From: an uncultured Porphyromonadaceae bacterium
GTDB taxonomy: Bacteria > Bacteroidota > Bacteroidia > Bacteroidales > Muribaculaceae
Assembly: GCA_947176295.1 (NCBI GenBank)
Contig: CAMWQB010000002.1
Location: 1 to 64,000 of the forward strand
Length of the DNA stretch: 64,000 nt
Direction: 5' to 3'
Part shown: positions 1-64,000 of the stretch, one piece after another
Position numbering within the stretch: the stretch's first letter is position 1
Layout: each line of letters opens with the position of its first letter
Position numbers and translations under genes: made by a program
The notes under the pieces: model-generated
Database searches by the model: none
What the model was told of the DNA's origin: nothing
What the model saw: only the letters and a program-made list of their open reading frames with translations

Positions 1-188
1 GCGGAACGGATTTCGACTTCGACGTTGTCGTGCAAGATGGTCTCGCTTAAAATTTCCGCATTCATTTTGGCACGCCAGTAGTCCTGACTGGGCTGGGAAA
101 CGGCGATACGATATGGTTTTTCCTTGGCACATGAAAAAGCAAGGAATGACAAAACAAGCAGGAAGAGATGAAAGAGGCATTTTCTCAT
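1..188 (-). CDS. Hybrid two-component sensor, sugar-binding N-terminus (partial)
   Basis: Only the first 62 codons are in the window; the gene runs off the left edge. Read on the minus strand it begins with a Bacteroidetes lipoprotein-like or signal-anchor segment (hydrophobic stretch ending FLAFSC), followed by KPYRIAVSQPSQDYWRAKM. That start is typical of periplasmic-binding-protein (Peripla_BP) sensor domains at the front of hybrid two-component systems. In Bacteroides thetaiotaomicron the fructose-sensing hybrid regulator BT1754 has this architecture and controls the adjacent fructan genes. Here too the gene is divergent from a GH32 enzyme, a permease and a fructokinase, so a fructose or fructan sensor is the best inference. 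A stand-alone periplasmic binding protein cannot be excluded because the kinase part is not visible. Confidence 0.7.
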   Translation of the reverse strand, partial: MRKCLFHLFLLVLSFLAFSCAKEKPYRIAVSQPSQDYWRAKMNAEILSETILHDNVEVEIRS

Positions 189-207
189 GGCTTATACATT
201 ACGGCCA

Positions 208-215
208 CAAAGATA
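208..215 (-). promoter_or_regulatory. -7 promoter element of the sensor gene
   Basis: On the minus strand this reads TATCTTTG, an exact match to the Bacteroidetes -7 consensus TAnnTTTG, placed 19 nt before the sensor start codon. No clear -33 TTG is seen. The expected -33 position falls inside the direct repeat at 227-269, as would suit activator- or repressor-controlled transcription. Confidence 0.55.
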
Positions 216-226
216 GACATTTTTAG

Positions 227-269
227 GATATAAAAAAGCGTGAATGCGATATAAAAAACGGTGCGATGC
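227..269. repeat. 21-bp tandem direct repeat, candidate regulator site
   Basis: Two copies lie head to tail with 21-bp spacing, about two helical turns. Both begin GATATAAAAAA and end with a related GTG..ATGC tail. They lie between the divergent promoters of the sensor gene and the GH32 gene. Direct repeats of this kind are what a dimeric AraC-type output domain of a hybrid two-component system would bind. The binding assignment is inference. Confidence 0.5.
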
Positions 270-324
270 ACGATTTTTGGCACGGCGCGCACAAAAAATG
301 ATAGGACATACAGGATTTATGTAT

Positions 325-332
325 TAGTTTTG
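325..332 (+). promoter_or_regulatory. -7 promoter element of the fructan operon
   Basis: TAGTTTTG matches TAnnTTTG and sits 54 nt before the GH32 start. No convincing -33 TTG lies at the usual spacing, which suggests a promoter that depends on an activator. Confidence 0.5.
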
Positions 333-385
333 CGTCGGCTTAGGAAAAAAACGCCGGGCCAACCTGAAATCTAAACATAAAAGAC

Positions 386-2242
386 ATGACTGAAACAAGC
401 AAAATCCTCAGCGCAATGATACTCCTTGGGGCTGTATCGGCCACACCAAGCAGCGCAGCCACACCGGCTCAACCCGAGAATACGGGGGTGAAGGTAGAAT
501 TTATCTCTCCCAACCATTCCCTGATCCGCATAAACTCCGACGACAAATATCTTCTTCTTCCCATCGAGGAAAGCCAGGACGATGCCAAAATAGAAATCAT
601 CGTTAACGGCAAGCTCGAAAAGGTTGTGAACGCACGCCTGGCCAAGAACAAGGTGGACTATATGGTTCCGCTGGATCTTTCGGGCTATGACAACAAGGGG
701 CTGGTTCTGGCAGTTGAGACGCGCCAAGGTCGCTCGACCACACGCGATATCCAAAACGACGCGTGCTGGAAGGCACTGGAACTGACCAACGAATTCGAAA
801 GCACGAACACGGAAAAGTTCCGCCCGGAATTCCACCACACACCGCTCTGGGGATGGATGAACGACCCGAACGGCATGTTCTACAAGGACGGCGTGTGGCA
901 CCTCTACTATCAGTGGAACCCATACGGATCGAAGTGGCAGAATCTCTCGTGGGGCCACTCGACTTCGACGGACCTGGTGAACTGGAAGCATGAGACATCG
1001 GCAGCTTTGGAGCCCGACGCATTAGGCATGATTTTCTCCGGCAGCAGCGTGGTGGACAAGAACAACACCGCCGGCTTTGGAGAAGACGCAGTGATAGCCC
1101 TCTACACAGCCGCAGCAGCCACTCAGCAGCAGAGCCTGGCATGGAGCACGGACGACGGCACCACACTGAATCCCTATTCCGGGAATCCGGTGATAACCCT
1201 CGACTCGGAGGCGCGCGACCCGAATATGTTCTGGCACGAACCGACGCAACATTGGGTACTTCTCCTGGCCCACGCCCTTGAGCACGAGATGCTGATCCTG
1301 ACGTCTCCCGACCTGAAGGAATGGACACTTCAGAGCTCCTTCGGCAAGGGTCTCGGGGCACAGGACGGCGTGTGGGAATGCCCTGACCTCCTGAAGGTGA
1401 AGGTGGACGGCAGCGACAAGGAGAAGTGGGTGCTGATATGCAACCTGAATCCGGGAGGAGTATTCGGCGGCAGTGCCACTCAATATTTCGTCGGCGATTT
1501 CGACGGCAAGACCTTCACGCCCGATACGGATGCCGAGGGAAAGGTGCCCACGAAATGGATGGACTTCGGCAAGGACCACTATGCAACGGTGAGCTTCAGC
1601 AACGCACCCGACGGTCGCAACACCGTGATAGGGTGGATGAGCAACTGGCAGTATGCGCCTGAAGTTCCCACGATGCAATTCCGCAGCGCCAACACCCTTC
1701 CGCGCGAAGTGGGCCTTTTCGAAGGAGCTGACGGACAGCTCTATGCCTCGTCGACACCTTCGCCCGAAGTAGAGACAATGCGTGGCAGCGTTTTCAAGCG
1801 CATCGGCGGAATGAGTGCCGGCACCAAGGCCAAGAGCGTTGCTATCCCCGATGTTTGCGAGATAGTCCTGACCCTGAAAGCCGGGAAAGCAGCAGGCAAT
1901 GTGAATCTTACCCTCGAAAACAATGCCGGAGAAAGAGTTGTTATGACCTACGATCCGACGACAAAAACGCTGAGCTTCGACCGCACGAACAGCGGCATCA
2001 CAGACTTCAGCCAGGATTTCCCCGCAGTAACGGTTGCGCCGACCTTCAACGAAGGCAAGGAGAGCGTGGAGCTGCGGATATTCGTGGACCGCTCGAGCAT
2101 CGAAGTGTTTGAAAAAGACGGGCGCTTCGCCATGACGAACCTCGTGTTCCCGAACGAGCCCTACTCGCGCCTGACGGTGAACACGGACAAGGGTTCGGCA
2201 GAAATCAAGAATCTGACCATCTACGACATCAAAAAGAACTAA
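386..2242 (+). CDS. GH32 fructan hydrolase (levanase/inulinase/invertase type)
   Basis: A secreted glycoside hydrolase family 32 enzyme that would release fructose from fructans or sucrose. The N-terminus (residues 1-25) is a signal peptide with no obvious lipobox cysteine, so a periplasmic location is likely. A beta-rich N-terminal region (about 30-125) precedes the five-bladed propeller. All three catalytic signatures are present: WMNDPNG at 157-163 with nucleophile Asp160, RDP at 277-279 with the transition-state stabiliser Asp278, and EC at 331-332 with acid/base Glu331. The C-terminal 150 residues form the usual GH32 beta-sandwich. It is the first gene of an operon with a sugar permease and a fructokinase. 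Exo- versus endo-action and linkage preference cannot be read from the sequence. Confidence 0.93.
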   Translation: MTETSKILSAMILLGAVSATPSSAATPAQPENTGVKVEFISPNHSLIRINSDDKYLLLPIEESQDDAKIEIIVNGKLEKVVNARLAKNKVDYMVPLDLSGYDNKGLVLAVETRQGRSTTRDIQNDACWKALELTNEFESTNTEKFRPEFHHTPLWGWMNDPNGMFYKDGVWHLYYQWNPYGSKWQNLSWGHSTSTDLVNWKHETSAALEPDALGMIFSGSSVVDKNNTAGFGEDAVIALYTAAAATQQQSLAWSTDDGTTLNPYSGNPVITLDSEARDPNMFWHEPTQHWVLLLAHALEHEMLILTSPDLKEWTLQSSFGKGLGAQDGVWECPDLLKVKVDGSDKEKWVLICNLNPGGVFGGSATQYFVGDFDGKTFTPDTDAEGKVPTKWMDFGKDHYATVSFSNAPDGRNTVIGWMSNWQYAPEVPTMQFRSANTLPREVGLFEGADGQLYASSTPSPEVETMRGSVFKRIGGMSAGTKAKSVAIPDVCEIVLTLKAGKAAGNVNLTLENNAGERVVMTYDPTTKTLSFDRTNSGITDFSQDFPAVTVAPTFNEGKESVELRIFVDRSSIEVFEKDGRFAMTNLVFPNEPYSRLTVNTDKGSAEIKNLTIYDIKKN

Positions 2243-2270
2243 TATCATAAAGAACAAGAACATAACAACG

Positions 2271-3449
2271 ATGGCATCACACGCACAGACAGCAGGCAAG
2301 AACACACTGCTGCAATTCATCCCCGTAATGCTCTGCTTCTTCGCCATGGGCTTTGTGGACCTGGTAGGTTCGGCTACGAACTTTGTGAAAGAAGACCTTG
2401 GACTGAGCGCCGCACAAGCCGGCTTTATTCCCTCGCTTGTATTCTTCTGGTTTCTGATTTTCTCGGTGCCGACGGGCATGCTGATGAACAAAATCGGGCG
2501 CAAAAAGACGGTTCTGTTCTCGCTTCTTCTGACCCTGGTGTCGCTGATCATTCCGATGTTCGGAAACGGCTACTACACGATGCTAATCGCCTTCTCGCTG
2601 CTGGGCATCGGCAATGCGGTGATGCAGACGTCGCTGAATCCTCTCGTGTCGGGGCTCATCAACCCTTCGAAGCTTGCCTCGACGCTGACCTTCGGCCAGT
2701 TCGTGAAGGCACTTGCCTCGCTTCTCGCTCCCTATCTGATGGCCTGGGGTGCAGCTGCCCTTCTTCCCACGTTCGGGCTCGGCTGGCGCGTGCTCTTCCC
2801 GATCTTTGCCATCGTGTGCCTTCTGTCGATAGCCATGCTTGGCGCGACCCCTATCCGCGAGGAGCGTGCCGATAAGGTAACGGGCTTCATGGAATGCGTG
2901 AAGCTTCTGAGCATTCCTTTCGTGCTTCTTTGCTTCGTGGGCATCATGTGCCACGTGGGTATAGATGTGGGCACTAACACCTTTGCGCCTCAGATTCTTG
3001 CAGAACGGTTCGGACTGAGCGTTGAGGAGGCAGTGATAGGCACGCAGATTTACTTCTATTTCCGCACGGGCGGCTGCCTTCTGGGCTCTTGGGCTCTGGC
3101 AAAATTACCAGCCAAGGCGTTCTTCAGTTTCAGCGTGTTCTGCATGCTGCTTGGAATGGCAGGACTTTTCGCCGGGACGACCCAGACGATAATCCTTGCC
3201 TCCATCGCCTGCATCGGCTTCGGCAACTCCAATATTTTCTCGGTAGTATTCGCGCAGGCACTTAACCGCCAGCCGGACGAGAAGAACGAAGTGTCGGGCC
3301 TTATGATCATGGGCCTATTCGGCGGGACGGTGTTCCCCCTGGCAATGGGTTTCGCCCAGGATGCAATCGGGGTGTCGGGCGCGGTAGCCGTGATGACCAT
3401 CGGAGTTCTCTATCTTATGTTCTATACACTCAAAATCAAAAACGCTTAA
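2271..3449 (+). CDS. MFS sugar permease (FucP-like, probable fructose importer)
   Basis: A polytopic inner-membrane protein of the major facilitator superfamily, 392 residues, with about 12 hydrophobic segments. It has the loop motif GMLMNKIGRKK after the second membrane helix, and it resembles the fucose/glucose-galactose:H+ symporter group common in Bacteroidetes. It starts 28 nt after the GH32 gene and ends 12 nt before the fructokinase, so co-transcription is near certain. From this context the substrate is most likely fructose released by the GH32 enzyme, imported unphosphorylated. Specificity within the family cannot be decided from sequence alone. Confidence 0.85.
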   Translation: MASHAQTAGKNTLLQFIPVMLCFFAMGFVDLVGSATNFVKEDLGLSAAQAGFIPSLVFFWFLIFSVPTGMLMNKIGRKKTVLFSLLLTLVSLIIPMFGNGYYTMLIAFSLLGIGNAVMQTSLNPLVSGLINPSKLASTLTFGQFVKALASLLAPYLMAWGAAALLPTFGLGWRVLFPIFAIVCLLSIAMLGATPIREERADKVTGFMECVKLLSIPFVLLCFVGIMCHVGIDVGTNTFAPQILAERFGLSVEEAVIGTQIYFYFRTGGCLLGSWALAKLPAKAFFSFSVFCMLLGMAGLFAGTTQTIILASIACIGFGNSNIFSVVFAQALNRQPDEKNEVSGLMIMGLFGGTVFPLAMGFAQDAIGVSGAVAVMTIGVLYLMFYTLKIKNA

Positions 3450-3461
3450 AACGATAATATC

Positions 3462-4343
3462 ATGACTGACATTGTAGTAGGAATGGGCGAGGCCCTTTGG
3501 GACGTCCTACCTGAAGGAAAGAAAATCGGCGGGGCCCCTGCCAACTTCGCATACCACGTATCGCAGTTCGGACTGCCGTCGGAGGTTGTGAGCGCTGTAG
3601 GCGATGACCCCCTGGGAGCCGAAATAGTTGAAAACCTTACGTCGAAAGGTCTCAACCAACTGATTGAGACAGTTCCCTACCCCACGGGCACGGTGCAGGT
3701 AGAGCTCGATCCGGAAGGCATCCCTATGTACGACATCAAGGAAAACGTGGCATGGGACAACATCCCCTACACGGCACGCCTCGAGAACCTCGCAGGCCGG
3801 ACGAAGGCCGTTTGCTTCGGATCGCTTGCCCAGCGCAATGTGGTGTCGCGCAACACTATAAACCGCTTTCTGGATGCGATGCCGCATAAGGGCGACGAGC
3901 TGATAGTTTTCGACGTGAACCTGCGTCAGGGCTTCTACACGAAGGACATTCTCTGCAACTCGATGGAGCGTTGCAATATACTAAAAATCAACGATGAAGA
4001 ACTCGTAACGGTGAGCCGCATGTTCGGCTATCCGGGAATCGATCTACAGGACAAATGTTGGATTCTGCTCGGGAAATACAACCTGAAGATGCTGATACTT
4101 ACGTGCGGCATCAACGGCAGCTATGTCTTCACTCCGGGCGCAGTATCATTCCAGCCTACACCAAAAGTAGAAGTAGCCGATACGGTGGGTGCAGGCGACA
4201 GTTTCACGGCCGCCTTCATAGCATCGATATTGAAGGGAAAGAGCGTGCAGGAGGCCCACGCAAAAGCCGTGCAGACATCGGCCTTCGTATGCACACAGAA
4301 CGGCGCGATGCCGGTCTTACCCAAAGAACTGACAGAAAACTAA
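3462..4343 (+). CDS. PfkB-family fructokinase
   Basis: A cytoplasmic ribokinase-family sugar kinase, 293 residues, expected to phosphorylate fructose to fructose-6-phosphate with ATP. The N-terminal PfkB signature is visible as GGAPANFAYHVS at 23-34. The C-terminal signature DTVGAGDSF lies at 240-248 and includes the catalytic base Asp246 and the anion hole GAGD. The GGAPANFA form is typical of fructokinases rather than ribokinases. It is the last gene of the GH32 operon and is followed by a strong terminator, so the three genes form a complete fructose release, import and phosphorylation pathway. Confidence 0.92.
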   Translation: MTDIVVGMGEALWDVLPEGKKIGGAPANFAYHVSQFGLPSEVVSAVGDDPLGAEIVENLTSKGLNQLIETVPYPTGTVQVELDPEGIPMYDIKENVAWDNIPYTARLENLAGRTKAVCFGSLAQRNVVSRNTINRFLDAMPHKGDELIVFDVNLRQGFYTKDILCNSMERCNILKINDEELVTVSRMFGYPGIDLQDKCWILLGKYNLKMLILTCGINGSYVFTPGAVSFQPTPKVEVADTVGAGDSFTAAFIASILKGKSVQEAHAKAVQTSAFVCTQNGAMPVLPKELTEN

Positions 4344-4413
4344 CTCTGAAACAGGGTTTCAAATTTGAGGGAGCAATTTCTCAAAAAAGCAAAAAAAGAT
4401 TGATTTAGGTAGC

Positions 4414-4458
4414 AATTCCCGTCGGATAAGGTTATCCGGCGGGGATTTTATATTTTTT
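4414..4458 (+). terminator. Intrinsic terminator of the fructan operon
   Basis: A near-perfect hairpin with arms 4414-4429 and 4432-4447 (core GTCGGATAA / TTATCCGGC) is followed by TTTTATATTTTTT. It lies 70 nt after the fructokinase stop. Confidence 0.8.
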
Positions 4459-4494
4459 GGGGAATGGAATTTTCGGAGATTCAAGGAAATGTTG

Positions 4495-4502
4495 TAATTT
4501 TG
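4495..4502 (+). promoter_or_regulatory. -7 promoter element for the dCMP deaminase operon
   Basis: TAATTTTG matches TAnnTTTG, 22 nt before the GTG start codon. The -33 region is weak. Confidence 0.55.
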
Positions 4503-4524
4503 CATAAAACTAATAATTTGAACC

Positions 4525-4968
4525 GTGAACGCTGAGTTGTCGAACGAAGATAAGAGGCTGCTTCTTGACAAGCGGTATCTGCGCATGGCCCGGATCTGGG
4601 CCGAGAATTCATATTGCGAACGCCGGAAGGTGGGAGCGATAGTGGTGAAGGACCAGATGATAATCTCAGACGGCTACAACGGCACCCCCTCGGGCTTCGA
4701 GAACGTATGCGAGGACGAGCAAACGGGACTGACGAAGCCTTACGTTCTACACGCCGAGGCAAATGCGATAACGAAGGTGGCCCGCAGCAACAATTCGAGC
4801 GACGGGGCCACGCTATACGTGACAGCTTCTCCCTGCCTCGAATGCGCGAAACTCATCATCCAATCGGGCATCCGGCGTGTGGTATTCAACGAACTCTATC
4901 GCCTGAGCGACGGCATCGACCTGATGCGGCGCGCGGGCATCGAATGTATTCATGTCAATGAACTCTAA
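4525..4968 (+). CDS. Deoxycytidylate (dCMP) deaminase
   Basis: A small cytosolic zinc enzyme, 147 residues, converting dCMP to dUMP for thymidylate synthesis. The zinc site is complete: HAE at 76-78 (His76 ligand, Glu78 proton shuttle) and PCLEC with Cys104 and Cys107. The N-terminal block with Y30-C31-E-R-R and the loop SDGYNGTPSGF fits the dCMP deaminase/ComEB group rather than tRNA or guanine deaminases. The start is GTG; no ATG in frame lies upstream, and a TTG just upstream is out of frame. The 3' end overlaps the next gene by 17 nt. Confidence 0.9.
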   Translation: MNAELSNEDKRLLLDKRYLRMARIWAENSYCERRKVGAIVVKDQMIISDGYNGTPSGFENVCEDEQTGLTKPYVLHAEANAITKVARSNNSSDGATLYVTASPCLECAKLIIQSGIRRVVFNELYRLSDGIDLMRRAGIECIHVNEL

Positions 4969-6619
4969 GGACGGAAACAACAGGAATTATATAAAATATC
5001 TCTACATGCTGCCGGCGATAACAGCGCTGGCTCTTGTGGCGGGAATATGGATAGGGACGGCTCTGTCGCGCTCGTCGGACCAGTCGGCAGCCCGGCAGAA
5101 GCTGAACGAGGTTTTCGACATAATCGAGGAGAGCTATGTGGACGAGGTGTCGCTGGACAGCATCGTGGACATATCGCTTCGGGAGATTCTGACGAATCTC
5201 GACCCCCACTCGGTGTATATCTCGGCGTCGGAGCGTGCGCGGAGCGACCGGGAGCTTGAGAGCTCGTTCTACGGCATCGGCATCCAGTTCCAGATGCAGA
5301 AGGACACGGTGTATGTGGTGGAAGTGATAACCGGTGGCGCGGCCGAGGAGGCCGGAATGCAGGCCGGCGACCGCATTGTGAAGGTGGACGGGCGCGACAT
5401 CACGGGCCCGGAAATGACGACGGACAGCGTTTTCTCGATGCTCCGCGGGCCTGAGGGGACGCCTGTGGACGTGAGCGTGAAGCGCTTCAATTCGCCGGAT
5501 CTGATCGACTACAGGCTCGTGAGGGTTGAAATCCCGGTAACGCCGGTGGATGCGTCGTACATGCTGAACGACTCAACGGGCTATCTGAAGATAAGCAAAT
5601 TCTCGGACGCGACATATCCCGACTTTATCCGCAACTTCAACGAACTTCGCTTCAAGGGTGCGAAGTCGCTGGTGCTGGATCTCCGCGGCAATACTGGGGG
5701 ATATATGCAGCCTGCGGTGCTGATGGCAAATGAGTTCTTCGGGACAAACACGGTGCTTGTGAGCACACGCGGGCGTCAGTGGCGCGACAATTCGGTGCTT
5801 GGGTCGGACCGCACGGGCTCTTTCGCGGGCGAACGTGTTGTGGTCCTGATCGATGAATATACGGCGAGCGCGAGCGAGATTTTCGCGGGCGCCATCCAGG
5901 ACAACGACCGCGGCCTGATCGTGGGGCGTCGATCGTTCGGTAAGGGCCTGGTGCAGCATCCGTTCGAGCTGGAGGATTCGTCGCTGATCCGCCTTACGGT
6001 TCAGCGATACTACACCCCCTCGGGCCGCTGCATCCAGAAGACCTTCCATCGAGGGAAGAATTCGGAATATGCCATGGACCTGATGGAACGCTACAACCAC
6101 GGGGAGAGCTTCGTGGCCGACAGCATAAAGGTGGACTCGACGCAGGTGTTCGAGACGCTCGTAACGGGCCGCACGGTGTATGGGGGCGGTGGAATCATGC
6201 CTGATGTGTTCGTTCCTGCCGACACGACAGGCGTAACGCCCTACTATCTGAGCGTGGCCAATGCGGGGCTTCTGCAGAAGTATGCCTTCGAGTTCAGCGA
6301 CCTTAACAGAGATAACCTTTCGGAAGCGACGACCACGGGAGAGCTGCTTGAGCTTCTGCCGTCGGATGCGGTGCTGCTGCAATCGTTCGTGAAATATGCC
6401 AATGATGTGGGGAACGTGCGCCCGCGGTGGTATTACATCGAACCTTCGCGCCGTCTAATCGTTAATCAGATAAAGGGCCTTATCGCGCGTGATATACTCG
6501 GGCTGTCGAGCTATTATGAGGTAATCAACGCGACGGACCCCGTTGTAAAAGAAGCAATCGAACAGATTAAAAAGGGCGGAGCGGATTTTCCGATCCAAAC
6601 AGGCACGACTACAAAATGA
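4952..6619 (+). CDS. C-terminal processing protease (S41, CtpA/Prc type)
   Basis: A membrane-anchored periplasmic serine protease, 555 residues. Order: short cytosolic N-terminus, one membrane segment at about 18-38, a helical N-terminal domain, a PDZ domain at about 102-180, and the S41 core. The catalytic Ser306 lies in TASASEI and the Lys306+25 partner Lys331 lies in FGKG; this 25-residue spacing is the normal Ser-Lys dyad spacing. These enzymes trim C-termini of periplasmic proteins and act in cell-envelope quality control. The chosen start overlaps the dCMP deaminase gene by 17 nt; a second ATG six bases later (4958) is equally possible. The stop overlaps the next gene by four bases (ATGA). 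Confidence 0.93.
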   Translation: MSMNSKDGNNRNYIKYLYMLPAITALALVAGIWIGTALSRSSDQSAARQKLNEVFDIIEESYVDEVSLDSIVDISLREILTNLDPHSVYISASERARSDRELESSFYGIGIQFQMQKDTVYVVEVITGGAAEEAGMQAGDRIVKVDGRDITGPEMTTDSVFSMLRGPEGTPVDVSVKRFNSPDLIDYRLVRVEIPVTPVDASYMLNDSTGYLKISKFSDATYPDFIRNFNELRFKGAKSLVLDLRGNTGGYMQPAVLMANEFFGTNTVLVSTRGRQWRDNSVLGSDRTGSFAGERVVVLIDEYTASASEIFAGAIQDNDRGLIVGRRSFGKGLVQHPFELEDSSLIRLTVQRYYTPSGRCIQKTFHRGKNSEYAMDLMERYNHGESFVADSIKVDSTQVFETLVTGRTVYGGGGIMPDVFVPADTTGVTPYYLSVANAGLLQKYAFEFSDLNRDNLSEATTTGELLELLPSDAVLLQSFVKYANDVGNVRPRWYYIEPSRRLIVNQIKGLIARDILGLSSYYEVINATDPVVKEAIEQIKKGGADFPIQTGTTTK

Positions 6620-7173
6620 AGAAAGACGACATAAGACGACACATACGCGCGCGCAAGGCCCTGCTGAACGCAGAGGAACGGCTTGCGGCGGCCGAACGGG
6701 TATTCGAGACCGTGCAGAAGATGGCGGCGTTCACACTGGCACGACGGATACTTCTCTACCATTCCCTACCGGACGAACTCTCGACGCGTGAATTTATCGA
6801 CCGCTGGCACGAGCGAAAGGAATTTTTCCTCCCGCGTGTGAACGGACTGAATCTCGAGATACTTCCCTACGACCGCTCGAAGCTGCACCTGGGGGCTTTC
6901 CAGATTGAGGAGCCTGACGGGACAGAAACGGTGGACCTCAAGGACATAGACCTGGTGATAGTTCCGGCAGTGGCCTACGACCGGCAAGGCAACCGCGTGG
7001 GCCGGGGGAAGGGCTACTACGACCGCCTGCTTTCGACGGCGAGGGCGCTGACAAAAATCGGTGTAGGCTACGGGTTCCAGCTCGTGGACGAAATCGAGGC
7101 GGATCCATTCGATGTGGCCGTTGATTTCGTGGTAACCGATGGCAACGGAGTGATCCGGTGCAGAAGACGCTAA
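6616..7173 (+). CDS. 5-formyltetrahydrofolate cyclo-ligase
   Basis: A cytosolic folate enzyme, 185 residues, converting 5-formyl-THF to 5,10-methenyl-THF with ATP. The family signature GRGKGYYDRLL lies at 129-139, preceded by VIVPAVAYD, and basic residues at the N-terminus (RRHIRARK) match the ATP-binding start of this family. Length is normal. Translation is coupled to the protease gene by an ATGA overlap. With the upstream dCMP deaminase it makes a small one-carbon/nucleotide group. Confidence 0.9.
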   Translation: MKKDDIRRHIRARKALLNAEERLAAAERVFETVQKMAAFTLARRILLYHSLPDELSTREFIDRWHERKEFFLPRVNGLNLEILPYDRSKLHLGAFQIEEPDGTETVDLKDIDLVIVPAVAYDRQGNRVGRGKGYYDRLLSTARALTKIGVGYGFQLVDEIEADPFDVAVDFVVTDGNGVIRCRRR

Positions 7174-7209
7174 GATCCCGTTTCCGCTCCATATTTGTTA
7201 TTATATGTT

Positions 7210-7239
7210 AAGCCCGCAACGAAAGTTGTCGGGCTTTTT
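7210..7239 (+). terminator. Intrinsic terminator before nqrA
   Basis: The stem AAGCCCG-CAAC / GTTGTCGGGCTT, with one bulge, is capped by a GAAA tetraloop and followed by a T tract. It lies 37 nt after the cyclo-ligase stop codon. Confidence 0.75.
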
Positions 7240-7258
7240 ATGGTTTTTTGTATATTTG
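7226..7258 (+). promoter_or_regulatory. Promoter of the nqr operon
   Basis: The -7 element TATATTTG (7251-7258) matches TAnnTTTG. A TTG at 7226-7228 lies 22 nt upstream and overlaps the terminator stem. The start codon of nqrA follows 44 nt after the -7 element. In Porphyromonas gingivalis the nqr promoter is reported to be bound by RprY; an RprY gene lies further along this window. Confidence 0.6.
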
Positions 7259-7302
7259 CGGATATTTTGTGTACAATACAGACACCCCACAAATTTCCTG
7301 CT

Positions 7303-8676
7303 ATGGATATTAAAATAAAGAAAGGTCTGGACCTGAAACTGGCCGGGGGCATCGAAAACGTGTCGGCGGCTCTTGCAGACTGCCGGGACGTGCATGGAGT
7401 GTGCGCGATATGCCCGGAGGACTATCCCGGCTTCAAGCCCAAGGCTCTTGTGAAAGAGGGCGATATGGTATATGCCGGCGAGCCGGTGCTCTACAACAAA
7501 GACTATGAGGGTATGACGCTTGTGTCGCCTATCGACGGGCGCGTGAAGGCTGTGGTACGCGGCGACCGCCGCCGCATCCTACGCGTAGAAATCGAGCCTA
7601 TCGAAGCCGGCGAGGCCGTTCCGCGCACAATTTTTCCAATAGAAAAGGGCACTGCCGCAAATGTGGTGAGCAGTCTCGCGCATCTGGGGCTGCTTGCCCG
7701 CTTACGCCAGAGGCCTTACGATGTGGTGCCTACGGAAGGGACGACGATGGTGCGCGACATCTACGTGATGTGCTTCGATGCAGCTCCGTTGGCGCTGTCG
7801 CTGCCGCTTGAAGCTTTCGGAAACGAAGCGGAGGAGTGGCTTAGAAGCGGTCTGGCAGTTCTCTCGCGCCTCACTACAGGAAAAGTGTACGTGGCTTGCC
7901 GGGAGGGCGACAAAGTGGCTTCCGTGTCCGGTGGCGTGCCGGGCGTTGAGATTGTCAAGGTGGCAGGACCATATCCGTCGGGGCTTCCCGGAGCTGTGAT
8001 TGCCGCGACGAAGCCGATAAACAAGGGCGAGACCGTGTGGACACTGGACCTTGCGACGGCTATCCGAGTGGGCGAGTATGCCAAACACCATAAATACGGA
8101 TTTGAGAACTACGTGGCGCTGACGGGGTCGGAACTCTCGGCTCCCGGAATAGCGAAGGCTCCGGACGGGATAGAGTTGAAGGCACTTCTGAAGGGTGTGG
8201 TGAAGGATACTCCCGAGCACAAGCGCATAATCAGCGGAAACGTGTTTACGGGCGTCCGCGAAAGCGAGGACGGCTATCTTCGCTTCCCCTACCGCCAGGT
8301 AACGGTGATTCCCGAGGGCGACGATACGGACGAATTCATGGGCTGGGCCAGCCTCGCGCCCTCGAAGGTGAGCGCCAAGCGCTCGTTCCCCCTGAGCTTC
8401 ATGCGTAAGCTGTTTTCGCCTGACGCGCGCCTGAACGGCGGCCGCCGAGCCATGATAATGAGCGGGGAATATGATAGATACATGCCTATAGACATCCTGC
8501 CGGAATATCTGGTGAAGGCCATCCTGGCCAAGGATGTGGAAGGGATGGAACGCCTGGGCATATATGAGGTTGCGCCCGAGGACTTCGCCTTGGCGGAGTT
8601 TGCGGACACGTCGAAGCTACCGCTGCAGCAAATTGTCCGCGACGGTCTTGACTACCTGCGCAAAGAATTAGAATAA
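7303..8676 (+). CDS. nqrA: Na+-translocating NADH:quinone reductase subunit A
   Basis: Soluble subunit of the sodium-pumping NADH:quinone oxidoreductase, 457 residues with the start chosen here. The protein begins MDIKIKKGLDLKLAGG, the usual NqrA N-terminus. An in-frame start 108 nt upstream (7195) would lie before the promoter and terminator and add a non-homologous hydrophobic tail, so it was rejected. The N-terminal part carries a biotinyl-lipoyl-like fold region and the rest an SLBB-like region. NqrA lies on the cytoplasmic side and contributes to quinone binding with NqrB. First of six collinear nqr genes. Confidence 0.95.
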   Translation: MDIKIKKGLDLKLAGGIENVSAALADCRDVHGVCAICPEDYPGFKPKALVKEGDMVYAGEPVLYNKDYEGMTLVSPIDGRVKAVVRGDRRRILRVEIEPIEAGEAVPRTIFPIEKGTAANVVSSLAHLGLLARLRQRPYDVVPTEGTTMVRDIYVMCFDAAPLALSLPLEAFGNEAEEWLRSGLAVLSRLTTGKVYVACREGDKVASVSGGVPGVEIVKVAGPYPSGLPGAVIAATKPINKGETVWTLDLATAIRVGEYAKHHKYGFENYVALTGSELSAPGIAKAPDGIELKALLKGVVKDTPEHKRIISGNVFTGVRESEDGYLRFPYRQVTVIPEGDDTDEFMGWASLAPSKVSAKRSFPLSFMRKLFSPDARLNGGRRAMIMSGEYDRYMPIDILPEYLVKAILAKDVEGMERLGIYEVAPEDFALAEFADTSKLPLQQIVRDGLDYLRKELE

Positions 8677-8711
8677 ACCTTGATTACATTCACGTTTCAA
8701 CACAAACGAAA

Positions 8712-9920
8712 GTGGCAAGTCTAAGAAAATATCTTGATAAAATCAAGCCTCAGTTCGAGCCCGGTGGCAAGTATCAAGCCCTGCAGTCGGTGTTCGAAGG
8801 CTTCGAGAGCTTCCTTTATTCGCCTCGGACGACGTCGGCCGGGCGGTATACCACACACATCCACGACTCGATAGACTCGAAACGCACGATGACGATAGTG
8901 ATACTGGCACTGTTGCCGTGCTTCGTGTTCGGGATGTATAATATCGGCTATCAGCACTGGCTTGCGGCGGGAGCGAATCCCGAGGGGGCTTTCTGGAGCC
9001 TCCTGTTCTACGGCTTCCTGACGGTACTGCCGCGTCTGGTGGTTTCGTATGTCGTGGGCCTGGGCATTGAATTTGTGGTGGCCCAGTGGCGCCACGAGGA
9101 AATCCAGGAAGGCTTCCTGGTGACGGGTATCCTTATTCCAATGATCTGCCCGCCGGAAGTTTCGCTGTGGATGCTTGCGGTGGCCACGGCCTTCTCGGTG
9201 ATATTCGTGAAAGAAGTGTTCGGGGGCACGGGCTATAACCTTCTGAACGTGGCTCTTGTGACGCGCGCCTTCCTGTTTTTCGCCTATCCGGCCCACATGT
9301 CGGGCGACAAGGTGTTCGTAGCCACGGGCCAGCCTTTCGGCTTCGGGCCTGAGGTGGCGGACGGCTTTACGTGCGCCACACCGTTGGGGCAGATTTCGCA
9401 GGGGACGCTGGATGTGAGCGGCGTAGGGGGCCATGTGCTCTCGACGTGGGATGCCTTTCTGGGGCTGATGCCGGGGTGCATGGGAGAGACGTCGACGCTG
9501 TTTATCCTTATCGGCGGCGTGCTGCTGATGCTTGCGGGGATTGCTTCGTGGAGGGTGATGCTGACGGTGTTTGCCGGGGCACTCTTTATGGGCTGGGTTG
9601 CGAATATCTTTGCCACGCCGACCTACCCGATGGCGTCGGTTGAGCCATGGCACCAGCTTCTCTATGGCGGCCTTGCATTCGCGGCCGTGTTCATGGCAAC
9701 GGACCCGGTAACGTCGGCACGCACGACTAAAGGCAAATATGTCTACGGCTTCCTGACGGGCGTGATTGCCGTGCTGATCCGCACCTACAACAACGGCTAT
9801 CCCGAGGGGGCGATGCTTGCGGTGCTGCTGATGAACTGCTTCGCTCCGCTGATAGACTGGTGTGTAGTGGAGGCTAACGCTCGTCGGCGCCTGGCCCGCC
9901 TGGTGCGCTCGCAGAAATAA
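8712..9920 (+). CDS. nqrB: Na+-NQR subunit B
   Basis: Large integral-membrane subunit, 402 residues, which takes part in Na+ translocation and carries covalent FMN and riboflavin in characterised enzymes. The protein begins with a GTG codon. Several hydrophobic segments are obvious from residue 60 onward. The segment DGFTCATPLGQ (217-227) sits where Vibrio NqrB has its flavinylated SGAT motif, so Thr223 is the expected FMN-phosphate acceptor; here the residues before it are TCA rather than SGA. Gap to nqrA is 35 nt. Confidence 0.95.
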   Translation: MASLRKYLDKIKPQFEPGGKYQALQSVFEGFESFLYSPRTTSAGRYTTHIHDSIDSKRTMTIVILALLPCFVFGMYNIGYQHWLAAGANPEGAFWSLLFYGFLTVLPRLVVSYVVGLGIEFVVAQWRHEEIQEGFLVTGILIPMICPPEVSLWMLAVATAFSVIFVKEVFGGTGYNLLNVALVTRAFLFFAYPAHMSGDKVFVATGQPFGFGPEVADGFTCATPLGQISQGTLDVSGVGGHVLSTWDAFLGLMPGCMGETSTLFILIGGVLLMLAGIASWRVMLTVFAGALFMGWVANIFATPTYPMASVEPWHQLLYGGLAFAAVFMATDPVTSARTTKGKYVYGFLTGVIAVLIRTYNNGYPEGAMLAVLLMNCFAPLIDWCVVEANARRRLARLVRSQK

Positions 9921-9947
9921 GTGAAACCTGCCATCGAAGAAGCAACT

Positions 9948-10670
9948 ATGAACAAGCAAAGCAATATATATACACTGATATACATAATAGTTCTGGTGGT
10001 AGTGGCAGGGGCCGCGCTTGCCTTCACGTCCATCTCGCTGAAGGACCGCCAGCAGGCTAACGCCGATGCTGACAAGATGAGACAGATTCTTGCGTCGGTG
10101 AAGATTTATCCTCCGTCGGATTCGATCATCGCGGAATACAAGCACTACGTGGACGATAGTTATGTGGTGAACATCAACGGCGAAAAGGAAGAGGGCGTGG
10201 ATGCCTTCGGCGTGAACGTGGCGCAGGAGACGAAGAAAGCCGAGGACGTGAGAGAGCTGCCGGTGTACGTGTGCAGGCTCGCCGACGGGACGAGGAAATA
10301 TATTCTTCCTCTTTACGGCGCCGGGCTATGGGGCCCGATCTGGGGCTACGTGTCGATTGACGCTGACGGCAGCACTATCTACGGGGCTTATTTCGCACAC
10401 CAGGGCGAAACTCCTGGCCTGGGCGCGGAGATTGAAAAGCCGGCCTTCTCCGACCAGTTCGGAGGGAAGGAGCTCTTCAAGGGCGAACGCTTCCTGCCCA
10501 TCGCTGTGGTGAAGGCGGGGCAGGCCCCGAATGGGGATGAGGACTACGTGGACGGCGTGTCGGGTGGCACCATTACGTCGAAAGGCGTTGAGGCAATGCT
10601 TGACAACTGTCTGAAGCCTTACGCGCGCTTCCTTGAAATTGTGGGCACAAACAAAACAAAGCAAAACTAA
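9948..10670 (+). CDS. nqrC: Na+-NQR subunit C
   Basis: Single-pass subunit, 240 residues, with a membrane segment at about 8-27 and a large periplasmic FMN-binding domain. The flavin attachment motif is DGVSGGTITS (202-211), with Thr208 as the residue normally esterified to FMN by ApbE. The start ATG at 9948 gives the standard MNKQSNIYTLIY beginning. A GTG at 9921, directly after the nqrB stop, would add nine residues and is less likely. No apbE gene is seen in this window. Confidence 0.94.
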   Translation: MNKQSNIYTLIYIIVLVVVAGAALAFTSISLKDRQQANADADKMRQILASVKIYPPSDSIIAEYKHYVDDSYVVNINGEKEEGVDAFGVNVAQETKKAEDVRELPVYVCRLADGTRKYILPLYGAGLWGPIWGYVSIDADGSTIYGAYFAHQGETPGLGAEIEKPAFSDQFGGKELFKGERFLPIAVVKAGQAPNGDEDYVDGVSGGTITSKGVEAMLDNCLKPYARFLEIVGTNKTKQN

Positions 10671-10676
10671 AGAGCT

Positions 10677-11303
10677 ATGGCAGAAAAAATATCTTCCGGC
10701 AGTGTGCTGTTCAATCCATTCTCGAAGAACAACCCTGTGATAGTGCAGATTCTCGGTATCTGCTCGGTGCTTGCCGTAACCGCGAAACTCGAACCGGCCA
10801 TAGTGATGGGCCTGTCGGTGATCGTGGTCCTGGCGTTCAGCAATGTGATAATCTCGCTAATCCGCAATACGATACCGGTGAATATCCGAATCATCGTACA
10901 GCTCGTGGTTGTAGCCACGCTGGTGGTGGTGGTGTCGCAGCTTCTTCAGGCCTATGCCTACGATGTGAGTAAACAGCTGAGCGTTTTTATCGGCCTTATC
11001 ATCACGAACTGTATTCTGATGGGACGTCTTGAGGCCTTTGCGATGGCCAACAAGCCGTGGCCTTCGTTTCTTGACGGCATCGGCAACGGCGTGGGCTACG
11101 CGATAATCCTGGTGATCGTCGGCTTCTTCCGCGAGCTTTTGGGGTCGGGGACGCTGCTGGGGTATCAGGTAGTGCCGGAGGCCTTGTATGAGGCGGGCTA
11201 CGTGAACAACGGCCTGATGATTCTGCCTCCGATGGCGCTGATCGTGGTTGCGTGTATCATATGGGTGCACCGGAGCTATAACAAGGACCTTCAGGAAAAG
11301 TAA
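10677..11303 (+). CDS. nqrD: Na+-NQR subunit D
   Basis: Integral-membrane subunit, 208 residues, six predicted membrane helices, homologous to RnfE and NqrE. Recognisable stretches are FNPFSKNNPVIVQILGICS near the N-terminus and NCILMGRLEAFAM in the middle. NqrD and NqrE form the inverted-repeat pair around the intramembrane iron-sulfur centre in solved Nqr structures. It starts 6 nt after nqrC. Confidence 0.95.
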   Translation: MAEKISSGSVLFNPFSKNNPVIVQILGICSVLAVTAKLEPAIVMGLSVIVVLAFSNVIISLIRNTIPVNIRIIVQLVVVATLVVVVSQLLQAYAYDVSKQLSVFIGLIITNCILMGRLEAFAMANKPWPSFLDGIGNGVGYAIILVIVGFFRELLGSGTLLGYQVVPEALYEAGYVNNGLMILPPMALIVVACIIWVHRSYNKDLQEK

Positions 11304-11370
11304 GCCGAAGGGATTCGCACAAAGAAAACTAAAAATCTAATCTCCCCTATTCTACTCTCTGAGCCTGACA

Positions 11371-11988
11371 ATGGAGAATTTCAATATCTTTATACGGTCG
11401 ATATTTGTCGACAACATGATTTTCGCCTACTTCCTGGGGATGTGCTCGTTCCTTGCCGTGAGCAAGAACGTGCGCACAGCCTTCGGACTTGGCATTGCAG
11501 TAACATTCATGCTCACCATCACGCTGCCTATCAACTACCTGCTGGAGACTTACGTGCTCAAGGCGGGGGCACTGACGTGGCTTGGGCCTGAATATGCGGA
11601 CGTGGACCTGAGCTTTCTGTCGCTGATCGTGTTCATCGCGGTGATCGCGTCGATGACGCAGCTTGTGGAAATGGCCGTGGAGCGATATGCTCCGGCGCTG
11701 TACGCGTCGCTGGGTATCTTCCTGCCCCTGATAGCCGTGAACTGCGCAATTCTGGGCGGGTCGCTGTTCATGCAGCAGCGGGAATGGACGTCGGTATGGA
11801 CAGCGGTGTGTGCCGGCGGCGGCTGGGGCATAGGCTGGCTTTTGGCCATCACTGGAATCGCCGCCATGCGCGAGCGCATCGCCCAGTATTCCAACATTCC
11901 CGGGCCCCTGCGCGGGGTGGGCATAACGTTTATCCTTACGGCTCTGATGGGCATTGCGTTCATGAGCTTCTTGGGCATCAAAATCTGA
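11371..11988 (+). CDS. nqrE: Na+-NQR subunit E
   Basis: Integral-membrane subunit, 205 residues, six hydrophobic helices, paralogous to NqrD. The beginning MENFNIFIRSIFVDNMIFAY and the mid-protein VNCAILGGSLFMQQRE are diagnostic. The 67-nt gap before it is the longest inside the nqr operon and contains a 36-nt stretch without any G on this strand (11325-11360). Confidence 0.95.
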   Translation: MENFNIFIRSIFVDNMIFAYFLGMCSFLAVSKNVRTAFGLGIAVTFMLTITLPINYLLETYVLKAGALTWLGPEYADVDLSFLSLIVFIAVIASMTQLVEMAVERYAPALYASLGIFLPLIAVNCAILGGSLFMQQREWTSVWTAVCAGGGWGIGWLLAITGIAAMRERIAQYSNIPGPLRGVGITFILTALMGIAFMSFLGIKI

Positions 11989-12003
11989 CAGGAGGGCACG
12001 ACG

Positions 12004-13311
12004 ATGAATACATTTCTCACACTGAATATACTATTATCGGCTGCGAGCCTGACCTTTCTGGCGGGCGTGGGCTTCTTTTTAGGGGTAACGCTGCTGCTTG
12101 TGGTGGTGCTTCTTGTGGCGAAGCACTTTCTTGTGCAGTCGGGCGACGTAACGGTGAGCTACAACGACGGGCGCGAGGCAATCGTGCCTTCGGGGAAGCC
12201 ACTTCTCTCGGCGATGGCCGACAAAGATATATTCCTGCCTTCGGCCTGCGGCGGCAAGGGCTCGTGCGGCCAGTGCAAGGTGCGTGTGCTCGAGGGCGGC
12301 GGGGAGATCCTTCCGACGGAGACGGTGCACTTCACACGCAAGGAGATGAAGGACAACTGGCGTCTTGCGTGCCAGGTGAAGGTGAAGCAGGATATGAAAA
12401 TCGAGATTCCAGCCGCGGCTCTCGACGTGAAGGAATATGAATGCGAGGTGGTGTCGAACAAGAACGTGGCCACCTTCATCAAGGAATTTATCGTGGCCCT
12501 ACCGGCGGGCGAACACATGGACTTTATCCCGGGCTCGTATGCCCAGATCAAGATTCCGCCTTTCGAGATGGACTACGACAAGGATATAGACAAGGCTTCG
12601 ATCGGGCCGGAGTATCTTCCTTCGTGGGAGAAGTTCGGGCTTTTCTCGCTGAAGTGCCGCAACACGGAGACGACGGTGAGGGCTTACTCGATGGCCAACT
12701 ATCCGGCCGAGGGCGACCGCTTCATGCTGACGGTGCGCATAGCCACGCCTCCGTTCAAGCCGAAGCCTGAGGTGGGCTTCCAGGATGTGATGCCGGGCAT
12801 TGCGTCGAGCTACATCTTCTCGCTGAAGCCGGGCGACAAGGTGCGGATGAGCGGCCCTTACGGCGACTTCCATCCGATATTTGACTCGAAGAAGGAGATG
12901 ATGTGGATCGGCGGCGGCGCGGGGATGGCTCCGCTCCGGGCGCAGATTATGCACATGACGAAGACGCTGAAGACTACGGACCGGAAGATGAATTTCTTCT
13001 ATGGGGCGCGTGCGCTGAACGAGGTGTTCTATCTCGACGACTTCCTGAAGCTGGAGAAGGAGTTCCCGAACTTCAAGTTCCATCTTGCGCTTGACCGCCC
13101 TGACCCGGCGGCCGATGCAGCGGGCGTTAAGTACACTCCGGGCTTCGTGCATCAGGTGATCTACGACACCTATCTGAAGGACCATGAGAATCCGGAGGAC
13201 ATCGAATACTACATGTGCGGCCCCGGACCGATGAGCCAGGCCGTGAACAAGATGCTGGATTCGCTGGGCGTGGATCCGGAAAATATCCACTACGACAACT
13301 TCGGAGGCTGA
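12004..13311 (+). CDS. nqrF: Na+-NQR subunit F, NADH-oxidising flavoprotein
   Basis: Electron-entry subunit, 435 residues. One N-terminal membrane helix (about 14-38) is followed by a 2Fe-2S ferredoxin domain with ligands Cys82, Cys88, Cys91 and Cys123, then an FAD-binding domain (RAYSMANYP signature) and an NADH-binding domain (GGGAGMAPLRAQI and the C-terminal YMCGPGPM). Electrons pass from NADH through FAD and 2Fe-2S to the membrane subunits. It is the last nqr gene; the gap to the following amidase gene is 55 nt with no terminator. Confidence 0.96.
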   Translation: MNTFLTLNILLSAASLTFLAGVGFFLGVTLLLVVVLLVAKHFLVQSGDVTVSYNDGREAIVPSGKPLLSAMADKDIFLPSACGGKGSCGQCKVRVLEGGGEILPTETVHFTRKEMKDNWRLACQVKVKQDMKIEIPAAALDVKEYECEVVSNKNVATFIKEFIVALPAGEHMDFIPGSYAQIKIPPFEMDYDKDIDKASIGPEYLPSWEKFGLFSLKCRNTETTVRAYSMANYPAEGDRFMLTVRIATPPFKPKPEVGFQDVMPGIASSYIFSLKPGDKVRMSGPYGDFHPIFDSKKEMMWIGGGAGMAPLRAQIMHMTKTLKTTDRKMNFFYGARALNEVFYLDDFLKLEKEFPNFKFHLALDRPDPAADAAGVKYTPGFVHQVIYDTYLKDHENPEDIEYYMCGPGPMSQAVNKMLDSLGVDPENIHYDNFGG

Positions 13312-13366
13312 GGCCCAATCGCCACCACACTACACTCCCCCACTCTACACTACAGAAGAAAAAAGG

Positions 13367-14176
13367 ATGCGCAAACTCAGGTCGATACTCTTTGCGGGAC
13401 TGCTGTCGGCAGCTGCTTCGGCGGCTTTCGCGGCAGCGGATGCCAAACCTTTCACTCTCGTTCTCGATCCGGGACACGGGGGAAAGGACTATGGCTGCGT
13501 GGGGAAGATGACCAACGAGAAGACTATTGTGCTGAACGTGGCGAAAATGCTCGGCAAGATGGTGGATGCGGCTTACGGCGACAGCGTGCGCACGGTGTTC
13601 ACGCGACCGGACGATACTTTCATCTCGCTTCAGGAGCGTGCTGCGATTGCCAACCGCGCGGGAGGCGACTTTTTCGTGAGCATCCATGTGAACTCGGTGG
13701 ACAAGCGGACCCGCGGGCGCGAGAATATCCACGGGGCGTCGGTGTACACGCTGGGGCTGCACAAGAGCGAGAGCAACCTTGGAGTGGCCATGCGCGAAAA
13801 TGCGGTGATGGAGCTGGAGGAGGACTATTCGGCAACCTACCAGGGCTTTGACCCCAACTCGTCGGAGAGCTACATCATCTTCGAGCTTAGCCAGGACGCC
13901 AACATGAAGCAGAGCCTGGAGATGGCTTCGCTGATGCAGGGGGAGCTGACGGGCTATGCCGGACGCGCCGACAAGGACGTGAGGCAGGCGGGCTTCTGGG
14001 TGCTGTGGTCGACGTCGATGCCGTCGGTGCTTGTGGAGCTCGACTTTATCTGCAATCCTGCGGCCGAGCGCTTTCTTGCCTCTGAAAAGGGTCAGCGCAA
14101 ATGCGCGGAGGCACTTTTCCGGGCCTTCAAGGACTACTACGGGCGCCATAAACAAAGCCTGTCGGACGGCCGTTAA
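13367..14176 (+). CDS. N-acetylmuramoyl-L-alanine amidase (Amidase_3)
   Basis: Secreted zinc amidase, 269 residues, cutting the bond between MurNAc and L-Ala in peptidoglycan. A cleavable signal peptide (1-22, ending AFAAA) is followed by the catalytic domain with LDPGHGGKDYG (zinc His37), Glu51, VSIHVNS (His107) and a late VLVELDF with the catalytic glutamate. It lacks the extra N-terminal AMIN domain of E. coli AmiC. It follows nqrF without a terminator and precedes the MCE protein, so it may share the nqr transcript. The preceding spacer contains a 33-nt G-free stretch (13322-13354). Confidence 0.93.
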   Translation: MRKLRSILFAGLLSAAASAAFAAADAKPFTLVLDPGHGGKDYGCVGKMTNEKTIVLNVAKMLGKMVDAAYGDSVRTVFTRPDDTFISLQERAAIANRAGGDFFVSIHVNSVDKRTRGRENIHGASVYTLGLHKSESNLGVAMRENAVMELEEDYSATYQGFDPNSSESYIIFELSQDANMKQSLEMASLMQGELTGYAGRADKDVRQAGFWVLWSTSMPSVLVELDFICNPAAERFLASEKGQRKCAEALFRAFKDYYGRHKQSLSDGR

Positions 14177-14215
14177 AAATTTATCATGTAAAAAAATCCA
14201 TACCCACAATTTGAT

Positions 14216-15118
14216 ATGAAAAAATTATTCCGCAAAGAGGTTGTCATCGGGCTCTGCGCTATCGTGGCTCTTCTCATTCTGTTCTTCGGTATCCAGTTTC
14301 TGAAAGGGATCAATCTCTTCCATCCAGCCAACTACTACTACGCGACGTATTCGAACGTGGAAGGGCTTGCGGTGTCGGCACCGGTTACGCTCAACGGCTT
14401 CAAGGTAGGCCAGGTGCATGAAATAATCTATCAGTACGACCGCCCCGGGAATGTGGTTGTGGAGCTTAATCTGGACAAGAGCCTCCGCGTGCCTGCCGGG
14501 ACGCAGGCCAAGCTTTCGACGGACCTGCTGGGCACAGCCTCGATCGTGCTGGAGCTGGGCAAGGGCGCGGGGGGCTACCTGAGTGTGGGCGATACGCTGG
14601 CGGGCCGGAACGAGCCGGGGTTGATGGGCTCGGTAACGGAGACGCTGCTACCGAGCGTGGGCGCTGTGATTCCGAAAATCGACACTCTGCTCACGAACCT
14701 GAATACCTTGACGGGAAATCCGGCACTGACCTCGTCAATAAGCCGTCTGGATGCTATCACGGCCGACCTTGCCCGCAGCTCGGCGAGCCTCTCGCGGATG
14801 CTTGCGGAGATGGGTCCGGCAACGGCAAATATCCGCAGCATAGCCACAAATGTTGATACTATCACGGGCAATTTCGCGGAAGTGAGCTCGCAGCTGAGCC
14901 AGGCTCACGTGGACAGCATAATCCGCGATCTTGAGGCTGCGGCTGCGAATGTGCATGCTCTTACGGCTCAACTCAACGACCCGAACTCGAGCATCGGCCT
15001 GCTGACACGCGACCCGGCGCTGTACGACAATCTGAACAAGACGGTGGTGTCGCTTGACTCGCTGTTCTCAGACATAAAGGCCCACCCGAAAAGGTATATC
15101 AACATTAAGTTGCTTTAA
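14216..15118 (+). CDS. MCE/MlaD-family lipid transport protein
   Basis: Inner-membrane-anchored periplasmic protein, 300 residues. One N-terminal membrane helix (about 8-28) precedes a single MCE domain (about 39-115; YSNVEGLAVSAPVTLNGFKVG). The remaining 180 residues are helical, rich in Thr, Ser and Leu, and resemble the coiled tails of stand-alone MlaD proteins. MCE proteins form hexameric conduits for phospholipid movement between the membranes. The usual MlaE permease and MlaF ATPase partners are not next to it here. It is 39 nt after the amidase and is followed by two hairpins. Confidence 0.88.
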   Translation: MKKLFRKEVVIGLCAIVALLILFFGIQFLKGINLFHPANYYYATYSNVEGLAVSAPVTLNGFKVGQVHEIIYQYDRPGNVVVELNLDKSLRVPAGTQAKLSTDLLGTASIVLELGKGAGGYLSVGDTLAGRNEPGLMGSVTETLLPSVGAVIPKIDTLLTNLNTLTGNPALTSSISRLDAITADLARSSASLSRMLAEMGPATANIRSIATNVDTITGNFAEVSSQLSQAHVDSIIRDLEAAAANVHALTAQLNDPNSSIGLLTRDPALYDNLNKTVVSLDSLFSDIKAHPKRYINIKLL

Positions 15119-15120
15119 GA

Positions 15121-15168
15121 TTAGACCCCGTCTCCCAATATTTGTTAAGACCGGGGAACGGGGGCTAA
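15121..15168. repeat. Imperfect inverted repeat after the MCE gene
   Basis: Arms at 15121-15136 and 15153-15168 (TTAGACCCCGTCTCCC against GGGGAACGGGGGCTAA) pair with a few mismatches around a 16-nt loop. It begins directly after the stop codon. It could stabilise the 3' end or act as an upstream terminator without a T tract. Confidence 0.5.
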
Positions 15169-15182
15169 GTATTATATGATTT

Positions 15183-15220
15183 AAAGGAGAGCATTTCCCG
15201 AGTGCTCTCTTTTCATTTTT
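15183..15220 (+). terminator. Intrinsic terminator of the nqr-amidase-MCE unit
   Basis: The stem GAGAGCA / TGCTCTC, extended by A-T pairs, is followed by TTTTCATTTTTT, 65 nt after the MCE stop codon. Confidence 0.8.
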
Positions 15221-15434
15221 TGAGAGGGGGGGAGGATTCTTCTTTACCGGATAGAACGCCAGACTGATCGGGCTCGTTTTAATATATTGTCTATAAATGG
15301 ATTATTTTTGATTTGACTGATGGATTTTGTTTGAGCTTTGAGGTGGATATGTGTGATTTTTGCATAACTTTGCAGCATCGAAAACCAAAAGTAGACGTAA
15401 TGAAATCATCCCGAGAACTTTTATCAGAACTTTC
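15221..15434. other. AT-rich non-coding stretch, left edge of island
   Basis: No supported gene. Base composition drops from GC-rich to clearly AT-rich at about 15270. It contains a second -7-like TAACTTTG at 15365-15372 without a well-spaced -33. Nothing else was recognised: no tRNA end, integrase or direct-repeat boundary. Confidence 0.5.
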
Positions 15435-15465
15435 TTGCGCGGATGGTGGGAATTTTGTATCTTTG
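15435..15465 (+). promoter_or_regulatory. Promoter of the TPR/HTH regulator gene
   Basis: The -33 TTG (15435-15437, inside TTTCTTGC) and the -7 TATCTTTG (15458-15465) are 20 nt apart. The same TTTCTTGC -33 context recurs at the DUF3244 gene promoter (17261-17268), so the two genes may share promoter logic. Confidence 0.65.
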
Positions 15466-15483
15466 CGATAATCTATTTCACTG

Positions 15484-17139
15484 ATGAGTATGGCTTTATC
15501 TTTCCGACTAAATTCTTTTATGGTGCTTGTGTTGCTCGGACTTTTCGGGGCGACCGGGCTTTTCTCCTGCAAAGAAAACGGCGACTACAAACGGCTGCTT
15601 CATGCCGAAGCAATTTTAGATTCTATGCCGGATTCGGCTCGGAGTTTGCTTAGTGGCATTTCCTATGATAAACTGAACAATAGGTCCAGAGCCTTATATA
15701 CATTGGTCGATGCAGAAATAAAATATAAATCATTCGTAATTTCCACAGAAGATTCCCTACTAAGAATAGCGGCAAATACATTTGATAAGCTTGGAGACAA
15801 AGATCGATTGATGCGTACTTTGTTTCAAATGTCTCTAAATGAATATTATGCGCTGGACTATGCTGAGGCAATTCTTTCTGCAACAGAGGCAATGCATCTT
15901 GCAAATGAGCTTAATTCACATTTATACATTGCCAGAACATGTGAGCAAGTGGCTACACTTTATAACAATAACTTCAATTTCGAGGATGCACTACCATACA
16001 TATTGCGCACCATAGAGGAGTATAAACTGGCTGGGAAAGAAAGGAATTTGGAATATGCGACTGTTGACAAGGCTTCTATTCTTCGCAATTTGAAACGCTA
16101 TGACGAGGCTCTCGGAGTATTAGACAGTCTGTCAAACATTATATCATCATCGAATTCCGATTCATCGCTAATCCGCTACTCTTCATACGCCAAACTCGAT
16201 TTACTCACCTTAAAGAACGATCCAAAACGAGTTCGGGCCATTGCGGATTCCATCATGCGTTTTACTGGTCCTTCCTCACACGTAGATGCCAAATATTTTA
16301 TAAGCGCAAGGGTTACTTGTGGCGACTTGGATGAAGCTAAAAGGATAATAGATTCGCTCCGTCGCCATCAACCATCATGGGACAGACAGGCTCGAATACT
16401 AAAGGGCATAATCGATTATAATATCGCTATTGGACATACAGATTCGGCCCTTGAATATTCAAACATGATGATTGATTTACAGCAAGATGGAATTTCGAGA
16501 GTTTTCAACGGAGGGTTGCAGAAGGCTCAGGTAAGTCATCTTTCAACGAAATATGCTCTGGCCCAGGAGCATAACTCCGCTATGCGAGTAGTATTTTTTT
16601 CGGTGGCTCTATCACTTATATTTATAATAGGTGTGATCGGATATGTCTTCAGGTTAAGGATGAAAAGACAAAAAGAAATTATCGATAATAAAATGGGTGA
16701 AATTTCGGAGCTTTTCAGCTCCCAAAACACCCGCTTGGCACACCTATTTTCAAATCGTGTAGAAATAATCAATGGTATATGCGAACGATACTTCACGGAA
16801 AAAGGCGTGAAAGATGTAATGCGAGCTAAATTATATAGGGAGGTATGCGGAGAATTGAAAAAGCTTAATTCTACGGAAAGCGTCGAAGAGATTGTTCGAT
16901 TTCTGAATGATACTCGAAATAATATTGTCATGAAACTCGATGAAATTCCCGGCATAAAGGATACTTCGCGGATCGTGGCAATATTTTCCATCTTAGGCTT
17001 GACACCCAAGGCCGTGTCGATATTATGTGAAATCAGTGCATCGAATGTATACACGCTGCGCTCCAGACTAAAAGATCTAATAGAAACTTCGGATTCGAAA
17101 AACAAGCGGGAACTTATCGGAGCATTAAGTCTGAAATGA
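15484..17139 (+). CDS. TPR-repeat membrane regulator with C-terminal HTH
   Basis: A 551-residue signal-transducing protein of a kind common in Bacteroidetes. The N-terminus carries a hydrophobic signal ending GLFSC (Cys29), so it may be lipidated. Residues about 35-360 are helical with TPR-like repeats and would lie in the periplasm. One membrane helix at about 368-389 is followed by a basic, coiled segment and a C-terminal domain whose end (about 495-535, ILGLTPKAVSILCEISASN) looks like a LuxR-type helix-turn-helix. This suggests direct control of transcription from the membrane. It is AT-rich, unlike the flanking operons. The likely targets are the next two genes, whose promoter is preceded by a repeat array. 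The ATG at 15490 is an alternative start. Confidence 0.7.
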   Translation: MSMALSFRLNSFMVLVLLGLFGATGLFSCKENGDYKRLLHAEAILDSMPDSARSLLSGISYDKLNNRSRALYTLVDAEIKYKSFVISTEDSLLRIAANTFDKLGDKDRLMRTLFQMSLNEYYALDYAEAILSATEAMHLANELNSHLYIARTCEQVATLYNNNFNFEDALPYILRTIEEYKLAGKERNLEYATVDKASILRNLKRYDEALGVLDSLSNIISSSNSDSSLIRYSSYAKLDLLTLKNDPKRVRAIADSIMRFTGPSSHVDAKYFISARVTCGDLDEAKRIIDSLRRHQPSWDRQARILKGIIDYNIAIGHTDSALEYSNMMIDLQQDGISRVFNGGLQKAQVSHLSTKYALAQEHNSAMRVVFFSVALSLIFIIGVIGYVFRLRMKRQKEIIDNKMGEISELFSSQNTRLAHLFSNRVEIINGICERYFTEKGVKDVMRAKLYREVCGELKKLNSTESVEEIVRFLNDTRNNIVMKLDEIPGIKDTSRIVAIFSILGLTPKAVSILCEISASNVYTLRSRLKDLIETSDSKNKRELIGALSLK

Positions 17140-17147
17140 TCAATTTA

Positions 17148-17255
17148 TTCTTACATAACATCATTGTAAGAGCACAAAAGTCGATGTAAGAAACTTTTTA
17201 AAAAATACAGCTTATTATCAACACGATATTAAAACGATGTAAGAAAATGTAAGAA
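17148..17255. repeat. ATGTAAGAA repeat array, candidate operator
   Basis: Within 108 nt there are four exact copies of the 9-mer: inverted at 17148-17156, and direct at 17184-17192, 17237-17245 and 17247-17255. A fifth site at 17164-17172 has two mismatches. The last two copies are spaced exactly 10 bp, so they lie on the same helix face, and end 9 nt before the -33 TTG of the next promoter. The position fits activator binding. The protein bound is not known; the upstream TPR/HTH regulator is the obvious candidate. Confidence 0.7.
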
Positions 17256-17264
17256 GCAAATTTC

Positions 17265-17295
17265 TTGCAAATTCACTGATGTAGCACTAACTTTG
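17265..17295 (+). promoter_or_regulatory. Promoter of the DUF3244/C10 peptidase operon
   Basis: The -33 TTG (17265-17267, in TTTCTTGC) and the -7 TAACTTTG (17288-17295) have the standard 20-nt spacing. It lies 33 nt before the DUF3244 start and directly after the ATGTAAGAA array. Confidence 0.75.
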
Positions 17296-17328
17296 CATTA
17301 AGTAAAACCACATCAAACAACGCAGTAA

Positions 17329-17712
17329 ATGAAAAAATCTTTACTATTAATTATTGTACTTTTTTTACTTAATCCAAGCTTAATAAGTGCCGACGAACCC
17401 AAACCTACCCCTCCACCCCTCCCCCCCGGTGAAGTGGTAATTCTGCCAATAGATCCACCAGGAAAACCACGCTCGCAATGTAATCTTTATAATATCAGTG
17501 CATATATTGATTCGTCATGTCTAACAATATTTTTTGACTCGCCTGAAGGCATGGTGAATTTTACAATCATAGATGCCAATAGAGAAATCTTCCATGAAGG
17601 TATCTACACTTCATGTGAGCCAATATTCATTGACTTATCCTCGGTAGAAGCGCCTTTGGAAATACGAATTTCCACAAGCGAAGGCAATGAATACGAAGGG
17701 TGGATAGAATAA
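17329..17712 (+). CDS. Small secreted DUF3244-like protein
   Basis: A 127-residue exported protein. Residues 1-21 form a signal peptide ending LISA. A proline-rich stretch (about 22-48, including TPPPLPPG) links it to a beta-rich domain of about 75 residues. The pattern SCLTIFFDSPEGMVNFTIID and the closing LEIRISTSEGNEYEGWIE resemble DUF3244, an immunoglobulin-like beta-sandwich common beside C10 peptidases in Bacteroidetes. Because C10 peptidases are often encoded next to a small inhibitor, an inhibitor or binding role is possible but unproven. The linker is encoded by an unusual C-rich tract with seven Cs in a row (17421-17427). It is 34 nt upstream of the peptidase gene. Confidence 0.6.
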   Translation: MKKSLLLIIVLFLLNPSLISADEPKPTPPPLPPGEVVILPIDPPGKPRSQCNLYNISAYIDSSCLTIFFDSPEGMVNFTIIDANREIFHEGIYTSCEPIFIDLSSVEAPLEIRISTSEGNEYEGWIE

Positions 17713-17746
17713 AATCTTTAAACCTGAACTAATAAGAAACTACACG

Positions 17747-19021
17747 ATGAAAAAAATTTTAATCTTGTCCACTATAGGAATTCTAATGGGGGCTTGTGCT
17801 AATGATGAACCGGCACATGAGGCGTTTGATCATGAGGCTGAAAACAAAACAGGAGTAGAGGCTATTTTAATGAGCTCTGATGAAGCGATTGAAATAGCAG
17901 AAAAGAGCTATGCCAACTTCTATGGCAAACTTAGAACCCCAAAATCCAGAGACAGCTATTCAAAACCGGTTGCAATAACTCAAACTCATTCTCGTGCAAC
18001 AGAAGGGGATACTATCGCGTATATAGTGAACTTCCCGAATAATGAAGGGTATGCTATAATCCGAGCATTTAAAAATTCCATGTCACCGGTGTTAGCAGTT
18101 GTTGAAGACGGATTTCTCGGAGGAATCGACGAAATAACAGTTCCTGCTCAGAAGGAATATATCCAAACGATGCTTAGCACCAATGATATAGCTACAAATG
18201 ACGTTATTTCGCGGGGCGGATCAGCAGTAATTACACCGGTTACTGAAGAAAAATATGAAATTGACACTTTATATAGCCATAGATATGGCGTAGTCAGCGA
18301 ATTAAAGTGGGGCCAAGGAAGCGCGTTCGGAGCATATTGCGATAATGGATTATGCGGATGTTTCCCTCTCGCCACCCTATTTGTCATGGCTCATTATGAA
18401 GAAGCGGCTGAAATGAAAATAAACTTTACAAACAAAAAAGCACCTTCTGTAAACACAGTGATCCATCCCGATTGGAAGAATATCAAGAGGTACGGAAAGC
18501 CATACGATGGATATTGGAACATGCCGACACAAGAATCTATTACCAATATCGGACTTATAGCCCGACAAATAGGAGCATATGCAAAATCGGAATATAAAGG
18601 ATGGGACGGAGGCAAAGACACAACTACCTCTACCAGCGAGTCGAACGCTATAGCAGCTTTAAAGACAATATTCCCTCAAAAATCGGTAAGCGGATGGAGC
18701 AGCTACGATAAAACAGGAATAGCCGAAGGGTTGAAGTACGCACCGGTTATCATGAGTGGCCAAGGTTCTGCCGGCGGACACGCCTGGGTAGCAGAAGCTT
18801 ACGAACATTCACAGGTACAAGTAAAATATTACACAAGAGAGTACATGCATCTATTCTGGACCTTAGTTAGTACGACTTATCGAGAAGAAGAATATATGTA
18901 TTTCAACTGGGGATGGTACGGAACCGGCGATGGCTATTATAATGTAAGGTTTGCTGAATCCTTTACTCCGTCCGGGACGCATACGGAATATAAGAAATTA
19001 AAATACGTTACTATAAAATAA
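17747..19021 (+). CDS. C10-family (streptopain-like) cysteine peptidase lipoprotein
   Basis: A 424-residue surface or periplasmic cysteine protease made as a zymogen. The signal ends LMGAC (lipid-modified Cys17). Residues about 40-160 form an inhibitory propeptide of the Spi type, with a likely processing region near 155-185. The mature papain-like domain begins around 185 (LKWGQGSAFG). The catalytic Cys205 lies in GCFPLATLFVMAHY, His345 in GGHAWVAEAY, and the late FNWGWYGTGDGYY supplies the Asn/Trp wall. B. fragilis and B. thetaiotaomicron homologues have the same layout. The gene is AT-rich like its two upstream neighbours and unlike the serpin that follows 47 nt later. Confidence 0.9.
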   Translation: MKKILILSTIGILMGACANDEPAHEAFDHEAENKTGVEAILMSSDEAIEIAEKSYANFYGKLRTPKSRDSYSKPVAITQTHSRATEGDTIAYIVNFPNNEGYAIIRAFKNSMSPVLAVVEDGFLGGIDEITVPAQKEYIQTMLSTNDIATNDVISRGGSAVITPVTEEKYEIDTLYSHRYGVVSELKWGQGSAFGAYCDNGLCGCFPLATLFVMAHYEEAAEMKINFTNKKAPSVNTVIHPDWKNIKRYGKPYDGYWNMPTQESITNIGLIARQIGAYAKSEYKGWDGGKDTTTSTSESNAIAALKTIFPQKSVSGWSSYDKTGIAEGLKYAPVIMSGQGSAGGHAWVAEAYEHSQVQVKYYTREYMHLFWTLVSTTYREEEYMYFNWGWYGTGDGYYNVRFAESFTPSGTHTEYKKLKYVTIK

Positions 19022-19068
19022 ATTGCACTATTAATCCAATAAATAAATATATAAAAAGGGATAAAAGC

Positions 19069-20328
19069 ATGAGAAACATTTTAGTTGGAGCTATTGCTCT
19101 TGGGAGTATGATTTGCACTTCTTGCTCTGAAGAGGGTGGAGGCAATCAGCGGAAGGATATTCCGGTGTCGCGCACGGAGGCAGAAATCGTGGCGCTGAAC
19201 AATGAGTTTTCGCAGAAGGTTGTGTCGGCTCTCCGCTCGGGGGCCGAGGGGTTGAACGGCAATTTTGTGATGTCGCCGCTGAGCCTGTCGATGGATATGA
19301 GCATGCTTGCCGCCGGCACGGGCGGAGAATCGCAGGCTGAGATTTTGCGCGCGATGGGCTACGAGGCCGAAAATGCAGCTGAGGTGAATGCACTGAACCG
19401 GAAACTGATGTCGGAGCTTCCAAAGGCCGACAGAAAGACGACGGTATCGCTGGCGAACTGCATGTGGTATTCGCAGGCACATGGTTCGACGGTGAAGGAC
19501 AGCTATAAGGAGGTGTTGTCGACGTACTATTCGGCGCCACTTACGGGAGTTGCCGACCTTGGCGGCGAGGAAGGCCGCACGGCCATAAACAAATGGGCGA
19601 AGCAGAGCACGTCGGGGATGATTCCCGAGTTCCTGAGCGTCCCTCTCGGGGCCAATACGGTGATGGCTCTGACGAATGCCACGTACTTCAAGGGCGAATG
19701 GGCAAAGAAATTCGACAAGCAGAACACGACTAAGGAAGTGTTCCACAACGAGGACGGGACTTTTGCCCGCGTGAACATGATGAAGAACAGCGACCTGAAC
19801 ATCCAGGCCTACTACGATGGCGAGGCGGGGTATTCGCTTGCACTGCTCGACTACGGCAACAAGGCATACTGCATGGCAATAATCCTTCCTGACAAGGGCA
19901 AGAGTGCGGCCGAGATATACTCGTCGATGAACATGAGCGACCTTCAGGAATACATGATGACGCCTTCGCTACTGAAAACGCACCTCAACTTCGCGATGCC
20001 TCGCTTCGAACTCGAATCGTTCATCGGCTTCATTCCTGCGCTGAAGGCTCTGGGCGTGCACTCGATCTTCACAGAGGGTGGCGACTACTCGGGGATGTTC
20101 GCGCATGACATATCGGGCTTCTACATCGACAGGATTCTCCAGGGCACAAAGCTTGTGGTGAACGAAGAAGGCACAGAGGCAGCCTCGAGTACTGTAATAA
20201 GCAACGGCCTGACGTCGCCCGGTCCGGTTCAGACTAAGAACTTCATCGTGGACCGTCCGTTTGCCTTCGCTATCGGCGAACGCTCGACGGGAGCAATTCT
20301 TTTCAATGGAGTAATAGAACAGCTTTAG
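19069..20328 (+). CDS. Serpin lipoprotein (protease inhibitor)
   Basis: A 419-residue serpin with a lipoprotein-type signal ending CTSC (Cys19), so it is probably tethered to the envelope, as is the Tannerella forsythia serpin miropin. The whole serpin fold is recognisable, including ANCMWYSQ, NATYFKGEWAKKF and the C-terminal DRPFAFAI. The hinge of the reactive loop is intact and of the inhibitory type: EEGTEAASSTV at 366-376 has small residues where insertion occurs. The scissile bond should lie between about 380 and 386; loop length leaves P1 undecided. GC content is high from about 19140 onward, but the first 60-70 bases resemble the AT-rich island. It may protect the cell from the C10 peptidase or from host proteases. 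Confidence 0.9.
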   Translation: MRNILVGAIALGSMICTSCSEEGGGNQRKDIPVSRTEAEIVALNNEFSQKVVSALRSGAEGLNGNFVMSPLSLSMDMSMLAAGTGGESQAEILRAMGYEAENAAEVNALNRKLMSELPKADRKTTVSLANCMWYSQAHGSTVKDSYKEVLSTYYSAPLTGVADLGGEEGRTAINKWAKQSTSGMIPEFLSVPLGANTVMALTNATYFKGEWAKKFDKQNTTKEVFHNEDGTFARVNMMKNSDLNIQAYYDGEAGYSLALLDYGNKAYCMAIILPDKGKSAAEIYSSMNMSDLQEYMMTPSLLKTHLNFAMPRFELESFIGFIPALKALGVHSIFTEGGDYSGMFAHDISGFYIDRILQGTKLVVNEEGTEAASSTVISNGLTSPGPVQTKNFIVDRPFAFAIGERSTGAILFNGVIEQL

Positions 20329-20373
20329 AGCCTATGCGATAGCAAGCTCAAAGATTGGTTAGCTATGTTTTGC

Positions 20374-20417
20374 CGGGAGAGCTCCGCCGATGAGGCCGGG
20401 GCTCTCTCTTTTGTTTT
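20374..20417 (+). terminator. Intrinsic terminator after the serpin gene
   Basis: The stem GGGAGAGC / GCTCTCTC, with a GC-rich interior, is followed by TTTTGTTTT. The serpin stop lies 46 nt upstream. Confidence 0.75.
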
Positions 20418-20446
20418 GGGATTTCGGGCAATTTTTTTTATTTTTG
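20415..20446 (+). promoter_or_regulatory. Promoter of the ThiE-like/KdsB operon
   Basis: The -33 TTTG (20415-20418) and the -7 TATTTTTG (20439-20446) have 20-nt spacing, 31 nt before the first start codon. The -33 overlaps the terminator tail. Confidence 0.65.
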
Positions 20447-20477
20447 CGGGAAATACAAAAATAAACCCAGAACGATT

Positions 20478-21059
20478 ATGCTGCAATATATGTTGACGCC
20501 ATCGGATCGGTATTCACTTGCCGAGCTTGCACAGATGGCAATCGAGGGGGACTGCGGATGGCTTGTGCTACCGACCTCCGGAATGACAGACGATATGGTG
20601 CGGGAGGAGTGTGCAGAGCTTGTGCCCCTGTGCAAGGAGGCGGAAGTGATACTGACACTTACCGACCGCCCCGAGCTGGCCCGCGATCTCGGGCTTCACG
20701 GGGTGTATCTGACCTCCGAGAGCGGGCATGCCCCTGCGGCTGTGCGCGAGGAGCTTGGTCCGGAAGCAATAATAGGCGTGGAGATTTCGACGGCCGGCAC
20801 CGTAAAAACGCTTGAGGCTATGGATATAGACTATGCCGTGCTGAGCGGGGAGCTGCCTCAGGACAAATGCGTAGAGCTTATCGTGGATGCACGCGAAGGC
20901 GGAGCGATCCTTCCTCTTGTGATGCAAGGGGCCATGACGCCTGCGGAAGGTGCAGAGATGAGAGGCCTCGGAGCCACGGGACTGCTCGTCGGCCGGGGGA
21001 TTTCCGATGCGGAGGACCCTGTAGAGGCCGTTCGCGAGTTTCTGAAAGCAGGAGAATGA
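20478..21059 (+). CDS. ThiE/TenI-like TIM-barrel protein
   Basis: A 193-residue cytosolic protein whose spacing of motifs follows the thiamine-phosphate synthase fold: TLTDRPELARDLGLHGVYLTSE (where ThiE has ADGVHLGQ), GPEAIIGVEIST (where ThiE has GxSxH) and ATGLLVGRGIS near the end. The usual substrate-binding residues are not all conserved, so it may not make thiamine phosphate. No other thiamine genes are nearby. It heads a run of five genes joined by four-base ATGA overlaps, with a flippase-like protein, an NfeD protease and KdsB, so an envelope-related role is as plausible as cofactor synthesis. Confidence 0.6.
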   Translation: MLQYMLTPSDRYSLAELAQMAIEGDCGWLVLPTSGMTDDMVREECAELVPLCKEAEVILTLTDRPELARDLGLHGVYLTSESGHAPAAVREELGPEAIIGVEISTAGTVKTLEAMDIDYAVLSGELPQDKCVELIVDAREGGAILPLVMQGAMTPAEGAEMRGLGATGLLVGRGISDAEDPVEAVREFLKAGE

Positions 21060-22075
21060 AAAAAACGCTGCTCCGAACGATAGCCCCTCTGCTGATAGGA
21101 TTGGGAGTGTGCGGATGGCTCTTCTTTAAGGACTTTTCGCCAGAGAGCTGGAGCGCGTTGCGCTTCGACGGGCGTGCGTGGCTTCTGCTTGGGGTTGCGC
21201 TGCTCTTCGCTGCGGGTCGCGACTTCGGGCTGGCATGGCGCTTCCACACCTTGGGCGCCGGCGACCTGAGCTGGAAGCGAGCGTTCAGAGTGGACCTTAT
21301 GTGCGCCTTCACGTCGGCAGTAACGCCGTCGGTTGTTGGCGGGAGCGCCCTGGCCATCTTCTACCTCAACCGCGAGGGTATAGGCCTGGGGCGGGCAACG
21401 TCGCTGACGCTGACTACGCTCTTTCTGGACGAGCTGTTTTTCGTGATATTCTGCCCGGTGATTGTGGCGATTCTCCCGTCGTCCGAGCTATTTGCGGCGG
21501 CCGAAGGGGCTGCGGGAGGGAGCGTGGGCTTCCTTACGGGTGTGAAGGCCGTGTTCTGGGTGGTGTATGCGGGGATATGCATCTGGACTGCTATTCTGTA
21601 TATGGCGATATTGGGACGCCCCGAGGGCACGGCGCGTGTGCTTGAGCGCGCGAGCCGGCTGCGCCTAATCCGCAGATGGGGCGAGGCCCTTCGCACGACG
21701 GCCGGAAACATGCTGAGCACGTCGGAATGGGTGAAGGGACGCCCGGCGGGATGGTGGGGACAGATTTTCGGAGCGACGGTTGTGTCGTGGTTCTCGCGCT
21801 ACTTTGTGGTGAACGCCCTGTTTGCGGCACTTGTACCCGCGGCCTCCGGGCTGCTTGTATTCGGGCGGCAGTTTGTGGTGTGGGTTGTGCTGATGGTGAG
21901 CCCGACGCCCGGCGGGAGCGGCGTGAGCGAGTGGCTCTTCACGAACTATTACGGCGACCTGATAGGGAGCCTGAGCACGGCGCTTGTGATTGCCATGCTT
22001 TGGCGCATTCTCAGCTATTATATTTACCTTTTTGCCGGAGCTTGTCTGCTGCCGGGATATTTCAAGAAAAAATGA
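21056..22075 (+). CDS. Flippase-like membrane protein (LPG synthase TM/UPF0104 family)
   Basis: A 339-residue integral-membrane protein with about eight hydrophobic helices. It resembles the lysylphosphatidylglycerol-synthase transmembrane region (AglD/UPF0104 group): residues RDFGLAWRFHTLG and TPSVVGGSALAIFYLNREG, with a late VSPTPGGSGVSEW. The start overlaps the preceding stop by four bases; a longer reading from 20867 would run through the upstream gene and was rejected. Relatives are thought to move or flip lipids or lipid-linked sugars, but the substrate is unknown. Confidence 0.8.
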   Translation: MKKTLLRTIAPLLIGLGVCGWLFFKDFSPESWSALRFDGRAWLLLGVALLFAAGRDFGLAWRFHTLGAGDLSWKRAFRVDLMCAFTSAVTPSVVGGSALAIFYLNREGIGLGRATSLTLTTLFLDELFFVIFCPVIVAILPSSELFAAAEGAAGGSVGFLTGVKAVFWVVYAGICIWTAILYMAILGRPEGTARVLERASRLRLIRRWGEALRTTAGNMLSTSEWVKGRPAGWWGQIFGATVVSWFSRYFVVNALFAALVPAASGLLVFGRQFVVWVVLMVSPTPGGSGVSEWLFTNYYGDLIGSLSTALVIAMLWRILSYYIYLFAGACLLPGYFKKK

Positions 22076-23421
22076 AAATGAAAAAAATTGTTCTGAGCCT
22101 CGTTCTGATCCTTGTGCAGGCACTGATCGCGCTTGCCGGCGATGGCGAGGGGAAGACCGTGCTGGTGCTCCCCATTGAGCGCGAAATCGACATGCAGGCC
22201 GTGCACCACGTGCGCAGCGGCCTTCGGGAGGCCCGGGAATGCGGGGCGAGCCTGGTGCTTGTGAAACTGAACACCTTCGGGGGCGCGCTCGACGCGGCCG
22301 ACAGCATCCGTGCGGCGCTTCGTCGCTGCCCTGTGGGAACCGTAGCGTTTGTGGACCCGAACTCAGCGTCGGCGGGAGCACTGATAGCGCTTGCCTGCGA
22401 CTCCGTGTGGATGAGCCCTGAGGCCTCGATGGGCTCGGCCACGGTGGTAAACGGCGCCGGGGAGCCCATGCCGGAGAAATACCAGCAGTACATGCGTGCC
22501 ATGATGCGAGCCACGGCCGAAAGCCACGGCCTGCGTCCCGATGGCGACAGCGGGGCTATGGTGGCACGGCGCAATCCGGAGATAGCCGACCGAATGGTGA
22601 AGCCTGATGAATCCATCTCCCTGACGGCCACGCAGGCTGTGGCCGAGGGCTACGCGGAAGGAATAGCGCCGAACGTTGAGGCAGTTCTCGAGCAGCTGCA
22701 TATGGCTGATGCGCGTGTGGTAATGTATGAGCCTTCGATGAGCGACAATATCCTTGGCTTCCTGAGCAACGCAGCCGTGCGGGCCGTATTGGTAACTTTG
22801 ATTCTCGGGGCTCTGTATATGGAGATGCATTCTCCCGGGCTTGGCTTTGCGGCAGCTGTGGCCATGGTGGCAACGGTGTTGTTTTTCCTTCCGATGATCG
22901 TAACGGGGGCTCTCTCGGCGTGGGTAATCGTATGCTTCATCCTTGGGATTGTGCTGGTGGCGCTTGAGATTTTCGTGATACCGGGCTTCGGCATCTGCGG
23001 AGTGGCCGGGGGTATAGCCATACTTGCATCGCTTGGCGGGGCAATCATGGAGAGCGATGCCGTGACGGGCTTCGACTTCGGAGGGCTGGTGGACGCCTTC
23101 TTCACGATACTTGCGGGGCTTGTGATGGCTATAGCCGGGGCCGTGTGGCTTACGGGTAAACACGGGCCCAAATTCATCCGCCGCCACACGGAGCTGATGA
23201 CCGAGCTGAAGACTTCGGAGGGCTTCGTGGGTGTGGACATGGGCATGGCGAAATATGTGGGCGAAGAGGCGCGGGCGCATACCGACCTGCGTCCCGCCGG
23301 GAAAATCACGATCGGGGATGAAATTCTGCCGGCAGTGTCGGCGGGGGAATACATCTCCAAGGGCGCTCATCTGCGCGTGGTGAAATTTGAGAATGCACAA
23401 CTTGTGGTAGAGAAAAAATGA
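22072..23421 (+). CDS. NfeD-type membrane-bound ClpP-class protease
   Basis: A 449-residue protein. Residues 1-22 form a signal peptide; residues 28-230 form a ClpP-like serine protease domain with Ser100 in NSASAGALIA as the likely nucleophile; 4-5 membrane helices span about 240-370; and an OB-fold NfeD domain ends the protein (about 380-449, EGFVGVDMGMAKY). This is the long NfeD1b layout, linked to membrane-protein (often stomatin) turnover. No stomatin/SPFH gene follows; KdsB does. Start and stop both overlap neighbours by four bases. Confidence 0.88.
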   Translation: MKMKKIVLSLVLILVQALIALAGDGEGKTVLVLPIEREIDMQAVHHVRSGLREARECGASLVLVKLNTFGGALDAADSIRAALRRCPVGTVAFVDPNSASAGALIALACDSVWMSPEASMGSATVVNGAGEPMPEKYQQYMRAMMRATAESHGLRPDGDSGAMVARRNPEIADRMVKPDESISLTATQAVAEGYAEGIAPNVEAVLEQLHMADARVVMYEPSMSDNILGFLSNAAVRAVLVTLILGALYMEMHSPGLGFAAAVAMVATVLFFLPMIVTGALSAWVIVCFILGIVLVALEIFVIPGFGICGVAGGIAILASLGGAIMESDAVTGFDFGGLVDAFFTILAGLVMAIAGAVWLTGKHGPKFIRRHTELMTELKTSEGFVGVDMGMAKYVGEEARAHTDLRPAGKITIGDEILPAVSAGEYISKGAHLRVVKFENAQLVVEKK

Positions 23422-24194
23422 AGTACATTGCAATAATTCCGGCCCGATATGCCTCGACGCGATTTCCGGGCAAACCTCTGGCCATGATTGGCGGGAAGCC
23501 GATGATTCAGCGCACGTACGAGGCCGCGGCTGCAGCTCTCGGGGCAGAAAATACGGCTGTGGCGACCGACGACACTCGGATATTCGAGGCCGTGGAGGCT
23601 TTCGGGGGCCGCGCCGTGATGACGTCGGCCGAACACCGGAGCGGCACCGACCGCTGCCGCGAGGCCTACGAACGCCTTGGCTCGGCTGCGGAGATAATCA
23701 TAAACGTTCAGGGCGACGAGCCCTTCCTGCAGCCCGAGCAACTGAGGCAACTCATATCCTGCTTCGACGAAGCCGGGACGGATATCGCCACGCTTGCGCG
23801 AAGCTTCGACCCGACAGAGAGCTACGAGAAGCTCGAGGACGGGAACACGCCGAAGGTGGTGTGCGATGCGAAGGGCTTCGCGCTGTATTTCTCGCGGTCG
23901 GTGATCCCCTACGTCCGCGGGGCGGAGCGCGAGGAGCGGCCGGCATGTTTCCCCTACCTCACCCACGTCGGGCTCTATGCCTTCCGGGCAGAAGTGCTGA
24001 AGGCCGTGTCCTCTCTGCCTCAATGCGAGCTCGAGCTTGCCGAAAGCCTCGAGCAACTGCGGTGGCTGCATGCGGGATACAAGATTCGGGTGGCCGTAAC
24101 GGAGCTTCCGAACATAGGAATCGACACCCCGGCCGACCTTGAGGCCGCCGAGCGAATGCTAAGCCAACACAAGGAGGCGAGGAATGATGCCTGA
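23418..24194 (+). CDS. kdsB: 3-deoxy-manno-octulosonate cytidylyltransferase
   Basis: A cytosolic enzyme, 258 residues, making CMP-Kdo from CTP and Kdo for lipopolysaccharide inner core. The N-terminal nucleotide-binding motif IPARYASTRFPGKPL is complete, along with IMGDEP-type INVQGDEPF and the late LTHVGLYAFRAE. Length matches the family. Translationally coupled to the NfeD gene (ATGA) and overlapping the M16 gene by 11 nt. Its presence confirms a Gram-negative, LPS-making host. Confidence 0.95.
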   Translation: MKYIAIIPARYASTRFPGKPLAMIGGKPMIQRTYEAAAAALGAENTAVATDDTRIFEAVEAFGGRAVMTSAEHRSGTDRCREAYERLGSAAEIIINVQGDEPFLQPEQLRQLISCFDEAGTDIATLARSFDPTESYEKLEDGNTPKVVCDAKGFALYFSRSVIPYVRGAEREERPACFPYLTHVGLYAFRAEVLKAVSSLPQCELELAESLEQLRWLHAGYKIRVAVTELPNIGIDTPADLEAAERMLSQHKEARNDA

Positions 24195-25485
24195 CAGGAC
24201 GAAAGCACCCGAGGTGAGGCCCTTCGGCTTCCGGACCTTGCCTTGCGACACGATAGAGCGGATGCGCAACGGCGCCACGCTCCATACTCTGGTGGGAGGC
24301 ACCCAGGCCGTGGGGCAGATGAGCATGCTCTTCTCCGGAGGGACGCACGACCTTGCTAACCCGACTGTGTGCGCCATGGCCTCGACGCTCGTTTCCGAGG
24401 GCGCGGGCCGATATTCGGGGGCGGAGATTGCGGACAAGATGGACTTCTCGGGGGCGGTGTTCCTGTCGCACTCGTCGGCCCACTACACAGGCTTCGGAGC
24501 CACAGTGCTGAGCCACCGGCTCCCGGACATCCTGCCGCTTCTGAAGTCCATGGCCGAGGCTCCCGAGTTTTCCGAACGGAGCATCGAAAACAGCCGGAGG
24601 GTATTGAGCGCGCGCCTGAAGATGGACGAGGCAAAGGTGATGTATCGCGCAGGGGTGGAATTCCGCAAGATGGTCTATGGCGCGGGGCACCCGCAGGCCC
24701 ACGTGAGGACGCAGGAAGAGATCGAGGCTGTAGGGCGCGACGAACTTCTCGGGTTCCATGCGTCGCTGGTGAAGCCCGAGGGGCTGCACGTGTATCTTGC
24801 CGGAGGGTTCGGGGAACCGACGGTAGACGCCGTCAAGAAATTCCTCCTTTCGCTCGAAGCGCCCCAGCCCGAGGCTGAAGGAATCGTGCGCAAGGAAGAG
24901 AAGCCCGCGCCGGAAGCCCCGGGCACCATCTTTACGGAGATGGAGGGGTCAGTGCAGACGGCAGTGTGCGCGGGGATGCCCTCTATCAGCAGGACGTCGG
25001 CCGACTTTATTCCGCTTCGCATGGCCGTGATGGCTCTCGGAGGCTACTTCGGGTCGCGGCTGATGACGAACATACGCGAGGAAAAGGGACTGACATACAA
25101 TATCGACGCATTTCTGGCGGCTCTGCACGACGGAGCGGCCGTGAATATCCAGGCCCAGTGCAATTCGGACAACGTGGACGAGGTAGTGGACGAGATACGC
25201 AAGGAACTTCGCGGGATGGCTGAGAACCCGCCTGAGGGGCGCGAGCTCGAACGCCTGAAGCTCACGGCCATGACCGGGCTTGTGGAGACCCTGGATTCGC
25301 CCCTGAGCATATCGGGCTACAGACAGCTCGAGCTCGTAACGGGGACGCCGCGCAACTACTTCGAGGAGCAGCAACGCATAATCTCCGAGCTTACTCCCGA
25401 GATGCTCGGCGAGATGGCCTCGCTCTATCTGCGTCCCGACGACCTGAGGGTGTCGATAGCCGGGCCCGGCCGCGGGCGATTGTAA
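24184..25485 (+). CDS. M16-family peptidase-like protein lacking the zinc motif
   Basis: A 433-residue protein with the two-lobe M16 fold. The N-terminal lobe should carry HxxEH after the phrase comparable to MLFSGGTHDLANPTV, but here the segment reads VCAMASTLVSEGAGRYSG with no His or Glu pair, so zinc cannot be bound in the normal way. The C-terminal lobe keeps the substrate-binding GSRLMTNIREEKGLTYNI with its Arg and Tyr. This mirrors the non-catalytic partner of heterodimeric M16 enzymes. No active M16 partner is in the window. No signal peptide is visible, so it is probably cytosolic. Confidence 0.8.
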   Translation: MMPDRTKAPEVRPFGFRTLPCDTIERMRNGATLHTLVGGTQAVGQMSMLFSGGTHDLANPTVCAMASTLVSEGAGRYSGAEIADKMDFSGAVFLSHSSAHYTGFGATVLSHRLPDILPLLKSMAEAPEFSERSIENSRRVLSARLKMDEAKVMYRAGVEFRKMVYGAGHPQAHVRTQEEIEAVGRDELLGFHASLVKPEGLHVYLAGGFGEPTVDAVKKFLLSLEAPQPEAEGIVRKEEKPAPEAPGTIFTEMEGSVQTAVCAGMPSISRTSADFIPLRMAVMALGGYFGSRLMTNIREEKGLTYNIDAFLAALHDGAAVNIQAQCNSDNVDEVVDEIRKELRGMAENPPEGRELERLKLTAMTGLVETLDSPLSISGYRQLELVTGTPRNYFEEQQRIISELTPEMLGEMASLYLRPDDLRVSIAGPGRGRL

Positions 25486-25531
25486 ATTTACGTAGTTAAT
25501 ACTTAATTTTTGCTAATTTTATTAAAGATAA

Positions 25532-25563
25532 TTTGGTTAGTGCCGGAAATTAGTCTATCTTTG
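25532..25563 (+). promoter_or_regulatory. Promoter at the head of the peptidoglycan salvage cluster
   Basis: The -33 TTTG (25532-25535) and the -7 TATCTTTG (25556-25563) have 20-nt spacing, 28 nt before the start codon. This is one of the best consensus promoters in the window. Confidence 0.75.
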
Positions 25564-25591
25564 TAAGTAGTATAAACAAAGCAAAGAGGCC

Positions 25592-28500
25592 ATGAATAAA
25601 ACCGGCGCAAGCATCATCTTCAGTCTGATTCTTGCAATCATGAGCCCTGCGGGGGCGTACTCGAACCCCGCAGCGGCATCGCAGCGCACCGCTGCCGTAA
25701 CGAAACTTCTCCGCAGCCACCTGCCGGGCACGACGGGCTTCGGCGCCGTGAGCGCCGAGAAGGTGAGCGTGAACGAGAAGACGAAGACCATCTCCGTGAA
25801 GTGCAACGCCAATACGGCATACATCCCCTTCACGTATGAAAGTCTGCGACAGCTGAAAAACGAAGTTCTCGAGGCAATGGGGCCTCAGTACAAGAAGTAC
25901 AAGGTAGAACTTACGACGACAGTGAACAAAGAGAGCGTGAGCCTCGACAAGCTCGTGCTGTCGGCTCCGAAAAAAAATATAGGGCCGACCGAGACGATGC
26001 CTTTCATCACCCGCCACGGAGCAATAGAAGCGCCCAAGGGCCTCGACGGGTCGAACATCGCCTTGTGGCAGAGCCACGGCTGGTATTTCGAGCCGAAGCT
26101 GAACAGGTGGGAGTGGCAGCGTGCGCGCATATTCGAGACCGTGGAAGACCTCTACACTCAGAGCTACGTGATGCCCTTCCTGATGCCCATGCTCGAAAAT
26201 GCCGGAGCCTACGTGATGAGCCCCCGCGAGAGAGACGTGAACCTGAACGAGCTGATAATCGACAACGACGGCTCGGCCTTCACGAGTGGCGACTATGCGG
26301 AGACGGGTAAGAGCAACGCCTGGAGCGATGCCAAGCCATCAGGCTTCCGCTACTACGCCGAGGAACTCCGCGACACGGAGAATCCCTTCCGCATGGGCAC
26401 GGCGCGCCAGGCACGCCTCTCGGGGCAGAAAGAGAAGACTACGGCGGCGGCGACATGGAGCGCCGACCTCCCTGAGGACGGCGAGTATGCGGTGTATGTG
26501 AGCTACGTGAGCGTGCCTGAGAGCACGGAGGAGGCGGAATATACCGTGAACGCCGCCAACGGGGCACACCGCTTCACCGTGAACCAGACTATGGGCGGGG
26601 GCACATGGATATATCTTGGACATTTCCCGTTCAAGGGCGGACGCCAGAACGGGCCGATCGTTGAGCTGAGCAATGCCGGCGAGAACATGAATTCGGTGAT
26701 AACGGCCGATGCCGTGAAAATAGGCGGCGGCTTCGGCAATGTGGGCCGCATCGTGAAAGAGCCCCTTGATTCGATAGACTATGAATATGTGCGGAGCGGC
26801 TATCCCCGCTTCGTGGAGGGCGCACGCTACTTCCTGCAGTGGGCGGGAGCGCCAGACAGCGTATTCACGCCCTCGAACAACGTGAAGGACTACAACGACG
26901 ACTACATGAGCCGCGGCCTGTGGGTGAACTGGCTGACGGGAGGCTCGTCGATGCTCCCGGGGCGCGAAGGCCTCGGCATCCCCGTGGACCTGAGCTTCGC
27001 TTTCCACTCCGACGCGGGCACGACGATGAACGATTCTATCATCGGCACGCTGGGAATCTACTGCACTGCAGGCGAAACTCTGGGCAACGGCTCGAGTCGC
27101 CTCGCCTCGCGCGACCTTACGGACCTTGTGATGACCGAAATCACTGAAGATGTGCGCGCCGCCTACGAGCCGAACTGGACACGCCGAGGGATGTGGGACA
27201 AGAGCTATCATGAGGCCCGCTCGCCGCAGGTTCCGTCGATGCTCCTGGAGCTTCTCTCGCACCAGAACTTCGCCGACATGGGCTATGGCCTTGACCCGAC
27301 CTTCCGCTTTACGGTGGCCCGCGCCATCTACAAGGGGATGCTGCGCTTCCTTGCCAACCGCGACGGGCGCGAATACATCGTTCAGCCCCTGCCGGTGAAC
27401 ACCTTCGCTATCCGCGAGGGAAATGAGGCCGGGAGCTATATCCTGAGCTGGCAACCCACAGAAGACGAACAGGAAGAGACGGCCATGCCAACGAGCTACA
27501 TAATCGAGGAACGCATCGGCAATGAACGGGGCTTCCGGCGCGTGGCCACGGTCGAAGAACCCGAATGGACCACGAGCGTGAGCGACGATGCCATCCACTC
27601 CTACCGCATCATAGCAGCCAACGCGGGCGGTGCGTCGTTCCCGTCGGAGGTGCTTGCTCTCCGCAATGGCGGGGCAAATGCTCCGAAGGCACTTATCGTG
27701 AACGGCTTTACGCGAGTGAGCGCACCCGATCGCTTCGATGCGGGCGAGATTGCGGGCTTCTACGACATGCGCGACCGTGGCGTGGCATATATCCAGGACA
27801 TCTCCTATATCGGCGACCAGTTTGAATTCCGCCGCAATATCCCGTGGATGGATGATGATGCCGCCGGGTTCGGAGCTTCGCGCGCCGACTTCGAGGACAA
27901 GGTAATCGCGGGCAATACGTTCGACTTCACGGCTATCCACGGCGAGGCACTCGCGGCCTGCGGGTATTCCTTCATGTCGGCCGGAGTGGATGCGTTCACG
28001 GCAGGTGTGGCCACGGGGGGCCGGGACGTAATGGTGGACCTCATCCTGGGCAAGCAGAAAGAAATCCAGCGTGGGCGCGGTGCTTACGGCACCGTCTACA
28101 AAGCCTTCCCGTCGGAGCTGCAGACACGCATCGCCGACCACACCGCAGCCGGTGGGAGCATCTTCGTGAGCGGAGCCTATGTGGCAACCGACATCTGGGA
28201 CAATCCCTACTCCGACGAGGCTACAGCCGAAGCCGACAAGGCCTTTGCTCGCGATGTCCTAGGCTTCAACTGGCGTGTGGGCCAGGCATCCGTAACGGGC
28301 GAAGCCTACCAGGTGCCGACCCGCTACAAAGCCCTCGGCAAGGGTGTCTACCGCTTCTCGAACGAGCGCAATCCCGAAATCTACGCCGTGGAAAGCCCCG
28401 ATTCGTTCTATCCTTCCGACGACAAGAAGGGCGCGACCTTCATGCGCTACACCGAGAACAACCTCATCGCCGGCACGGCCTACAGCCCCGGCGACTACCG

Positions 28501-28597
28501 AGCCATCGTAATCGGCTTCCCCTTCGAGACAATCGACGGCGCCGACAGCAGGACGCATCTGATGCGCCAGATAACCAACTTCCTCTCCGGGAAATAA
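25592..28597 (+). CDS. Large secreted amidase-like protein with golvesin-type and FN3 domains
   Basis: A 1001-residue exported protein (signal peptide about 1-24, ending GAYS). Several modules can be seen: an N-terminal region of unknown role; a golvesin/xanthan-lyase-C-type beta domain at about 280-385 (WSADLPEDGEYAVYVSY, then GGTWIYLGHFPF); an Amidase_3-like catalytic region with AFHSDAG (His472) and LLELLSHQN (Glu553); an FN3-like domain at about 620-690; and a C-terminal alpha/beta domain to the end. Homologues are often labelled xanthan lyase, which the sequence does not support. Cell-wall amidase activity fits the salvage genes that follow. It is the first gene after a strong promoter. 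Confidence 0.75.
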   Translation: MNKTGASIIFSLILAIMSPAGAYSNPAAASQRTAAVTKLLRSHLPGTTGFGAVSAEKVSVNEKTKTISVKCNANTAYIPFTYESLRQLKNEVLEAMGPQYKKYKVELTTTVNKESVSLDKLVLSAPKKNIGPTETMPFITRHGAIEAPKGLDGSNIALWQSHGWYFEPKLNRWEWQRARIFETVEDLYTQSYVMPFLMPMLENAGAYVMSPRERDVNLNELIIDNDGSAFTSGDYAETGKSNAWSDAKPSGFRYYAEELRDTENPFRMGTARQARLSGQKEKTTAAATWSADLPEDGEYAVYVSYVSVPESTEEAEYTVNAANGAHRFTVNQTMGGGTWIYLGHFPFKGGRQNGPIVELSNAGENMNSVITADAVKIGGGFGNVGRIVKEPLDSIDYEYVRSGYPRFVEGARYFLQWAGAPDSVFTPSNNVKDYNDDYMSRGLWVNWLTGGSSMLPGREGLGIPVDLSFAFHSDAGTTMNDSIIGTLGIYCTAGETLGNGSSRLASRDLTDLVMTEITEDVRAAYEPNWTRRGMWDKSYHEARSPQVPSMLLELLSHQNFADMGYGLDPTFRFTVARAIYKGMLRFLANRDGREYIVQPLPVNTFAIREGNEAGSYILSWQPTEDEQEETAMPTSYIIEERIGNERGFRRVATVEEPEWTTSVSDDAIHSYRIIAANAGGASFPSEVLALRNGGANAPKALIVNGFTRVSAPDRFDAGEIAGFYDMRDRGVAYIQDISYIGDQFEFRRNIPWMDDDAAGFGASRADFEDKVIAGNTFDFTAIHGEALAACGYSFMSAGVDAFTAGVATGGRDVMVDLILGKQKEIQRGRGAYGTVYKAFPSELQTRIADHTAAGGSIFVSGAYVATDIWDNPYSDEATAEADKAFARDVLGFNWRVGQASVTGEAYQVPTRYKALGKGVYRFSNERNPEIYAVESPDSFYPSDDKKGATFMRYTENNLIAGTAYSPGDYRAIVIGFPFETIDGADSRTHLMRQITNFLSGK

Positions 28598-28622
28598 CAA
28601 TCCAAGCCCTAAGCATACCATC

Positions 28623-30083
28623 ATGAACAAGACAATCCACTGCTATCTTCCCTACGGCGAAGAAGCCCAGGTGAAGGCCACGGTGAAGGCTCTGAAGGCC
28701 TCTCCCGCAGTAATCAAAATAACGCTTCTGACGACCGACGCTGAAGCACAACCCGTGGAGGGCTGCGACATGCTCACCATCGACGGCCTCAACTCCTCGG
28801 CCACGATGCGTGCCATCGCCGAACACACGGCAGCCGACTACATCCTTCTCTACACGAAGTACAACACCCTGGAGCCGGGGTATCTGGCCCTGGAGCGCTT
28901 CGTGAAGATTGCCGAGGACACGAAGGCCGGCATGCTCTACTCCGATTGCTACACCATCATCGAAGGGAAGAAGAGCAATGCTCCCGTAATCGACTACCAG
29001 GAAGGCGCACTACGCGACGACTTCAACTTCGGGTCGGTTCTGTTCTTCAATACGGCCGACTTCAAAAAAGCAGCCGCAGGCATAAGCAAAGACTACAAGG
29101 CAGCGGGCCTCTATGACCTTCGCCTGCGTCTGAGCCGCATCGCTCCGATCGTACACATCAACGAGTATCTCTATTCGGACGTAACTCTCGACAACCGCAA
29201 GAGCGGCGAGAAGATCTTCGACTATGTAGACCCGAAAAACCGCGGTGTACAGCTCGAAATGGAAGAGGCATGCACTGACCACCTGAAGGCCGTGGGGGCA
29301 TATCTCGAACCAAAGTTCGACACGATAGAATTCAATGCGGGCGACTTCGCCAACGAAGCCTCGGTGATAATACCCGTTCGCAACCGCAAGCGCACGATAG
29401 CCGACGCCGTGAAGAGCGCCCTGGGACAGAAGACCGATTTTCCGTACAATGTGATCGTGATCGACAACCACTCCACAGACGGAACCACTGAAATCCTTGC
29501 CGAACTGGCCAAAGAAGAGCCCCGTCTTATTCACATCGTGCCCGAACGCGAGGACCTGGGCATAGGCGGATGCTGGAACCTTGGCGTGCATCATCCCGAG
29601 TGCGGCAAGTTTGCCGTGCAGCTCGACAGCGATGACGTGTATGCCGATGAAAATACGCTTTCGAAAATCGTGAAGGCTTTCTACGAGCAGAACTGCGGGA
29701 TGGTCGTGGGCACGTATATGCTCACGGACATCAATCTGCAGATGCTCCCTCCAGGGGTAATCGACCACAAGGAGTGGACGCCCGAAAACGGCCGCAACAA
29801 TGCGCTGCGCATCAATGGCCTTGGAGCACCGCGCGCCTTCTATACGCCGATGCTTCGCGAAATCATGGTGCCGAACACATCGTACGGCGAAGATTATGCC
29901 CTGGGGCTTGCCTTCTCGCGCCACAACCAGATAGGCCGCATCTATGATGTTCTCTACTTCTGCCGCCGCTGGGAGGACAACTCCGATGCCGCCCTGGACA
30001 TCAACAAGATGAACGCGAACAATCTCTATAAGGACCGCATCCGCACGTGGGAGCTCCAGGCGCGCAAGGCCATGAACAAATGA
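28623..30083 (+). CDS. Two-domain family 2 glycosyltransferase
   Basis: A 486-residue cytosolic protein without signal or membrane segments. The C-terminal half (about 245-360) is a clear GT-A domain: SVIIPVRNRKRTIADAVKS, VIDNHSTDGTTE, then the metal-binding DSDD at 335-338. The N-terminal half has the same general fold pattern (IHCYLPYG, ILLYTKYNTLE, MLYSDCYTI) but no clear metal motif, so it may be a second, degenerate GT domain. It precedes a HIT-like nucleotidyl enzyme with which it shares an ATGA overlap. Donor and acceptor are unknown. The neighbourhood points to a cell-wall-derived sugar. Confidence 0.8.
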   Translation: MNKTIHCYLPYGEEAQVKATVKALKASPAVIKITLLTTDAEAQPVEGCDMLTIDGLNSSATMRAIAEHTAADYILLYTKYNTLEPGYLALERFVKIAEDTKAGMLYSDCYTIIEGKKSNAPVIDYQEGALRDDFNFGSVLFFNTADFKKAAAGISKDYKAAGLYDLRLRLSRIAPIVHINEYLYSDVTLDNRKSGEKIFDYVDPKNRGVQLEMEEACTDHLKAVGAYLEPKFDTIEFNAGDFANEASVIIPVRNRKRTIADAVKSALGQKTDFPYNVIVIDNHSTDGTTEILAELAKEEPRLIHIVPEREDLGIGGCWNLGVHHPECGKFAVQLDSDDVYADENTLSKIVKAFYEQNCGMVVGTYMLTDINLQMLPPGVIDHKEWTPENGRNNALRINGLGAPRAFYTPMLREIMVPNTSYGEDYALGLAFSRHNQIGRIYDVLYFCRRWEDNSDAALDINKMNANNLYKDRIRTWELQARKAMNK

Positions 30084-31060
30084 GCCAGGGCAAAGCTGCA
30101 ACCAGCATGAACACAGAGAACAAATACAACATAGCACCGGCGACGGAGGAATTTTTCGTCCGTCAGCTGGCGCTGTGGCCTATGGCCGCGGCCAACTTCA
30201 AGGCACTTGAGGGCGTGGAGGTCAAGACCTTTCCCGGGGTAGGGCTGCTCGACATGAAGGTACAGTTCAATCCGGCACGTCGAGTATCGTCGGCAGCCAA
30301 GGTTGACGCCGCGTCGCTGAAGGCCAGGAAATGCTTCCTGTGCGGTGAGAACCGTCCGGCTGAGCAGATAGCCGAGGAGCGCGGGCGCTATGAGATACTG
30401 ATAAACCCCTTCCCAATCTTCCCCCGCCACCTCACGATTCCCGACCGCAAGCACACGGACCAGCGCATAGAGGGACGCGTGGAGGACATGTGCCGCCTGG
30501 CGCTGGAGCTCAAGGGCATGACCGTGTTCTACAACGGACCGCGCTGCGGCGCCTCAGCCCCCGACCACATGCATTTCCAGGCCGGGAATACCGACTTTTT
30601 GCCTCTGCCGGGGCTTATCGACTCCTTGGCTGACGCACCGGAAAAGGGCGAAAGCGCACGGATATGGACCGTAAAGGGCCTGCCGATGGGCGTGGCCGTA
30701 ATCGAGGGCTATGAGCCCAAGGAAATAGCTTCGATATTCGAGGCGTTGTATGCCTCTCTGCCCGTGCCCGCTCCCGGCGAGGAACCGATGATGAACATTC
30801 TTTGCTACACTCCGGCCGGCGGCCCTGCAGGCCTGGTACGCCTGGTGGTGATTCCGAGGAAGAAGCATCGCCCGAGTTTCTACGGAACGGAGGGCGGGGA
30901 ATGCTGGCTCATCAGCCCGGCAAGTGTCGACATGGGGGGCGTGTTCATAACCCCTCGCGAAGAAGACTTCGCGCGCATCGATGCCGGAACGATGAGAAGT
31001 ATCCTCGACGAGGTGTGCATGACAACTGCCGAAGTAGAAGACCTGATAGACAAACTATAA
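30080..31060 (+). CDS. HIT/GalT-like nucleotidyl phosphorylase (DUF4922)
   Basis: A 326-residue cytosolic protein resembling DUF4922. The HIT-superfamily active site is present as HMHFQ at 163-167 (pattern HxHxQ, as in galactose-1-phosphate uridylyltransferase and GDP-galactose phosphorylase, where the middle His is the nucleotidylated residue). A pair CFLC at 85-88 may bind zinc. It should transfer a nucleotide between a sugar nucleotide and a phosphate or sugar phosphate. The start at 30080 overlaps the glycosyltransferase stop by ATGA; ATG 30107 is an alternative. Its pairing with a GT2 and a SpoIID gene just before AmpG suggests handling of salvaged sugars, but the substrate is not known. 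Confidence 0.75.
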   Translation: MSQGKAATSMNTENKYNIAPATEEFFVRQLALWPMAAANFKALEGVEVKTFPGVGLLDMKVQFNPARRVSSAAKVDAASLKARKCFLCGENRPAEQIAEERGRYEILINPFPIFPRHLTIPDRKHTDQRIEGRVEDMCRLALELKGMTVFYNGPRCGASAPDHMHFQAGNTDFLPLPGLIDSLADAPEKGESARIWTVKGLPMGVAVIEGYEPKEIASIFEALYASLPVPAPGEEPMMNILCYTPAGGPAGLVRLVVIPRKKHRPSFYGTEGGECWLISPASVDMGGVFITPREEDFARIDAGTMRSILDEVCMTTAEVEDLIDKL

Positions 31061-31079
31061 ACGAATCATAATCCGGAAC

Positions 31080-32411
31080 ATGACACACGGGCCCGAACTG
31101 AACGTTGGAATTGTGAGCGGTGAGGAACTGCGCGTAAATCTCGCTACTCCCTACCGCCTCGAAGGAAGCAACCGCGAACCGCTCGAAGGAGACCTCACCT
31201 TCCGCCTGAGTGCTGCGGGAAGGGTGGAATTCGAAGGCAAGGAATACGACGGAATTGAGCTGCGCCCCGCCGCGTCGGGGAATGGCGCGCGATTCGAGGT
31301 GAAGGACGTTACGATAGGCGTGAATTTCCACTGGGAACGCAAAGAGAATCAAAGCTTCACGGGCGGCCTAGGCATAATCGTGGAAGATGAGCCCAAGCGC
31401 CTGACCTTGGTGAACCGCCTGCCGGTGGAAGACTACCTGAAGAGCGTGATTTCGTCGGAGATGAACGCCACGTCTTCGCCCGAACTGCTGAAGGCACATG
31501 CCGTGATTTCGCGTTCGTGGCTATTCGCCCAGCTTGCCGCTGCGAAAGCGCCGAAATGCAAGGATGGGTGGACGGACACGGCCGAGGAACGCATCGTGTG
31601 GTATGACCGCGAGGACCATAAGAACTTCGACGTCTGCGCCGACGACCACTGCCAGCGCTATCAGGGCATAACGCGCCAGACGCGCCCGGAAGTGGAGGAA
31701 GCTATCGACGCCACCTTCGGGGTGGTGCTGAAGGACGCGGAGGGGAAGGTGTGCGACGCGCGCTTCTCGAAGTGTTGCGGCGGAGTGTTCGAGAAATTCG
31801 AATCGTGCTGGGAGCCTGCCCCCCACCCCTATCTGCAGGCTCTCCGCGACGGAGAAAACGAGACGGACTTCCCTGACCTCATGGATGAAGATGCTGCGCG
31901 GGAATGGATTGCCGGTTCGCCGGAGGCATATTGCAACACCCGCGATGAGCGAGTGCTGGCAGAGGTGCTGAACAGCTACGACAGGGAAACTCCCGATTTC
32001 TACAGATGGAATGTGGAATACAGCCGGGAAGAGCTTTCGGACCTTCTGCGCAGGCGTGCTGGCGAGGACTTCGGTGATGTTGTCGAGATGAAAGCTCTCG
32101 AACGCGGGACGTCGGGCCGGATCATCCGTCTGCTTGTTCGCGGCACCAAGAAAACGAAAGTGATAGGCAAGGAGCTTGAAATACGTCGGAGCCTGTCGGA
32201 GTCGCATCTCTACAGCTCGGCTTTCTTAGCCGAAGGGATGGATGCCGACGAGCATGGCGTGGCGCGAAGGTGGCGGCTCCGTGGGGCCGGCTGGGGCCAC
32301 GGTGTGGGCCTCTGCCAGATAGGGGCCGCGATGATGGCCCATGAGGGAAAGAGCTGGGAAGCTATTCTCGGCCATTACTTCCCGGGCGCTGTCCTGAAAA
32401 AAGAATACTGA
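31080..32411 (+). CDS. SpoIID/LytB-domain protein without signal peptide
   Basis: A 443-residue protein with a full SpoIID domain: YLKSVISSEMNATSSPELLKAHAVISRSW with the likely catalytic Glu127, a central FSKCCGGVFEKF (Cys232, Cys233), and the closing GWGHGVGLCQIGA. SpoIID enzymes are lytic transglycosylases that cut glycan strands lacking stem peptides. They normally work outside the membrane. Here the protein begins MTHGPELNVGIVSGEE with no hydrophobic segment, and no in-frame start lies between the upstream stop (31047) and 31080, so it looks cytosolic. A cytosolic role would be on material imported by AmpG, the next gene. Confidence 0.85.
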   Translation: MTHGPELNVGIVSGEELRVNLATPYRLEGSNREPLEGDLTFRLSAAGRVEFEGKEYDGIELRPAASGNGARFEVKDVTIGVNFHWERKENQSFTGGLGIIVEDEPKRLTLVNRLPVEDYLKSVISSEMNATSSPELLKAHAVISRSWLFAQLAAAKAPKCKDGWTDTAEERIVWYDREDHKNFDVCADDHCQRYQGITRQTRPEVEEAIDATFGVVLKDAEGKVCDARFSKCCGGVFEKFESCWEPAPHPYLQALRDGENETDFPDLMDEDAAREWIAGSPEAYCNTRDERVLAEVLNSYDRETPDFYRWNVEYSREELSDLLRRRAGEDFGDVVEMKALERGTSGRIIRLLVRGTKKTKVIGKELEIRRSLSESHLYSSAFLAEGMDADEHGVARRWRLRGAGWGHGVGLCQIGAAMMAHEGKSWEAILGHYFPGAVLKKEY

Positions 32412-32441
32412 AAATCTATACCAAACAAACCAAGAAAAACG

Positions 32442-34361
32442 ATGCAAAAGACAACGAAACGCAATCCGTGGGCATGGATTCCTACGCTATATTTCGCGCA
32501 GGGGCTACCGTATGTGGCGGTGATGACCATCTCGGTGATCATGTACAAGCGTCTGGGGATTTCCAACACAGACATCGCGCTCTATACGGGATGGCTCTAT
32601 CTGCCGTGGGTAATCAAACCCTTCTGGAGCCCGTTCGTGGATATAATCAAGACAAAGCGGTGGTGGACGTTGACGATGCAGTGGATCATTGCCTTCGCCA
32701 TGGCCGGCATAGCCTTCTCTATCCCGGCGCCCTTCTTCTTCCAGATGACACTGGCGGTTTTCTGGCTCGTGGGCTTTACGTCGGCGACCCATGATATTGC
32801 CGCCGACGGCTTCTATATGCTTGCACTTACGGAGCATGAGCAAAGTCTGTATGTGGGGATACGCTCGACCTTCTACCGCGTGGCTACGGTTGCGGGCCAG
32901 GGGTTACTCGTAATCCTCGCGGGCCTTATCGAGACGAACTCCGGGCTGACGCCTCTGCAACTGACCGTGAATGCCGACCCGGCCGTAGAGTGGACTGCCA
33001 CGAATACGGAGGACATCGCCGCAACGGAACAGGACCTGCAGGGCGAACTCCAGTTCTTCACGCCACAGGCCGAGACTACGGCTTCGATAGCGACGCCCTC
33101 GGTGGTGAGAATCTTTGAGGCTGATTCGAGCGTGCGCGAGATGCCCTTCAAGGAATATGCGACGATGATGCGCGATTCGGTGAAGCACATGAACGCGCGC
33201 AACGGCTTCCAGACTGCCGAGACGGCGACAACGGCCGCGACCGCGACGGCAAGCGCAGCCCCGAAGAGCGAGGGCGGCTTCACGCGCTGGGTGCGCGACA
33301 CTTTCGGCGAAAAGCGCGAGATGTCGGCCGAGGGTCCCACGGCGAACAATATCGTCCTTGTGGGCTTCCGCCTGAACAAGCGTCCTGAACCGGGCGAGAG
33401 TATCATCGTGAACGTAACCCAAAAGGGTGGCGACCAAAGTATCCACCTGGAGCAGGACAAGCTCTCGACGCGCTTTGTCTTCAACGACACGAACTGGGAC
33501 AAGACCGCATGGCTCTATTATGAGATAGACCACAAGCTTACGGAACGCGTGTCGGCCACGTTCGAAGGTGCGTCCGGCAATATTCCGATGGCGTGGATGG
33601 TTGTATTCGGAGCACTTTCGGCCTTCTTCTTCGCAGTGGCCGCCTATCACAGCTGGGCTCTCCCCCGCCCCGGCTCGGACGGCAGCGGTGCGGAACTGAA
33701 CACGGCCGGCGACATCATGCGTGAATTTTTCGATACGTTCAAGAGCTTCTTCCAGAAGCCCCAGATATGGATAGCGATAGCCTTCATGCTTCTCTACCGC
33801 CTGCCAGAGGCGCAGCTGGTGAAGCTGATCAATCCCTTCCTCCTTGACCCCATCGACAAAGGCGGCCTCGGACTGACGACGGGCCAGGTAGGTCTGGTTT
33901 ACGGCACCGTGGGCATTATCGGTCTGACGATAGGCGGTATCATCGGTGGCATCGTGGCTGCCAAGGGCGGCCTGAAGAAATGGCTCTGGCCGATGGCGTG
34001 GTCGATGTCACTGACGTGCCTTACCTTCGTATATCTGAGCTATGCCACGGCCCCGTCGCTGCTGACGGTGAATATCTGCGTGTTTATCGAGCAGTTTGGC
34101 TACGGCTTCGGCTTCACGGCCTACATGCTCTACCTCATCTACTTCTCCGAGGGCACCCACAAGACAGCCCATTACGCGATCTGCACGGGCTTCATGGCCT
34201 TGGGCATGATGCTCCCGGGCATGGCTGCGGGCTGGCTGCAGGAGACCATAGGCTACCGCCACTTCTTCATCTGGACGATGATATGCTGCATCGCGACGGT
34301 GGGAATCTGCGCGTTCCTGAAAATCGATCCGAACTTCGGGCGTAAGGAAGAAAAGAAATAA
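32442..34361 (+). CDS. AmpG-like muropeptide permease with large extracytoplasmic insert
   Basis: A 639-residue MFS protein. The N-terminal half has the AmpG-type start WIPTLYFAQGLPYVAV and SATHDIAADGFYMLAL. Normal membrane helices resume at about 383. Between residues about 165 and 382 there is a hydrophilic insert of roughly 215 residues, with an Ala/Thr-rich linker (259-275) and a beta-rich end, absent from E. coli AmpG. AmpG takes up GlcNAc-anhydroMurNAc peptides. In this cluster (NamZ, MurQ, MurK-like) the assignment is well supported, though the exact muropeptide imported is open. Confidence 0.85.
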   Translation: MQKTTKRNPWAWIPTLYFAQGLPYVAVMTISVIMYKRLGISNTDIALYTGWLYLPWVIKPFWSPFVDIIKTKRWWTLTMQWIIAFAMAGIAFSIPAPFFFQMTLAVFWLVGFTSATHDIAADGFYMLALTEHEQSLYVGIRSTFYRVATVAGQGLLVILAGLIETNSGLTPLQLTVNADPAVEWTATNTEDIAATEQDLQGELQFFTPQAETTASIATPSVVRIFEADSSVREMPFKEYATMMRDSVKHMNARNGFQTAETATTAATATASAAPKSEGGFTRWVRDTFGEKREMSAEGPTANNIVLVGFRLNKRPEPGESIIVNVTQKGGDQSIHLEQDKLSTRFVFNDTNWDKTAWLYYEIDHKLTERVSATFEGASGNIPMAWMVVFGALSAFFFAVAAYHSWALPRPGSDGSGAELNTAGDIMREFFDTFKSFFQKPQIWIAIAFMLLYRLPEAQLVKLINPFLLDPIDKGGLGLTTGQVGLVYGTVGIIGLTIGGIIGGIVAAKGGLKKWLWPMAWSMSLTCLTFVYLSYATAPSLLTVNICVFIEQFGYGFGFTAYMLYLIYFSEGTHKTAHYAICTGFMALGMMLPGMAAGWLQETIGYRHFFIWTMICCIATVGICAFLKIDPNFGRKEEKK

Positions 34362-34388
34362 CCAATCAACACAAACGGACCAAAAAAA

Positions 34389-35630
34389 ATGAAAAAGACT
34401 GCCACAATAATACTTGCCGCCGCCCTTGCCGCTTTCGCCGCAACGGGGGCCGAACCGAAGGTGAAACCCGGCGTGGAGGTACTCCGCGACAACGGCTTCG
34501 CCCAGCTCCAGGGGAAGCGGGTAGGCCTCATCACGAATCCTACGGGCGTGGACAACAATCTGAAGTCGACGGTGGATATTCTCGCAGAGGCTCCAGGGGT
34601 GGAACTGGTTGCACTTTACGCTCCCGAGCACGGGGTGCGCGGTGATGTGCATGCCGGCGACCATGTTGACAACACGGTCGACAAGGCTACGGGAGTTCCC
34701 GTCTACACCGTTTACGGCAAGACGCGCAAGCCGACGGCCGAGATGCTGAAGGATGTAGACGTGCTGATCTATGACATCCAGGACAACGGCTGCCGCTCTT
34801 ACACGTTCATCTCCACGATGGGCCTCGCGATGGAAGCCTGCGCCGAATTGGGTAAGGAATTCATGGTGCTCGATCGCCCGAACCCCATCAACGGCACAAA
34901 GGTTGAGGGCAACCTCACGGAGCCCGACTGCGTGTCGTTCGTAAGCCAGTTCCCCATCCCATATCTCTACGGCCTTACGCCGGGCGAACTTGCCAACTAT
35001 CTCAATGACGAAGGCCTCATCGGCGATGGCAAGAAGGTGAATCTGAGCGTTGTTCCGATGGAAGGCTGGGAGCGATCGATGGACTTCCGCGCGACGGGGA
35101 TGCCGTGGGTGCTACCGTCGCCGCACCAGCCCACGCCCGAAAGCGCACTCTACTACCCCACCTCGGGAATCCTCGGCGAGCTCGGCTATATGAGCATAGG
35201 CGTGGGCTATACGGAGCCCTTCAAACTGTTCTGCGCTGAGTGGATCGACGCTGAGGAGCTCTCCAAGCGCATGAACGCAAGGAATATTCCCGGTGTGATG
35301 TTCCGTCCTATCCACATCAAGCCTTTCTACTCGGTTGGCTCGGGCACGAATATCCAGGGCGTGGAGCTCTACATCACCGACCTGGACAAGGCACCGCTGA
35401 GCCTGATTCAGTTCCACGTGATGGACGAGCTGGCTCAGATGCATCCCGACCGGAAAGTGTTTGAAAACGCCAACGAGCGCCGCTACAATATGTTCGACAA
35501 GGTGAGCGGCTCGAAAGAAATCCGTGGCCGATTCAGCCAGAACCACAAGGTGGCCGACATCGAAGACTACTGGAACAAGGACGCCGAGGCATTCAAAGCC
35601 AAGAGCGAAAAATATTATCTTTACAAGTAA
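34389..35630 (+). CDS. namZ: Exo-beta-N-acetylmuramidase NamZ (DUF1343, GH171)
   Basis: A 413-residue periplasmic protein (signal peptide about 1-21, ending ATGAE). The DUF1343 core is plain: GKRVGLITNPTGVD, LYAPEHGVRGD, VYTVYGKTRKPT, YDIQDNGCRSYTF and LDRPNPINGTKVEGN. Bacillus subtilis NamZ (YbbC) of this family releases terminal MurNAc from peptidoglycan fragments, and Tannerella forsythia has homologues used for MurNAc salvage. It lies 27 nt after the AmpG gene and upstream of the MurNAc transport, kinase and etherase genes, so it should supply free MurNAc in the periplasm. Confidence 0.9.
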   Translation: MKKTATIILAAALAAFAATGAEPKVKPGVEVLRDNGFAQLQGKRVGLITNPTGVDNNLKSTVDILAEAPGVELVALYAPEHGVRGDVHAGDHVDNTVDKATGVPVYTVYGKTRKPTAEMLKDVDVLIYDIQDNGCRSYTFISTMGLAMEACAELGKEFMVLDRPNPINGTKVEGNLTEPDCVSFVSQFPIPYLYGLTPGELANYLNDEGLIGDGKKVNLSVVPMEGWERSMDFRATGMPWVLPSPHQPTPESALYYPTSGILGELGYMSIGVGYTEPFKLFCAEWIDAEELSKRMNARNIPGVMFRPIHIKPFYSVGSGTNIQGVELYITDLDKAPLSLIQFHVMDELAQMHPDRKVFENANERRYNMFDKVSGSKEIRGRFSQNHKVADIEDYWNKDAEAFKAKSEKYYLYK

Positions 35631-35708
35631 GCCAAGCCGGGCCCGGCAAAAGAGCGCGAGAGACAACGGAACTCCGAGCCGGGGACCTGAGAACACGAAA
35701 AACTCCAC

Positions 35709-38528
35709 ATGGAAGCCATATATAAAGAATTTGTCAAAGCCATCCGCAGGCAGGGTGTAGATAGCAAGCGCATCTACACCGATGCCCTGCGGACGCTCGC
35801 ATGGGGTACGGACGCAAGTTTCTACCGCCTGCTGCCGCAAGTGGTGGTGAGAGTGAAGGACGAGGCCGAGATGCAGGCCATCCTCCGGGAGGCGAGTGAG
35901 CGAAATCTCCCCTTCACCTTCCGTGCGGCGGGCACGAGCCTTTCGGGGCAATCGCTCTCGGATTCGATACTCCTCGTGGCCGGCAAATCGTGGGAAGGCT
36001 ACCGTATTCTCGACCCGGAGGCGCATGAGATAGCGCTGCAGCCGGGAATCATCGGCGAGCGCGTGAGCCAGATTCTGGAGCCTTACGGCCGTGTTTTCAG
36101 CCCCGATCCAGCTTCGAAGAAATCGGCTATGGTCGGCGGCATCGTGGCGAACAATGCTTCCGGAATGAAATGCGGCACGCATGCAAATTCCGACCGCATC
36201 CTTCGCTCGATGCGTATAATCCTTGCCGACGGCACCGTGCTCGACACCGGCGACGAAAAGTCGCGGGCCGCCTTCCGGCAGACACACGCCGACTTGCTGA
36301 ACGAGCTCGAGAGCATCCGCAAAGAAATCAGGGACGACGCGGCCCTTTCCGAGCGGATACGCTACAAGTATTCGATAAAGAACGTAACGGGCCTGAACCT
36401 GCTTCCCTTCGTGATGTATGACGACGTGTTCGACATCATCGCGCACATGATGGTGGGCTCGGAGGGCACTTTGGCTTTCATCAGCGAAGTGCGCATGAGC
36501 ACCGAGGCCAAGCCAGAGAACACCGCTTCGGCAATGATATATTTCCGCGAGCTCACGGAAGCCTGCAGGGCGGTGGTGGCCCTGAAGAAATCCGGCGCCG
36601 TGGATGCATGCGAGCTCTTGGACCGCAAGTCGCTCGAATCGGCTCACGACACCACGGGCGAAGGCCTTACGGCCCTGCTTCTTCGAGTGGACGCCTCCAC
36701 GGAAACGGAGCTGAAAAAACGGACGGAGCAGGCGCAGGGAGTGATCAACGGCTTCGACCTTTTCCGCCCTGCCGAATTTTCGACCGACCCCAAGACTGTT
36801 GCCGACTGGTGGCTTATCCGTTCGGGTATCTTCCCTGCAGTGGGAGGCACTCGCAAGCCCGGCACGACAGCACTCATCGAAGACATCGCCTTCCACATCG
36901 ACGACCTACCCGCGGCCACGGCCGAGCTGCAGAAGCTGCTTGAGGACTGCGGCTATGAGGACGCCTGCATCTACGGGCATGCTCTGGAAGGGAACTACCA
37001 CTTCGTGATAGCCCAGGCTTTCGACACACAGGCAGAAATCGACCGCTACCGCAGGCTGATGGAATCTATTGAAAAACTCGTGGTGGAGAAATATGACGGC
37101 TCGCTGAAAGCCGAACACGGCACGGGGCGCAACATGGCTCCCTTTGTGGAGCGGGAATGGGGCGCGAAAGCCTGGGGGATGATGCGCAGAATCAAAAAGG
37201 CGTTCGACCCCCGGATGCTCCTGAACCCGGGTGTGATATTCAACGACGACCCCGAGTGTTTCATCCACTCGCTCAAGCCGCTGCCGCTGACCAATCCCAT
37301 CGTGGACAAATGCATAGAATGCGGATTCTGCGAGGTGAATTGCGTGAGCTGCGGACTGACGCTTTCGGCACGACAGCGAATAGTGTCGCAACGCGAAATT
37401 ACCCGTCTCGAAGCCTGCGAGCCCGACAGTCCGCGGCTGAAGGAACTGAAAAAGGAATTCAAATATTACGGCGAGGAGACGTGTGCGGGCGACGGGCTCT
37501 GCTCAACGTCGTGCCCTATGAAGATCAACACGGGCGACCTCGTGCACGTGATACGCGAGCGGGAGATTCCGCCCGGCTCGCTCGGCCACGGCATAGGGCG
37601 ATATGCGGGCGAACATCTTGCGGGAGTGAGCACGGCCGTGCGCGGAGTGCTCGGAGCCGCATCCGTGGCCCGGAAGATAATAGGCGTGAAGGGTGTTGAA
37701 TTTGTGGGCACGGCCCTGCACGGCATAGGCATGCCTCTCTGGACGCCTTCGCTGCCGAAGCCCTTCAGCTCCGGGAAACTGGTGAAGAACACTGCCGAGG
37801 AAAACGAAAAACGCCCGGAGCGCCGTCCGAGGCTTGTCTACTTCCCGTCGTGCCTCAACCGTGTGATGGGAGCGGCAGAAGATGCTCCTAAGGCAGAAGA
37901 GCCCTTGGCAGAGGTGTTCGTGCGTCTGTGCGAGCGTGCAGGCTATGAAGTTGTGTTCCCCAATGACATGAGTGGCCTCTGCTGTGGCATGATATGGGAG
38001 AGCAAGGGGATGCCGGATATTGCCGAGAGCAAGGTGCGCGAACTCGAAGCCGCTCTGGCAGCAGCGTCCGAAGGAGGACGCATCCCCGTGGTATGCGACC
38101 AAAGCCCGTGTCTCCACCGGATGCGGAAGTGCATAAAGAGCATGAAGCTCTACGAGCCGTCGGAATTCATCCACGACTACTTGGCGAAGCACCTTACGTT
38201 CCGGAAGACTGACAGGCCTGTGGCTGTGCACATCACGTGCTCGACGCGACTTATGGGCATAGGCGACAAGCTGGTGGGCCTTGCGGGGATGTGTTCGACA
38301 AATGTCACCGTGCCGGCAGAAGTCGGGTGCTGCGGTTTTGCCGGAGACAAAGGCTTCACACATCCCGAGCTTAACCGCTGGGGGCTGCGGAAGCTGCGCA
38401 AGGCCATCGAGGGATGCGGCGCTGAGGAAGGCTACTCCAATTCGCGCACATGCGAGATAGGGCTTACGACCAACAGCGGGATTCCGTATCAGTCGATAGT
38501 CTACCTGGTTGAAGAGTGCACCCGCTGA
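35709..38528 (+). CDS. FAD- and Fe-S-binding D-lactate/2-hydroxyacid dehydrogenase
   Basis: A 939-residue fused oxidoreductase. The N-terminal half is a GlcD-type FAD domain (FRAAGTSLSGQS, then MVGGIVANNASGMKCG) with an FAD-oxidase C domain to about 505. A ferredoxin-like region follows with CIECGFCEVNC (Cys535, 538, 541, 545) and CAGDGLCSTSCP. Two CCG motifs end the protein (GLCCGMIWESKG and GCCGFAGDKG). This matches D-lactate or D-2-hydroxyglutarate dehydrogenases of the YdiJ/GlcDF group. MurQ, encoded downstream in the same unit, releases D-lactate, so oxidising it to pyruvate is the most economical role. 2-hydroxyglutarate remains possible. Confidence 0.85.
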   Translation: MEAIYKEFVKAIRRQGVDSKRIYTDALRTLAWGTDASFYRLLPQVVVRVKDEAEMQAILREASERNLPFTFRAAGTSLSGQSLSDSILLVAGKSWEGYRILDPEAHEIALQPGIIGERVSQILEPYGRVFSPDPASKKSAMVGGIVANNASGMKCGTHANSDRILRSMRIILADGTVLDTGDEKSRAAFRQTHADLLNELESIRKEIRDDAALSERIRYKYSIKNVTGLNLLPFVMYDDVFDIIAHMMVGSEGTLAFISEVRMSTEAKPENTASAMIYFRELTEACRAVVALKKSGAVDACELLDRKSLESAHDTTGEGLTALLLRVDASTETELKKRTEQAQGVINGFDLFRPAEFSTDPKTVADWWLIRSGIFPAVGGTRKPGTTALIEDIAFHIDDLPAATAELQKLLEDCGYEDACIYGHALEGNYHFVIAQAFDTQAEIDRYRRLMESIEKLVVEKYDGSLKAEHGTGRNMAPFVEREWGAKAWGMMRRIKKAFDPRMLLNPGVIFNDDPECFIHSLKPLPLTNPIVDKCIECGFCEVNCVSCGLTLSARQRIVSQREITRLEACEPDSPRLKELKKEFKYYGEETCAGDGLCSTSCPMKINTGDLVHVIREREIPPGSLGHGIGRYAGEHLAGVSTAVRGVLGAASVARKIIGVKGVEFVGTALHGIGMPLWTPSLPKPFSSGKLVKNTAEENEKRPERRPRLVYFPSCLNRVMGAAEDAPKAEEPLAEVFVRLCERAGYEVVFPNDMSGLCCGMIWESKGMPDIAESKVRELEAALAAASEGGRIPVVCDQSPCLHRMRKCIKSMKLYEPSEFIHDYLAKHLTFRKTDRPVAVHITCSTRLMGIGDKLVGLAGMCSTNVTVPAEVGCCGFAGDKGFTHPELNRWGLRKLRKAIEGCGAEEGYSNSRTCEIGLTTNSGIPYQSIVYLVEECTR

Positions 38529-38593
38529 GGGCGACTTTCCTCCCCCACTCCATTTAAGAAAAAAGTACAGAACCAATCATAGGACACAAAACA

Positions 38594-39787
38594 ATGAGTA
38601 AAGGAAAATCACCAACAGCGAACGCGGTCTCCGCAGAGGCGGGGCGTCCGAAAGGCCGCTTGCTGGCACTCGATATCCTGCGAGGTATCACCATCGCGGG
38701 GATGATACTTGTGAACAACCCTGGATCGTGGGGCCATATCTATGCGCCATTGGAGCATGCGTCGTGGAACGGGCTTACGCCAACCGACCTGGTGTTTCCG
38801 TTCTTCATGTTCATCATGGGTGTGAGCACCTACATGTCGTTGCGGAAATATGACTTCCGACTGAGCGGCTCCCTTTTATGGAAAGTTCTGCGGAGGGCGG
38901 TGGTCATCTGGTTCATCGGTCTTGCAATCGCGTGGTTCGGGCTTTTCCTGCGAGGGATTCTGAACGAGGCCACCTTATGGGAGGCAGTCTGGAATTTCGA
39001 CCACATCCGCATTCTCGGTGTGATGCCGCGTCTGGCCATCTGCTATGGCACGGGCTCTCTAATCGCCGTGTTGGTTGGCCGCAAGGGGGTGCCTTGGGTA
39101 ATCGCCACGATGTTGGTTGCATATTCCGTGATACTCCTCCTGGGCCACGGCTTCGAGTTCTCGGACCGGAACGTCATATCGGTAGTGGACCACAAAGTGC
39201 TGGGCCCTGACCACATGTACGCCGACACGATCGACGGCGTCCGGTTGAAATTCGATCCCGAAGGATTGCTGAGCACGCTGCCCTCGATAGCGCACATGCT
39301 GATAGGCTTTATGTGCGGCTTCCTGCTGATGGGCACGAAGGACAACAGGGAGAGGATCAACCGTCTGTTTATCGTTGGCACGATTCTCACGTTCTCGGGC
39401 TTCCTGCTGGACTTCGGGCTTCCCATCAACAAGAAAATCTGGTCGCCGTCGTTCGTGCTGACGACCTGTGGCCTCGCCTCGAGCTTCCTGGGGCTTCTGA
39501 TATGGATAATCGACATTTGCGGGCACAAAAAATGGTGCAGATTCTTCGAAGCATTCGGCATCAATCCACTGTTCATGTACTGCCTCGGGGCCGTGCTGAG
39601 CATAGTGATAGGGAGCGTAAAAATCGGAGACATGAGCATCAAAGGGCACATCTACAAGGATTTCCTGATGCCCGTATGCGGAGAAGACGCCACGCTTGCA
39701 TCGCTGGTGTTCGCCCTGCTATTCGTGGGAGTGAACTGGTGTGTGGGCTATGTACTGTATAAAAAGAAAATATATATAAAGATATGA
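38594..39787 (+). CDS. MurT-like membrane protein (heparan N-acetyltransferase/DUF5009 family)
   Basis: A 397-residue polytopic protein with about ten hydrophobic helices. It begins LLALDILRGITIAGMILVNNPGSW and has PTDLVFPFFMFIMGVS, the signature of the family that includes lysosomal heparan-glucosaminide acetyltransferase. In Tannerella forsythia the inner-membrane MurNAc transporter MurT sits with MurK and MurQ and, to my recollection, belongs to this family; the same order is seen here (this gene, then kinase, then murQ). Transport of unphosphorylated MurNAc is therefore the favoured role, with acetyltransferase activity as the alternative. The spacer before it holds a 24-nt G-free run (38534-38557). 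Stop and next start overlap by four bases. Confidence 0.75.
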   Translation: MSKGKSPTANAVSAEAGRPKGRLLALDILRGITIAGMILVNNPGSWGHIYAPLEHASWNGLTPTDLVFPFFMFIMGVSTYMSLRKYDFRLSGSLLWKVLRRAVVIWFIGLAIAWFGLFLRGILNEATLWEAVWNFDHIRILGVMPRLAICYGTGSLIAVLVGRKGVPWVIATMLVAYSVILLLGHGFEFSDRNVISVVDHKVLGPDHMYADTIDGVRLKFDPEGLLSTLPSIAHMLIGFMCGFLLMGTKDNRERINRLFIVGTILTFSGFLLDFGLPINKKIWSPSFVLTTCGLASSFLGLLIWIIDICGHKKWCRFFEAFGINPLFMYCLGAVLSIVIGSVKIGDMSIKGHIYKDFLMPVCGEDATLASLVFALLFVGVNWCVGYVLYKKKIYIKI

Positions 39788-40635
39788 TACTGATCGCCGA
39801 CTGCGGGAGCACAAAGATAGACTGGTGTGTGCTCTCGGACGAAAAGAAAGTAGCCAAACAGGTATTCACGATGGGCATGAACGCCGTCATGCTCACGGAA
39901 GAGGAAATGCGCGGACGCATCGCCACGGAGCTTCTGCCCGAGTTAGGAGGCATCGTCTCGGAAATCGAGGCAGTTTATTTCTACGGCGCGGGGTGCCTTG
40001 CGCCTGAAGTGTGCGGGAATGTAGCGTCGGCTCTGCGGACCAATCTGCCCTCGGCCGGGACTGTAGAGGTGTATTCCGATCTGCTTGCGGCAGCGCGTGC
40101 GCTCTGCGGGCACGAGGGAGGGATAGCCTGCATCCTGGGCACGGGAGCGAATTCGTGCTATTACGACGGCAATGAAATCGTGAAGAATGTGTCGCCCTTA
40201 GGGTATATCCTCGGCGATGAGGGCTCGGGCGCAGTTCTCGGGAAGCTCTTCCTTGGAGATGTGCTGAAGAATCAGCTTCCGGCGGGGATTGCAGAAGAGT
40301 TCCTGACGGAATACAAGCTGACGCTACTGGACGTGATCCGGAGGGTCTACAAGGAGCCTCAGGGCAATCGCTTCCTGGCGTCGGTCACGCCCTTCCTGTC
40401 GTCGCATTTAGACGTGAAGGAAATCCACGACCTGGTGCTCGGAGCGTTCCGTGCGTTCTTCCGCAGAAATGTGAAGCAATACGAGAGCTACGGCCGCAAG
40501 GACGTGAACTTCGTGGGCTCGATAGCCTACTATTTCCGTCCGGTGCTTGAAGAGGCGGCTGAGGCCGAGGGCTTCAACGTGGGCATGATACTCAAGAGCC
40601 CGATGGAGGGCCTTGTTCGCTTCCACACTAACTGA
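39784..40635 (+). CDS. BadF/BadG-type amino sugar kinase (MurNAc/GlcNAc kinase)
   Basis: A 283-residue cytosolic ASKHA-fold kinase. The phosphate-binding start ILIADCGSTKIDWCVLSD and the second phosphate loop CILGTGANSCYYDG are visible, followed by LGDEGSGAVLGK, typical of N-acetylglucosamine kinase relatives. Tannerella MurK, of the same family, phosphorylates MurNAc. Sitting between the MurT-like gene (ATGA overlap) and murQ, it most likely makes MurNAc-6-phosphate for MurQ. GlcNAc activity is also possible. Confidence 0.85.
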   Translation: MILIADCGSTKIDWCVLSDEKKVAKQVFTMGMNAVMLTEEEMRGRIATELLPELGGIVSEIEAVYFYGAGCLAPEVCGNVASALRTNLPSAGTVEVYSDLLAAARALCGHEGGIACILGTGANSCYYDGNEIVKNVSPLGYILGDEGSGAVLGKLFLGDVLKNQLPAGIAEEFLTEYKLTLLDVIRRVYKEPQGNRFLASVTPFLSSHLDVKEIHDLVLGAFRAFFRRNVKQYESYGRKDVNFVGSIAYYFRPVLEEAAEAEGFNVGMILKSPMEGLVRFHTN

Positions 40636-40678
40636 GGGGCTAAGAGAGCAAAGAAACAGACAAAAGAAAATCGACAAA

Positions 40679-41494
40679 ATGGCATTTGTAAAGATAAGCG
40701 AGCAGTCGTCGCTATATAACGACTTGGAAAAGAAGAGCGTGGGCGAGATACTCCACGACATCAACACGGAAGACAAGAAGGTGGCCGTGGCCGTAGAGAA
40801 GGCTATTCCGCAGATAGAAAAGCTTGTGGAGCAAATCGTTCCGCGCATGAAGCAGGGCGGCCGCATTTTCTACATGGGCGCCGGCACCTCGGGGCGCCTT
40901 GGCGTGCTTGACGCTTCGGAGATTCCTCCGACCTTCGGCATGGACCCCTCGTGGGTTATCGGCCTGATAGCCGGTGGCGACACAGCGCTGCGCAACCCTG
41001 TGGAAAATGCCGAGGACGACACAGCCCAGGGATGGAAGGACCTTGAGAAGTTCAACATCAACGCGAAGGATACGGTGATAGGCATCGCAGCTTCCGGGAC
41101 GACGCCCTACGTGATAGGCGCCCTGAAGGCCTGCCGCGAGCACGGAATCCTCACGGCCGCGATAACGTCGAATCCCGACGCGCCTATCTCCGAGGCCGCT
41201 GACATCGCTATCGAGATGATCGTAGGACCGGAATACGTAACGGGCAGCTCGCGAATGAAGAGCGGCACGGGGCAGAAGATGATCTGCAACATGATCACGA
41301 CTTCGGTGATGATAAAGATGGGCCGCGTGAAGGGCAACAAGATGGTGAACATGCAGCTGTCGAACGCCAAACTCGTGGACCGCGGCACGCGTATGATTGT
41401 CGAGGAACTCGGGCTGCCTTACGACGAGGCAAAGCGCCTTCTGCTGATGCACGGGTCGGTGAAGAAAGCCACGGACGCATATCGCGGAGAATAA
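40679..41494 (+). CDS. murQ: N-acetylmuramic acid 6-phosphate etherase
   Basis: A 271-residue cytosolic SIS-domain lyase that splits MurNAc-6-P into GlcNAc-6-P and D-lactate. The signature is unmistakable: GAGTSGRLGVLDASEIPPTFG at about 67-87, with Glu81 at the place of E. coli Glu83, then GIAASGTTPYVIGAL and GSSRMKSGTGQKM. The start chosen gives MAFVKISEQSSLYNDLEKKS, the standard beginning. An in-frame upstream ATG (40613) lies inside the kinase gene and was not used. Last dedicated step of the salvage pathway. Confidence 0.96.
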   Translation: MAFVKISEQSSLYNDLEKKSVGEILHDINTEDKKVAVAVEKAIPQIEKLVEQIVPRMKQGGRIFYMGAGTSGRLGVLDASEIPPTFGMDPSWVIGLIAGGDTALRNPVENAEDDTAQGWKDLEKFNINAKDTVIGIAASGTTPYVIGALKACREHGILTAAITSNPDAPISEAADIAIEMIVGPEYVTGSSRMKSGTGQKMICNMITTSVMIKMGRVKGNKMVNMQLSNAKLVDRGTRMIVEELGLPYDEAKRLLLMHGSVKKATDAYRGE

Positions 41495-41515
41495 GAAACG
41501 CTGAAAGTAAGAGAC

Positions 41516-42184
41516 ATGAACTTAAGGAAATATTTAATCATGGGCGCATTGCTACTTGCCGGAGCATGCGCATCGGCGGTGGCGCCGGCAGCGGGCGAGA
41601 TGCCCAAGGGCCAGACTACCCCCGACGGGATGAAGGACACGATTACGAGCGAATCGATCGTGTTCCTGGGCAATAGCCTGACCTACGGGGGCAAGTGGAA
41701 CGAGCTCTTCGGCATCGAGAATGCCGTGAACCGCGGCATCGTGGGCAACACGGCGGCTGACATAGACGCCCGTCTGGCGGAAGTAACGGCCGGAAAGCCC
41801 AGGAAAATCTTCCTGATGTGCGGTGTGAACGACGTGAGCCACGACCTGACGGCCGATTCGGTGGCTCGTGCGGTGATAGGGCTCGTGGACAGAATCCGCG
41901 AGGAGAGCCCCGAAACGGAGCTATACCTGCAGTCGCTTCTGCCCATCAACAACAGCTTCGGGCGCTACAAGCGCGTGATAGGCAAGGAACAGACTATCCG
42001 CGACATCAATGCCCTCCTCGAGCCTATGGCTCGCGAAAGGGGCGTGGAGTGGATCATGCTCTATCCTTATTTCTGCGACGAGGAGCAGAATCTGAGAAAG
42101 GAACTGACAACCGACGGGCTGCACCTCGTTGGGGCCGGATATGAAATCTGGCGCGAACATCTCGAGCCATACGTGAAGCGCTGA
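41516..42184 (+). CDS. SGNH/GDSL-family hydrolase lipoprotein
   Basis: A 222-residue lipoprotein (signal ending LLAGAC, Cys18). The SGNH blocks are GNSLTYGG with Ser54, GNTAADI, GVND with Asn105, and DGLHL with Asp200 and His203, so the catalytic set is complete. Members deacetylate sugars or cleave esters. At the end of the MurNAc cluster a role in removing acetyl groups from peptidoglycan or its fragments is attractive, but this is inference. 21 nt after murQ. Confidence 0.85.
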   Translation: MNLRKYLIMGALLLAGACASAVAPAAGEMPKGQTTPDGMKDTITSESIVFLGNSLTYGGKWNELFGIENAVNRGIVGNTAADIDARLAEVTAGKPRKIFLMCGVNDVSHDLTADSVARAVIGLVDRIREESPETELYLQSLLPINNSFGRYKRVIGKEQTIRDINALLEPMARERGVEWIMLYPYFCDEEQNLRKELTTDGLHLVGAGYEIWREHLEPYVKR

Positions 42185-42203
42185 GCTTTACTTCTCGACC
42201 ACG

Positions 42204-44654
42204 ATGCTTGATGCCGACCAGAGTGCCATCTGCGACCTCAACGGGGAGCGGGCACTGGTGCTTGCAGGGCCGGGATGCGGAAAGACGCACATTCTGGCGC
42301 TACGTGTTTTCAAAGCCAATGCCGAACATGGTGTTGGCTTTGAGCGCATGTTGTGTCTGACTTTCACCAATCGCGCCGCCCGCGAGATGAACGAACGGAT
42401 CGCGGGGCTGACGGGCTACGTGCCCCGGGAGCTGTTTGTGGGGAATATCCACCGCTTCTGCTTCCGCTTCCTTATGGCCAACGGCCTGCTGCCTGCGGAG
42501 ACGGGGATAATGGACGAGGACGACCAGGAAGAGTATCTCAGGACGGCGGCGGGGATAACGCGGGCGGGAGACGCGGCCAACTTCAGAAAAGCGGCAATGA
42601 GAATTTTCGAGGACGAGCATGACTTTCCGGAACACCTGAAGCAACGGCTCCGCTTCACGCTCTCGGAGAGGGATTATGCGGCCGTGAATGAATACACGGA
42701 CTACAAGCGGCGGCATATGCTCGTGGACTATGACGAGATAATCCTGCGGGCCTACGAAGCTCTGAGCTCGGCCGGGGGCGATCTTCTCGAGATGAGCTCA
42801 TACGACTGGATTCAGGTGGACGAGGTGCAGGACATGACGCCGCTACAATTAGCGATAGTGCACTTGCTGACAGACAATTCCGGAGGACGGCCGACGTGTG
42901 TATATCTCGGCGACGAGCAGCAGGCGATATTCAATTTCACGGGCGCGGGGGGCCCGGCGCTCGAACGGCTTAAGCATGAGTGCCGCGGACATATCTACCA
43001 TCTGCGGCGCAATTACCGCTCGCCGCGCGGGCTTGTGGAGCTATGCAACGAGCTGGCCCTGACGTGGCTCGACATAGACCCTGAGTTTCTTCCCGAACCG
43101 GCGTCGGGAACCGGCGAAGGGGGCGAGGCAAAGCTTCGGGAGGTGTTCTCTCCGGCGGAGGGGGCTGCATACGAGGTGCGCAGGCTCATTGCGCTTCACC
43201 CGGGGGAATCGGTGAGCGTGCTCGTACACACGAACTCACAGGTCGAGCAGGTGTCGGCGGCCCTTGATGCTATGAGTATCCGGCACATAAAGTTGAGCCG
43301 AAACGATATGTTCCACCAGGCGTCGTTCAAGACGCTCTACAGCCACCTGGCGGTGGTGATGAATCCGTTGCGCATCAGCGAATGGGCGCGTCTGTTTTTC
43401 CAGAGCGGGGCAGCCAAGAGCCTGCGGGGGGCGCGACGGCTGTGCGCGGGCTTGCTCGAAAGGGGCATCAGCCCTGCTGAAATCATGGATTCCGACAGAC
43501 CGACAATGCTCGAAAATTTCTCGGAGCTGTTTGCACCGGATAGTGAAAAGACTGTCGTGGTGCTGGACACGGAAACTACGGGACTGGATATTTTCGAGGA
43601 TGATGTTGTGGAAATCGCTGCCGTGAAGATGCGTGGCGGGAAAATTGTGGAAGGAAGCGAATTCGACATCCTGCTGCGAACAGAGAAGGCCCTTCCGCGG
43701 ACCTTGGGCGACGGCACTCCGAATCCTCTGCTCGAAGTCTATGATCCTTCGAGAGCGCCGGACCGGGAGGATGGCCTGAAACTTTTTGCGGAATATCTGC
43801 GAGGGGCCGATGCCGTGGCGGGGCATAATCTCGACTTCGACTTACCCATACTCCGATTCAACTACATGCGGCACAGCCGCGATGGTATGGTACCGCCGGC
43901 ACTGAGGGAGGGGGCGCCGCAAACGGATACACTCACGACAAGCCGACTGGCGCTGCCCCGACAGCGGAGCTATCGCCTTGGGGCACTTGCAGGGCTCTTC
44001 GGGATAGATACTGGGACCTCGCATCTTGCAATCGCCGATGTGCGGGCCACATCTCAGCTTACCACGGCCCTTTGGCCTCTTGCTTCTGCAAAGGTGCCTG
44101 AGGCAAGGGCTGCGATGTCCGACCCGAGAATGAGAGAGGCCGGAACTATTCTCGAAGAAGTGTACGGCCACCACTACCGACGGGCACGCGCACTGATGAC
44201 CGACCCGGAGGAGGGTCCGGCAAACTGCCTTATTGCGGAAATGACGTGGGTGTATGACGGATTCACGAGCCTGGGGCTTATACGCCCGATTGAACGCTAC
44301 GACTATCTGTGCAGACTTGTAGAGGAGGTGATGGTGGACGCGACGCGTGAGCGGCGCTTCCGCGAGCAGCTCACTCGGAGACTTCCGGAACTCCTGAGCT
44401 TCAATGAAGGCGACCTGTTCACGAACGGGATAGTCCGCGAGAATGTTTCGGTGATGACAATTCACAAGGCCAAGGGTCTTGAGATGGACAATGTGGTGGT
44501 TTTCAACGCCGACACGGGCTGGGGCTCCGTTGATGAGCGGGCGAAGGTCTACTACGTGGCCTTCTCTCGGGCGCGCAAGCGGCTGATCGTGCAGACGACG
44601 GGCCATCTCGACCCTATCGTAGAGGCCATCAGCAACAAATTCTACCGGGGCTGA
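42204..44654 (+). CDS. UvrD-type helicase with inserted DEDDh 3'-5' exonuclease domain
   Basis: An 816-residue cytosolic superfamily 1A helicase. The Walker A motif AGPGCGKTH lies at 21-29, DEVQ at 206-209, LGDEQQAIFNFTGA and LRRNYRSPRGLVEL after it, and motifs V/VI (VMTIHKAKGLEMDNVVVFN, then VAFSRARKRLIV) at the C-terminus. Between the helicase halves, residues about 448-640 form a DnaQ-like exonuclease: DTETTG (Asp455, Glu457), HNLDFD (Asp544) and HLAIAD (His607, Asp612), i.e. a full DEDDh set. Such a fusion could unwind and trim 3' ends in repair. It starts 19 nt after the SGNH gene with no promoter seen, so it may be read with the salvage operon. Confidence 0.9.
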   Translation: MLDADQSAICDLNGERALVLAGPGCGKTHILALRVFKANAEHGVGFERMLCLTFTNRAAREMNERIAGLTGYVPRELFVGNIHRFCFRFLMANGLLPAETGIMDEDDQEEYLRTAAGITRAGDAANFRKAAMRIFEDEHDFPEHLKQRLRFTLSERDYAAVNEYTDYKRRHMLVDYDEIILRAYEALSSAGGDLLEMSSYDWIQVDEVQDMTPLQLAIVHLLTDNSGGRPTCVYLGDEQQAIFNFTGAGGPALERLKHECRGHIYHLRRNYRSPRGLVELCNELALTWLDIDPEFLPEPASGTGEGGEAKLREVFSPAEGAAYEVRRLIALHPGESVSVLVHTNSQVEQVSAALDAMSIRHIKLSRNDMFHQASFKTLYSHLAVVMNPLRISEWARLFFQSGAAKSLRGARRLCAGLLERGISPAEIMDSDRPTMLENFSELFAPDSEKTVVVLDTETTGLDIFEDDVVEIAAVKMRGGKIVEGSEFDILLRTEKALPRTLGDGTPNPLLEVYDPSRAPDREDGLKLFAEYLRGADAVAGHNLDFDLPILRFNYMRHSRDGMVPPALREGAPQTDTLTTSRLALPRQRSYRLGALAGLFGIDTGTSHLAIADVRATSQLTTALWPLASAKVPEARAAMSDPRMREAGTILEEVYGHHYRRARALMTDPEEGPANCLIAEMTWVYDGFTSLGLIRPIERYDYLCRLVEEVMVDATRERRFREQLTRRLPELLSFNEGDLFTNGIVRENVSVMTIHKAKGLEMDNVVVFNADTGWGSVDERAKVYYVAFSRARKRLIVQTTGHLDPIVEAISNKFYRG

Positions 44655-44675
44655 ATGAAATTTTTCGGCTGGAAT

Positions 44676-44706
44676 TTTGATTTTTCACATTTAATTGTTA
44701 ATTTTG
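44676..44706 (+). promoter_or_regulatory. Promoter of rprXY-FKBP
   Basis: The -33 TTTG (44676-44679) and the -7 TAATTTTG (44699-44706) have 19-nt spacing. A leader of about 125 nt follows before rprX. It can fold into two small hairpins (GCCGAA / TTCGGGC around 44709-44727, and GCATC / GATGC near 44727-44741) and holds GTTAACAA at 44770-44777. Confidence 0.7.
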
Positions 44707-44836
44707 GGCCGAAATGTTAATTCGGGCATCGAAATGATGCAACGAAGCAAACAAAGGACACATTGAATTGTTAACAAATAAAGGTTAAATTTAAAAATTC
44801 TTCCTCTCTTCCGTGAGAGGCCTCCACACCGACCCG

Positions 44837-46372
44837 ATGAAGAAACAGACAATCTGGATACTGGCGATACTGATGGCCATTACGTTCATAGGCCTTCTGT
44901 GCATACAGATTTTCTATATGCGCAATATCGTGGGGCTGCGCTACGAGCAGTTCTCGCAGGGTGTCCGCCAGGCCCTCGTGGCCACGAGCGCACATCTGGA
45001 GCAGGACGAGACGCGCCACTACCTGGAGGATGACGTCCGGCAGATAGAGTCGTCGTCGATCATCTCGCAATACATGGGCGAGGCCGTGCCGCGCGTTGGT
45101 GGTATCAAATATTCCTTCACGACCTCCACGGGCATCGAGGCGGACCTCACCATCAAGGGCGACGCCAATGCCATCTCCAAAATCCAGAGCTCGGAGGAGC
45201 GAGGACCGCAAGCCCACTACCGCACGCTGCAGGATGCATACCGCCACAAGTATCTCTACCAGCAGGGGATTCTGGACGACGTGATCCTGAATATCATATC
45301 CAAGGCTTCTAACCGCCCCATCACCGAGCGGGCCGATTCGACCATAGTGGGCGACTATCTGCGCCAGGAGCTCGACACGCTGGGGCTGAAGGTGCCCTTC
45401 GAATATGCACTTGTGAACCACTCGGGTCTCATCCTCTACAAGAGCACCGGCTACGTGCCGGGGCAGACCGACGGCGACGCCATGTTCGCGCAGGTGCTTT
45501 TTCCCAACGACGCTTCGGGGATCAGGAACTATCTGAAGGTGTACTTCCCGACAAAGAAGGATTATATCTTCAAGAGCATCAGGTTTATGGTTCCGGCCTT
45601 CGCGTTCACACTGATTCTGCTGATAATCTTTGTCTACACCATCATCGTAGCGTTCAGGCAGAAGAAGCTCACGGAGATGAAGAACGACTTCATCAACAAC
45701 ATGACGCATGAATTCAAGACGCCTATATCGTCGATATCGCTTGCGGCACAGATGCTTAACGACCCGAGCGTGCGTAAGTCGCCAGAGATGATGCAGAAGG
45801 TGTCGTCGGTGATAACGGACGAGACCAAGCGCCTGCGTTTCCAGGTGGAGAAGGTTCTGCAGATGTCGATGTTCGACCGCCAGAAAGCAACCCTGCGGCT
45901 CGAGGAGACTGACGCCAACGTGATAATCTACAACGTGGTGAACACCTTCAAGCTGAAAGTTGAACAATACGGAGGGACGCTGACGGCCGACCTGGACGCC
46001 CTGGATGCGATAGTGAACGTGGACCAGATGCACTTCACGAACGTGATATTCAACCTGCTGGACAATGCCGTGAAATATCGGTCGGACGAACGACCTCTGA
46101 ACCTGCGTGTCAAGACGGCCGACCAGGGCACAGATGAACTGCGCATCGAAATCGAGGACAACGGCATAGGCATCCGCAAGGACGACCTAAAGAAAATATT
46201 CGAAAAATTCTATCGCGTATCCACGGGCAACCGCCACGACGTGAAGGGCTTCGGGCTGGGCCTGGCGTACGTTCACAAACTGCTGACCGACATGGGCGGG
46301 AGCATAAGCGTGGAAAGCGAAATCAATTCAGGAACAAAATTTATAATAATACTACCACTCTCAAAAAACTGA
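44837..46372 (+). CDS. rprX: Sensor histidine kinase RprX
   Basis: A 511-residue membrane kinase. One helix near the N-terminus (about 5-25), a periplasmic domain to about 250, a second helix (VPAFAFTLILLIIFVYTIIVAF), then the H-box MTHEFKTPISSISLA with phosphorylated His291 and the ATPase boxes NLLDNAVKY, DNGIGI, and KGFGLGLAYVH. Length, layout and pairing with an OmpR-type regulator match RprX of Bacteroides fragilis. A GTG at 44813 could add eight residues; the ATG at 44837, giving MKKQTIWILAILMA, is preferred. RprXY has been tied to envelope or oxidative stress and sodium-pump regulation in related bacteria. Confidence 0.88.
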   Translation: MKKQTIWILAILMAITFIGLLCIQIFYMRNIVGLRYEQFSQGVRQALVATSAHLEQDETRHYLEDDVRQIESSSIISQYMGEAVPRVGGIKYSFTTSTGIEADLTIKGDANAISKIQSSEERGPQAHYRTLQDAYRHKYLYQQGILDDVILNIISKASNRPITERADSTIVGDYLRQELDTLGLKVPFEYALVNHSGLILYKSTGYVPGQTDGDAMFAQVLFPNDASGIRNYLKVYFPTKKDYIFKSIRFMVPAFAFTLILLIIFVYTIIVAFRQKKLTEMKNDFINNMTHEFKTPISSISLAAQMLNDPSVRKSPEMMQKVSSVITDETKRLRFQVEKVLQMSMFDRQKATLRLEETDANVIIYNVVNTFKLKVEQYGGTLTADLDALDAIVNVDQMHFTNVIFNLLDNAVKYRSDERPLNLRVKTADQGTDELRIEIEDNGIGIRKDDLKKIFEKFYRVSTGNRHDVKGFGLGLAYVHKLLTDMGGSISVESEINSGTKFIIILPLSKN

Positions 46373-46377
46373 CAATT

Positions 46378-47085
46378 ATGGAAGACCGCATGAGAATCCT
46401 CCTTTGCGAAGACGACGAGAATCTCGGAATGCTCCTTCGCGAGTATCTTCAGGCCAAGGGCTATAACGCCGACCTGTATGTGGATGGCGAGGCAGGCTAC
46501 AAAGCATTCCTGAAAGGGAAATACGACATCTGCGTGCTGGACGTGATGATGCCGAAGAAAGACGGCTTCACGCTTGCGCAGGAGATCCGCACCGTGAATT
46601 CCGAGGTGCCTATCATCTTCCTGACGGCCAAATCGCTTAAAGACGACATCCTCGAGGGCTTCAAGCTCGGGGCCGACGACTACATCACCAAGCCCTTCTC
46701 GATGGAAGAGCTGGTGCTCCGCATCGAGGCTATCCTGCGCCGCGTGAAAGGCAAGAAAGGCAAGGAAATTACGATGTACAAGATCGGCAAATTCACTTTC
46801 GACACACAGAAGCAGGTGCTGATGATCGGCGACAAGATGACGAAGCTGACGACGAAAGAGTCGGAACTGCTGAGCCTTCTCTGCGCACACGTGAACGAAA
46901 TTCTCGAACGCAACTATGCGCTGAAGACTATCTGGATAGACGACAACTACTTCAACGCCCGCTCGATGGATGTGTACATCACGAAGCTCCGCAAGCATCT
47001 GAAGGCCGACCCGTCGATCGAAATCATCAACATCCACGGCAAAGGCTACAAGCTGATAGCCCCTGAAGCCGAAGCCGGAAAGTAA
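46378..47085 (+). CDS. rprY: OmpR-type response regulator RprY
   Basis: A 235-residue response regulator. Receiver: acidic pair in LLCEDDEN, phosphorylated Asp55 in VLDVMMPKKDG, and Lys in YITKPF. The C-terminal winged helix is of the OmpR/PhoB type (LTTKESELLSLLCAHVNEIL, SMDVYITKLRKHL). It begins 5 nt after rprX. In Porphyromonas gingivalis, RprY binds the nqrA promoter; the nqr operon of this window lies about 37 kb away and could be a target. Confidence 0.9.
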   Translation: MEDRMRILLCEDDENLGMLLREYLQAKGYNADLYVDGEAGYKAFLKGKYDICVLDVMMPKKDGFTLAQEIRTVNSEVPIIFLTAKSLKDDILEGFKLGADDYITKPFSMEELVLRIEAILRRVKGKKGKEITMYKIGKFTFDTQKQVLMIGDKMTKLTTKESELLSLLCAHVNEILERNYALKTIWIDDNYFNARSMDVYITKLRKHLKADPSIEIINIHGKGYKLIAPEAEAGK

Positions 47086-47105
47086 ACGCAGAGGCTCTCA
47101 GGACG

Positions 47106-47504
47106 ATGCCCAAGCAGGAATACATAGAAAAGAACCGCGAATGGCTCAAGGCCAAGGCCGGAGAGGCGGGCGTGAAGGCGCTCGACAAGGGCGTGCTTTA
47201 CAAAGTGATTAAAAGCGGCAACGCCTCCGGCCCCCGGCCCAACCGCGGAAGCGTGGTAACGGCCCACTATACGGGCAAGACCATCAACGGCAAAACATTC
47301 GACTCGAGCCGCGGAGGGACGGCGCCGGCATTCCGTCTGCGCGACCTTATTCCGGGGTGGATCATCGCCCTCCAGCAGATGCACCCCGGCGACCGCTGGG
47401 AAATCTACGTGCCTGCGGAGCAGGGCTACGGCCGCTTCAGCCAGCCCGGCATTCCCGGAGGCTCCACACTGGTATTCGACATTGAGCTCCTCGGCGTGAG
47501 CTGA
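47106..47504 (+). CDS. FKBP-type peptidyl-prolyl isomerase
   Basis: A 132-residue protein with one FKBP domain covering about 40-132 (VVTAHYTGKTINGKTFDSS, LIPGWIIALQQMHPGDRWEIYVP, AEQGYG, LVFDIELL). No signal peptide is visible, so it is probably cytosolic. The N-terminal helix (KNREWLKAKAGEAGVK) is short compared with FklB dimerisation domains. It is 20 nt after rprY and ends the unit; a terminator follows. Confidence 0.9.
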   Translation: MPKQEYIEKNREWLKAKAGEAGVKALDKGVLYKVIKSGNASGPRPNRGSVVTAHYTGKTINGKTFDSSRGGTAPAFRLRDLIPGWIIALQQMHPGDRWEIYVPAEQGYGRFSQPGIPGGSTLVFDIELLGVS

Positions 47505-47550
47505 GCACCCAGGGCCTGAGAGGGCCCGTGTACGGAATCGGACAGTTTAT

Positions 47551-47603
47551 CCCCGTGCAAGTATCTGCTAATCAGCAGAGCTTGACACGGGGAAAATTTT
47601 TTT
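47551..47603 (+). terminator. Intrinsic terminator after the FKBP gene
   Basis: A long hairpin (CCCCGTG-CAAG against CTTGACACGGGG) with a nested CTGCT / AGCAG stem is followed by AAAATTTTTTT. It sits 46 nt after the stop and directly in front of the next gene. Confidence 0.8.
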
Positions 47604-47612
47604 CTTATTTTG
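47582..47612 (+). promoter_or_regulatory. Candidate promoter overlapping the terminator, very short leader
   Basis: TTG at 47582-47584 (in CTTGACA) and TTATTTTG at 47605-47612 are 20 nt apart. The second element differs from TAnnTTTG by one base. The start codon lies only 4 nt after the -7 element, so the transcript would be leaderless or almost so. Confidence 0.45.
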
Positions 47613-47616
47613 CGGC

Positions 47617-48870
47617 ATGGACAAGATAATTTCTCAGGACGAACAGCGCCGCGCAAAAAGGCGCAAGACAATCAAGGCATGCGCATGGGTTGTGGCCGGA
47701 GGGGCCATTCTCGGAACCGCAATATTTATGACAACCGGAAAGAGCGTGCGCGAAGCCGATCTGAATCTCCAAAGTGCGACAAGGGGTCCTTTGGAATCGG
47801 CAGTGGCCGCTTCGGGCCGTCTCGTTCCGGCTTTTGAGGAAATCGTGAACTCACCGGTGGGGAGCCACATCATGGAGGTGTATGCCCGTCCGGGCGACAG
47901 CGTCAAGGCCGGGATGCCTCTTCTGCGACTTGACCTTCAGGAGGCAGACGCGCAATATCAGAATCTGCGGGATGCCCACGACATAAAGACGAGCCAGCTG
48001 CGACAGCTTCGCCTCACCAACCGCTCGGCCATGGCCGACCTGGAGATGCAGACGCAGATAAAGGAAATGGAGGTGAACCGCCTGGCCATCGAGGTGGAGA
48101 ATGAGCGTCGGCTCGACAGCATAGGCTCGGGAACGGGCGACCGCGTGCGGCAGGCTGAAACGGCTTACGCCACGGGGCGGCTTGAGCTCCAAGGGCTTCG
48201 CCAGCGACTTGTGAACGAGCGCGAGCGCCTCGAGGCACTGGAGACATCCACGGCTCTTGAACTGGGCAACAGCGCACGCGACATGACGCTGATGGAACGG
48301 ACGCTTGCTCAGGGACGCATTCCGGCGCCGCACGACGGGGTGCTGACGTTTCTGAAAACTCAGATAGGAAGCACGGTGGCACCGGGGGAAAAGCTGGCGG
48401 TTGTGGGCGACCTGAGCTCCTTCAAGGTTGAGGCCGAAGTGCCCGAAGGGAGCAGCTTCAAGGTGAAGCCGGGGGCGAACGCGACTGTGCGTCTGGGAAA
48501 TATAGAACTTGCAGGAACGGTAGCGTCGGTAGAACCGCAATCCACGTCGGGGGCAGTTCCCTTCACGGTGAATCTGGAGGATGCGTCGAATCCCCGCCTG
48601 CGTCCGGGAGTGCGCGTGCAGGTGTATGTGGGATATGGGTTCAAGGAGGATGTTGTGCGCATCCCGATGGGCACCTACTTCAAAGGCCCGGGCGACTACA
48701 TGCTCTTCGTGGACGAAGGAAACGGAAAGGCACGCCAACGAAAGATCACCCTCGGCGACAGCAACCGCAACTGGGTTGAGGTGGTGAACGGAGTTTCGCC
48801 GGGCGAACGGGTGTCGATAGCCGACCTGAGCGCATTCGAAGGATATAAGACCGTTACACTCACGAAATGA
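47617..48870 (+). CDS. Periplasmic adaptor (membrane-fusion) subunit, HlyD/MacA type
   Basis: A 417-residue protein with a short cytosolic start, one membrane anchor at about 24-43 and a periplasmic part. A split lipoyl domain (VGSHIMEVYARPGDSVKAGMPLLRLD and GRIPAPHDGVLTFLKTQIGSTVAPGEKLAVVGDLS) flanks an alpha-hairpin of about 110 residues, followed by a beta-barrel and a membrane-proximal domain. It bridges the inner-membrane transporter and the TolC-like channel encoded downstream. First of a seven-gene efflux and regulation cluster. Confidence 0.9.
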   Translation: MDKIISQDEQRRAKRRKTIKACAWVVAGGAILGTAIFMTTGKSVREADLNLQSATRGPLESAVAASGRLVPAFEEIVNSPVGSHIMEVYARPGDSVKAGMPLLRLDLQEADAQYQNLRDAHDIKTSQLRQLRLTNRSAMADLEMQTQIKEMEVNRLAIEVENERRLDSIGSGTGDRVRQAETAYATGRLELQGLRQRLVNERERLEALETSTALELGNSARDMTLMERTLAQGRIPAPHDGVLTFLKTQIGSTVAPGEKLAVVGDLSSFKVEAEVPEGSSFKVKPGANATVRLGNIELAGTVASVEPQSTSGAVPFTVNLEDASNPRLRPGVRVQVYVGYGFKEDVVRIPMGTYFKGPGDYMLFVDEGNGKARQRKITLGDSNRNWVEVVNGVSPGERVSIADLSAFEGYKTVTLTK

Positions 48871-48923
48871 AAACAAATAAAATAACTCTCTAACATTCTA
48901 CATTCTAAACAAACAATAGAACT

Positions 48924-49598
48924 ATGGCACTAATCGAACTCAAGGGTATCAGCAAGGTGTATCGCACTAAGGAAATCGAGACGACGGCGCTCGAGAACGT
49001 GAACCTCAGCATCGAGGAAGGAGAATTTGTGAGCATCATGGGCCCGTCGGGCTGCGGAAAATCTACGCTGCTCAACATCATAGGTCTTCTTGACAAACCG
49101 ACGACAGGGAGCGTGCGTCTATGCGACACGGACTGCGACGGGATGAACGATTCGGCACTGTCGCGTTTCCGCAACGACAAGCTGGGATTCGTGTTCCAGA
49201 GCTTCCATCTGATTCCGTCGCTGAACGTGGAGGCGAACGTGGAGATGCCTCTCGACTACCGCAGCGGGGAGAGCAGCGGCGAGCGGCACAAACGCGTGAG
49301 CGAGGTGCTCGAACGGCTCGGGATGGCACACCGGCGGAAGCACCTGCCGTCGCAGCTCTCGGGCGGACAATGCCAGCGCGTGGCCATAGCCCGCGCGATC
49401 GTGGGACGTCCGACCATCGTACTTGCGGACGAACCTACGGGCAACCTGGACTCGAAAATGGGCGCCGAGGTGATGGAGCTCCTTCACAAGCTGAACAAGG
49501 AGGACGGGATAACGATCGTGATGGTAACGCACAATGAGCAGCAGGCGCTTCAGACCGACAGAATCATCCGCTTCTTCGACGGACGCATCATTTCTTAA
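48924..49598 (+). CDS. ABC transporter ATPase (MacB/LolD type)
   Basis: A 224-residue cytosolic ATPase. Walker [10 protein letters not shown] lies at 40-48, signature LSGGQCQR at 145-152, Walker B IVLADE at 165-170, followed by PTGNLDSK. The early Y-x-T-loop [16 protein letters not shown] is typical of the MacB/LolD/FtsE group that drives mechanotransmission without moving substrate through the membrane. The 53-nt spacer before it is almost free of G (48870-48918) and contains two tandem ACATTCT units. Confidence 0.93.
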
Positions 49599-49627
49599 AT
49601 CCTTATCTCCCCACCTACCAAGCATTA

Positions 49628-50905
49628 ATGACGATGAAAAAACAGCTTCGACAAATAATATACGATATGCGTACCCAGCCGGTGATAGCGTGGGTAACGG
49701 TATTCGGCACGGCAATGTCGATTTTCCTGATAATGACGATGCTGACGATGCAGATGCTCTACACGATGCCAATCGCACCGGAAACTCACAGACCGAGGAT
49801 GCTTTACGGCTTGTATTTCCACATGGAAAACTCCGGGTCAGGCAATTCCGGTTCGGGCCCCCTTTCTCTGAAACGCGCACGTCAGCTCTACAATGGCCTA
49901 GAAGGCGTGGAGGCCGTGAGCTTCCAGAACAACAATCCATGGCGCACCGACGTGAAGGGCTCGACAGGAGAGACTTTTACGGCGAACGTCCGACAATCGG
50001 ACACCGGTTTCTGGGACATCTACGATATGAAACTTCTCGAGGGACGGATTTTTACGGCCGAGGAAGTGGAGGCCGGAACTCGAGTGGCCCTTGTGAGCGA
50101 AAGCACGGCCCGGAGGCTTTTCGGCGGGGAGCCGGTGCTGGGAAGCCATTTCCTGCTATCGCACGTGGACTATGAGGTGATAGGCGTGGTGGGCGACACG
50201 AACCCCATTGCAACCTGGGCCTTCGGGGATGTGTTCACTCCGATCGATACGCGCGAGTACGGAAACGGTTTCTGGGACGAGAACTTCGGGAACGTGAGTG
50301 TGGCTCTCCTTGTGAAGGAGGGGGTGGACTTCGACAAAATCCGCTCGCAGGTAAAGGCCCGCTATGCCGGCATCGACTCGGAATTGGCCGCCGACGGGTA
50401 CAAAACGGTGTATCACGAAGCGCCCTTCGACCAGGAGACGGTGTCTCAGGGCATGAGCGGGAGCAACATAACGCCGGACACATCTTCGGCCGAGCTGCTC
50501 CACGGACTTATTTACGCTATACTTCTCCTTGTTCCGGCCATCAATCTGAGCAGTATGCTCCACAGCCGCCTTCGCCGGCGCATCAGCGATATAGGTATTC
50601 GCCGGGCCTTCGGCTGCACGCGAGGCCGAATAATCCGGGACATCATAGCCGAGAACTTCCTTGTGACGCTTGCCGGAGGTATAATCGGCCTTGCCGCAGG
50701 GGTGGTGTTCGCCCTTCTATGGGACGGGCTGTACACGACGGAATATAACGAGGCTATCCATCCGTCGCTGACGATGCTTCTGAACTGGCGCATCATACTC
50801 CGGGCGCTCGGGGCTTGCTTCGTGCTGAACATAATCAGCGCGGCGGTTCCGGCGTGGCAGGCATCCAGAATGAACCCGGTAGAGGCTATCAACGCCAAGA
50901 AATAA
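49628..50905 (+). CDS. ABC transporter permease, MacB/FtsX family (first of two)
   Basis: A 425-residue permease. One helix near residue 20-42, a periplasmic MacB-type domain, then three C-terminal helices with the FtsX signature (LHSRLRRRISDIGIRRAFGCTRGRIIRDIIAENFLVT). The end NPVEAINAKK is the usual FtsX-domain tail. With the similar gene downstream it probably forms a heterodimer served by one ATPase. ATG 49634 is an alternative start. Confidence 0.9.
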   Translation: MTMKKQLRQIIYDMRTQPVIAWVTVFGTAMSIFLIMTMLTMQMLYTMPIAPETHRPRMLYGLYFHMENSGSGNSGSGPLSLKRARQLYNGLEGVEAVSFQNNNPWRTDVKGSTGETFTANVRQSDTGFWDIYDMKLLEGRIFTAEEVEAGTRVALVSESTARRLFGGEPVLGSHFLLSHVDYEVIGVVGDTNPIATWAFGDVFTPIDTREYGNGFWDENFGNVSVALLVKEGVDFDKIRSQVKARYAGIDSELAADGYKTVYHEAPFDQETVSQGMSGSNITPDTSSAELLHGLIYAILLLVPAINLSSMLHSRLRRRISDIGIRRAFGCTRGRIIRDIIAENFLVTLAGGIIGLAAGVVFALLWDGLYTTEYNEAIHPSLTMLLNWRIILRALGACFVLNIISAAVPAWQASRMNPVEAINAKK

Positions 50906-50949
50906 GGATATCATCAAAGAATCAGAACCAAACGAAGAAACAAAAATCC

Positions 50950-52185
50950 ATGAAACGGAAACTCATACAACAAATGCGCAATGAATGGCGCAGCAATATA
51001 TGGATGTGCGTGGAGCTGGTGATAACGGGGCTTGTGCTATGGGCAATATTCTCGACCTTCGCCGTCCTTCTTCACATGCATCAGGACCCCGAGGGCTATG
51101 ACCTAACCGACATTTATGCGGGCAATACGGGGACACTCGGGGAAGGGGCAATCACCTTCACCCCCTACCCCGATTCTCTCCACAACGAACACACAGACTT
51201 CGAGACGCTACTGACGAATCTGCGGAACAATCCTTACGTGGAGAGCGTGGGTGCGGGCAACAACGCGCTGCCCTACAGCTACAACTATTCGGGCAACTTA
51301 TTTGAGGCAAACATCAACGGGGAGCGGCAGCAATACGGCGGGAATCTCCGCCACATGACGCCGGATATGGTACGGACCATCCGCATGAAGGGTCTCAACG
51401 GAGAAACGACCGAGGACCTGGCACAGATGATAGCCGACGGCCAGACGATAATCTCGCTCTTCGAAGCCTCGCGCTACGAAGGCAATCCGCTGGAATGGCG
51501 TGGCCGGGATGTGTACTGGAGCTACGATTCGACGCGGATAGAACACATCGGGGCAATCGTGGCAGGCATCCGCCGCACGGATTACGAACCGATATTCAAC
51601 GGCATGATTCTGCAACGGCAGCCGGAGCAATGGGTGCCGGACCAAGTGGCCATCCGTGTGAAGCCGGGGAAAGGAAGAGAATTCATGGAATCGATCAAGG
51701 CAGAAGACCTTGAGTTCGGGAATGTGTATATCACCAATCTGCAGAGCATAGAGCAACTGCGCGAGCAGGCGCACATGAATGCGAATGAGGTGATACGGAC
51801 CATGACGGTGAGCGCGATATTTGTTATGACGGCCGTGTTCCTTGGCTTCCTTGGGTCGTTCTGGTTCCGGACGCAGCAGCGGGTGCCCGAGCTGGCCTTG
51901 CGAAGGGTGAACGGCGCCACGCGCAGCGACCTCTTCCGCCGCCTGCTTGGCGAAGGGATGCTCATCCTGATGATGGCTCTGCCGTTTGTTGCGGGCTTGG
52001 GCGGGCTCCTGCTCTACCGCACCGACATTTCCGCGGAGCTGAACATTCCCTTCCCCAACTACATCCTATGGACGGGCCTTCCCTGCGCGATAGGGGCTCT
52101 CGGACTGATGATATGCGCAGGCATCCTCTTCCCGGCTTCGAAGGCGATGAAGGTGAACCCGGCCGAAGCACTCAAGGACCAATAA
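50950..52185 (+). CDS. ABC transporter permease, MacB/FtsX family (second)
   Basis: A 411-residue permease with the same plan: N-terminal helix (about 18-40), periplasmic domain, three C-terminal helices and RTQQRVPELALRRVNGATRSDLFRRLLGEG, ending NPAEALKDQ. The start ATG at 50950 begins MKRKLIQQMRNEWRSN; upstream in-frame codons overlap the first permease gene and were not used. It differs clearly from its partner, so this is an old duplication rather than a recent repeat. Confidence 0.9.
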   Translation: MKRKLIQQMRNEWRSNIWMCVELVITGLVLWAIFSTFAVLLHMHQDPEGYDLTDIYAGNTGTLGEGAITFTPYPDSLHNEHTDFETLLTNLRNNPYVESVGAGNNALPYSYNYSGNLFEANINGERQQYGGNLRHMTPDMVRTIRMKGLNGETTEDLAQMIADGQTIISLFEASRYEGNPLEWRGRDVYWSYDSTRIEHIGAIVAGIRRTDYEPIFNGMILQRQPEQWVPDQVAIRVKPGKGREFMESIKAEDLEFGNVYITNLQSIEQLREQAHMNANEVIRTMTVSAIFVMTAVFLGFLGSFWFRTQQRVPELALRRVNGATRSDLFRRLLGEGMLILMMALPFVAGLGGLLLYRTDISAELNIPFPNYILWTGLPCAIGALGLMICAGILFPASKAMKVNPAEALKDQ

Positions 52186-52199
52186 GAATTACGAAAAAC

Positions 52200-53678
52200 A
52201 TGCTCAAAACGATTCTCTTTGTTGGAAGTATCCTCATGGCGCTCCCTGCCTTCGGGCAGGGGGGCAAAATGAGGCTGACGCTCGACGATGCCATAGCGAT
52301 GGCACGGGTGCGAAGCGTGGATGCGGCGTCGGCTCTGGATGAACTCCGGACGGCCTACTGGGAGTGGCGGACATTCCGCGCCGACCAACTGCCGGAACTG
52401 AGCTTCTCGGCTACGGCACCGGCCTACGCGAAACAATACAGCTCGTATATGAACGAGGAGGGCGACTACTCGTTTGTGCGGACAAATACGCTGCAGGCCA
52501 GCGGGGAGCTTGCCATAAAGCAAAACGTGGCTCTGACGGGGGGCAAGGTGTCGCTGAGTTCGTCGCTCGACTTCCTGCGGCAGCTTGACGGGACGCCCTA
52601 CAATCGCTTTATGAGCATCCCGGTGGCGCTGTCGCTGGAGCAGCCGCTCTTTGGGGTGAACACGATGAAGTGGGACCGGCGCATCGAGCCCGTGAGATAT
52701 GCTGAGGCGAAGGCGGCTTTCCTGAGCGCGACGGAGGATGTGGCTCGGCTGACGGTGAACTATTACTTCAATCTGCTGATGAGCCGCGAGAACGTGGAGA
52801 TTGCCGAACAGAACCTCGAGAATGCCTTGAAGCTGCATGCGGTGGCTAAGGAGAAGCGGGAGATGGGCAAGATAAGCCAAAACGACCTTCTGCAGATGGA
52901 GCTGAACGTGCTGGATGCACAATCGGCGCTGACGGACTACCGGAGCGAGCTGAAGTCGATGATGTTTCAGCTGCGGGCATTCCTGGACTTGGGGGAGGAT
53001 GTGGAAATCGTGCCGGTGGCACCGGAGAATGTTCCGCAAGCGGATATTTCCTATCCAGATGCACTCGAGCGTGCGACGGCGAACAACAAATTTGTGAAGA
53101 CGATGCTTCGCGAACAGCTTGAGGCTGACTATGAAGTGGCCCGCGCCAAGGGCGACCTGCGAGAGATAAAGCTCTTCGCGAGGATAGGCTACTCGGGGAC
53201 CGACCCCGAAATCGGAGAGGCATATTCGCGCCTGCGGTCCAACCAGGTGGCGTCGGTGGGCTTCTCGATTCCGCTCGTGGACTGGGGCAAGCGTCGCGGG
53301 AAGGTGAAGGTGGCGGAAAGCAAACGGCGGGTTGCCGAAAGCCGCATACGCCGTGAGACGATGAATTTCAATCAGGAGCTCTACATCCTTGTGGAGCGGT
53401 TCGCCAACCAGCAGCAGCAGCTCGAGCTGTCGACACGGGCAACAGAAATAGCGGCACGACGATATGCTACCAACGTAGAGACGTATATGATTGGGATGCT
53501 GTCGCCTCTGGAGCTGAACGATTCGCGGACGAGCAAGGATAATTCGCGCCGCGACTACATAAATCAGCTCTATAAATTCTGGACTTACTGGTATCAGCTG
53601 CGCTCGCTGACGCTCTACGACTACTCGAGCCTGCACGACATCAATGCAGATTTTGACAAACTGATAAAAATTCAGTAA
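52200..53678 (+). CDS. TolC-family outer-membrane efflux channel
   Basis: A 492-residue exported protein (signal peptide about 1-19, ending AFGQ). Two related halves rich in long amphipathic helices contain the OEP repeats (ENVEIAEQNLENALKLHAVAKEKREMGKIS and TRATEIAARRYATNVETYMIGMLSPLELN). It would form the outer-membrane exit duct for the adaptor and permeases encoded just upstream. The start overlaps nothing; it lies 14 nt after the permease stop. Confidence 0.9.
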   Translation: MLKTILFVGSILMALPAFGQGGKMRLTLDDAIAMARVRSVDAASALDELRTAYWEWRTFRADQLPELSFSATAPAYAKQYSSYMNEEGDYSFVRTNTLQASGELAIKQNVALTGGKVSLSSSLDFLRQLDGTPYNRFMSIPVALSLEQPLFGVNTMKWDRRIEPVRYAEAKAAFLSATEDVARLTVNYYFNLLMSRENVEIAEQNLENALKLHAVAKEKREMGKISQNDLLQMELNVLDAQSALTDYRSELKSMMFQLRAFLDLGEDVEIVPVAPENVPQADISYPDALERATANNKFVKTMLREQLEADYEVARAKGDLREIKLFARIGYSGTDPEIGEAYSRLRSNQVASVGFSIPLVDWGKRRGKVKVAESKRRVAESRIRRETMNFNQELYILVERFANQQQQLELSTRATEIAARRYATNVETYMIGMLSPLELNDSRTSKDNSRRDYINQLYKFWTYWYQLRSLTLYDYSSLHDINADFDKLIKIQ

Positions 53679-53683
53679 TTTTG
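53652..53683 (+). promoter_or_regulatory. Internal promoter of the response regulator-kinase pair
   Basis: TTTG at 53652-53655 and TAATTTTG at 53676-53683 have 20-nt spacing and an exact -7 match. The stop codon of the channel gene is part of the -7 element. The next ATG is 5 nt after it, so the expected start of transcription falls on or near the start codon. Confidence 0.6.
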
Positions 53684-53688
53684 CCGCT

Positions 53689-54228
53689 ATGATACTGATT
53701 GTGGACGATGACAAATCTATCCGTCTTTCGATTTCGCTGATGCTGAAACAGGCGGGGCTGGAGTTTGAAGCCGTGTCGACTGAAGATGAGGCGATGGCGG
53801 CTGTGCGCAGGCCGGATGTGGAGCTCGTGATCCTCGACATGAATCTGACGCTCGCGACGACCGGCCGCCAGGGGATAGATATGCTGCAGGGGATACGTAT
53901 TCTGGCTCCGGAGGTGCCTGTGATCATGCTCTCGGCCTGGGCGACGGTGCCATTAGCTGTGGAAGGGATGAGCCACGGGGCTGTGGACTTCGTGACGAAA
54001 CCTTGGAGCAACCGCGATTTCATGGCGAAGATCCGCACGGCGCTGAAGCGCGCGGAGGAGAGTGCGGCACGCACGAAGGCCGTGGACACGCTGGACAATA
54101 CCGAGCGCGAGGCTATAGCCAAGGCGCTGAAGCAGACGGACGGCAACCTGAGCGACGCAGCGAGACTGCTGGGCATCACGCGCCAGTCGCTCTACAGAAG
54201 GATGGAGAAATTCGGACTTAAAGCTTGA
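53689..54228 (+). CDS. Response regulator with Fis-type HTH and no AAA+ domain
   Basis: A 179-residue regulator. Receiver: LIVDDDKS, phosphorylated Asp50 in VILDMNL, and FVTKPW. A linker of about 20 residues leads to a C-terminal Fis/HTH_8 motif (EREAIAKALKQTDGNLSDAARLLGITRQSLYRRMEKFG). NtrC-type regulators have a sigma-54 AAA+ domain between these parts; here it is absent, giving the RegA/ActR architecture. No gap or frameshift suggests a recent loss. It precedes a histidine kinase and follows an efflux operon that it may control. Confidence 0.88.
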   Translation: MILIVDDDKSIRLSISLMLKQAGLEFEAVSTEDEAMAAVRRPDVELVILDMNLTLATTGRQGIDMLQGIRILAPEVPVIMLSAWATVPLAVEGMSHGAVDFVTKPWSNRDFMAKIRTALKRAEESAARTKAVDTLDNTEREAIAKALKQTDGNLSDAARLLGITRQSLYRRMEKFGLKA

Positions 54229-54233
54229 GGATT

Positions 54234-55451
54234 ATGACAAGGAGCAACGTATATTTCGGATTGAGTTTGGTTTTGCTTGTGGCTGCGGGCCTTTGCGGCT
54301 ACCGGGGGCATGCATATGAATGCGTGGGGCTTACGGCCGCGGGGGTGGTGGCGCTGGTTCTTTTCCGGCGGGCGACAGTGAAACCGATGCGGGCAATCCG
54401 CTCCGGAATGGACTTGCTTCTGAGCCAAGACTTTGCAAGCCGGCTTCGCCCGGTGGGCCAAAAGGATGCGGATGAGGTGGTGAGGGTTTTCAACGCCATC
54501 ATGGGGACGATGAAATCCGAGAGGCTCAAAAACGAGGAACAGAATGCTTTTCTGTCGAAAATCGTGGAGGCTTCGCCGATGGGGGTGGCGGTTTGCACGT
54601 TCGACGGGGAGATAGAGAGCTCGAATCCTGCATTCAAGGACTTGGGCGGGGAAGCGCTGGAAGGGGTGCTGTCGACGCTCGGCGACGGGGAGCAGCGGAT
54701 AATACGGCCTGGAGGCGAGCAGGTGCTGAAATGCGTGCGCATGCATTTTATGGACCGTGGGTTCCGTCGTAGATTCTACCTGGTGGAACGTCTGACTGAT
54801 GAAATCGTACGGGCGGAGACGGAGCTCTTCCACAAGATAGTGCGGACGATGGGGCATGAGGTGAACAATACGCTTGGGGGCGTGGTGAGTGTGCTGGAAA
54901 CGCTCCAGGCTGTGCATGAGGGGGACGAAATCGTGGCGGAGGCGCTGGATTCGAGCCGGAGCTCGTGCCTTGCGCTGACGTCGTTCGTGAAGGCATACTC
55001 GGATGTCGTGAAACTTCCGGATGCAGAACCGGAAGCTATCGATGTGGCGGAGTTCCTGCGCCGCTGCCTGCCGTTTCTGCAGAAGATGTGTCCGCCGAAC
55101 ATCCGTCTGCGGGTGGATGCGAAAGACGGATCGCGAATCGAGGGGGACCCGATGCTGCTGGAGCGCGTGATAGTGAATGCGGTGAAGAATGCGGTGGAAA
55201 GCATCGGGAGCCGGGATGGGGAAATAGCATTGGGGTGCTCCGGGAAGCGGATTGAAATAACTGACAACGGCCCCGGGATAAGCGCAGAGAATGCAGAACG
55301 GGTGTTCACTCCCTTCTTCTCGACCAAGCGCGCCGACCGCGGGCTTGGGCTTATGCTCATCGCCGACATCCTCAGGAAACATGGGGCGGCGTTCAATCTA
55401 TCGACGGATGCTGATGGGCTGACGAGGTTGAGAATCGATTTCGCAAAGTGA
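54234..55451 (+). CDS. Sensor histidine kinase partner of the RegA-like regulator
   Basis: A 405-residue kinase. Two N-terminal hydrophobic helices separated by only a few residues leave almost no periplasmic domain. A HAMP-like stretch (PMRAIRSGMDLLLS) and a PAS-like domain (about 105-170, SKIVEASPMGVAVCTFDGEIESSNPAF) precede the H-box MGHEVNNTLGGVVSVLE with His208. ATP-binding boxes are NAVKNAVES, ITDNGPGI and RGLGLMLIADIL. The H-box with an N at +3 is of the NtrB-like class. TTG at 54225 would overlap the regulator stop; ATG 54234 is preferred. Confidence 0.88.
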   Translation: MTRSNVYFGLSLVLLVAAGLCGYRGHAYECVGLTAAGVVALVLFRRATVKPMRAIRSGMDLLLSQDFASRLRPVGQKDADEVVRVFNAIMGTMKSERLKNEEQNAFLSKIVEASPMGVAVCTFDGEIESSNPAFKDLGGEALEGVLSTLGDGEQRIIRPGGEQVLKCVRMHFMDRGFRRRFYLVERLTDEIVRAETELFHKIVRTMGHEVNNTLGGVVSVLETLQAVHEGDEIVAEALDSSRSSCLALTSFVKAYSDVVKLPDAEPEAIDVAEFLRRCLPFLQKMCPPNIRLRVDAKDGSRIEGDPMLLERVIVNAVKNAVESIGSRDGEIALGCSGKRIEITDNGPGISAENAERVFTPFFSTKRADRGLGLMLIADILRKHGAAFNLSTDADGLTRLRIDFAK

Positions 55452-55475
55452 GGGATGTTAAATGTTAACAAATTG

Positions 55476-55506
55476 TTGGCGGGGTGGAATTTTATTTGTA
55501 TCTTTG
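55476..55506 (+). promoter_or_regulatory. Promoter of pnp
   Basis: TTG at 55476-55478 and TATCTTTG at 55499-55506 have 20-nt spacing, 43 nt before the start codon. Just upstream lie two TGTTAA copies, including GTTAACAA at 55464-55471. Confidence 0.7.
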
Positions 55507-55549
55507 CACGATTTTGAAGTAAATAAACCAATACGAACCTCGAATTTTT

Positions 55550-57772
55550 ATGAATCCGATCAAAAAAACCATCACCCTTGCCGACGGTCGCACGATAACG
55601 CTTGAGACCGGGAAGCTGGCGAAGCAGGCTGATGGAGCGGTAGAACTGCGGATGGGCAATACTATGCTTCTTGCCACCGTGGTATCGGCAAAGGAAGCCG
55701 GCGAAGGCGTCGACTTCATGCCCCTGACAGTAGAGTACAAAGAAAAATTCTCGTCGAACGGTCGCTTTCCGGGCGGCTTCCTCAAGCGCGAAGGCCGCGC
55801 GAGCGACTACGAGATCCTGACCTCGCGACTTGTAGACCGCGTGCTGCGTCCGCTTTTCCCGGACAATTACCATGCCGACACGTTTGTGAACATCATTATG
55901 TTCTCGGCCGACGGCGAGGATATGCCCGATGCCCTTGCAGGACTTGCAGCGTCGGCAGCGATAGCAGTGAGCGACATTCCCTTCAACGGGCCTATTTCGG
56001 AGGTTCGTGTTGCCCGAGTTGACGGCGAATATGTGATCAATCCTACCTTCAAGCAGCTCGAGAAGGCTGACATGGAACTGATGGTAGGTGCTACATACGA
56101 CAATATCATGATGGTGGAAGGCGAGATGGACGAAGTGTCGGAAGCCGACCTCCTTGGAGCCCTGAAGGCAGCGCACGAAGCGATCCGCGAGCAGGTGAAG
56201 GCCGTGAACGAACTGGCCGAGGCTGCCGGAGCTACGGTGAAGCGCGAATACTGCCACGAGGTGAACGACGAGGAGCTCCGCAAGGACATCCACGACAAGT
56301 GCTACGAGAAGGCATACGCCATCGCCAAGACCGGCACGGCCGACAAGCACTGGCGTCAGGAGTCGTTCGACGCTATCCGCCAGGAATATATCGATTCGCT
56401 TCCGGAGGACGTTCGCGAGGAGAAGACACCTCTTGTAAAGCGCTACTACCACGAGGTAGAGAAGGAGGCCATGCGCCGCTGCGTGCTTGACGAGGGCATC
56501 CGCCTCGACGGCCGCAAGACCACGGACATCCGCCCCATCTGGTGTGAGACGGACTACGTTCCGGGCCCTCACGGGTCGGCAGTGTTCACCCGCGGGGAGA
56601 CGCAGGCCCTGGCTACTGTAACTCTCGGCACGAAGCTTGACGAGAAGATTCTGGACGATGTTCTGAACCAGGGCCGCGAGCGTTTCCTGCTTCACTACAA
56701 CTTCCCTCCCTTCTCGACCGGCGAAGCCAAGCCTCAGCGCGGCGTGGGCCGACGCGAGGTGGGGCACGGCAACCTTGCACACCGCGCCCTGAAGCGTATG
56801 TTCCCCGAGAACTTCCCGTATGTAGTTCGCATTGTGAGCGACATCCTCGAGAGCAACGGGTCGTCGTCGATGGCAACTGTCTGCGCCGGCACTCTTTCGC
56901 TTCTTGACGCCGGCGTGAAGATGAAGAAGCCCGTGAGCGGTATCGCCATGGGTCTTATCACGGACACGAACTGCTCGAAATATGCAATTCTGAGCGATAT
57001 CCTCGGCGATGAGGACCACTTGGGTGACATGGACTTCAAGGTAACGGGCACGCGCGACGGCATCACGGCCACGCAGATGGACATCAAGTGCGACGGCCTG
57101 AGCTACGAAATCCTTGAGCGCGCTCTGAACCAGGCCCGCGAAGGCCGCCTCCACATCCTGGACAAAATCGAGGAGACCATTCCGGCTCCCCGCGAGGACT
57201 ACAAGCCTCACGTTCCGCGGATCGTGACGATGCTGATTCCGAAAGAGCTTATCGGTGCCGTAATCGGCCCGGGCGGAAAGGTGATCCAGGGCATCCAGGA
57301 GGAATCGGGTGCGACGGTAAGCATCGACGAAATCGAGGAAGGCGGCCACATAGAAGTGGCAGCACCTCACAAGGATGCTATCGACAAGGCTCTGGCTATG
57401 ATCAATGCCATAGTGGAGCTTCCCGAGGAAGGCAAGGTATATCAGGGCACTGTTCGCTCGATCATGGACTTCGGTGCATTCGTTGAATTCATGCCTCACC
57501 GCGACGGCTTGCTGCACATCAGCGAGATTTCGTGGGAGCGTCTTCCCGACATGGAAGCCTCGAAGCTTAAAGAAGGCGACAAGGTGGAAGTGAAGCTGAT
57601 TGAAATCGACAAGAAGAGCGGCAAATACCGTCTGTCGATGCGTGCGCTTCAGCCGAAGCCGGAAGGCTACGTAGAGCCTCAGCGCGGACCTCGCGGCCCG
57701 CGTCGAGAAGGCGGCGAGAACAACCGCGGCGAGCGTCGCGGCCCGCGCCGTCCGGCAGCAGAAAAGAAATAA
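55550..57772 (+). CDS. pnp: Polyribonucleotide nucleotidyltransferase (PNPase)
   Basis: A 740-residue 3'-5' phosphorolytic exoribonuclease. Two RNase PH-type domains are joined by a helical linker; the N-terminal core has [17 protein letters not shown] and the C-terminal core [25 protein letters not shown]-like residues. A KH domain (GPGG at about 572-575) and an S1 domain (about 625-700, [24 protein letters not shown]) bind RNA. The last 35 residues are rich in Arg and Gly, which could add RNA contacts. Single gene with its own promoter and terminator. Confidence 0.96.
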
Positions 57773-57784
57773 GACATGACACAC

Positions 57785-57821
57785 CACTCCCCGACGGTTG
57801 CTCGCCGGGGAGTGATTTTTT
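57785..57821 (+). terminator. Intrinsic terminator of pnp
   Basis: The stem CACTCCCC / GGGGAGTG is followed by ATTTTTT, starting 13 nt after the stop codon. Confidence 0.85.
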
Positions 57822-57830
57822 GAAGGGGGA

Positions 57831-57920
57831 ATTATCGGGATTAATCTTGATTTATCGGGATCAAGCGGGGATGAGCGGGATTAAGCAGGGAACAAAGGGC
57901 ATTGTCAGGAATATGCGAGG
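57831..57920. repeat. 10-bp phased degenerate tandem repeat (copy 1)
   Basis: Nine consecutive units of exactly 10 bp, rough consensus ATTAAGCGGG or TTATCGGGAT, with the GGG staying in register through all units. It lies between the pnp terminator and the acpP promoter and does not code for protein. A second array of the same unit lies after fabF (59841-59910). Confidence 0.65.
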
Positions 57921-58005
57921 GAGGGATTGAGCCTCGTTAACAATTTTTTAAGAGGATATTGAGTGGAAAATTGCGGAAAAATTTCTTTATATGCCGAATT
58001 TTTTG

Positions 58006-58013
58006 TTACTTTG
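58006..58013 (+). promoter_or_regulatory. Probable -7 element of acpP
   Basis: TTACTTTG differs from TAnnTTTG by one base and lies 42 nt before acpP. The -33 region is T-rich without a clean TTG. GTTAACAA occurs at 57936-57943, about 63 nt further up. Confidence 0.45.
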
Positions 58014-58055
58014 CATCGCAAAACGTGAAATTACTAATTAAAACCGAAAAGTATT

Positions 58056-58289
58056 ATGTCTGAAATTGCAGATCGCGTAAAAGCTATCGTAGTAGACAAG
58101 CTCGGCGTAGACGCTGACAAAGTAACTGAAGAAGCAACCTTCATCAACGACCTTGGCGCCGACAGCCTCGACACTGTAGAGCTGATCATGGACCTCGAAA
58201 AGGAATTCAACATCACTATTCCTGAGGACAAGGCAGAAGAAATCAAGACGGTAGGCGACGCAATCGCTTTCGTAGAAGCCAGCAAGTAA
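58056..58289 (+). CDS. acpP: Acyl carrier protein
   Basis: A 77-residue acidic carrier protein of type II fatty-acid synthesis. The phosphopantetheine site is Ser37 in [12 protein letters not shown]. Four-helix pattern and length are standard. It precedes fabF, an arrangement common to many bacteria. Codon use is unusually uniform, as expected for a highly expressed gene. Confidence 0.97.
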
Positions 58290-58343
58290 GCCGGGCTCCG
58301 ACACGAACCGTCAGCTTCTAAAGCAGTCAAAAAAAAAGAGACT

Positions 58344-58404
58344 AAAAGCCGCCGAGGAGCCGCCTTTCCCCCTCCAAGGGGCGGGCAGAATCCGGCGGTT
58401 TTTT
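58344..58404 (+). terminator. GC-rich hairpin with T tract between acpP and fabF
   Basis: The outer stem CCGCCG / CGGCGG encloses a second stem (TTTCCCC against GGGGCGGG) and is followed by TTTTTT. No promoter was seen between it and fabF, so it may be leaky and act to set acpP above fabF. Confidence 0.65.
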
Positions 58405-58495
58405 CATATATCGCGGGAGGAGGCCTCCGGGCCGGCCCTCGAATTGCAAGAAAAGGCATCCGCCATACAGCTAAAACAACTCCAAAGACACAAAT

Positions 58496-59761
58496 ATGGA
58501 ATTAAAAAGAGTCGTGGTAACAGGCTTAGGCGCCATCACCCCTCTTGGCAATGACGTAGCAACGACATGGGCCAATGCAAAAGAGGGCGTGAGCGGAGCG
58601 GGCCCTATCACCCATTTCGACGCCTCGAAGTTCAAGACGCAGTTTGCGTGCGAGGTCAAGGGCTACAATGCCGCAGACCACTTCGACCGCAAGAAGGAGC
58701 GTCAGCTTGACCTCTATGCTCAGTATGCCCTCGTGGCTGCCCGCCAGGCAGTGGAGGATTCGGGCATCAATGCCGAGAGCGTGGACCACAACCGTGTGGG
58801 TGTGATTGTAGCAGCCGGCATCGGCGGGCTCCACACCTTTGAGGAAGAGGCAGGATATTTCGCACTTACGGGCGAAGAAAAGGGCCCGAAGTACAATCCG
58901 TTCTTCATCCCTAAGATGATTGCGGACATCGCCTCGGGCCACATATCGATGGAATATGGCTTCCACGGCCCGAACTACGGCGTGGTGAGTGCATGCGCCT
59001 CGTCGAACAATGCGATAATCGACGCATTCAACTATATCCGTCTGGGCAAGGCTGATGCCTTTATCACCGGCGGCGCGGAAGCAGCAGTCTTCCCAGCGGG
59101 CGTGGGCGGCTTCAACTCGATGCACGCACTTTCGACGCGCAACGACAGTCCGAAGACGGCTTCGCGCCCCTTCAGCGCCAGCCGCGACGGCTTCGTAATC
59201 GGCGAGGGTGCTACAGTGCTCATCCTCGAAGAGCTGGAGCATGCGAAGGCACGCGGAGCGAAGATCTATGCCGAGGTTGTGGGCGGCGGCATGAGCGCCG
59301 ACGCTTATCACATCACGGCTACGCACCCCGAAGGCCTTGGCGCTATCCTCTCGATGAAGATGGCTCTCGAGGACGCAGGGATGAAGCCTGAGGATATCGA
59401 CTACATCAACGTGCACGGCACGTCGACCCCGAAGGGCGATATCTCCGAGGTGAAGGCTATCGTGGACCTCTTCGGCGATGCGGCCTACAAGCTGAATATC
59501 TCGTCGACGAAGTCGATGACGGGCCACCTCCTGGGCGCTACGGGCGCTATGGAAGCAATGTTCAGCATCAAGGCTGTTGAGGAAGACATCGTGCCTCCGA
59601 CCATCAACCATGAGGAGGGCGACAATGATCCTGAGATTGACTACAACCTGAACTTTACTTTCGGCAAGGCCCAGCATCGCAAGGTGCGTGCGGCGCTTTC
59701 GAACGCTTTCGGTTTCGGCGGCCACAATGCTTCCGTGATCGTGAAGAAGTACGAGGAATAA
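58496..59761 (+). CDS. fabF: Beta-ketoacyl-ACP synthase II
   Basis: A 421-residue condensing enzyme of fatty-acid elongation. The thiolase-fold catalytic triad is complete: Cys167 in VVSACASSNNAI, His307 in NVHGTSTPKGD and His344 in SMTGHLLGATGAME. The start MELKRVVVTGLGAITPLGN is the usual FabF N-terminus. It elongates acyl chains bound to the ACP encoded 207 nt upstream. Followed by a strong terminator. Confidence 0.97.
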   Translation: MELKRVVVTGLGAITPLGNDVATTWANAKEGVSGAGPITHFDASKFKTQFACEVKGYNAADHFDRKKERQLDLYAQYALVAARQAVEDSGINAESVDHNRVGVIVAAGIGGLHTFEEEAGYFALTGEEKGPKYNPFFIPKMIADIASGHISMEYGFHGPNYGVVSACASSNNAIIDAFNYIRLGKADAFITGGAEAAVFPAGVGGFNSMHALSTRNDSPKTASRPFSASRDGFVIGEGATVLILEELEHAKARGAKIYAEVVGGGMSADAYHITATHPEGLGAILSMKMALEDAGMKPEDIDYINVHGTSTPKGDISEVKAIVDLFGDAAYKLNISSTKSMTGHLLGATGAMEAMFSIKAVEEDIVPPTINHEEGDNDPEIDYNLNFTFGKAQHRKVRAALSNAFGFGGHNASVIVKKYEE

Positions 59762-59785
59762 AATTTTTACAAGCTCAAGATAAGG

Positions 59786-59826
59786 ACACCTCCGGGGCGA
59801 TCGCTCCGGAGGTGTTGTTTTTTTTG
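59786..59826 (+). terminator. Intrinsic terminator of fabF
   Basis: The stem ACACCTCCGG / CCGGAGGTGT around a GCGATCGC loop is followed by TTGTTTTTTTT, then a run of nine Gs. Confidence 0.85.
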
Positions 59827-59840
59827 GGGGGGGGAGTGGG

Positions 59841-59910
59841 AATGTCGTGGATTTTTCGGGACTAATCGGGGAAAATCGAGATTAATCGGGATTTAGCGGG
59901 AATGGGGTCG
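59841..59910. repeat. 10-bp phased degenerate tandem repeat (copy 2)
   Basis: Seven consecutive 10-bp units, clearest as ATTTTTCGGG, ACTAATCGGG, ATTAATCGGG and ATTTAGCGGG. It sits between the fabF terminator and the 3' end of the convergent lysozyme gene. Unit and phase match the array upstream of acpP. Confidence 0.65.
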
Positions 59911-59912
59911 GG

Positions 59913-60644
59913 TTATTGGGCTTTGAGCCAGGTGCGGTAGGCGAGGGTGTCGCCGTTGAAGGTGTTGAGGTCGACGGGGCCTTTTATGCCGGGGATGGTG
60001 GCGCGGTGGCTGTGCTGCCACAGACGCCATGAGACGGCGGATGAGATGGGAGGTGTGGTGAATGAACATATCCACAGGTCAGCATCGGATATGCGTCGGC
60101 GCATGAAGCGGGAATAGCCGGCTTTGTTGGTGTAGATGAGGGATGGTATCCCAGCGGCGGCGAGGGTTGCACGGAGGGCCTGGAGGCGCTCCATTATTGT
60201 CTCAGTGGGGACTTGGGCGGGATTGCCGCTTTCTTCGACGTCGATTGCTACGGGGAGGTCGATTATCCGGCCATTTAGGGTGGAAATAATGTTGCGGGCC
60301 TGCTCGGCTCCTTCGGTGTCGAAGCGGAAGAAATGATATGGGCCGACGTCGAGGCCTGCAGCGCGGGCGGAATCGAAGTTGGCGGCGAATGCTTTGTCGC
60401 GGAAATCGGCTCCTTCGGTGGCTTTGAGGTAGACGAAGCGCACCCCACCCTCCAGGCGTGCGCGCCGGAAATCGACGCGACCGTTGTGGGAAGATATGTC
60501 GATGCCGATGACGGGATATTCGGAGCGGTCGAGGTCGATGTGGACAGAGTGAGGCATCAGCAGACGCCACCCTGCAAGCGCTACGATTGCAGCGCCTGTG
60601 AGGGCAATAATGGCTATTGCTATAGTGCGGGCCTGGAGATGCAT
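59913..60644 (-). CDS. GH25 lysozyme-like muramidase, membrane-anchored
   Basis: A 243-residue protein of glycoside hydrolase family 25, cutting beta-1,4 bonds in peptidoglycan. A hydrophobic segment at about 7-29 anchors or exports it. The catalytic domain begins VIGIDISSHNG with Asp49, and has FVYLKATEG and the DxE pair Asp135-Glu137 in AIDVEES, so the active site is complete. The start MHLQARTIAIAII is preferred: a longer reading from 60731 would run through the promoter and the hairpin in front of the gene. Minus strand, downstream of the PCMD gene. Confidence 0.88.
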   Translation of the reverse strand: MHLQARTIAIAIIALTGAAIVALAGWRLLMPHSVHIDLDRSEYPVIGIDISSHNGRVDFRRARLEGGVRFVYLKATEGADFRDKAFAANFDSARAAGLDVGPYHFFRFDTEGAEQARNIISTLNGRIIDLPVAIDVEESGNPAQVPTETIMERLQALRATLAAAGIPSLIYTNKAGYSRFMRRRISDADLWICSFTTPPISSAVSWRLWQHSHRATIPGIKGPVDLNTFNGDTLAYRTWLKAQ

Positions 60645-60655
60645 GGGATGAAAAT

Positions 60656-60685
60656 AGCGGATGTGGAACCAATTCCACATCCGCT
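60656..60685 (-). promoter_or_regulatory. Perfect 13-bp inverted repeat in the lysozyme leader
   Basis: Arms AGCGGATGTGGAA and TTCCACATCCGCT pair perfectly around four bases. On the minus strand it begins one base after the -7 element and ends 11 nt before the start codon, followed by ATTTT. It could be an operator, a leader hairpin that affects translation, or a terminator for the PCMD gene. Confidence 0.65.
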
Positions 60686-60686
60686 G

Positions 60687-60715
60687 CAAAGGTATGAAAA
60701 AAAAGGGAATTTCAA
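60687..60715 (-). promoter_or_regulatory. Promoter of the GH25 gene
   Basis: On the minus strand the -7 reads TACCTTTG (60694-60687) and a TTG lies at 60715-60713, spacing 18 nt. It overlaps the end of the PCMD gene by a few bases. Confidence 0.6.
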
Positions 60716-61671
60716 TATACCATGCCGACATTATCGACCCAGAAATTCATGCCGGGCGTGCCGGTGTAAGGCTCGCCGGAGCCGCTGCTCATCATGAGGA
60801 CGAGGTGTGTGGGGGTGGCGTCGGGGGAGTCCCAGCCTACTTCGCGGACGGGAACCATCTTTCCGTGGGAGTTGCGAGCGTAGTAGCTCTTGGCTTCGGG
60901 GATGAGGCCCATGAAGGGCTTGTAGCCGGGGGTGGAAGTGATGTCGCCGTAGTTGATCTTGAGGTTGTGGTTGTTTACCCATCCGTTTGTGGAGCGTCCG
61001 AGGAGCTCGCGGCCTGTGCCGACGCGCTTAGCGTAGATGTTGCCGTCGGCGTCTTCCCAGCGGCGCTGAAGGAGGACGAGAACTTCGGCCTTGTCTGTGC
61101 CGGGCATTTCTTTCTTGGCTCCGAAACCGGAGGAGTAGATGCGACCTGCTCCTGCGGGGATGGAGAGCTTATAGTCGTAGCGGAGAGCTTTGGGGCGCTT
61201 AGTGAATGGGACGCCCATTTCCATCTTGGAGTAAGGATTTTTGGTGTTCTTGACGGGCTCGAGCATCTTTCCGAGGAATATCGAGCCGGCTACCATGACG
61301 TCGATATTTACCATTCCGGCGGCTTTGCATTCTTCCATCTGAGTGGAGAGGCGTGCGCAGCGGTTGCCGGGGGCTCGGTCGTCGGGATATACGGCGTTGG
61401 AAGTCTTTGTGATGCCCATTACTTTAGCGAGGACGTTGGAAGTGGCCCATGGGGATCCGCCGGCGTTGGTGTAAGGCTTGTCGCCGGGTATTGTTGCGTT
61501 AGGACCGATTTCGTATACGGTCTTTGTCTTGCCGCCGATGATACCTGATTCCTTGATGGGACGTGCTACCCAGTTTTCGAAATCGCCGAACTTGAGCATT
61601 TCGACATTTTGCGCTGAAACAAGGCCTGAAACAAGAAGCGCGATTGCTAAAAAAATATTCTTGGCTTTCAT
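60712..61671 (-). CDS. Secreted PCMD-domain protein
   Basis: A 319-residue exported protein (signal peptide 1-20, ending VSAQ) resembling the PCMD (putative carbohydrate metabolism) domain family of Bacteroidetes. It begins MLKFGDFENWVARPIKESG after the signal and ends NFWVDNVGMVY; the N- and C-terminal strands are typical of carbohydrate-binding-like beta-sandwiches. GNRCARLSTQ and GSIFLGKM are other recognisable family segments. No catalytic residues can be named. It lies upstream of the lysozyme gene on the same strand. Confidence 0.75.
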   Translation of the reverse strand: MKAKNIFLAIALLVSGLVSAQNVEMLKFGDFENWVARPIKESGIIGGKTKTVYEIGPNATIPGDKPYTNAGGSPWATSNVLAKVMGITKTSNAVYPDDRAPGNRCARLSTQMEECKAAGMVNIDVMVAGSIFLGKMLEPVKNTKNPYSKMEMGVPFTKRPKALRYDYKLSIPAGAGRIYSSGFGAKKEMPGTDKAEVLVLLQRRWEDADGNIYAKRVGTGRELLGRSTNGWVNNHNLKINYGDITSTPGYKPFMGLIPEAKSYYARNSHGKMVPVREVGWDSPDATPTHLVLMMSSGSGEPYTGTPGMNFWVDNVGMVY

Positions 61672-62016
61672 AGGTGATTGCGGATTAGAGTATAACGGAT
61701 GAAAAGATCTTACCTCTTGAATTCTCGGAGGCTTTGAATACTAACACCGCAAGGGGTAGATCGGTTTGTGTAATCATATTTTTTAACCAATGGGGAGGGG
61801 GATGGGTAGTCGGATGCTATCATTTATAAAGGATATTTGGTTAAAATGATTTAAGGAATGAATATAAAATAGAGTAAGGGTGAGTTTAACGAAAAAATTT
61901 TTGGAAAAAGAACAAATTTTTTGTAACTTGCGGCCAATTTAGATTATACAGGCTTCGGCCAATCTCGCAGATTTAATTACCAATCACTCAACATACATTT
62001 CCAATTAATACAATTT
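61672..62016. other. Divergent intergenic region
   Basis: About 345 nt between the PCMD gene and the large secreted protein gene, clearly AT-rich toward the right. A -7-like TAACTTG lies near 61924-61930 (one T short of consensus) and could serve the right-hand gene. No terminator, RNA or repeat was recognised, and no exact TAnnTTTG was found for the PCMD gene. Confidence 0.45.
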
Positions 62017-64000
62017 ATGAAAAAGCTTTACACTTACATCATGCTGATGGCAGTAGCGGCGTTTACGTTTACAGCGGCTGCCAAAAGCTACACAATCGAG
62101 ATTGATGATCCGACGGCGGCTTATCTGATCGACACAGAATCGGGCCGACCGATGCAATGGAACGGCAGTGTGATTAAAGTCTCGAATGCAGATGACAATG
62201 TTTTCTATCCAACATTTGCGAATGATGGCTTTGCAATCACGAACATACAAGTCCTTGGCTATGGAATCTGCCCTGCTTCGGGCTCTTTCCCGACTGATAA
62301 CTGCCAGATATACGGTTCGGACATCCCCGACGGCTCGACGGTTTATATTACAACCGGAGCTAAAGAAATTCCCACACTGACCATCACGGCAGAAGATCCT
62401 TCGATTCTGTGGGTGAGCTATAACTACCAGCAGTGTCAGCTCCAGGGGAACAGCTATGTTGTGCCTCTGACATCGCAGTACGGATCGGTAACGATTGCGA
62501 GCTCAAATCCGGACTACGTAATTGTTGGCGCCATCGACGACCAGGGGGAGAGCTATTCGCCGGACTATAGCGGCGTACTTTCGATCTATGCAGGAAACAT
62601 CACTTCGAGCCGGACTATCACCGTTCAGGTTCGGAATATTTCGGAAAGCCGCTCGGCATCGATGACCGTGAATGTTTCGGGCAATCTTTCGGCTGTCCGT
62701 CTGGTGTATTCTAACACGTTCGAGGAAATTCCTCTCTCGGGCCCGACGACTGTAGTTAAGTTTGATCCTTACACGGAATATGAGTTCTGCGTTCAGAGCA
62801 ATATCTATGGCAAGAACCTGTATAAGGTGGAACTTGACGGGAACCCCGTGTCGCGCAGCGGGTCATCCTACTACCTGTCGGCATCGGATGGCAGCGTACT
62901 GAATATCGAAACGGAGTTCCCCGCAGTGGATGTTCCCGTAAGCTTTACCTTCGGCGAGGGTGTCGGTTCGGACATCATCAACATGGTATCGGTGAACGGG
63001 ACGAACGTATTCAACTGGGGCTCGAGCGACTTCAGCGTGCAGATGGGTCAGTCGGTGTATGTTTCGTTCAACACGATGGCTTATACGGACATCACTGTTA
63101 AGCACAACGGCTCGACCAACTACATCTCGCAATACAGTCCGTTCTATCGGTTTACGGTTGACAGCGAAGAACCTGTTGTGATCCACACTGATGGCGTTGC
63201 GCCGCAACCCTACCACATCACGCTCATTACGGATTGCCCCGAAGGCGTGCGCGTCTACAACGGTTATGGCTACGATGAGTCCGAACTTGTGGAGCTCAGC
63301 GGCGAAGAAACGGAGTTTGACATTCCGAGCTCGTATCCCTATCTTTACTTCAAGGGCGCACCCGGCTATATAGTTGAGAGCGTGATAGATGAGTTAGGCA
63401 ATGAGCTGTATGTGGGCTCTTACAACTATATTTCGAGCGATATGACGATCTTCGTGAGTGCCTCGGAAGTGGTTCGCAACAAGACGGCTACGGTATATGT
63501 AGAGCCCGGGATGTGGAACTATAAGGGCATCACTCTGAGCCAGTATAATTCGGACCTTACGGTTCAGTATACAGACGCTAATCTCCCCGGCGGGTATAAC
63601 TTCATACCTTTCGGTGACTTTGACCTTCCGATGGTAATCAGCGGCTATCCTTCGCTGATACTTTACCTGAATGACCAGGAAGTGGCACTTGAATACGGCG
63701 CACTGAACAAGCCTATGGAAGACGGCTGCGTACTGAAGATGTTCCGCAGCACACCTGCCAGCTACAGCCTGAGCTACGACATCCATGAGGATGCAGCGGT
63801 AGAGGTGCACCACGACCACACGATGTTTGTAGAAACACCTTCGGTTCACAGCGTGTTCGAGGGCACGGAAATCGTGATCAGTCCTATCGCACAGGAGAGC
63901 CCCGTGGCTCGCGTTGCAGCGGAAAGAGAAGGCCTTCCTGTAGTGAAAGTGGACGGCGAGATCTGCCAGCCTAATGAGGACGGCAAGTACGTGATTGCCA
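62017..64000 (+). CDS. Large secreted beta-rich protein (3' end outside window)
   Basis: An open frame from the ATG at 62017 to the window edge, at least 661 codons with no stop. A signal peptide (about 1-22, ending TAAA) is followed by a Ser/Thr/Tyr/Gly-rich, beta-strand-rich sequence with no recognised catalytic motif. Segments such as KVELDGNPVSRSGSSYYL and VVKVDGEICQPNEDGKYVI share a V-x-DG-x-V-(n)-G-x-Y pattern, suggesting tandem immunoglobulin-like modules. Surface adhesin or substrate-binding function is possible; nothing specific can be claimed. The start is supported by an A/T-rich leader and the canonical signal peptide. Confidence 0.7.
   Translation, partial: MKKLYTYIMLMAVAAFTFTAAAKSYTIEIDDPTAAYLIDTESGRPMQWNGSVIKVSNADDNVFYPTFANDGFAITNIQVLGYGICPASGSFPTDNCQIYGSDIPDGSTVYITTGAKEIPTLTITAEDPSILWVSYNYQQCQLQGNSYVVPLTSQYGSVTIASSNPDYVIVGAIDDQGESYSPDYSGVLSIYAGNITSSRTITVQVRNISESRSASMTVNVSGNLSAVRLVYSNTFEEIPLSGPTTVVKFDPYTEYEFCVQSNIYGKNLYKVELDGNPVSRSGSSYYLSASDGSVLNIETEFPAVDVPVSFTFGEGVGSDIINMVSVNGTNVFNWGSSDFSVQMGQSVYVSFNTMAYTDITVKHNGSTNYISQYSPFYRFTVDSEEPVVIHTDGVAPQPYHITLITDCPEGVRVYNGYGYDESELVELSGEETEFDIPSSYPYLYFKGAPGYIVESVIDELGNELYVGSYNYISSDMTIFVSASEVVRNKTATVYVEPGMWNYKGITLSQYNSDLTVQYTDANLPGGYNFIPFGDFDLPMVISGYPSLILYLNDQEVALEYGALNKPMEDGCVLKMFRSTPASYSLSYDIHEDAAVEVHHDHTMFVETPSVHSVFEGTEIVISPIAQESPVARVAAEREGLPVVKVDGEICQPNEDGKYVIA

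Follow-up and report, generated by a model that had tools for sequence, protein, structure and literature searches.

What is the array of 10-bp repeats that lies between the genes for polynucleotide phosphorylase (pnp) and acyl carrier protein (acpP): a site that serves its two neighbours, or the trace of something else? The window, that is, the whole stretch of 64,000 nucleotides that was analysed, contains two arrays of this unit, in the following surroundings.

55550 to 57772, + strand: pnp (polynucleotide phosphorylase), upstream of the first array, with RNase_PH, KH, S1 and PNPase domains
57784 to 57822, + strand: pnp intrinsic terminator, directly upstream of the first array, stem CACTCCCCG..CGGGGAGTG, then T6 (-20.7 kcal/mol, z -3.8)
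57826 to 57925, + strand: first solo array, period 10 bp, consensus CGGGATTAAT (= AATCNNGATT in tandem)
58007 to 58013, + strand: TACTTTG, candidate acpP promoter -7 element, downstream of the first array; motif present in relatives
58056 to 58289, + strand: acpP (acyl carrier protein; PF00550), downstream of the first array
58496 to 59761, + strand: fabF (Pfam), upstream of the second array
59785 to 59824, + strand: fabF intrinsic terminator, directly upstream of the second array (-27.8 kcal/mol, z -7.6)
59828 to 59906, + strand: second solo array, unit as at pnp-acpP, with fabF on one side and a convergent gene for a GH25 lysozyme on the other

The first array lies where a sequence-only reading of the locus had placed it, its first base 54 bp past the pnp stop and its last about 130 bp ahead of the acpP start, and the identities of pnp, acpP, fabF and the convergent GH25 gene were confirmed with Pfam. 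Its units are, in order, GGGGAATTAT, CGGGATTAAT, CTTGATTTAT, CGGGATCAAG, CGGGGATGAG, CGGGATTAAG, CAGGGAACAA, AGGGCATTGT, CAGGAATATG and CGAGGGAGGG, and its 3' end is decayed. The array matches itself at 0.49, 0.54 and 0.49 for lags of 10, 20 and 30, against about 0.25 at other lags. Over 57823-57942 there are 52/110 lag-10 matches, against 30.9 ± 5.2 expected from Markov shuffles, a score reached by 2 of 20,000 shuffles, or by 2 of 3,000 if any lag from 5 to 20 is allowed. The periodicity that the sequence-only reading described is therefore well supported, but its nine exact units with GGG were an idealisation: GGG is strictly in phase six times (57827, 57837, 57857, 57867, 57877 and 57897), the unit at 57847 has TTG, the next GGG is one base off (57888) and the final units have AGG and GAGGG. 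No open reading frame or protein relic fits the array, in agreement with its description as non-coding, and hidden protein relics, sought at both window arrays, were not found. The units are contiguous, without the unique spacers that separate CRISPR repeats, and their period of 10 is not that of the STRR heptamers. The proposed phasing of one unit per helical turn had to be given up, since a repeat of exactly 10.0 bp would be out of register by about 137 degrees after 8 steps on 10.5-bp DNA, and since periods of 7, 8 or 9 bp occur in sister array families.

Direct folding showed that both window arrays start a few bases past the T-run of a strong intrinsic terminator. TACTTTG at 58007-58013, which we take to be a -7 element of the Bacteroidota TAnnTTTG type, is by its motif probably that of the acpP promoter; because it lies downstream of the first array, this array would be outside the acpP leader. 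A general targeting of sites after terminators was considered and rejected: it fits both window arrays and locus L348 of the closest species found, G066 (by eye also L344), and fails for most G066 arrays. A run of at least nine G precedes the second array, past the fabF terminator.

Arrays of the unit had been expected elsewhere in the genome, and they are present. A scan covering 1.18 Mb of the 2.23-Mb source genome (53%) gave four arrays, as contig C54 carries a further one and contig C13 a short one in addition to the pair in the window. Genus-wide, arrays of the GATTAATC unit are numerous in some species (G015, G066, G070, G001, G008) and zero in most others, and the backwards pattern, searched as a control, gave almost no matches. 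An exact 20-bp search among 84,980 species returned 23 stretches, 18 of them titled Bacteroidales (Muribaculaceae, Porphyromonadaceae, Duncaniella, Amulumruptor, Bacteroidales). The arrays are dispersed and intergenic, both within the genus and in other Bacteroidales, and, like STRRs, consist of degenerate short tandem units. Relatives keep the spacing while the bases drift, as had been predicted; what stays constant is, however, not the GGG core but GATTAATC, i.e., the palindrome AATCNNGATT in tandem, with a variable dinucleotide that may be GG, GA, TT, AA, CC, CT or AT, GG being merely the commonest. The GGG core at pnp-acpP is, as far as the sequences of relatives tell, a local flavour of the unit. 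Unit palindromy exceeded a column-permutation null at p<0.05 in 16 of 54 arrays (about 3 expected). Several G066 arrays (L345, L346, L349, L352) adjoin REP-like palindromes (GACGTGCCGAAGGCACGTCCCTAC / GACGGGCCGGAGGCTCGTCCCTAC), possibly GTAG-type REPs, as G066 arrays often do; these palindromes were sought in the 64-kb window and not found. Between co-directed genes at other Bacteroidales loci (L143-L165) the G-rich strand is mostly antisense (~10 vs 1), opposite to the pnp-acpP array, where it is sense to pnp and acpP; the bias is somewhat like the one reported for GGGNATC repeats.

The array on C54 overlaps the stop codon of a decayed cognate gene, with a broken frame and an internal loss. 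This four-helix-bundle/zinc-ribbon gene (L132) lies at about 6845-7600 of the contig, between ribosome-hibernation-factor-like and DUF177-like genes. Intact relatives of this gene are present in G066 and G008; their product is a four-helix bundle with a TIGR04258 suffix domain and a C-terminal topoisomerase-type zinc ribbon, and the intact G066 gene has GATTAATC arrays over both of its ends. By profile and fold, the partner genes belong to the S23/23S-rRNA-IVP family (PF05635, TIGR02436 and TIGR04258). TIGR04258 scores above its cut-off, as does TIGR02436 for a short subtype, whereas the zinc-ribbon subtype falls just under the latter cut-off (23 vs 24 bits). A profile match to 2gsc has an E-value of 9.5e-5. 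Foldseek ranked 2gsc (a pentamer) and 2rld on top, with a best-chain probability of 0.97-1.0 but E >0.01, and the AF2 model, with a pLDDT of 87, is similar to pentameric Xcc0516 and to BT_0352. With Pfam and NCBIfam, the partner protein matched only 23S_rRNA_IVP/TIGR02436, TIGR04258 and the topoisomerase zinc ribbon, and no transposase or catalytic DNA-moving domain, the Y1/HUH tyrosine transposase of RAYTs included. A search of phages for the four-helix-bundle gene gave no match.

Such genes and such arrays are associated. TIGR04258 has 72 matches, in 31 of 49 genus genomes. An array with a period of 8-11 bp lies at most 150 bp from 81% of 70 TIGR04258 genes and from 10.9% of 521 control genes (OR 36, p 1e-34); the contrast is conservative, as the controls include neighbours of solo arrays. 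With a stricter cut, arrays were present genus-wide at 49/67 TIGR04258 genes and at 0/36 acpP-locus genes of the same genus. The gene-flank controls in general rest on simple ORF calls, and most data come from MAGs. The flanking units differ among the genes (CCTTAAAGA, CTTATAAAT, CCAATTAGA, TTAGCTAAA, CTCGGAGTT, GTCNGACNG, TTGACAAAT, CGATATAA, AATCNNGATT and others), and at the 11 genes with arrays on two sides both sides share the unit (6-mer sharing 0.42 vs 0.04). Flanks are inverted at 53% of TIGR02436 genes across the phylum (above the 95% null) against 5% of control genes, with direct orientation at 7%; for TIGR04258 cassettes inversion is not significant, because many units are palindromic and many cassettes one-sided. 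At one locus (L139, contig C51 of G004) two copies of the 5' part of uvrB enclose a four-helix-bundle fragment and array, possibly through duplication by insertion, or through misassembly.

The unit also follows the protein. In a maximum-likelihood tree of 57 proteins, unit types group in clades, and protein identity correlates with array 6-mer sharing (Mantel r 0.58, 0/2000 permutations, same-site pairs removed), sharing being about zero below 60% identity and common above 70%. Repeat and protein thus co-diverge, as in RAYT-type systems; common descent of one cassette, not recognition, could partly account for this correlation. If the cognate gene is counted as present even when decayed or fragmentary, GATTAATC arrays occur in 7 of 8 genomes with it, against 4 of 41 without it (p 3e-5); CCTTAAAG arrays occur in 9/10 genomes with a gene of the cognate clade and in 6/39 without (p 2e-5). 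Swapped array-gene pairings are not significant (p 0.25 and 0.47), and repeat abundance tracks the cognate gene, again as with RAYTs. G001, G070, G024 and G035 have GATTAATC arrays and no detected cognate gene, through gene loss, incomplete MAGs or independence, and G069 has the gene and no matching solo arrays. In G001, without a detected TIGR04258 gene, three loci (L124, L126, L128) are composite arrays in which GATTAATC-type units adjoin 9-bp GTCGGACNG units.

Considering these results, we regard it as probable that the pnp-acpP array is a solo copy, now decaying, of a dispersed, two-part repeat-plus-protein element, REPIN/RAYT-like with a non-RAYT protein. One part of the element would be a small four-helix-bundle gene (S23/23S-rRNA-IVP, here of the zinc-ribbon subtype) bounded by short tandem arrays, and the second would be gene-less arrays, with the unit of the cassette, scattered through intergenic DNA. 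Each protein lineage would have its own palindromic or inverted unit, here AATCNNGATT with a period of 10. The oligomeric protein most likely recognises the tandem units, and recognition would lead to the arrays, with or without the gene, being copied or moved to intergenic sites, as RAYT spreads REPINs. As the cognate gene of the source genome appears to be only the broken remnant on C54, the window arrays would no longer spread and are most simply read as fossils, presumably drifting by substitution since the gene was lost, so that the 10-bp spacing stays visible while the bases diverge. Against this reading count that no catalytic domain able to move DNA was found in the protein, that neither a target-site duplication nor an exact boundary of the element is defined, and that G069 and the four genomes with GATTAATC arrays but no detected cognate gene depart from the pairing.

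The sites themselves turn over rapidly between sister species. At the pnp-acpP locus, where it is 82-85% identical in nucleotides, G066 has no array after pnp, nor has it one after fabF. Conversely, among ten sampled G066 arrays, the neighbourhoods of L347, L348, L349, L352 and cassette L353 can be aligned in the source genome, with no GATTAATC array there, and at L344 the source genome has a different 10-bp array at the matching site. Since the sites differ in both directions, arrays come and go quickly on these alignments, as conserved regulatory sites would not. A regulatory site of acpP or pnp was rejected as the main reading, as G066 lacks the array yet keeps terminator and promoter, and the pnp-acpP spacer is kept in no other genus member examined. 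A broader form of the idea, close to the cooperative protein binding that was first suggested, is that the four-helix-bundle protein and the arrays constitute a regulatory or chromosome-organising system, in which the arrays are maintained cooperative binding sites and the protein is no mobility factor. It draws on the tandem palindromic units, the pairing of one unit with one protein clade, the zinc-ribbon domain of the partner subtype and the intergenic position of the arrays, sometimes directly after terminators. We consider it unlikely, because even sister species differ in their sites, and because the units at pnp-acpP are degenerate and their own cognate gene is broken, so that this copy is unlikely to function. 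The first suggestion keeps its merit in that palindromic tandem units suit an oligomeric protein, although the analysis pointed to a family of four-helix-bundle genes as the partner and not to the nucleoid protein that had been envisaged.

The arrays could also act as RNA, inverted or palindromic flanks pairing in the transcript around the ORF like the 23S rRNA intervening sequences excised by RNase III, with solo arrays as remnants. Some S23/IVP-family members are encoded within rRNA intervening sequences (PMC11270868), and inverted flanks occur at many genes. Against this, neither strand of the window arrays folds better than its shuffles do (z 0.36, -0.12, 1.18, -0.91), and the arrays lie after terminators, probably outside transcripts, which makes an RNA-level element quite improbable; a structured RNA was rejected on the same folding, and Rfam gave nothing credible. 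Replication slippage, without any protein, would produce a neutral minisatellite with short tandem units, variable copy number and decayed ends, all of which the arrays display. Such an origin is very improbable, however, for one unit that recurs at unrelated sites and in unrelated genomes beside one protein family, for unit types that follow the protein clade and for a genome co-occurrence specific to the cognate pair. A G-quadruplex or Rho/termination element, in which GGG at 10-nt intervals (CCC on the opposite strand) would act on transcription, is scarcely credible. In its favour, G3N7 repeats have the spacing of canonical G4s, G4 formation in vitro is reported for the similar GGGNATC repeats (PMC4692102), and the G-rich strand is mostly antisense to co-directed genes in other Bacteroidales. 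Against it, the G tract, which a conserved G4 function would keep, is just where the unit varies among relatives, G tracts are absent from other array families, and the window G strand is sense to its neighbours.

Among worked-out systems, REPIN/RAYT is the closest parallel to the repeat-plus-protein element, with dispersed intergenic repeats, a gene flanked by repeats, co-divergence, and gene presence that goes with repeat abundance (PMC2817692, PMC3116915). RAYT is an IS200/IS605-type tyrosine transposase and its repeats are 20-40-bp hairpins (PMC2817692, PMC3116915), whereas here a four-helix bundle without a transposase domain accompanies tandem arrays of 7-10-bp units; repeats inverted around the gene, also RAYT-like, are found for TIGR02436 and cyanobacterial plasmid genes and, without significance, for TIGR04258. 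Because the RAYT transposase is absent, we do not file the array system as a member, but by analogy it would work in a similar way. The partner genes match the S23/IVP and Avd-like four-helix-bundle proteins (PF05635, TIGR02436, TIGR04258; 2gsc, 2rld) by profile and fold; in contrast to the S23/IVP genes borne by rRNA, they sit between protein genes and are bounded by unit-specific arrays. Cyanobacterial STRRs, the GGGNATC repeats of Xanthomonas and Nostoc (PMC4692102) and the TAACTGA repeats (PMC4679880) are likewise short degenerate tandem units, intergenic, in few to dozens of copies and genome-wide, while the unit in the window is 10 bp long and palindromic. The abstracts of both papers propose no S23/IVP-family partner for such arrays (PMC4692102, PMC4679880). 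No link between four-helix-bundle genes and such arrays was found in the open-access literature, to which the search was confined, so that an earlier description in subscription papers is possible.

On cyanobacterial plasmids, S23/four-helix-bundle genes lie between inverted heptamer arrays of the STRR kind (AGGGAGT / ACTCCCT; GGGAACA / TGTTCCC), inserted so as to separate, for example, nrdB from nrdA or cas6 from cas4. STRR heptamers have long been known in cyanobacteria. Inverted flanks were found at 10/14 of these plasmid genes against 0/60 controls (p 1e-9), and periodic flanks at 10/14 against 4/60. An extra four-helix-bundle gene (L408), inside a control stretch and outside the test, has the inverted-array pattern by eye. 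At L396, L404 and L406, also on cyanobacterial plasmids, four-helix-bundle genes are wedged among cas genes with short repeats as bounds. IVP-family genes have been published as found near cas genes, and this CRISPR linkage may reflect insertion, not function.

Both the scattered short tandem repeats of bacteria (cyanobacterial STRRs and many unnamed Bacteroidota arrays) and the S23/IVP family have lacked an explanation. We hold it an evenly balanced proposition that S23/IVP four-helix-bundle proteins are the specificity factors of widespread, RAYT-independent, repeat-bounded mobile cassettes, each lineage reading a tandem unit of its own, palindromic or inverted and 7-10 bp long, and seeding gene-less arrays of it. 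If true, this would explain the cyanobacterial STRRs as well as a protein family that has no known function, and would give unexplained short repeat arrays in several bacterial groups a testable origin. If each protein lineage pairs with one unit, the unit could be predicted from the protein, and binding and spread could be tested. The window array, itself probably inert, would be the sort of fossil that such a system leaves, and it cautions against taking every conspicuous "phased array" near a housekeeping gene for a regulatory site.

GxxExxY (TIGR04256) genes, which encode an unrelated protein, resemble the four-helix-bundle cassettes in their surroundings, although their units are not palindromic. 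In the genus, 13/21 of them have periodic flanks, often as inverted copies on two sides, and flanking words are inverted in 65%. Inverted array-like repeats form the bounds of these genes at L293-L313, for example CCACGGATTTCACGG.. / ..CCGTGAAATCCGTGG in L298.
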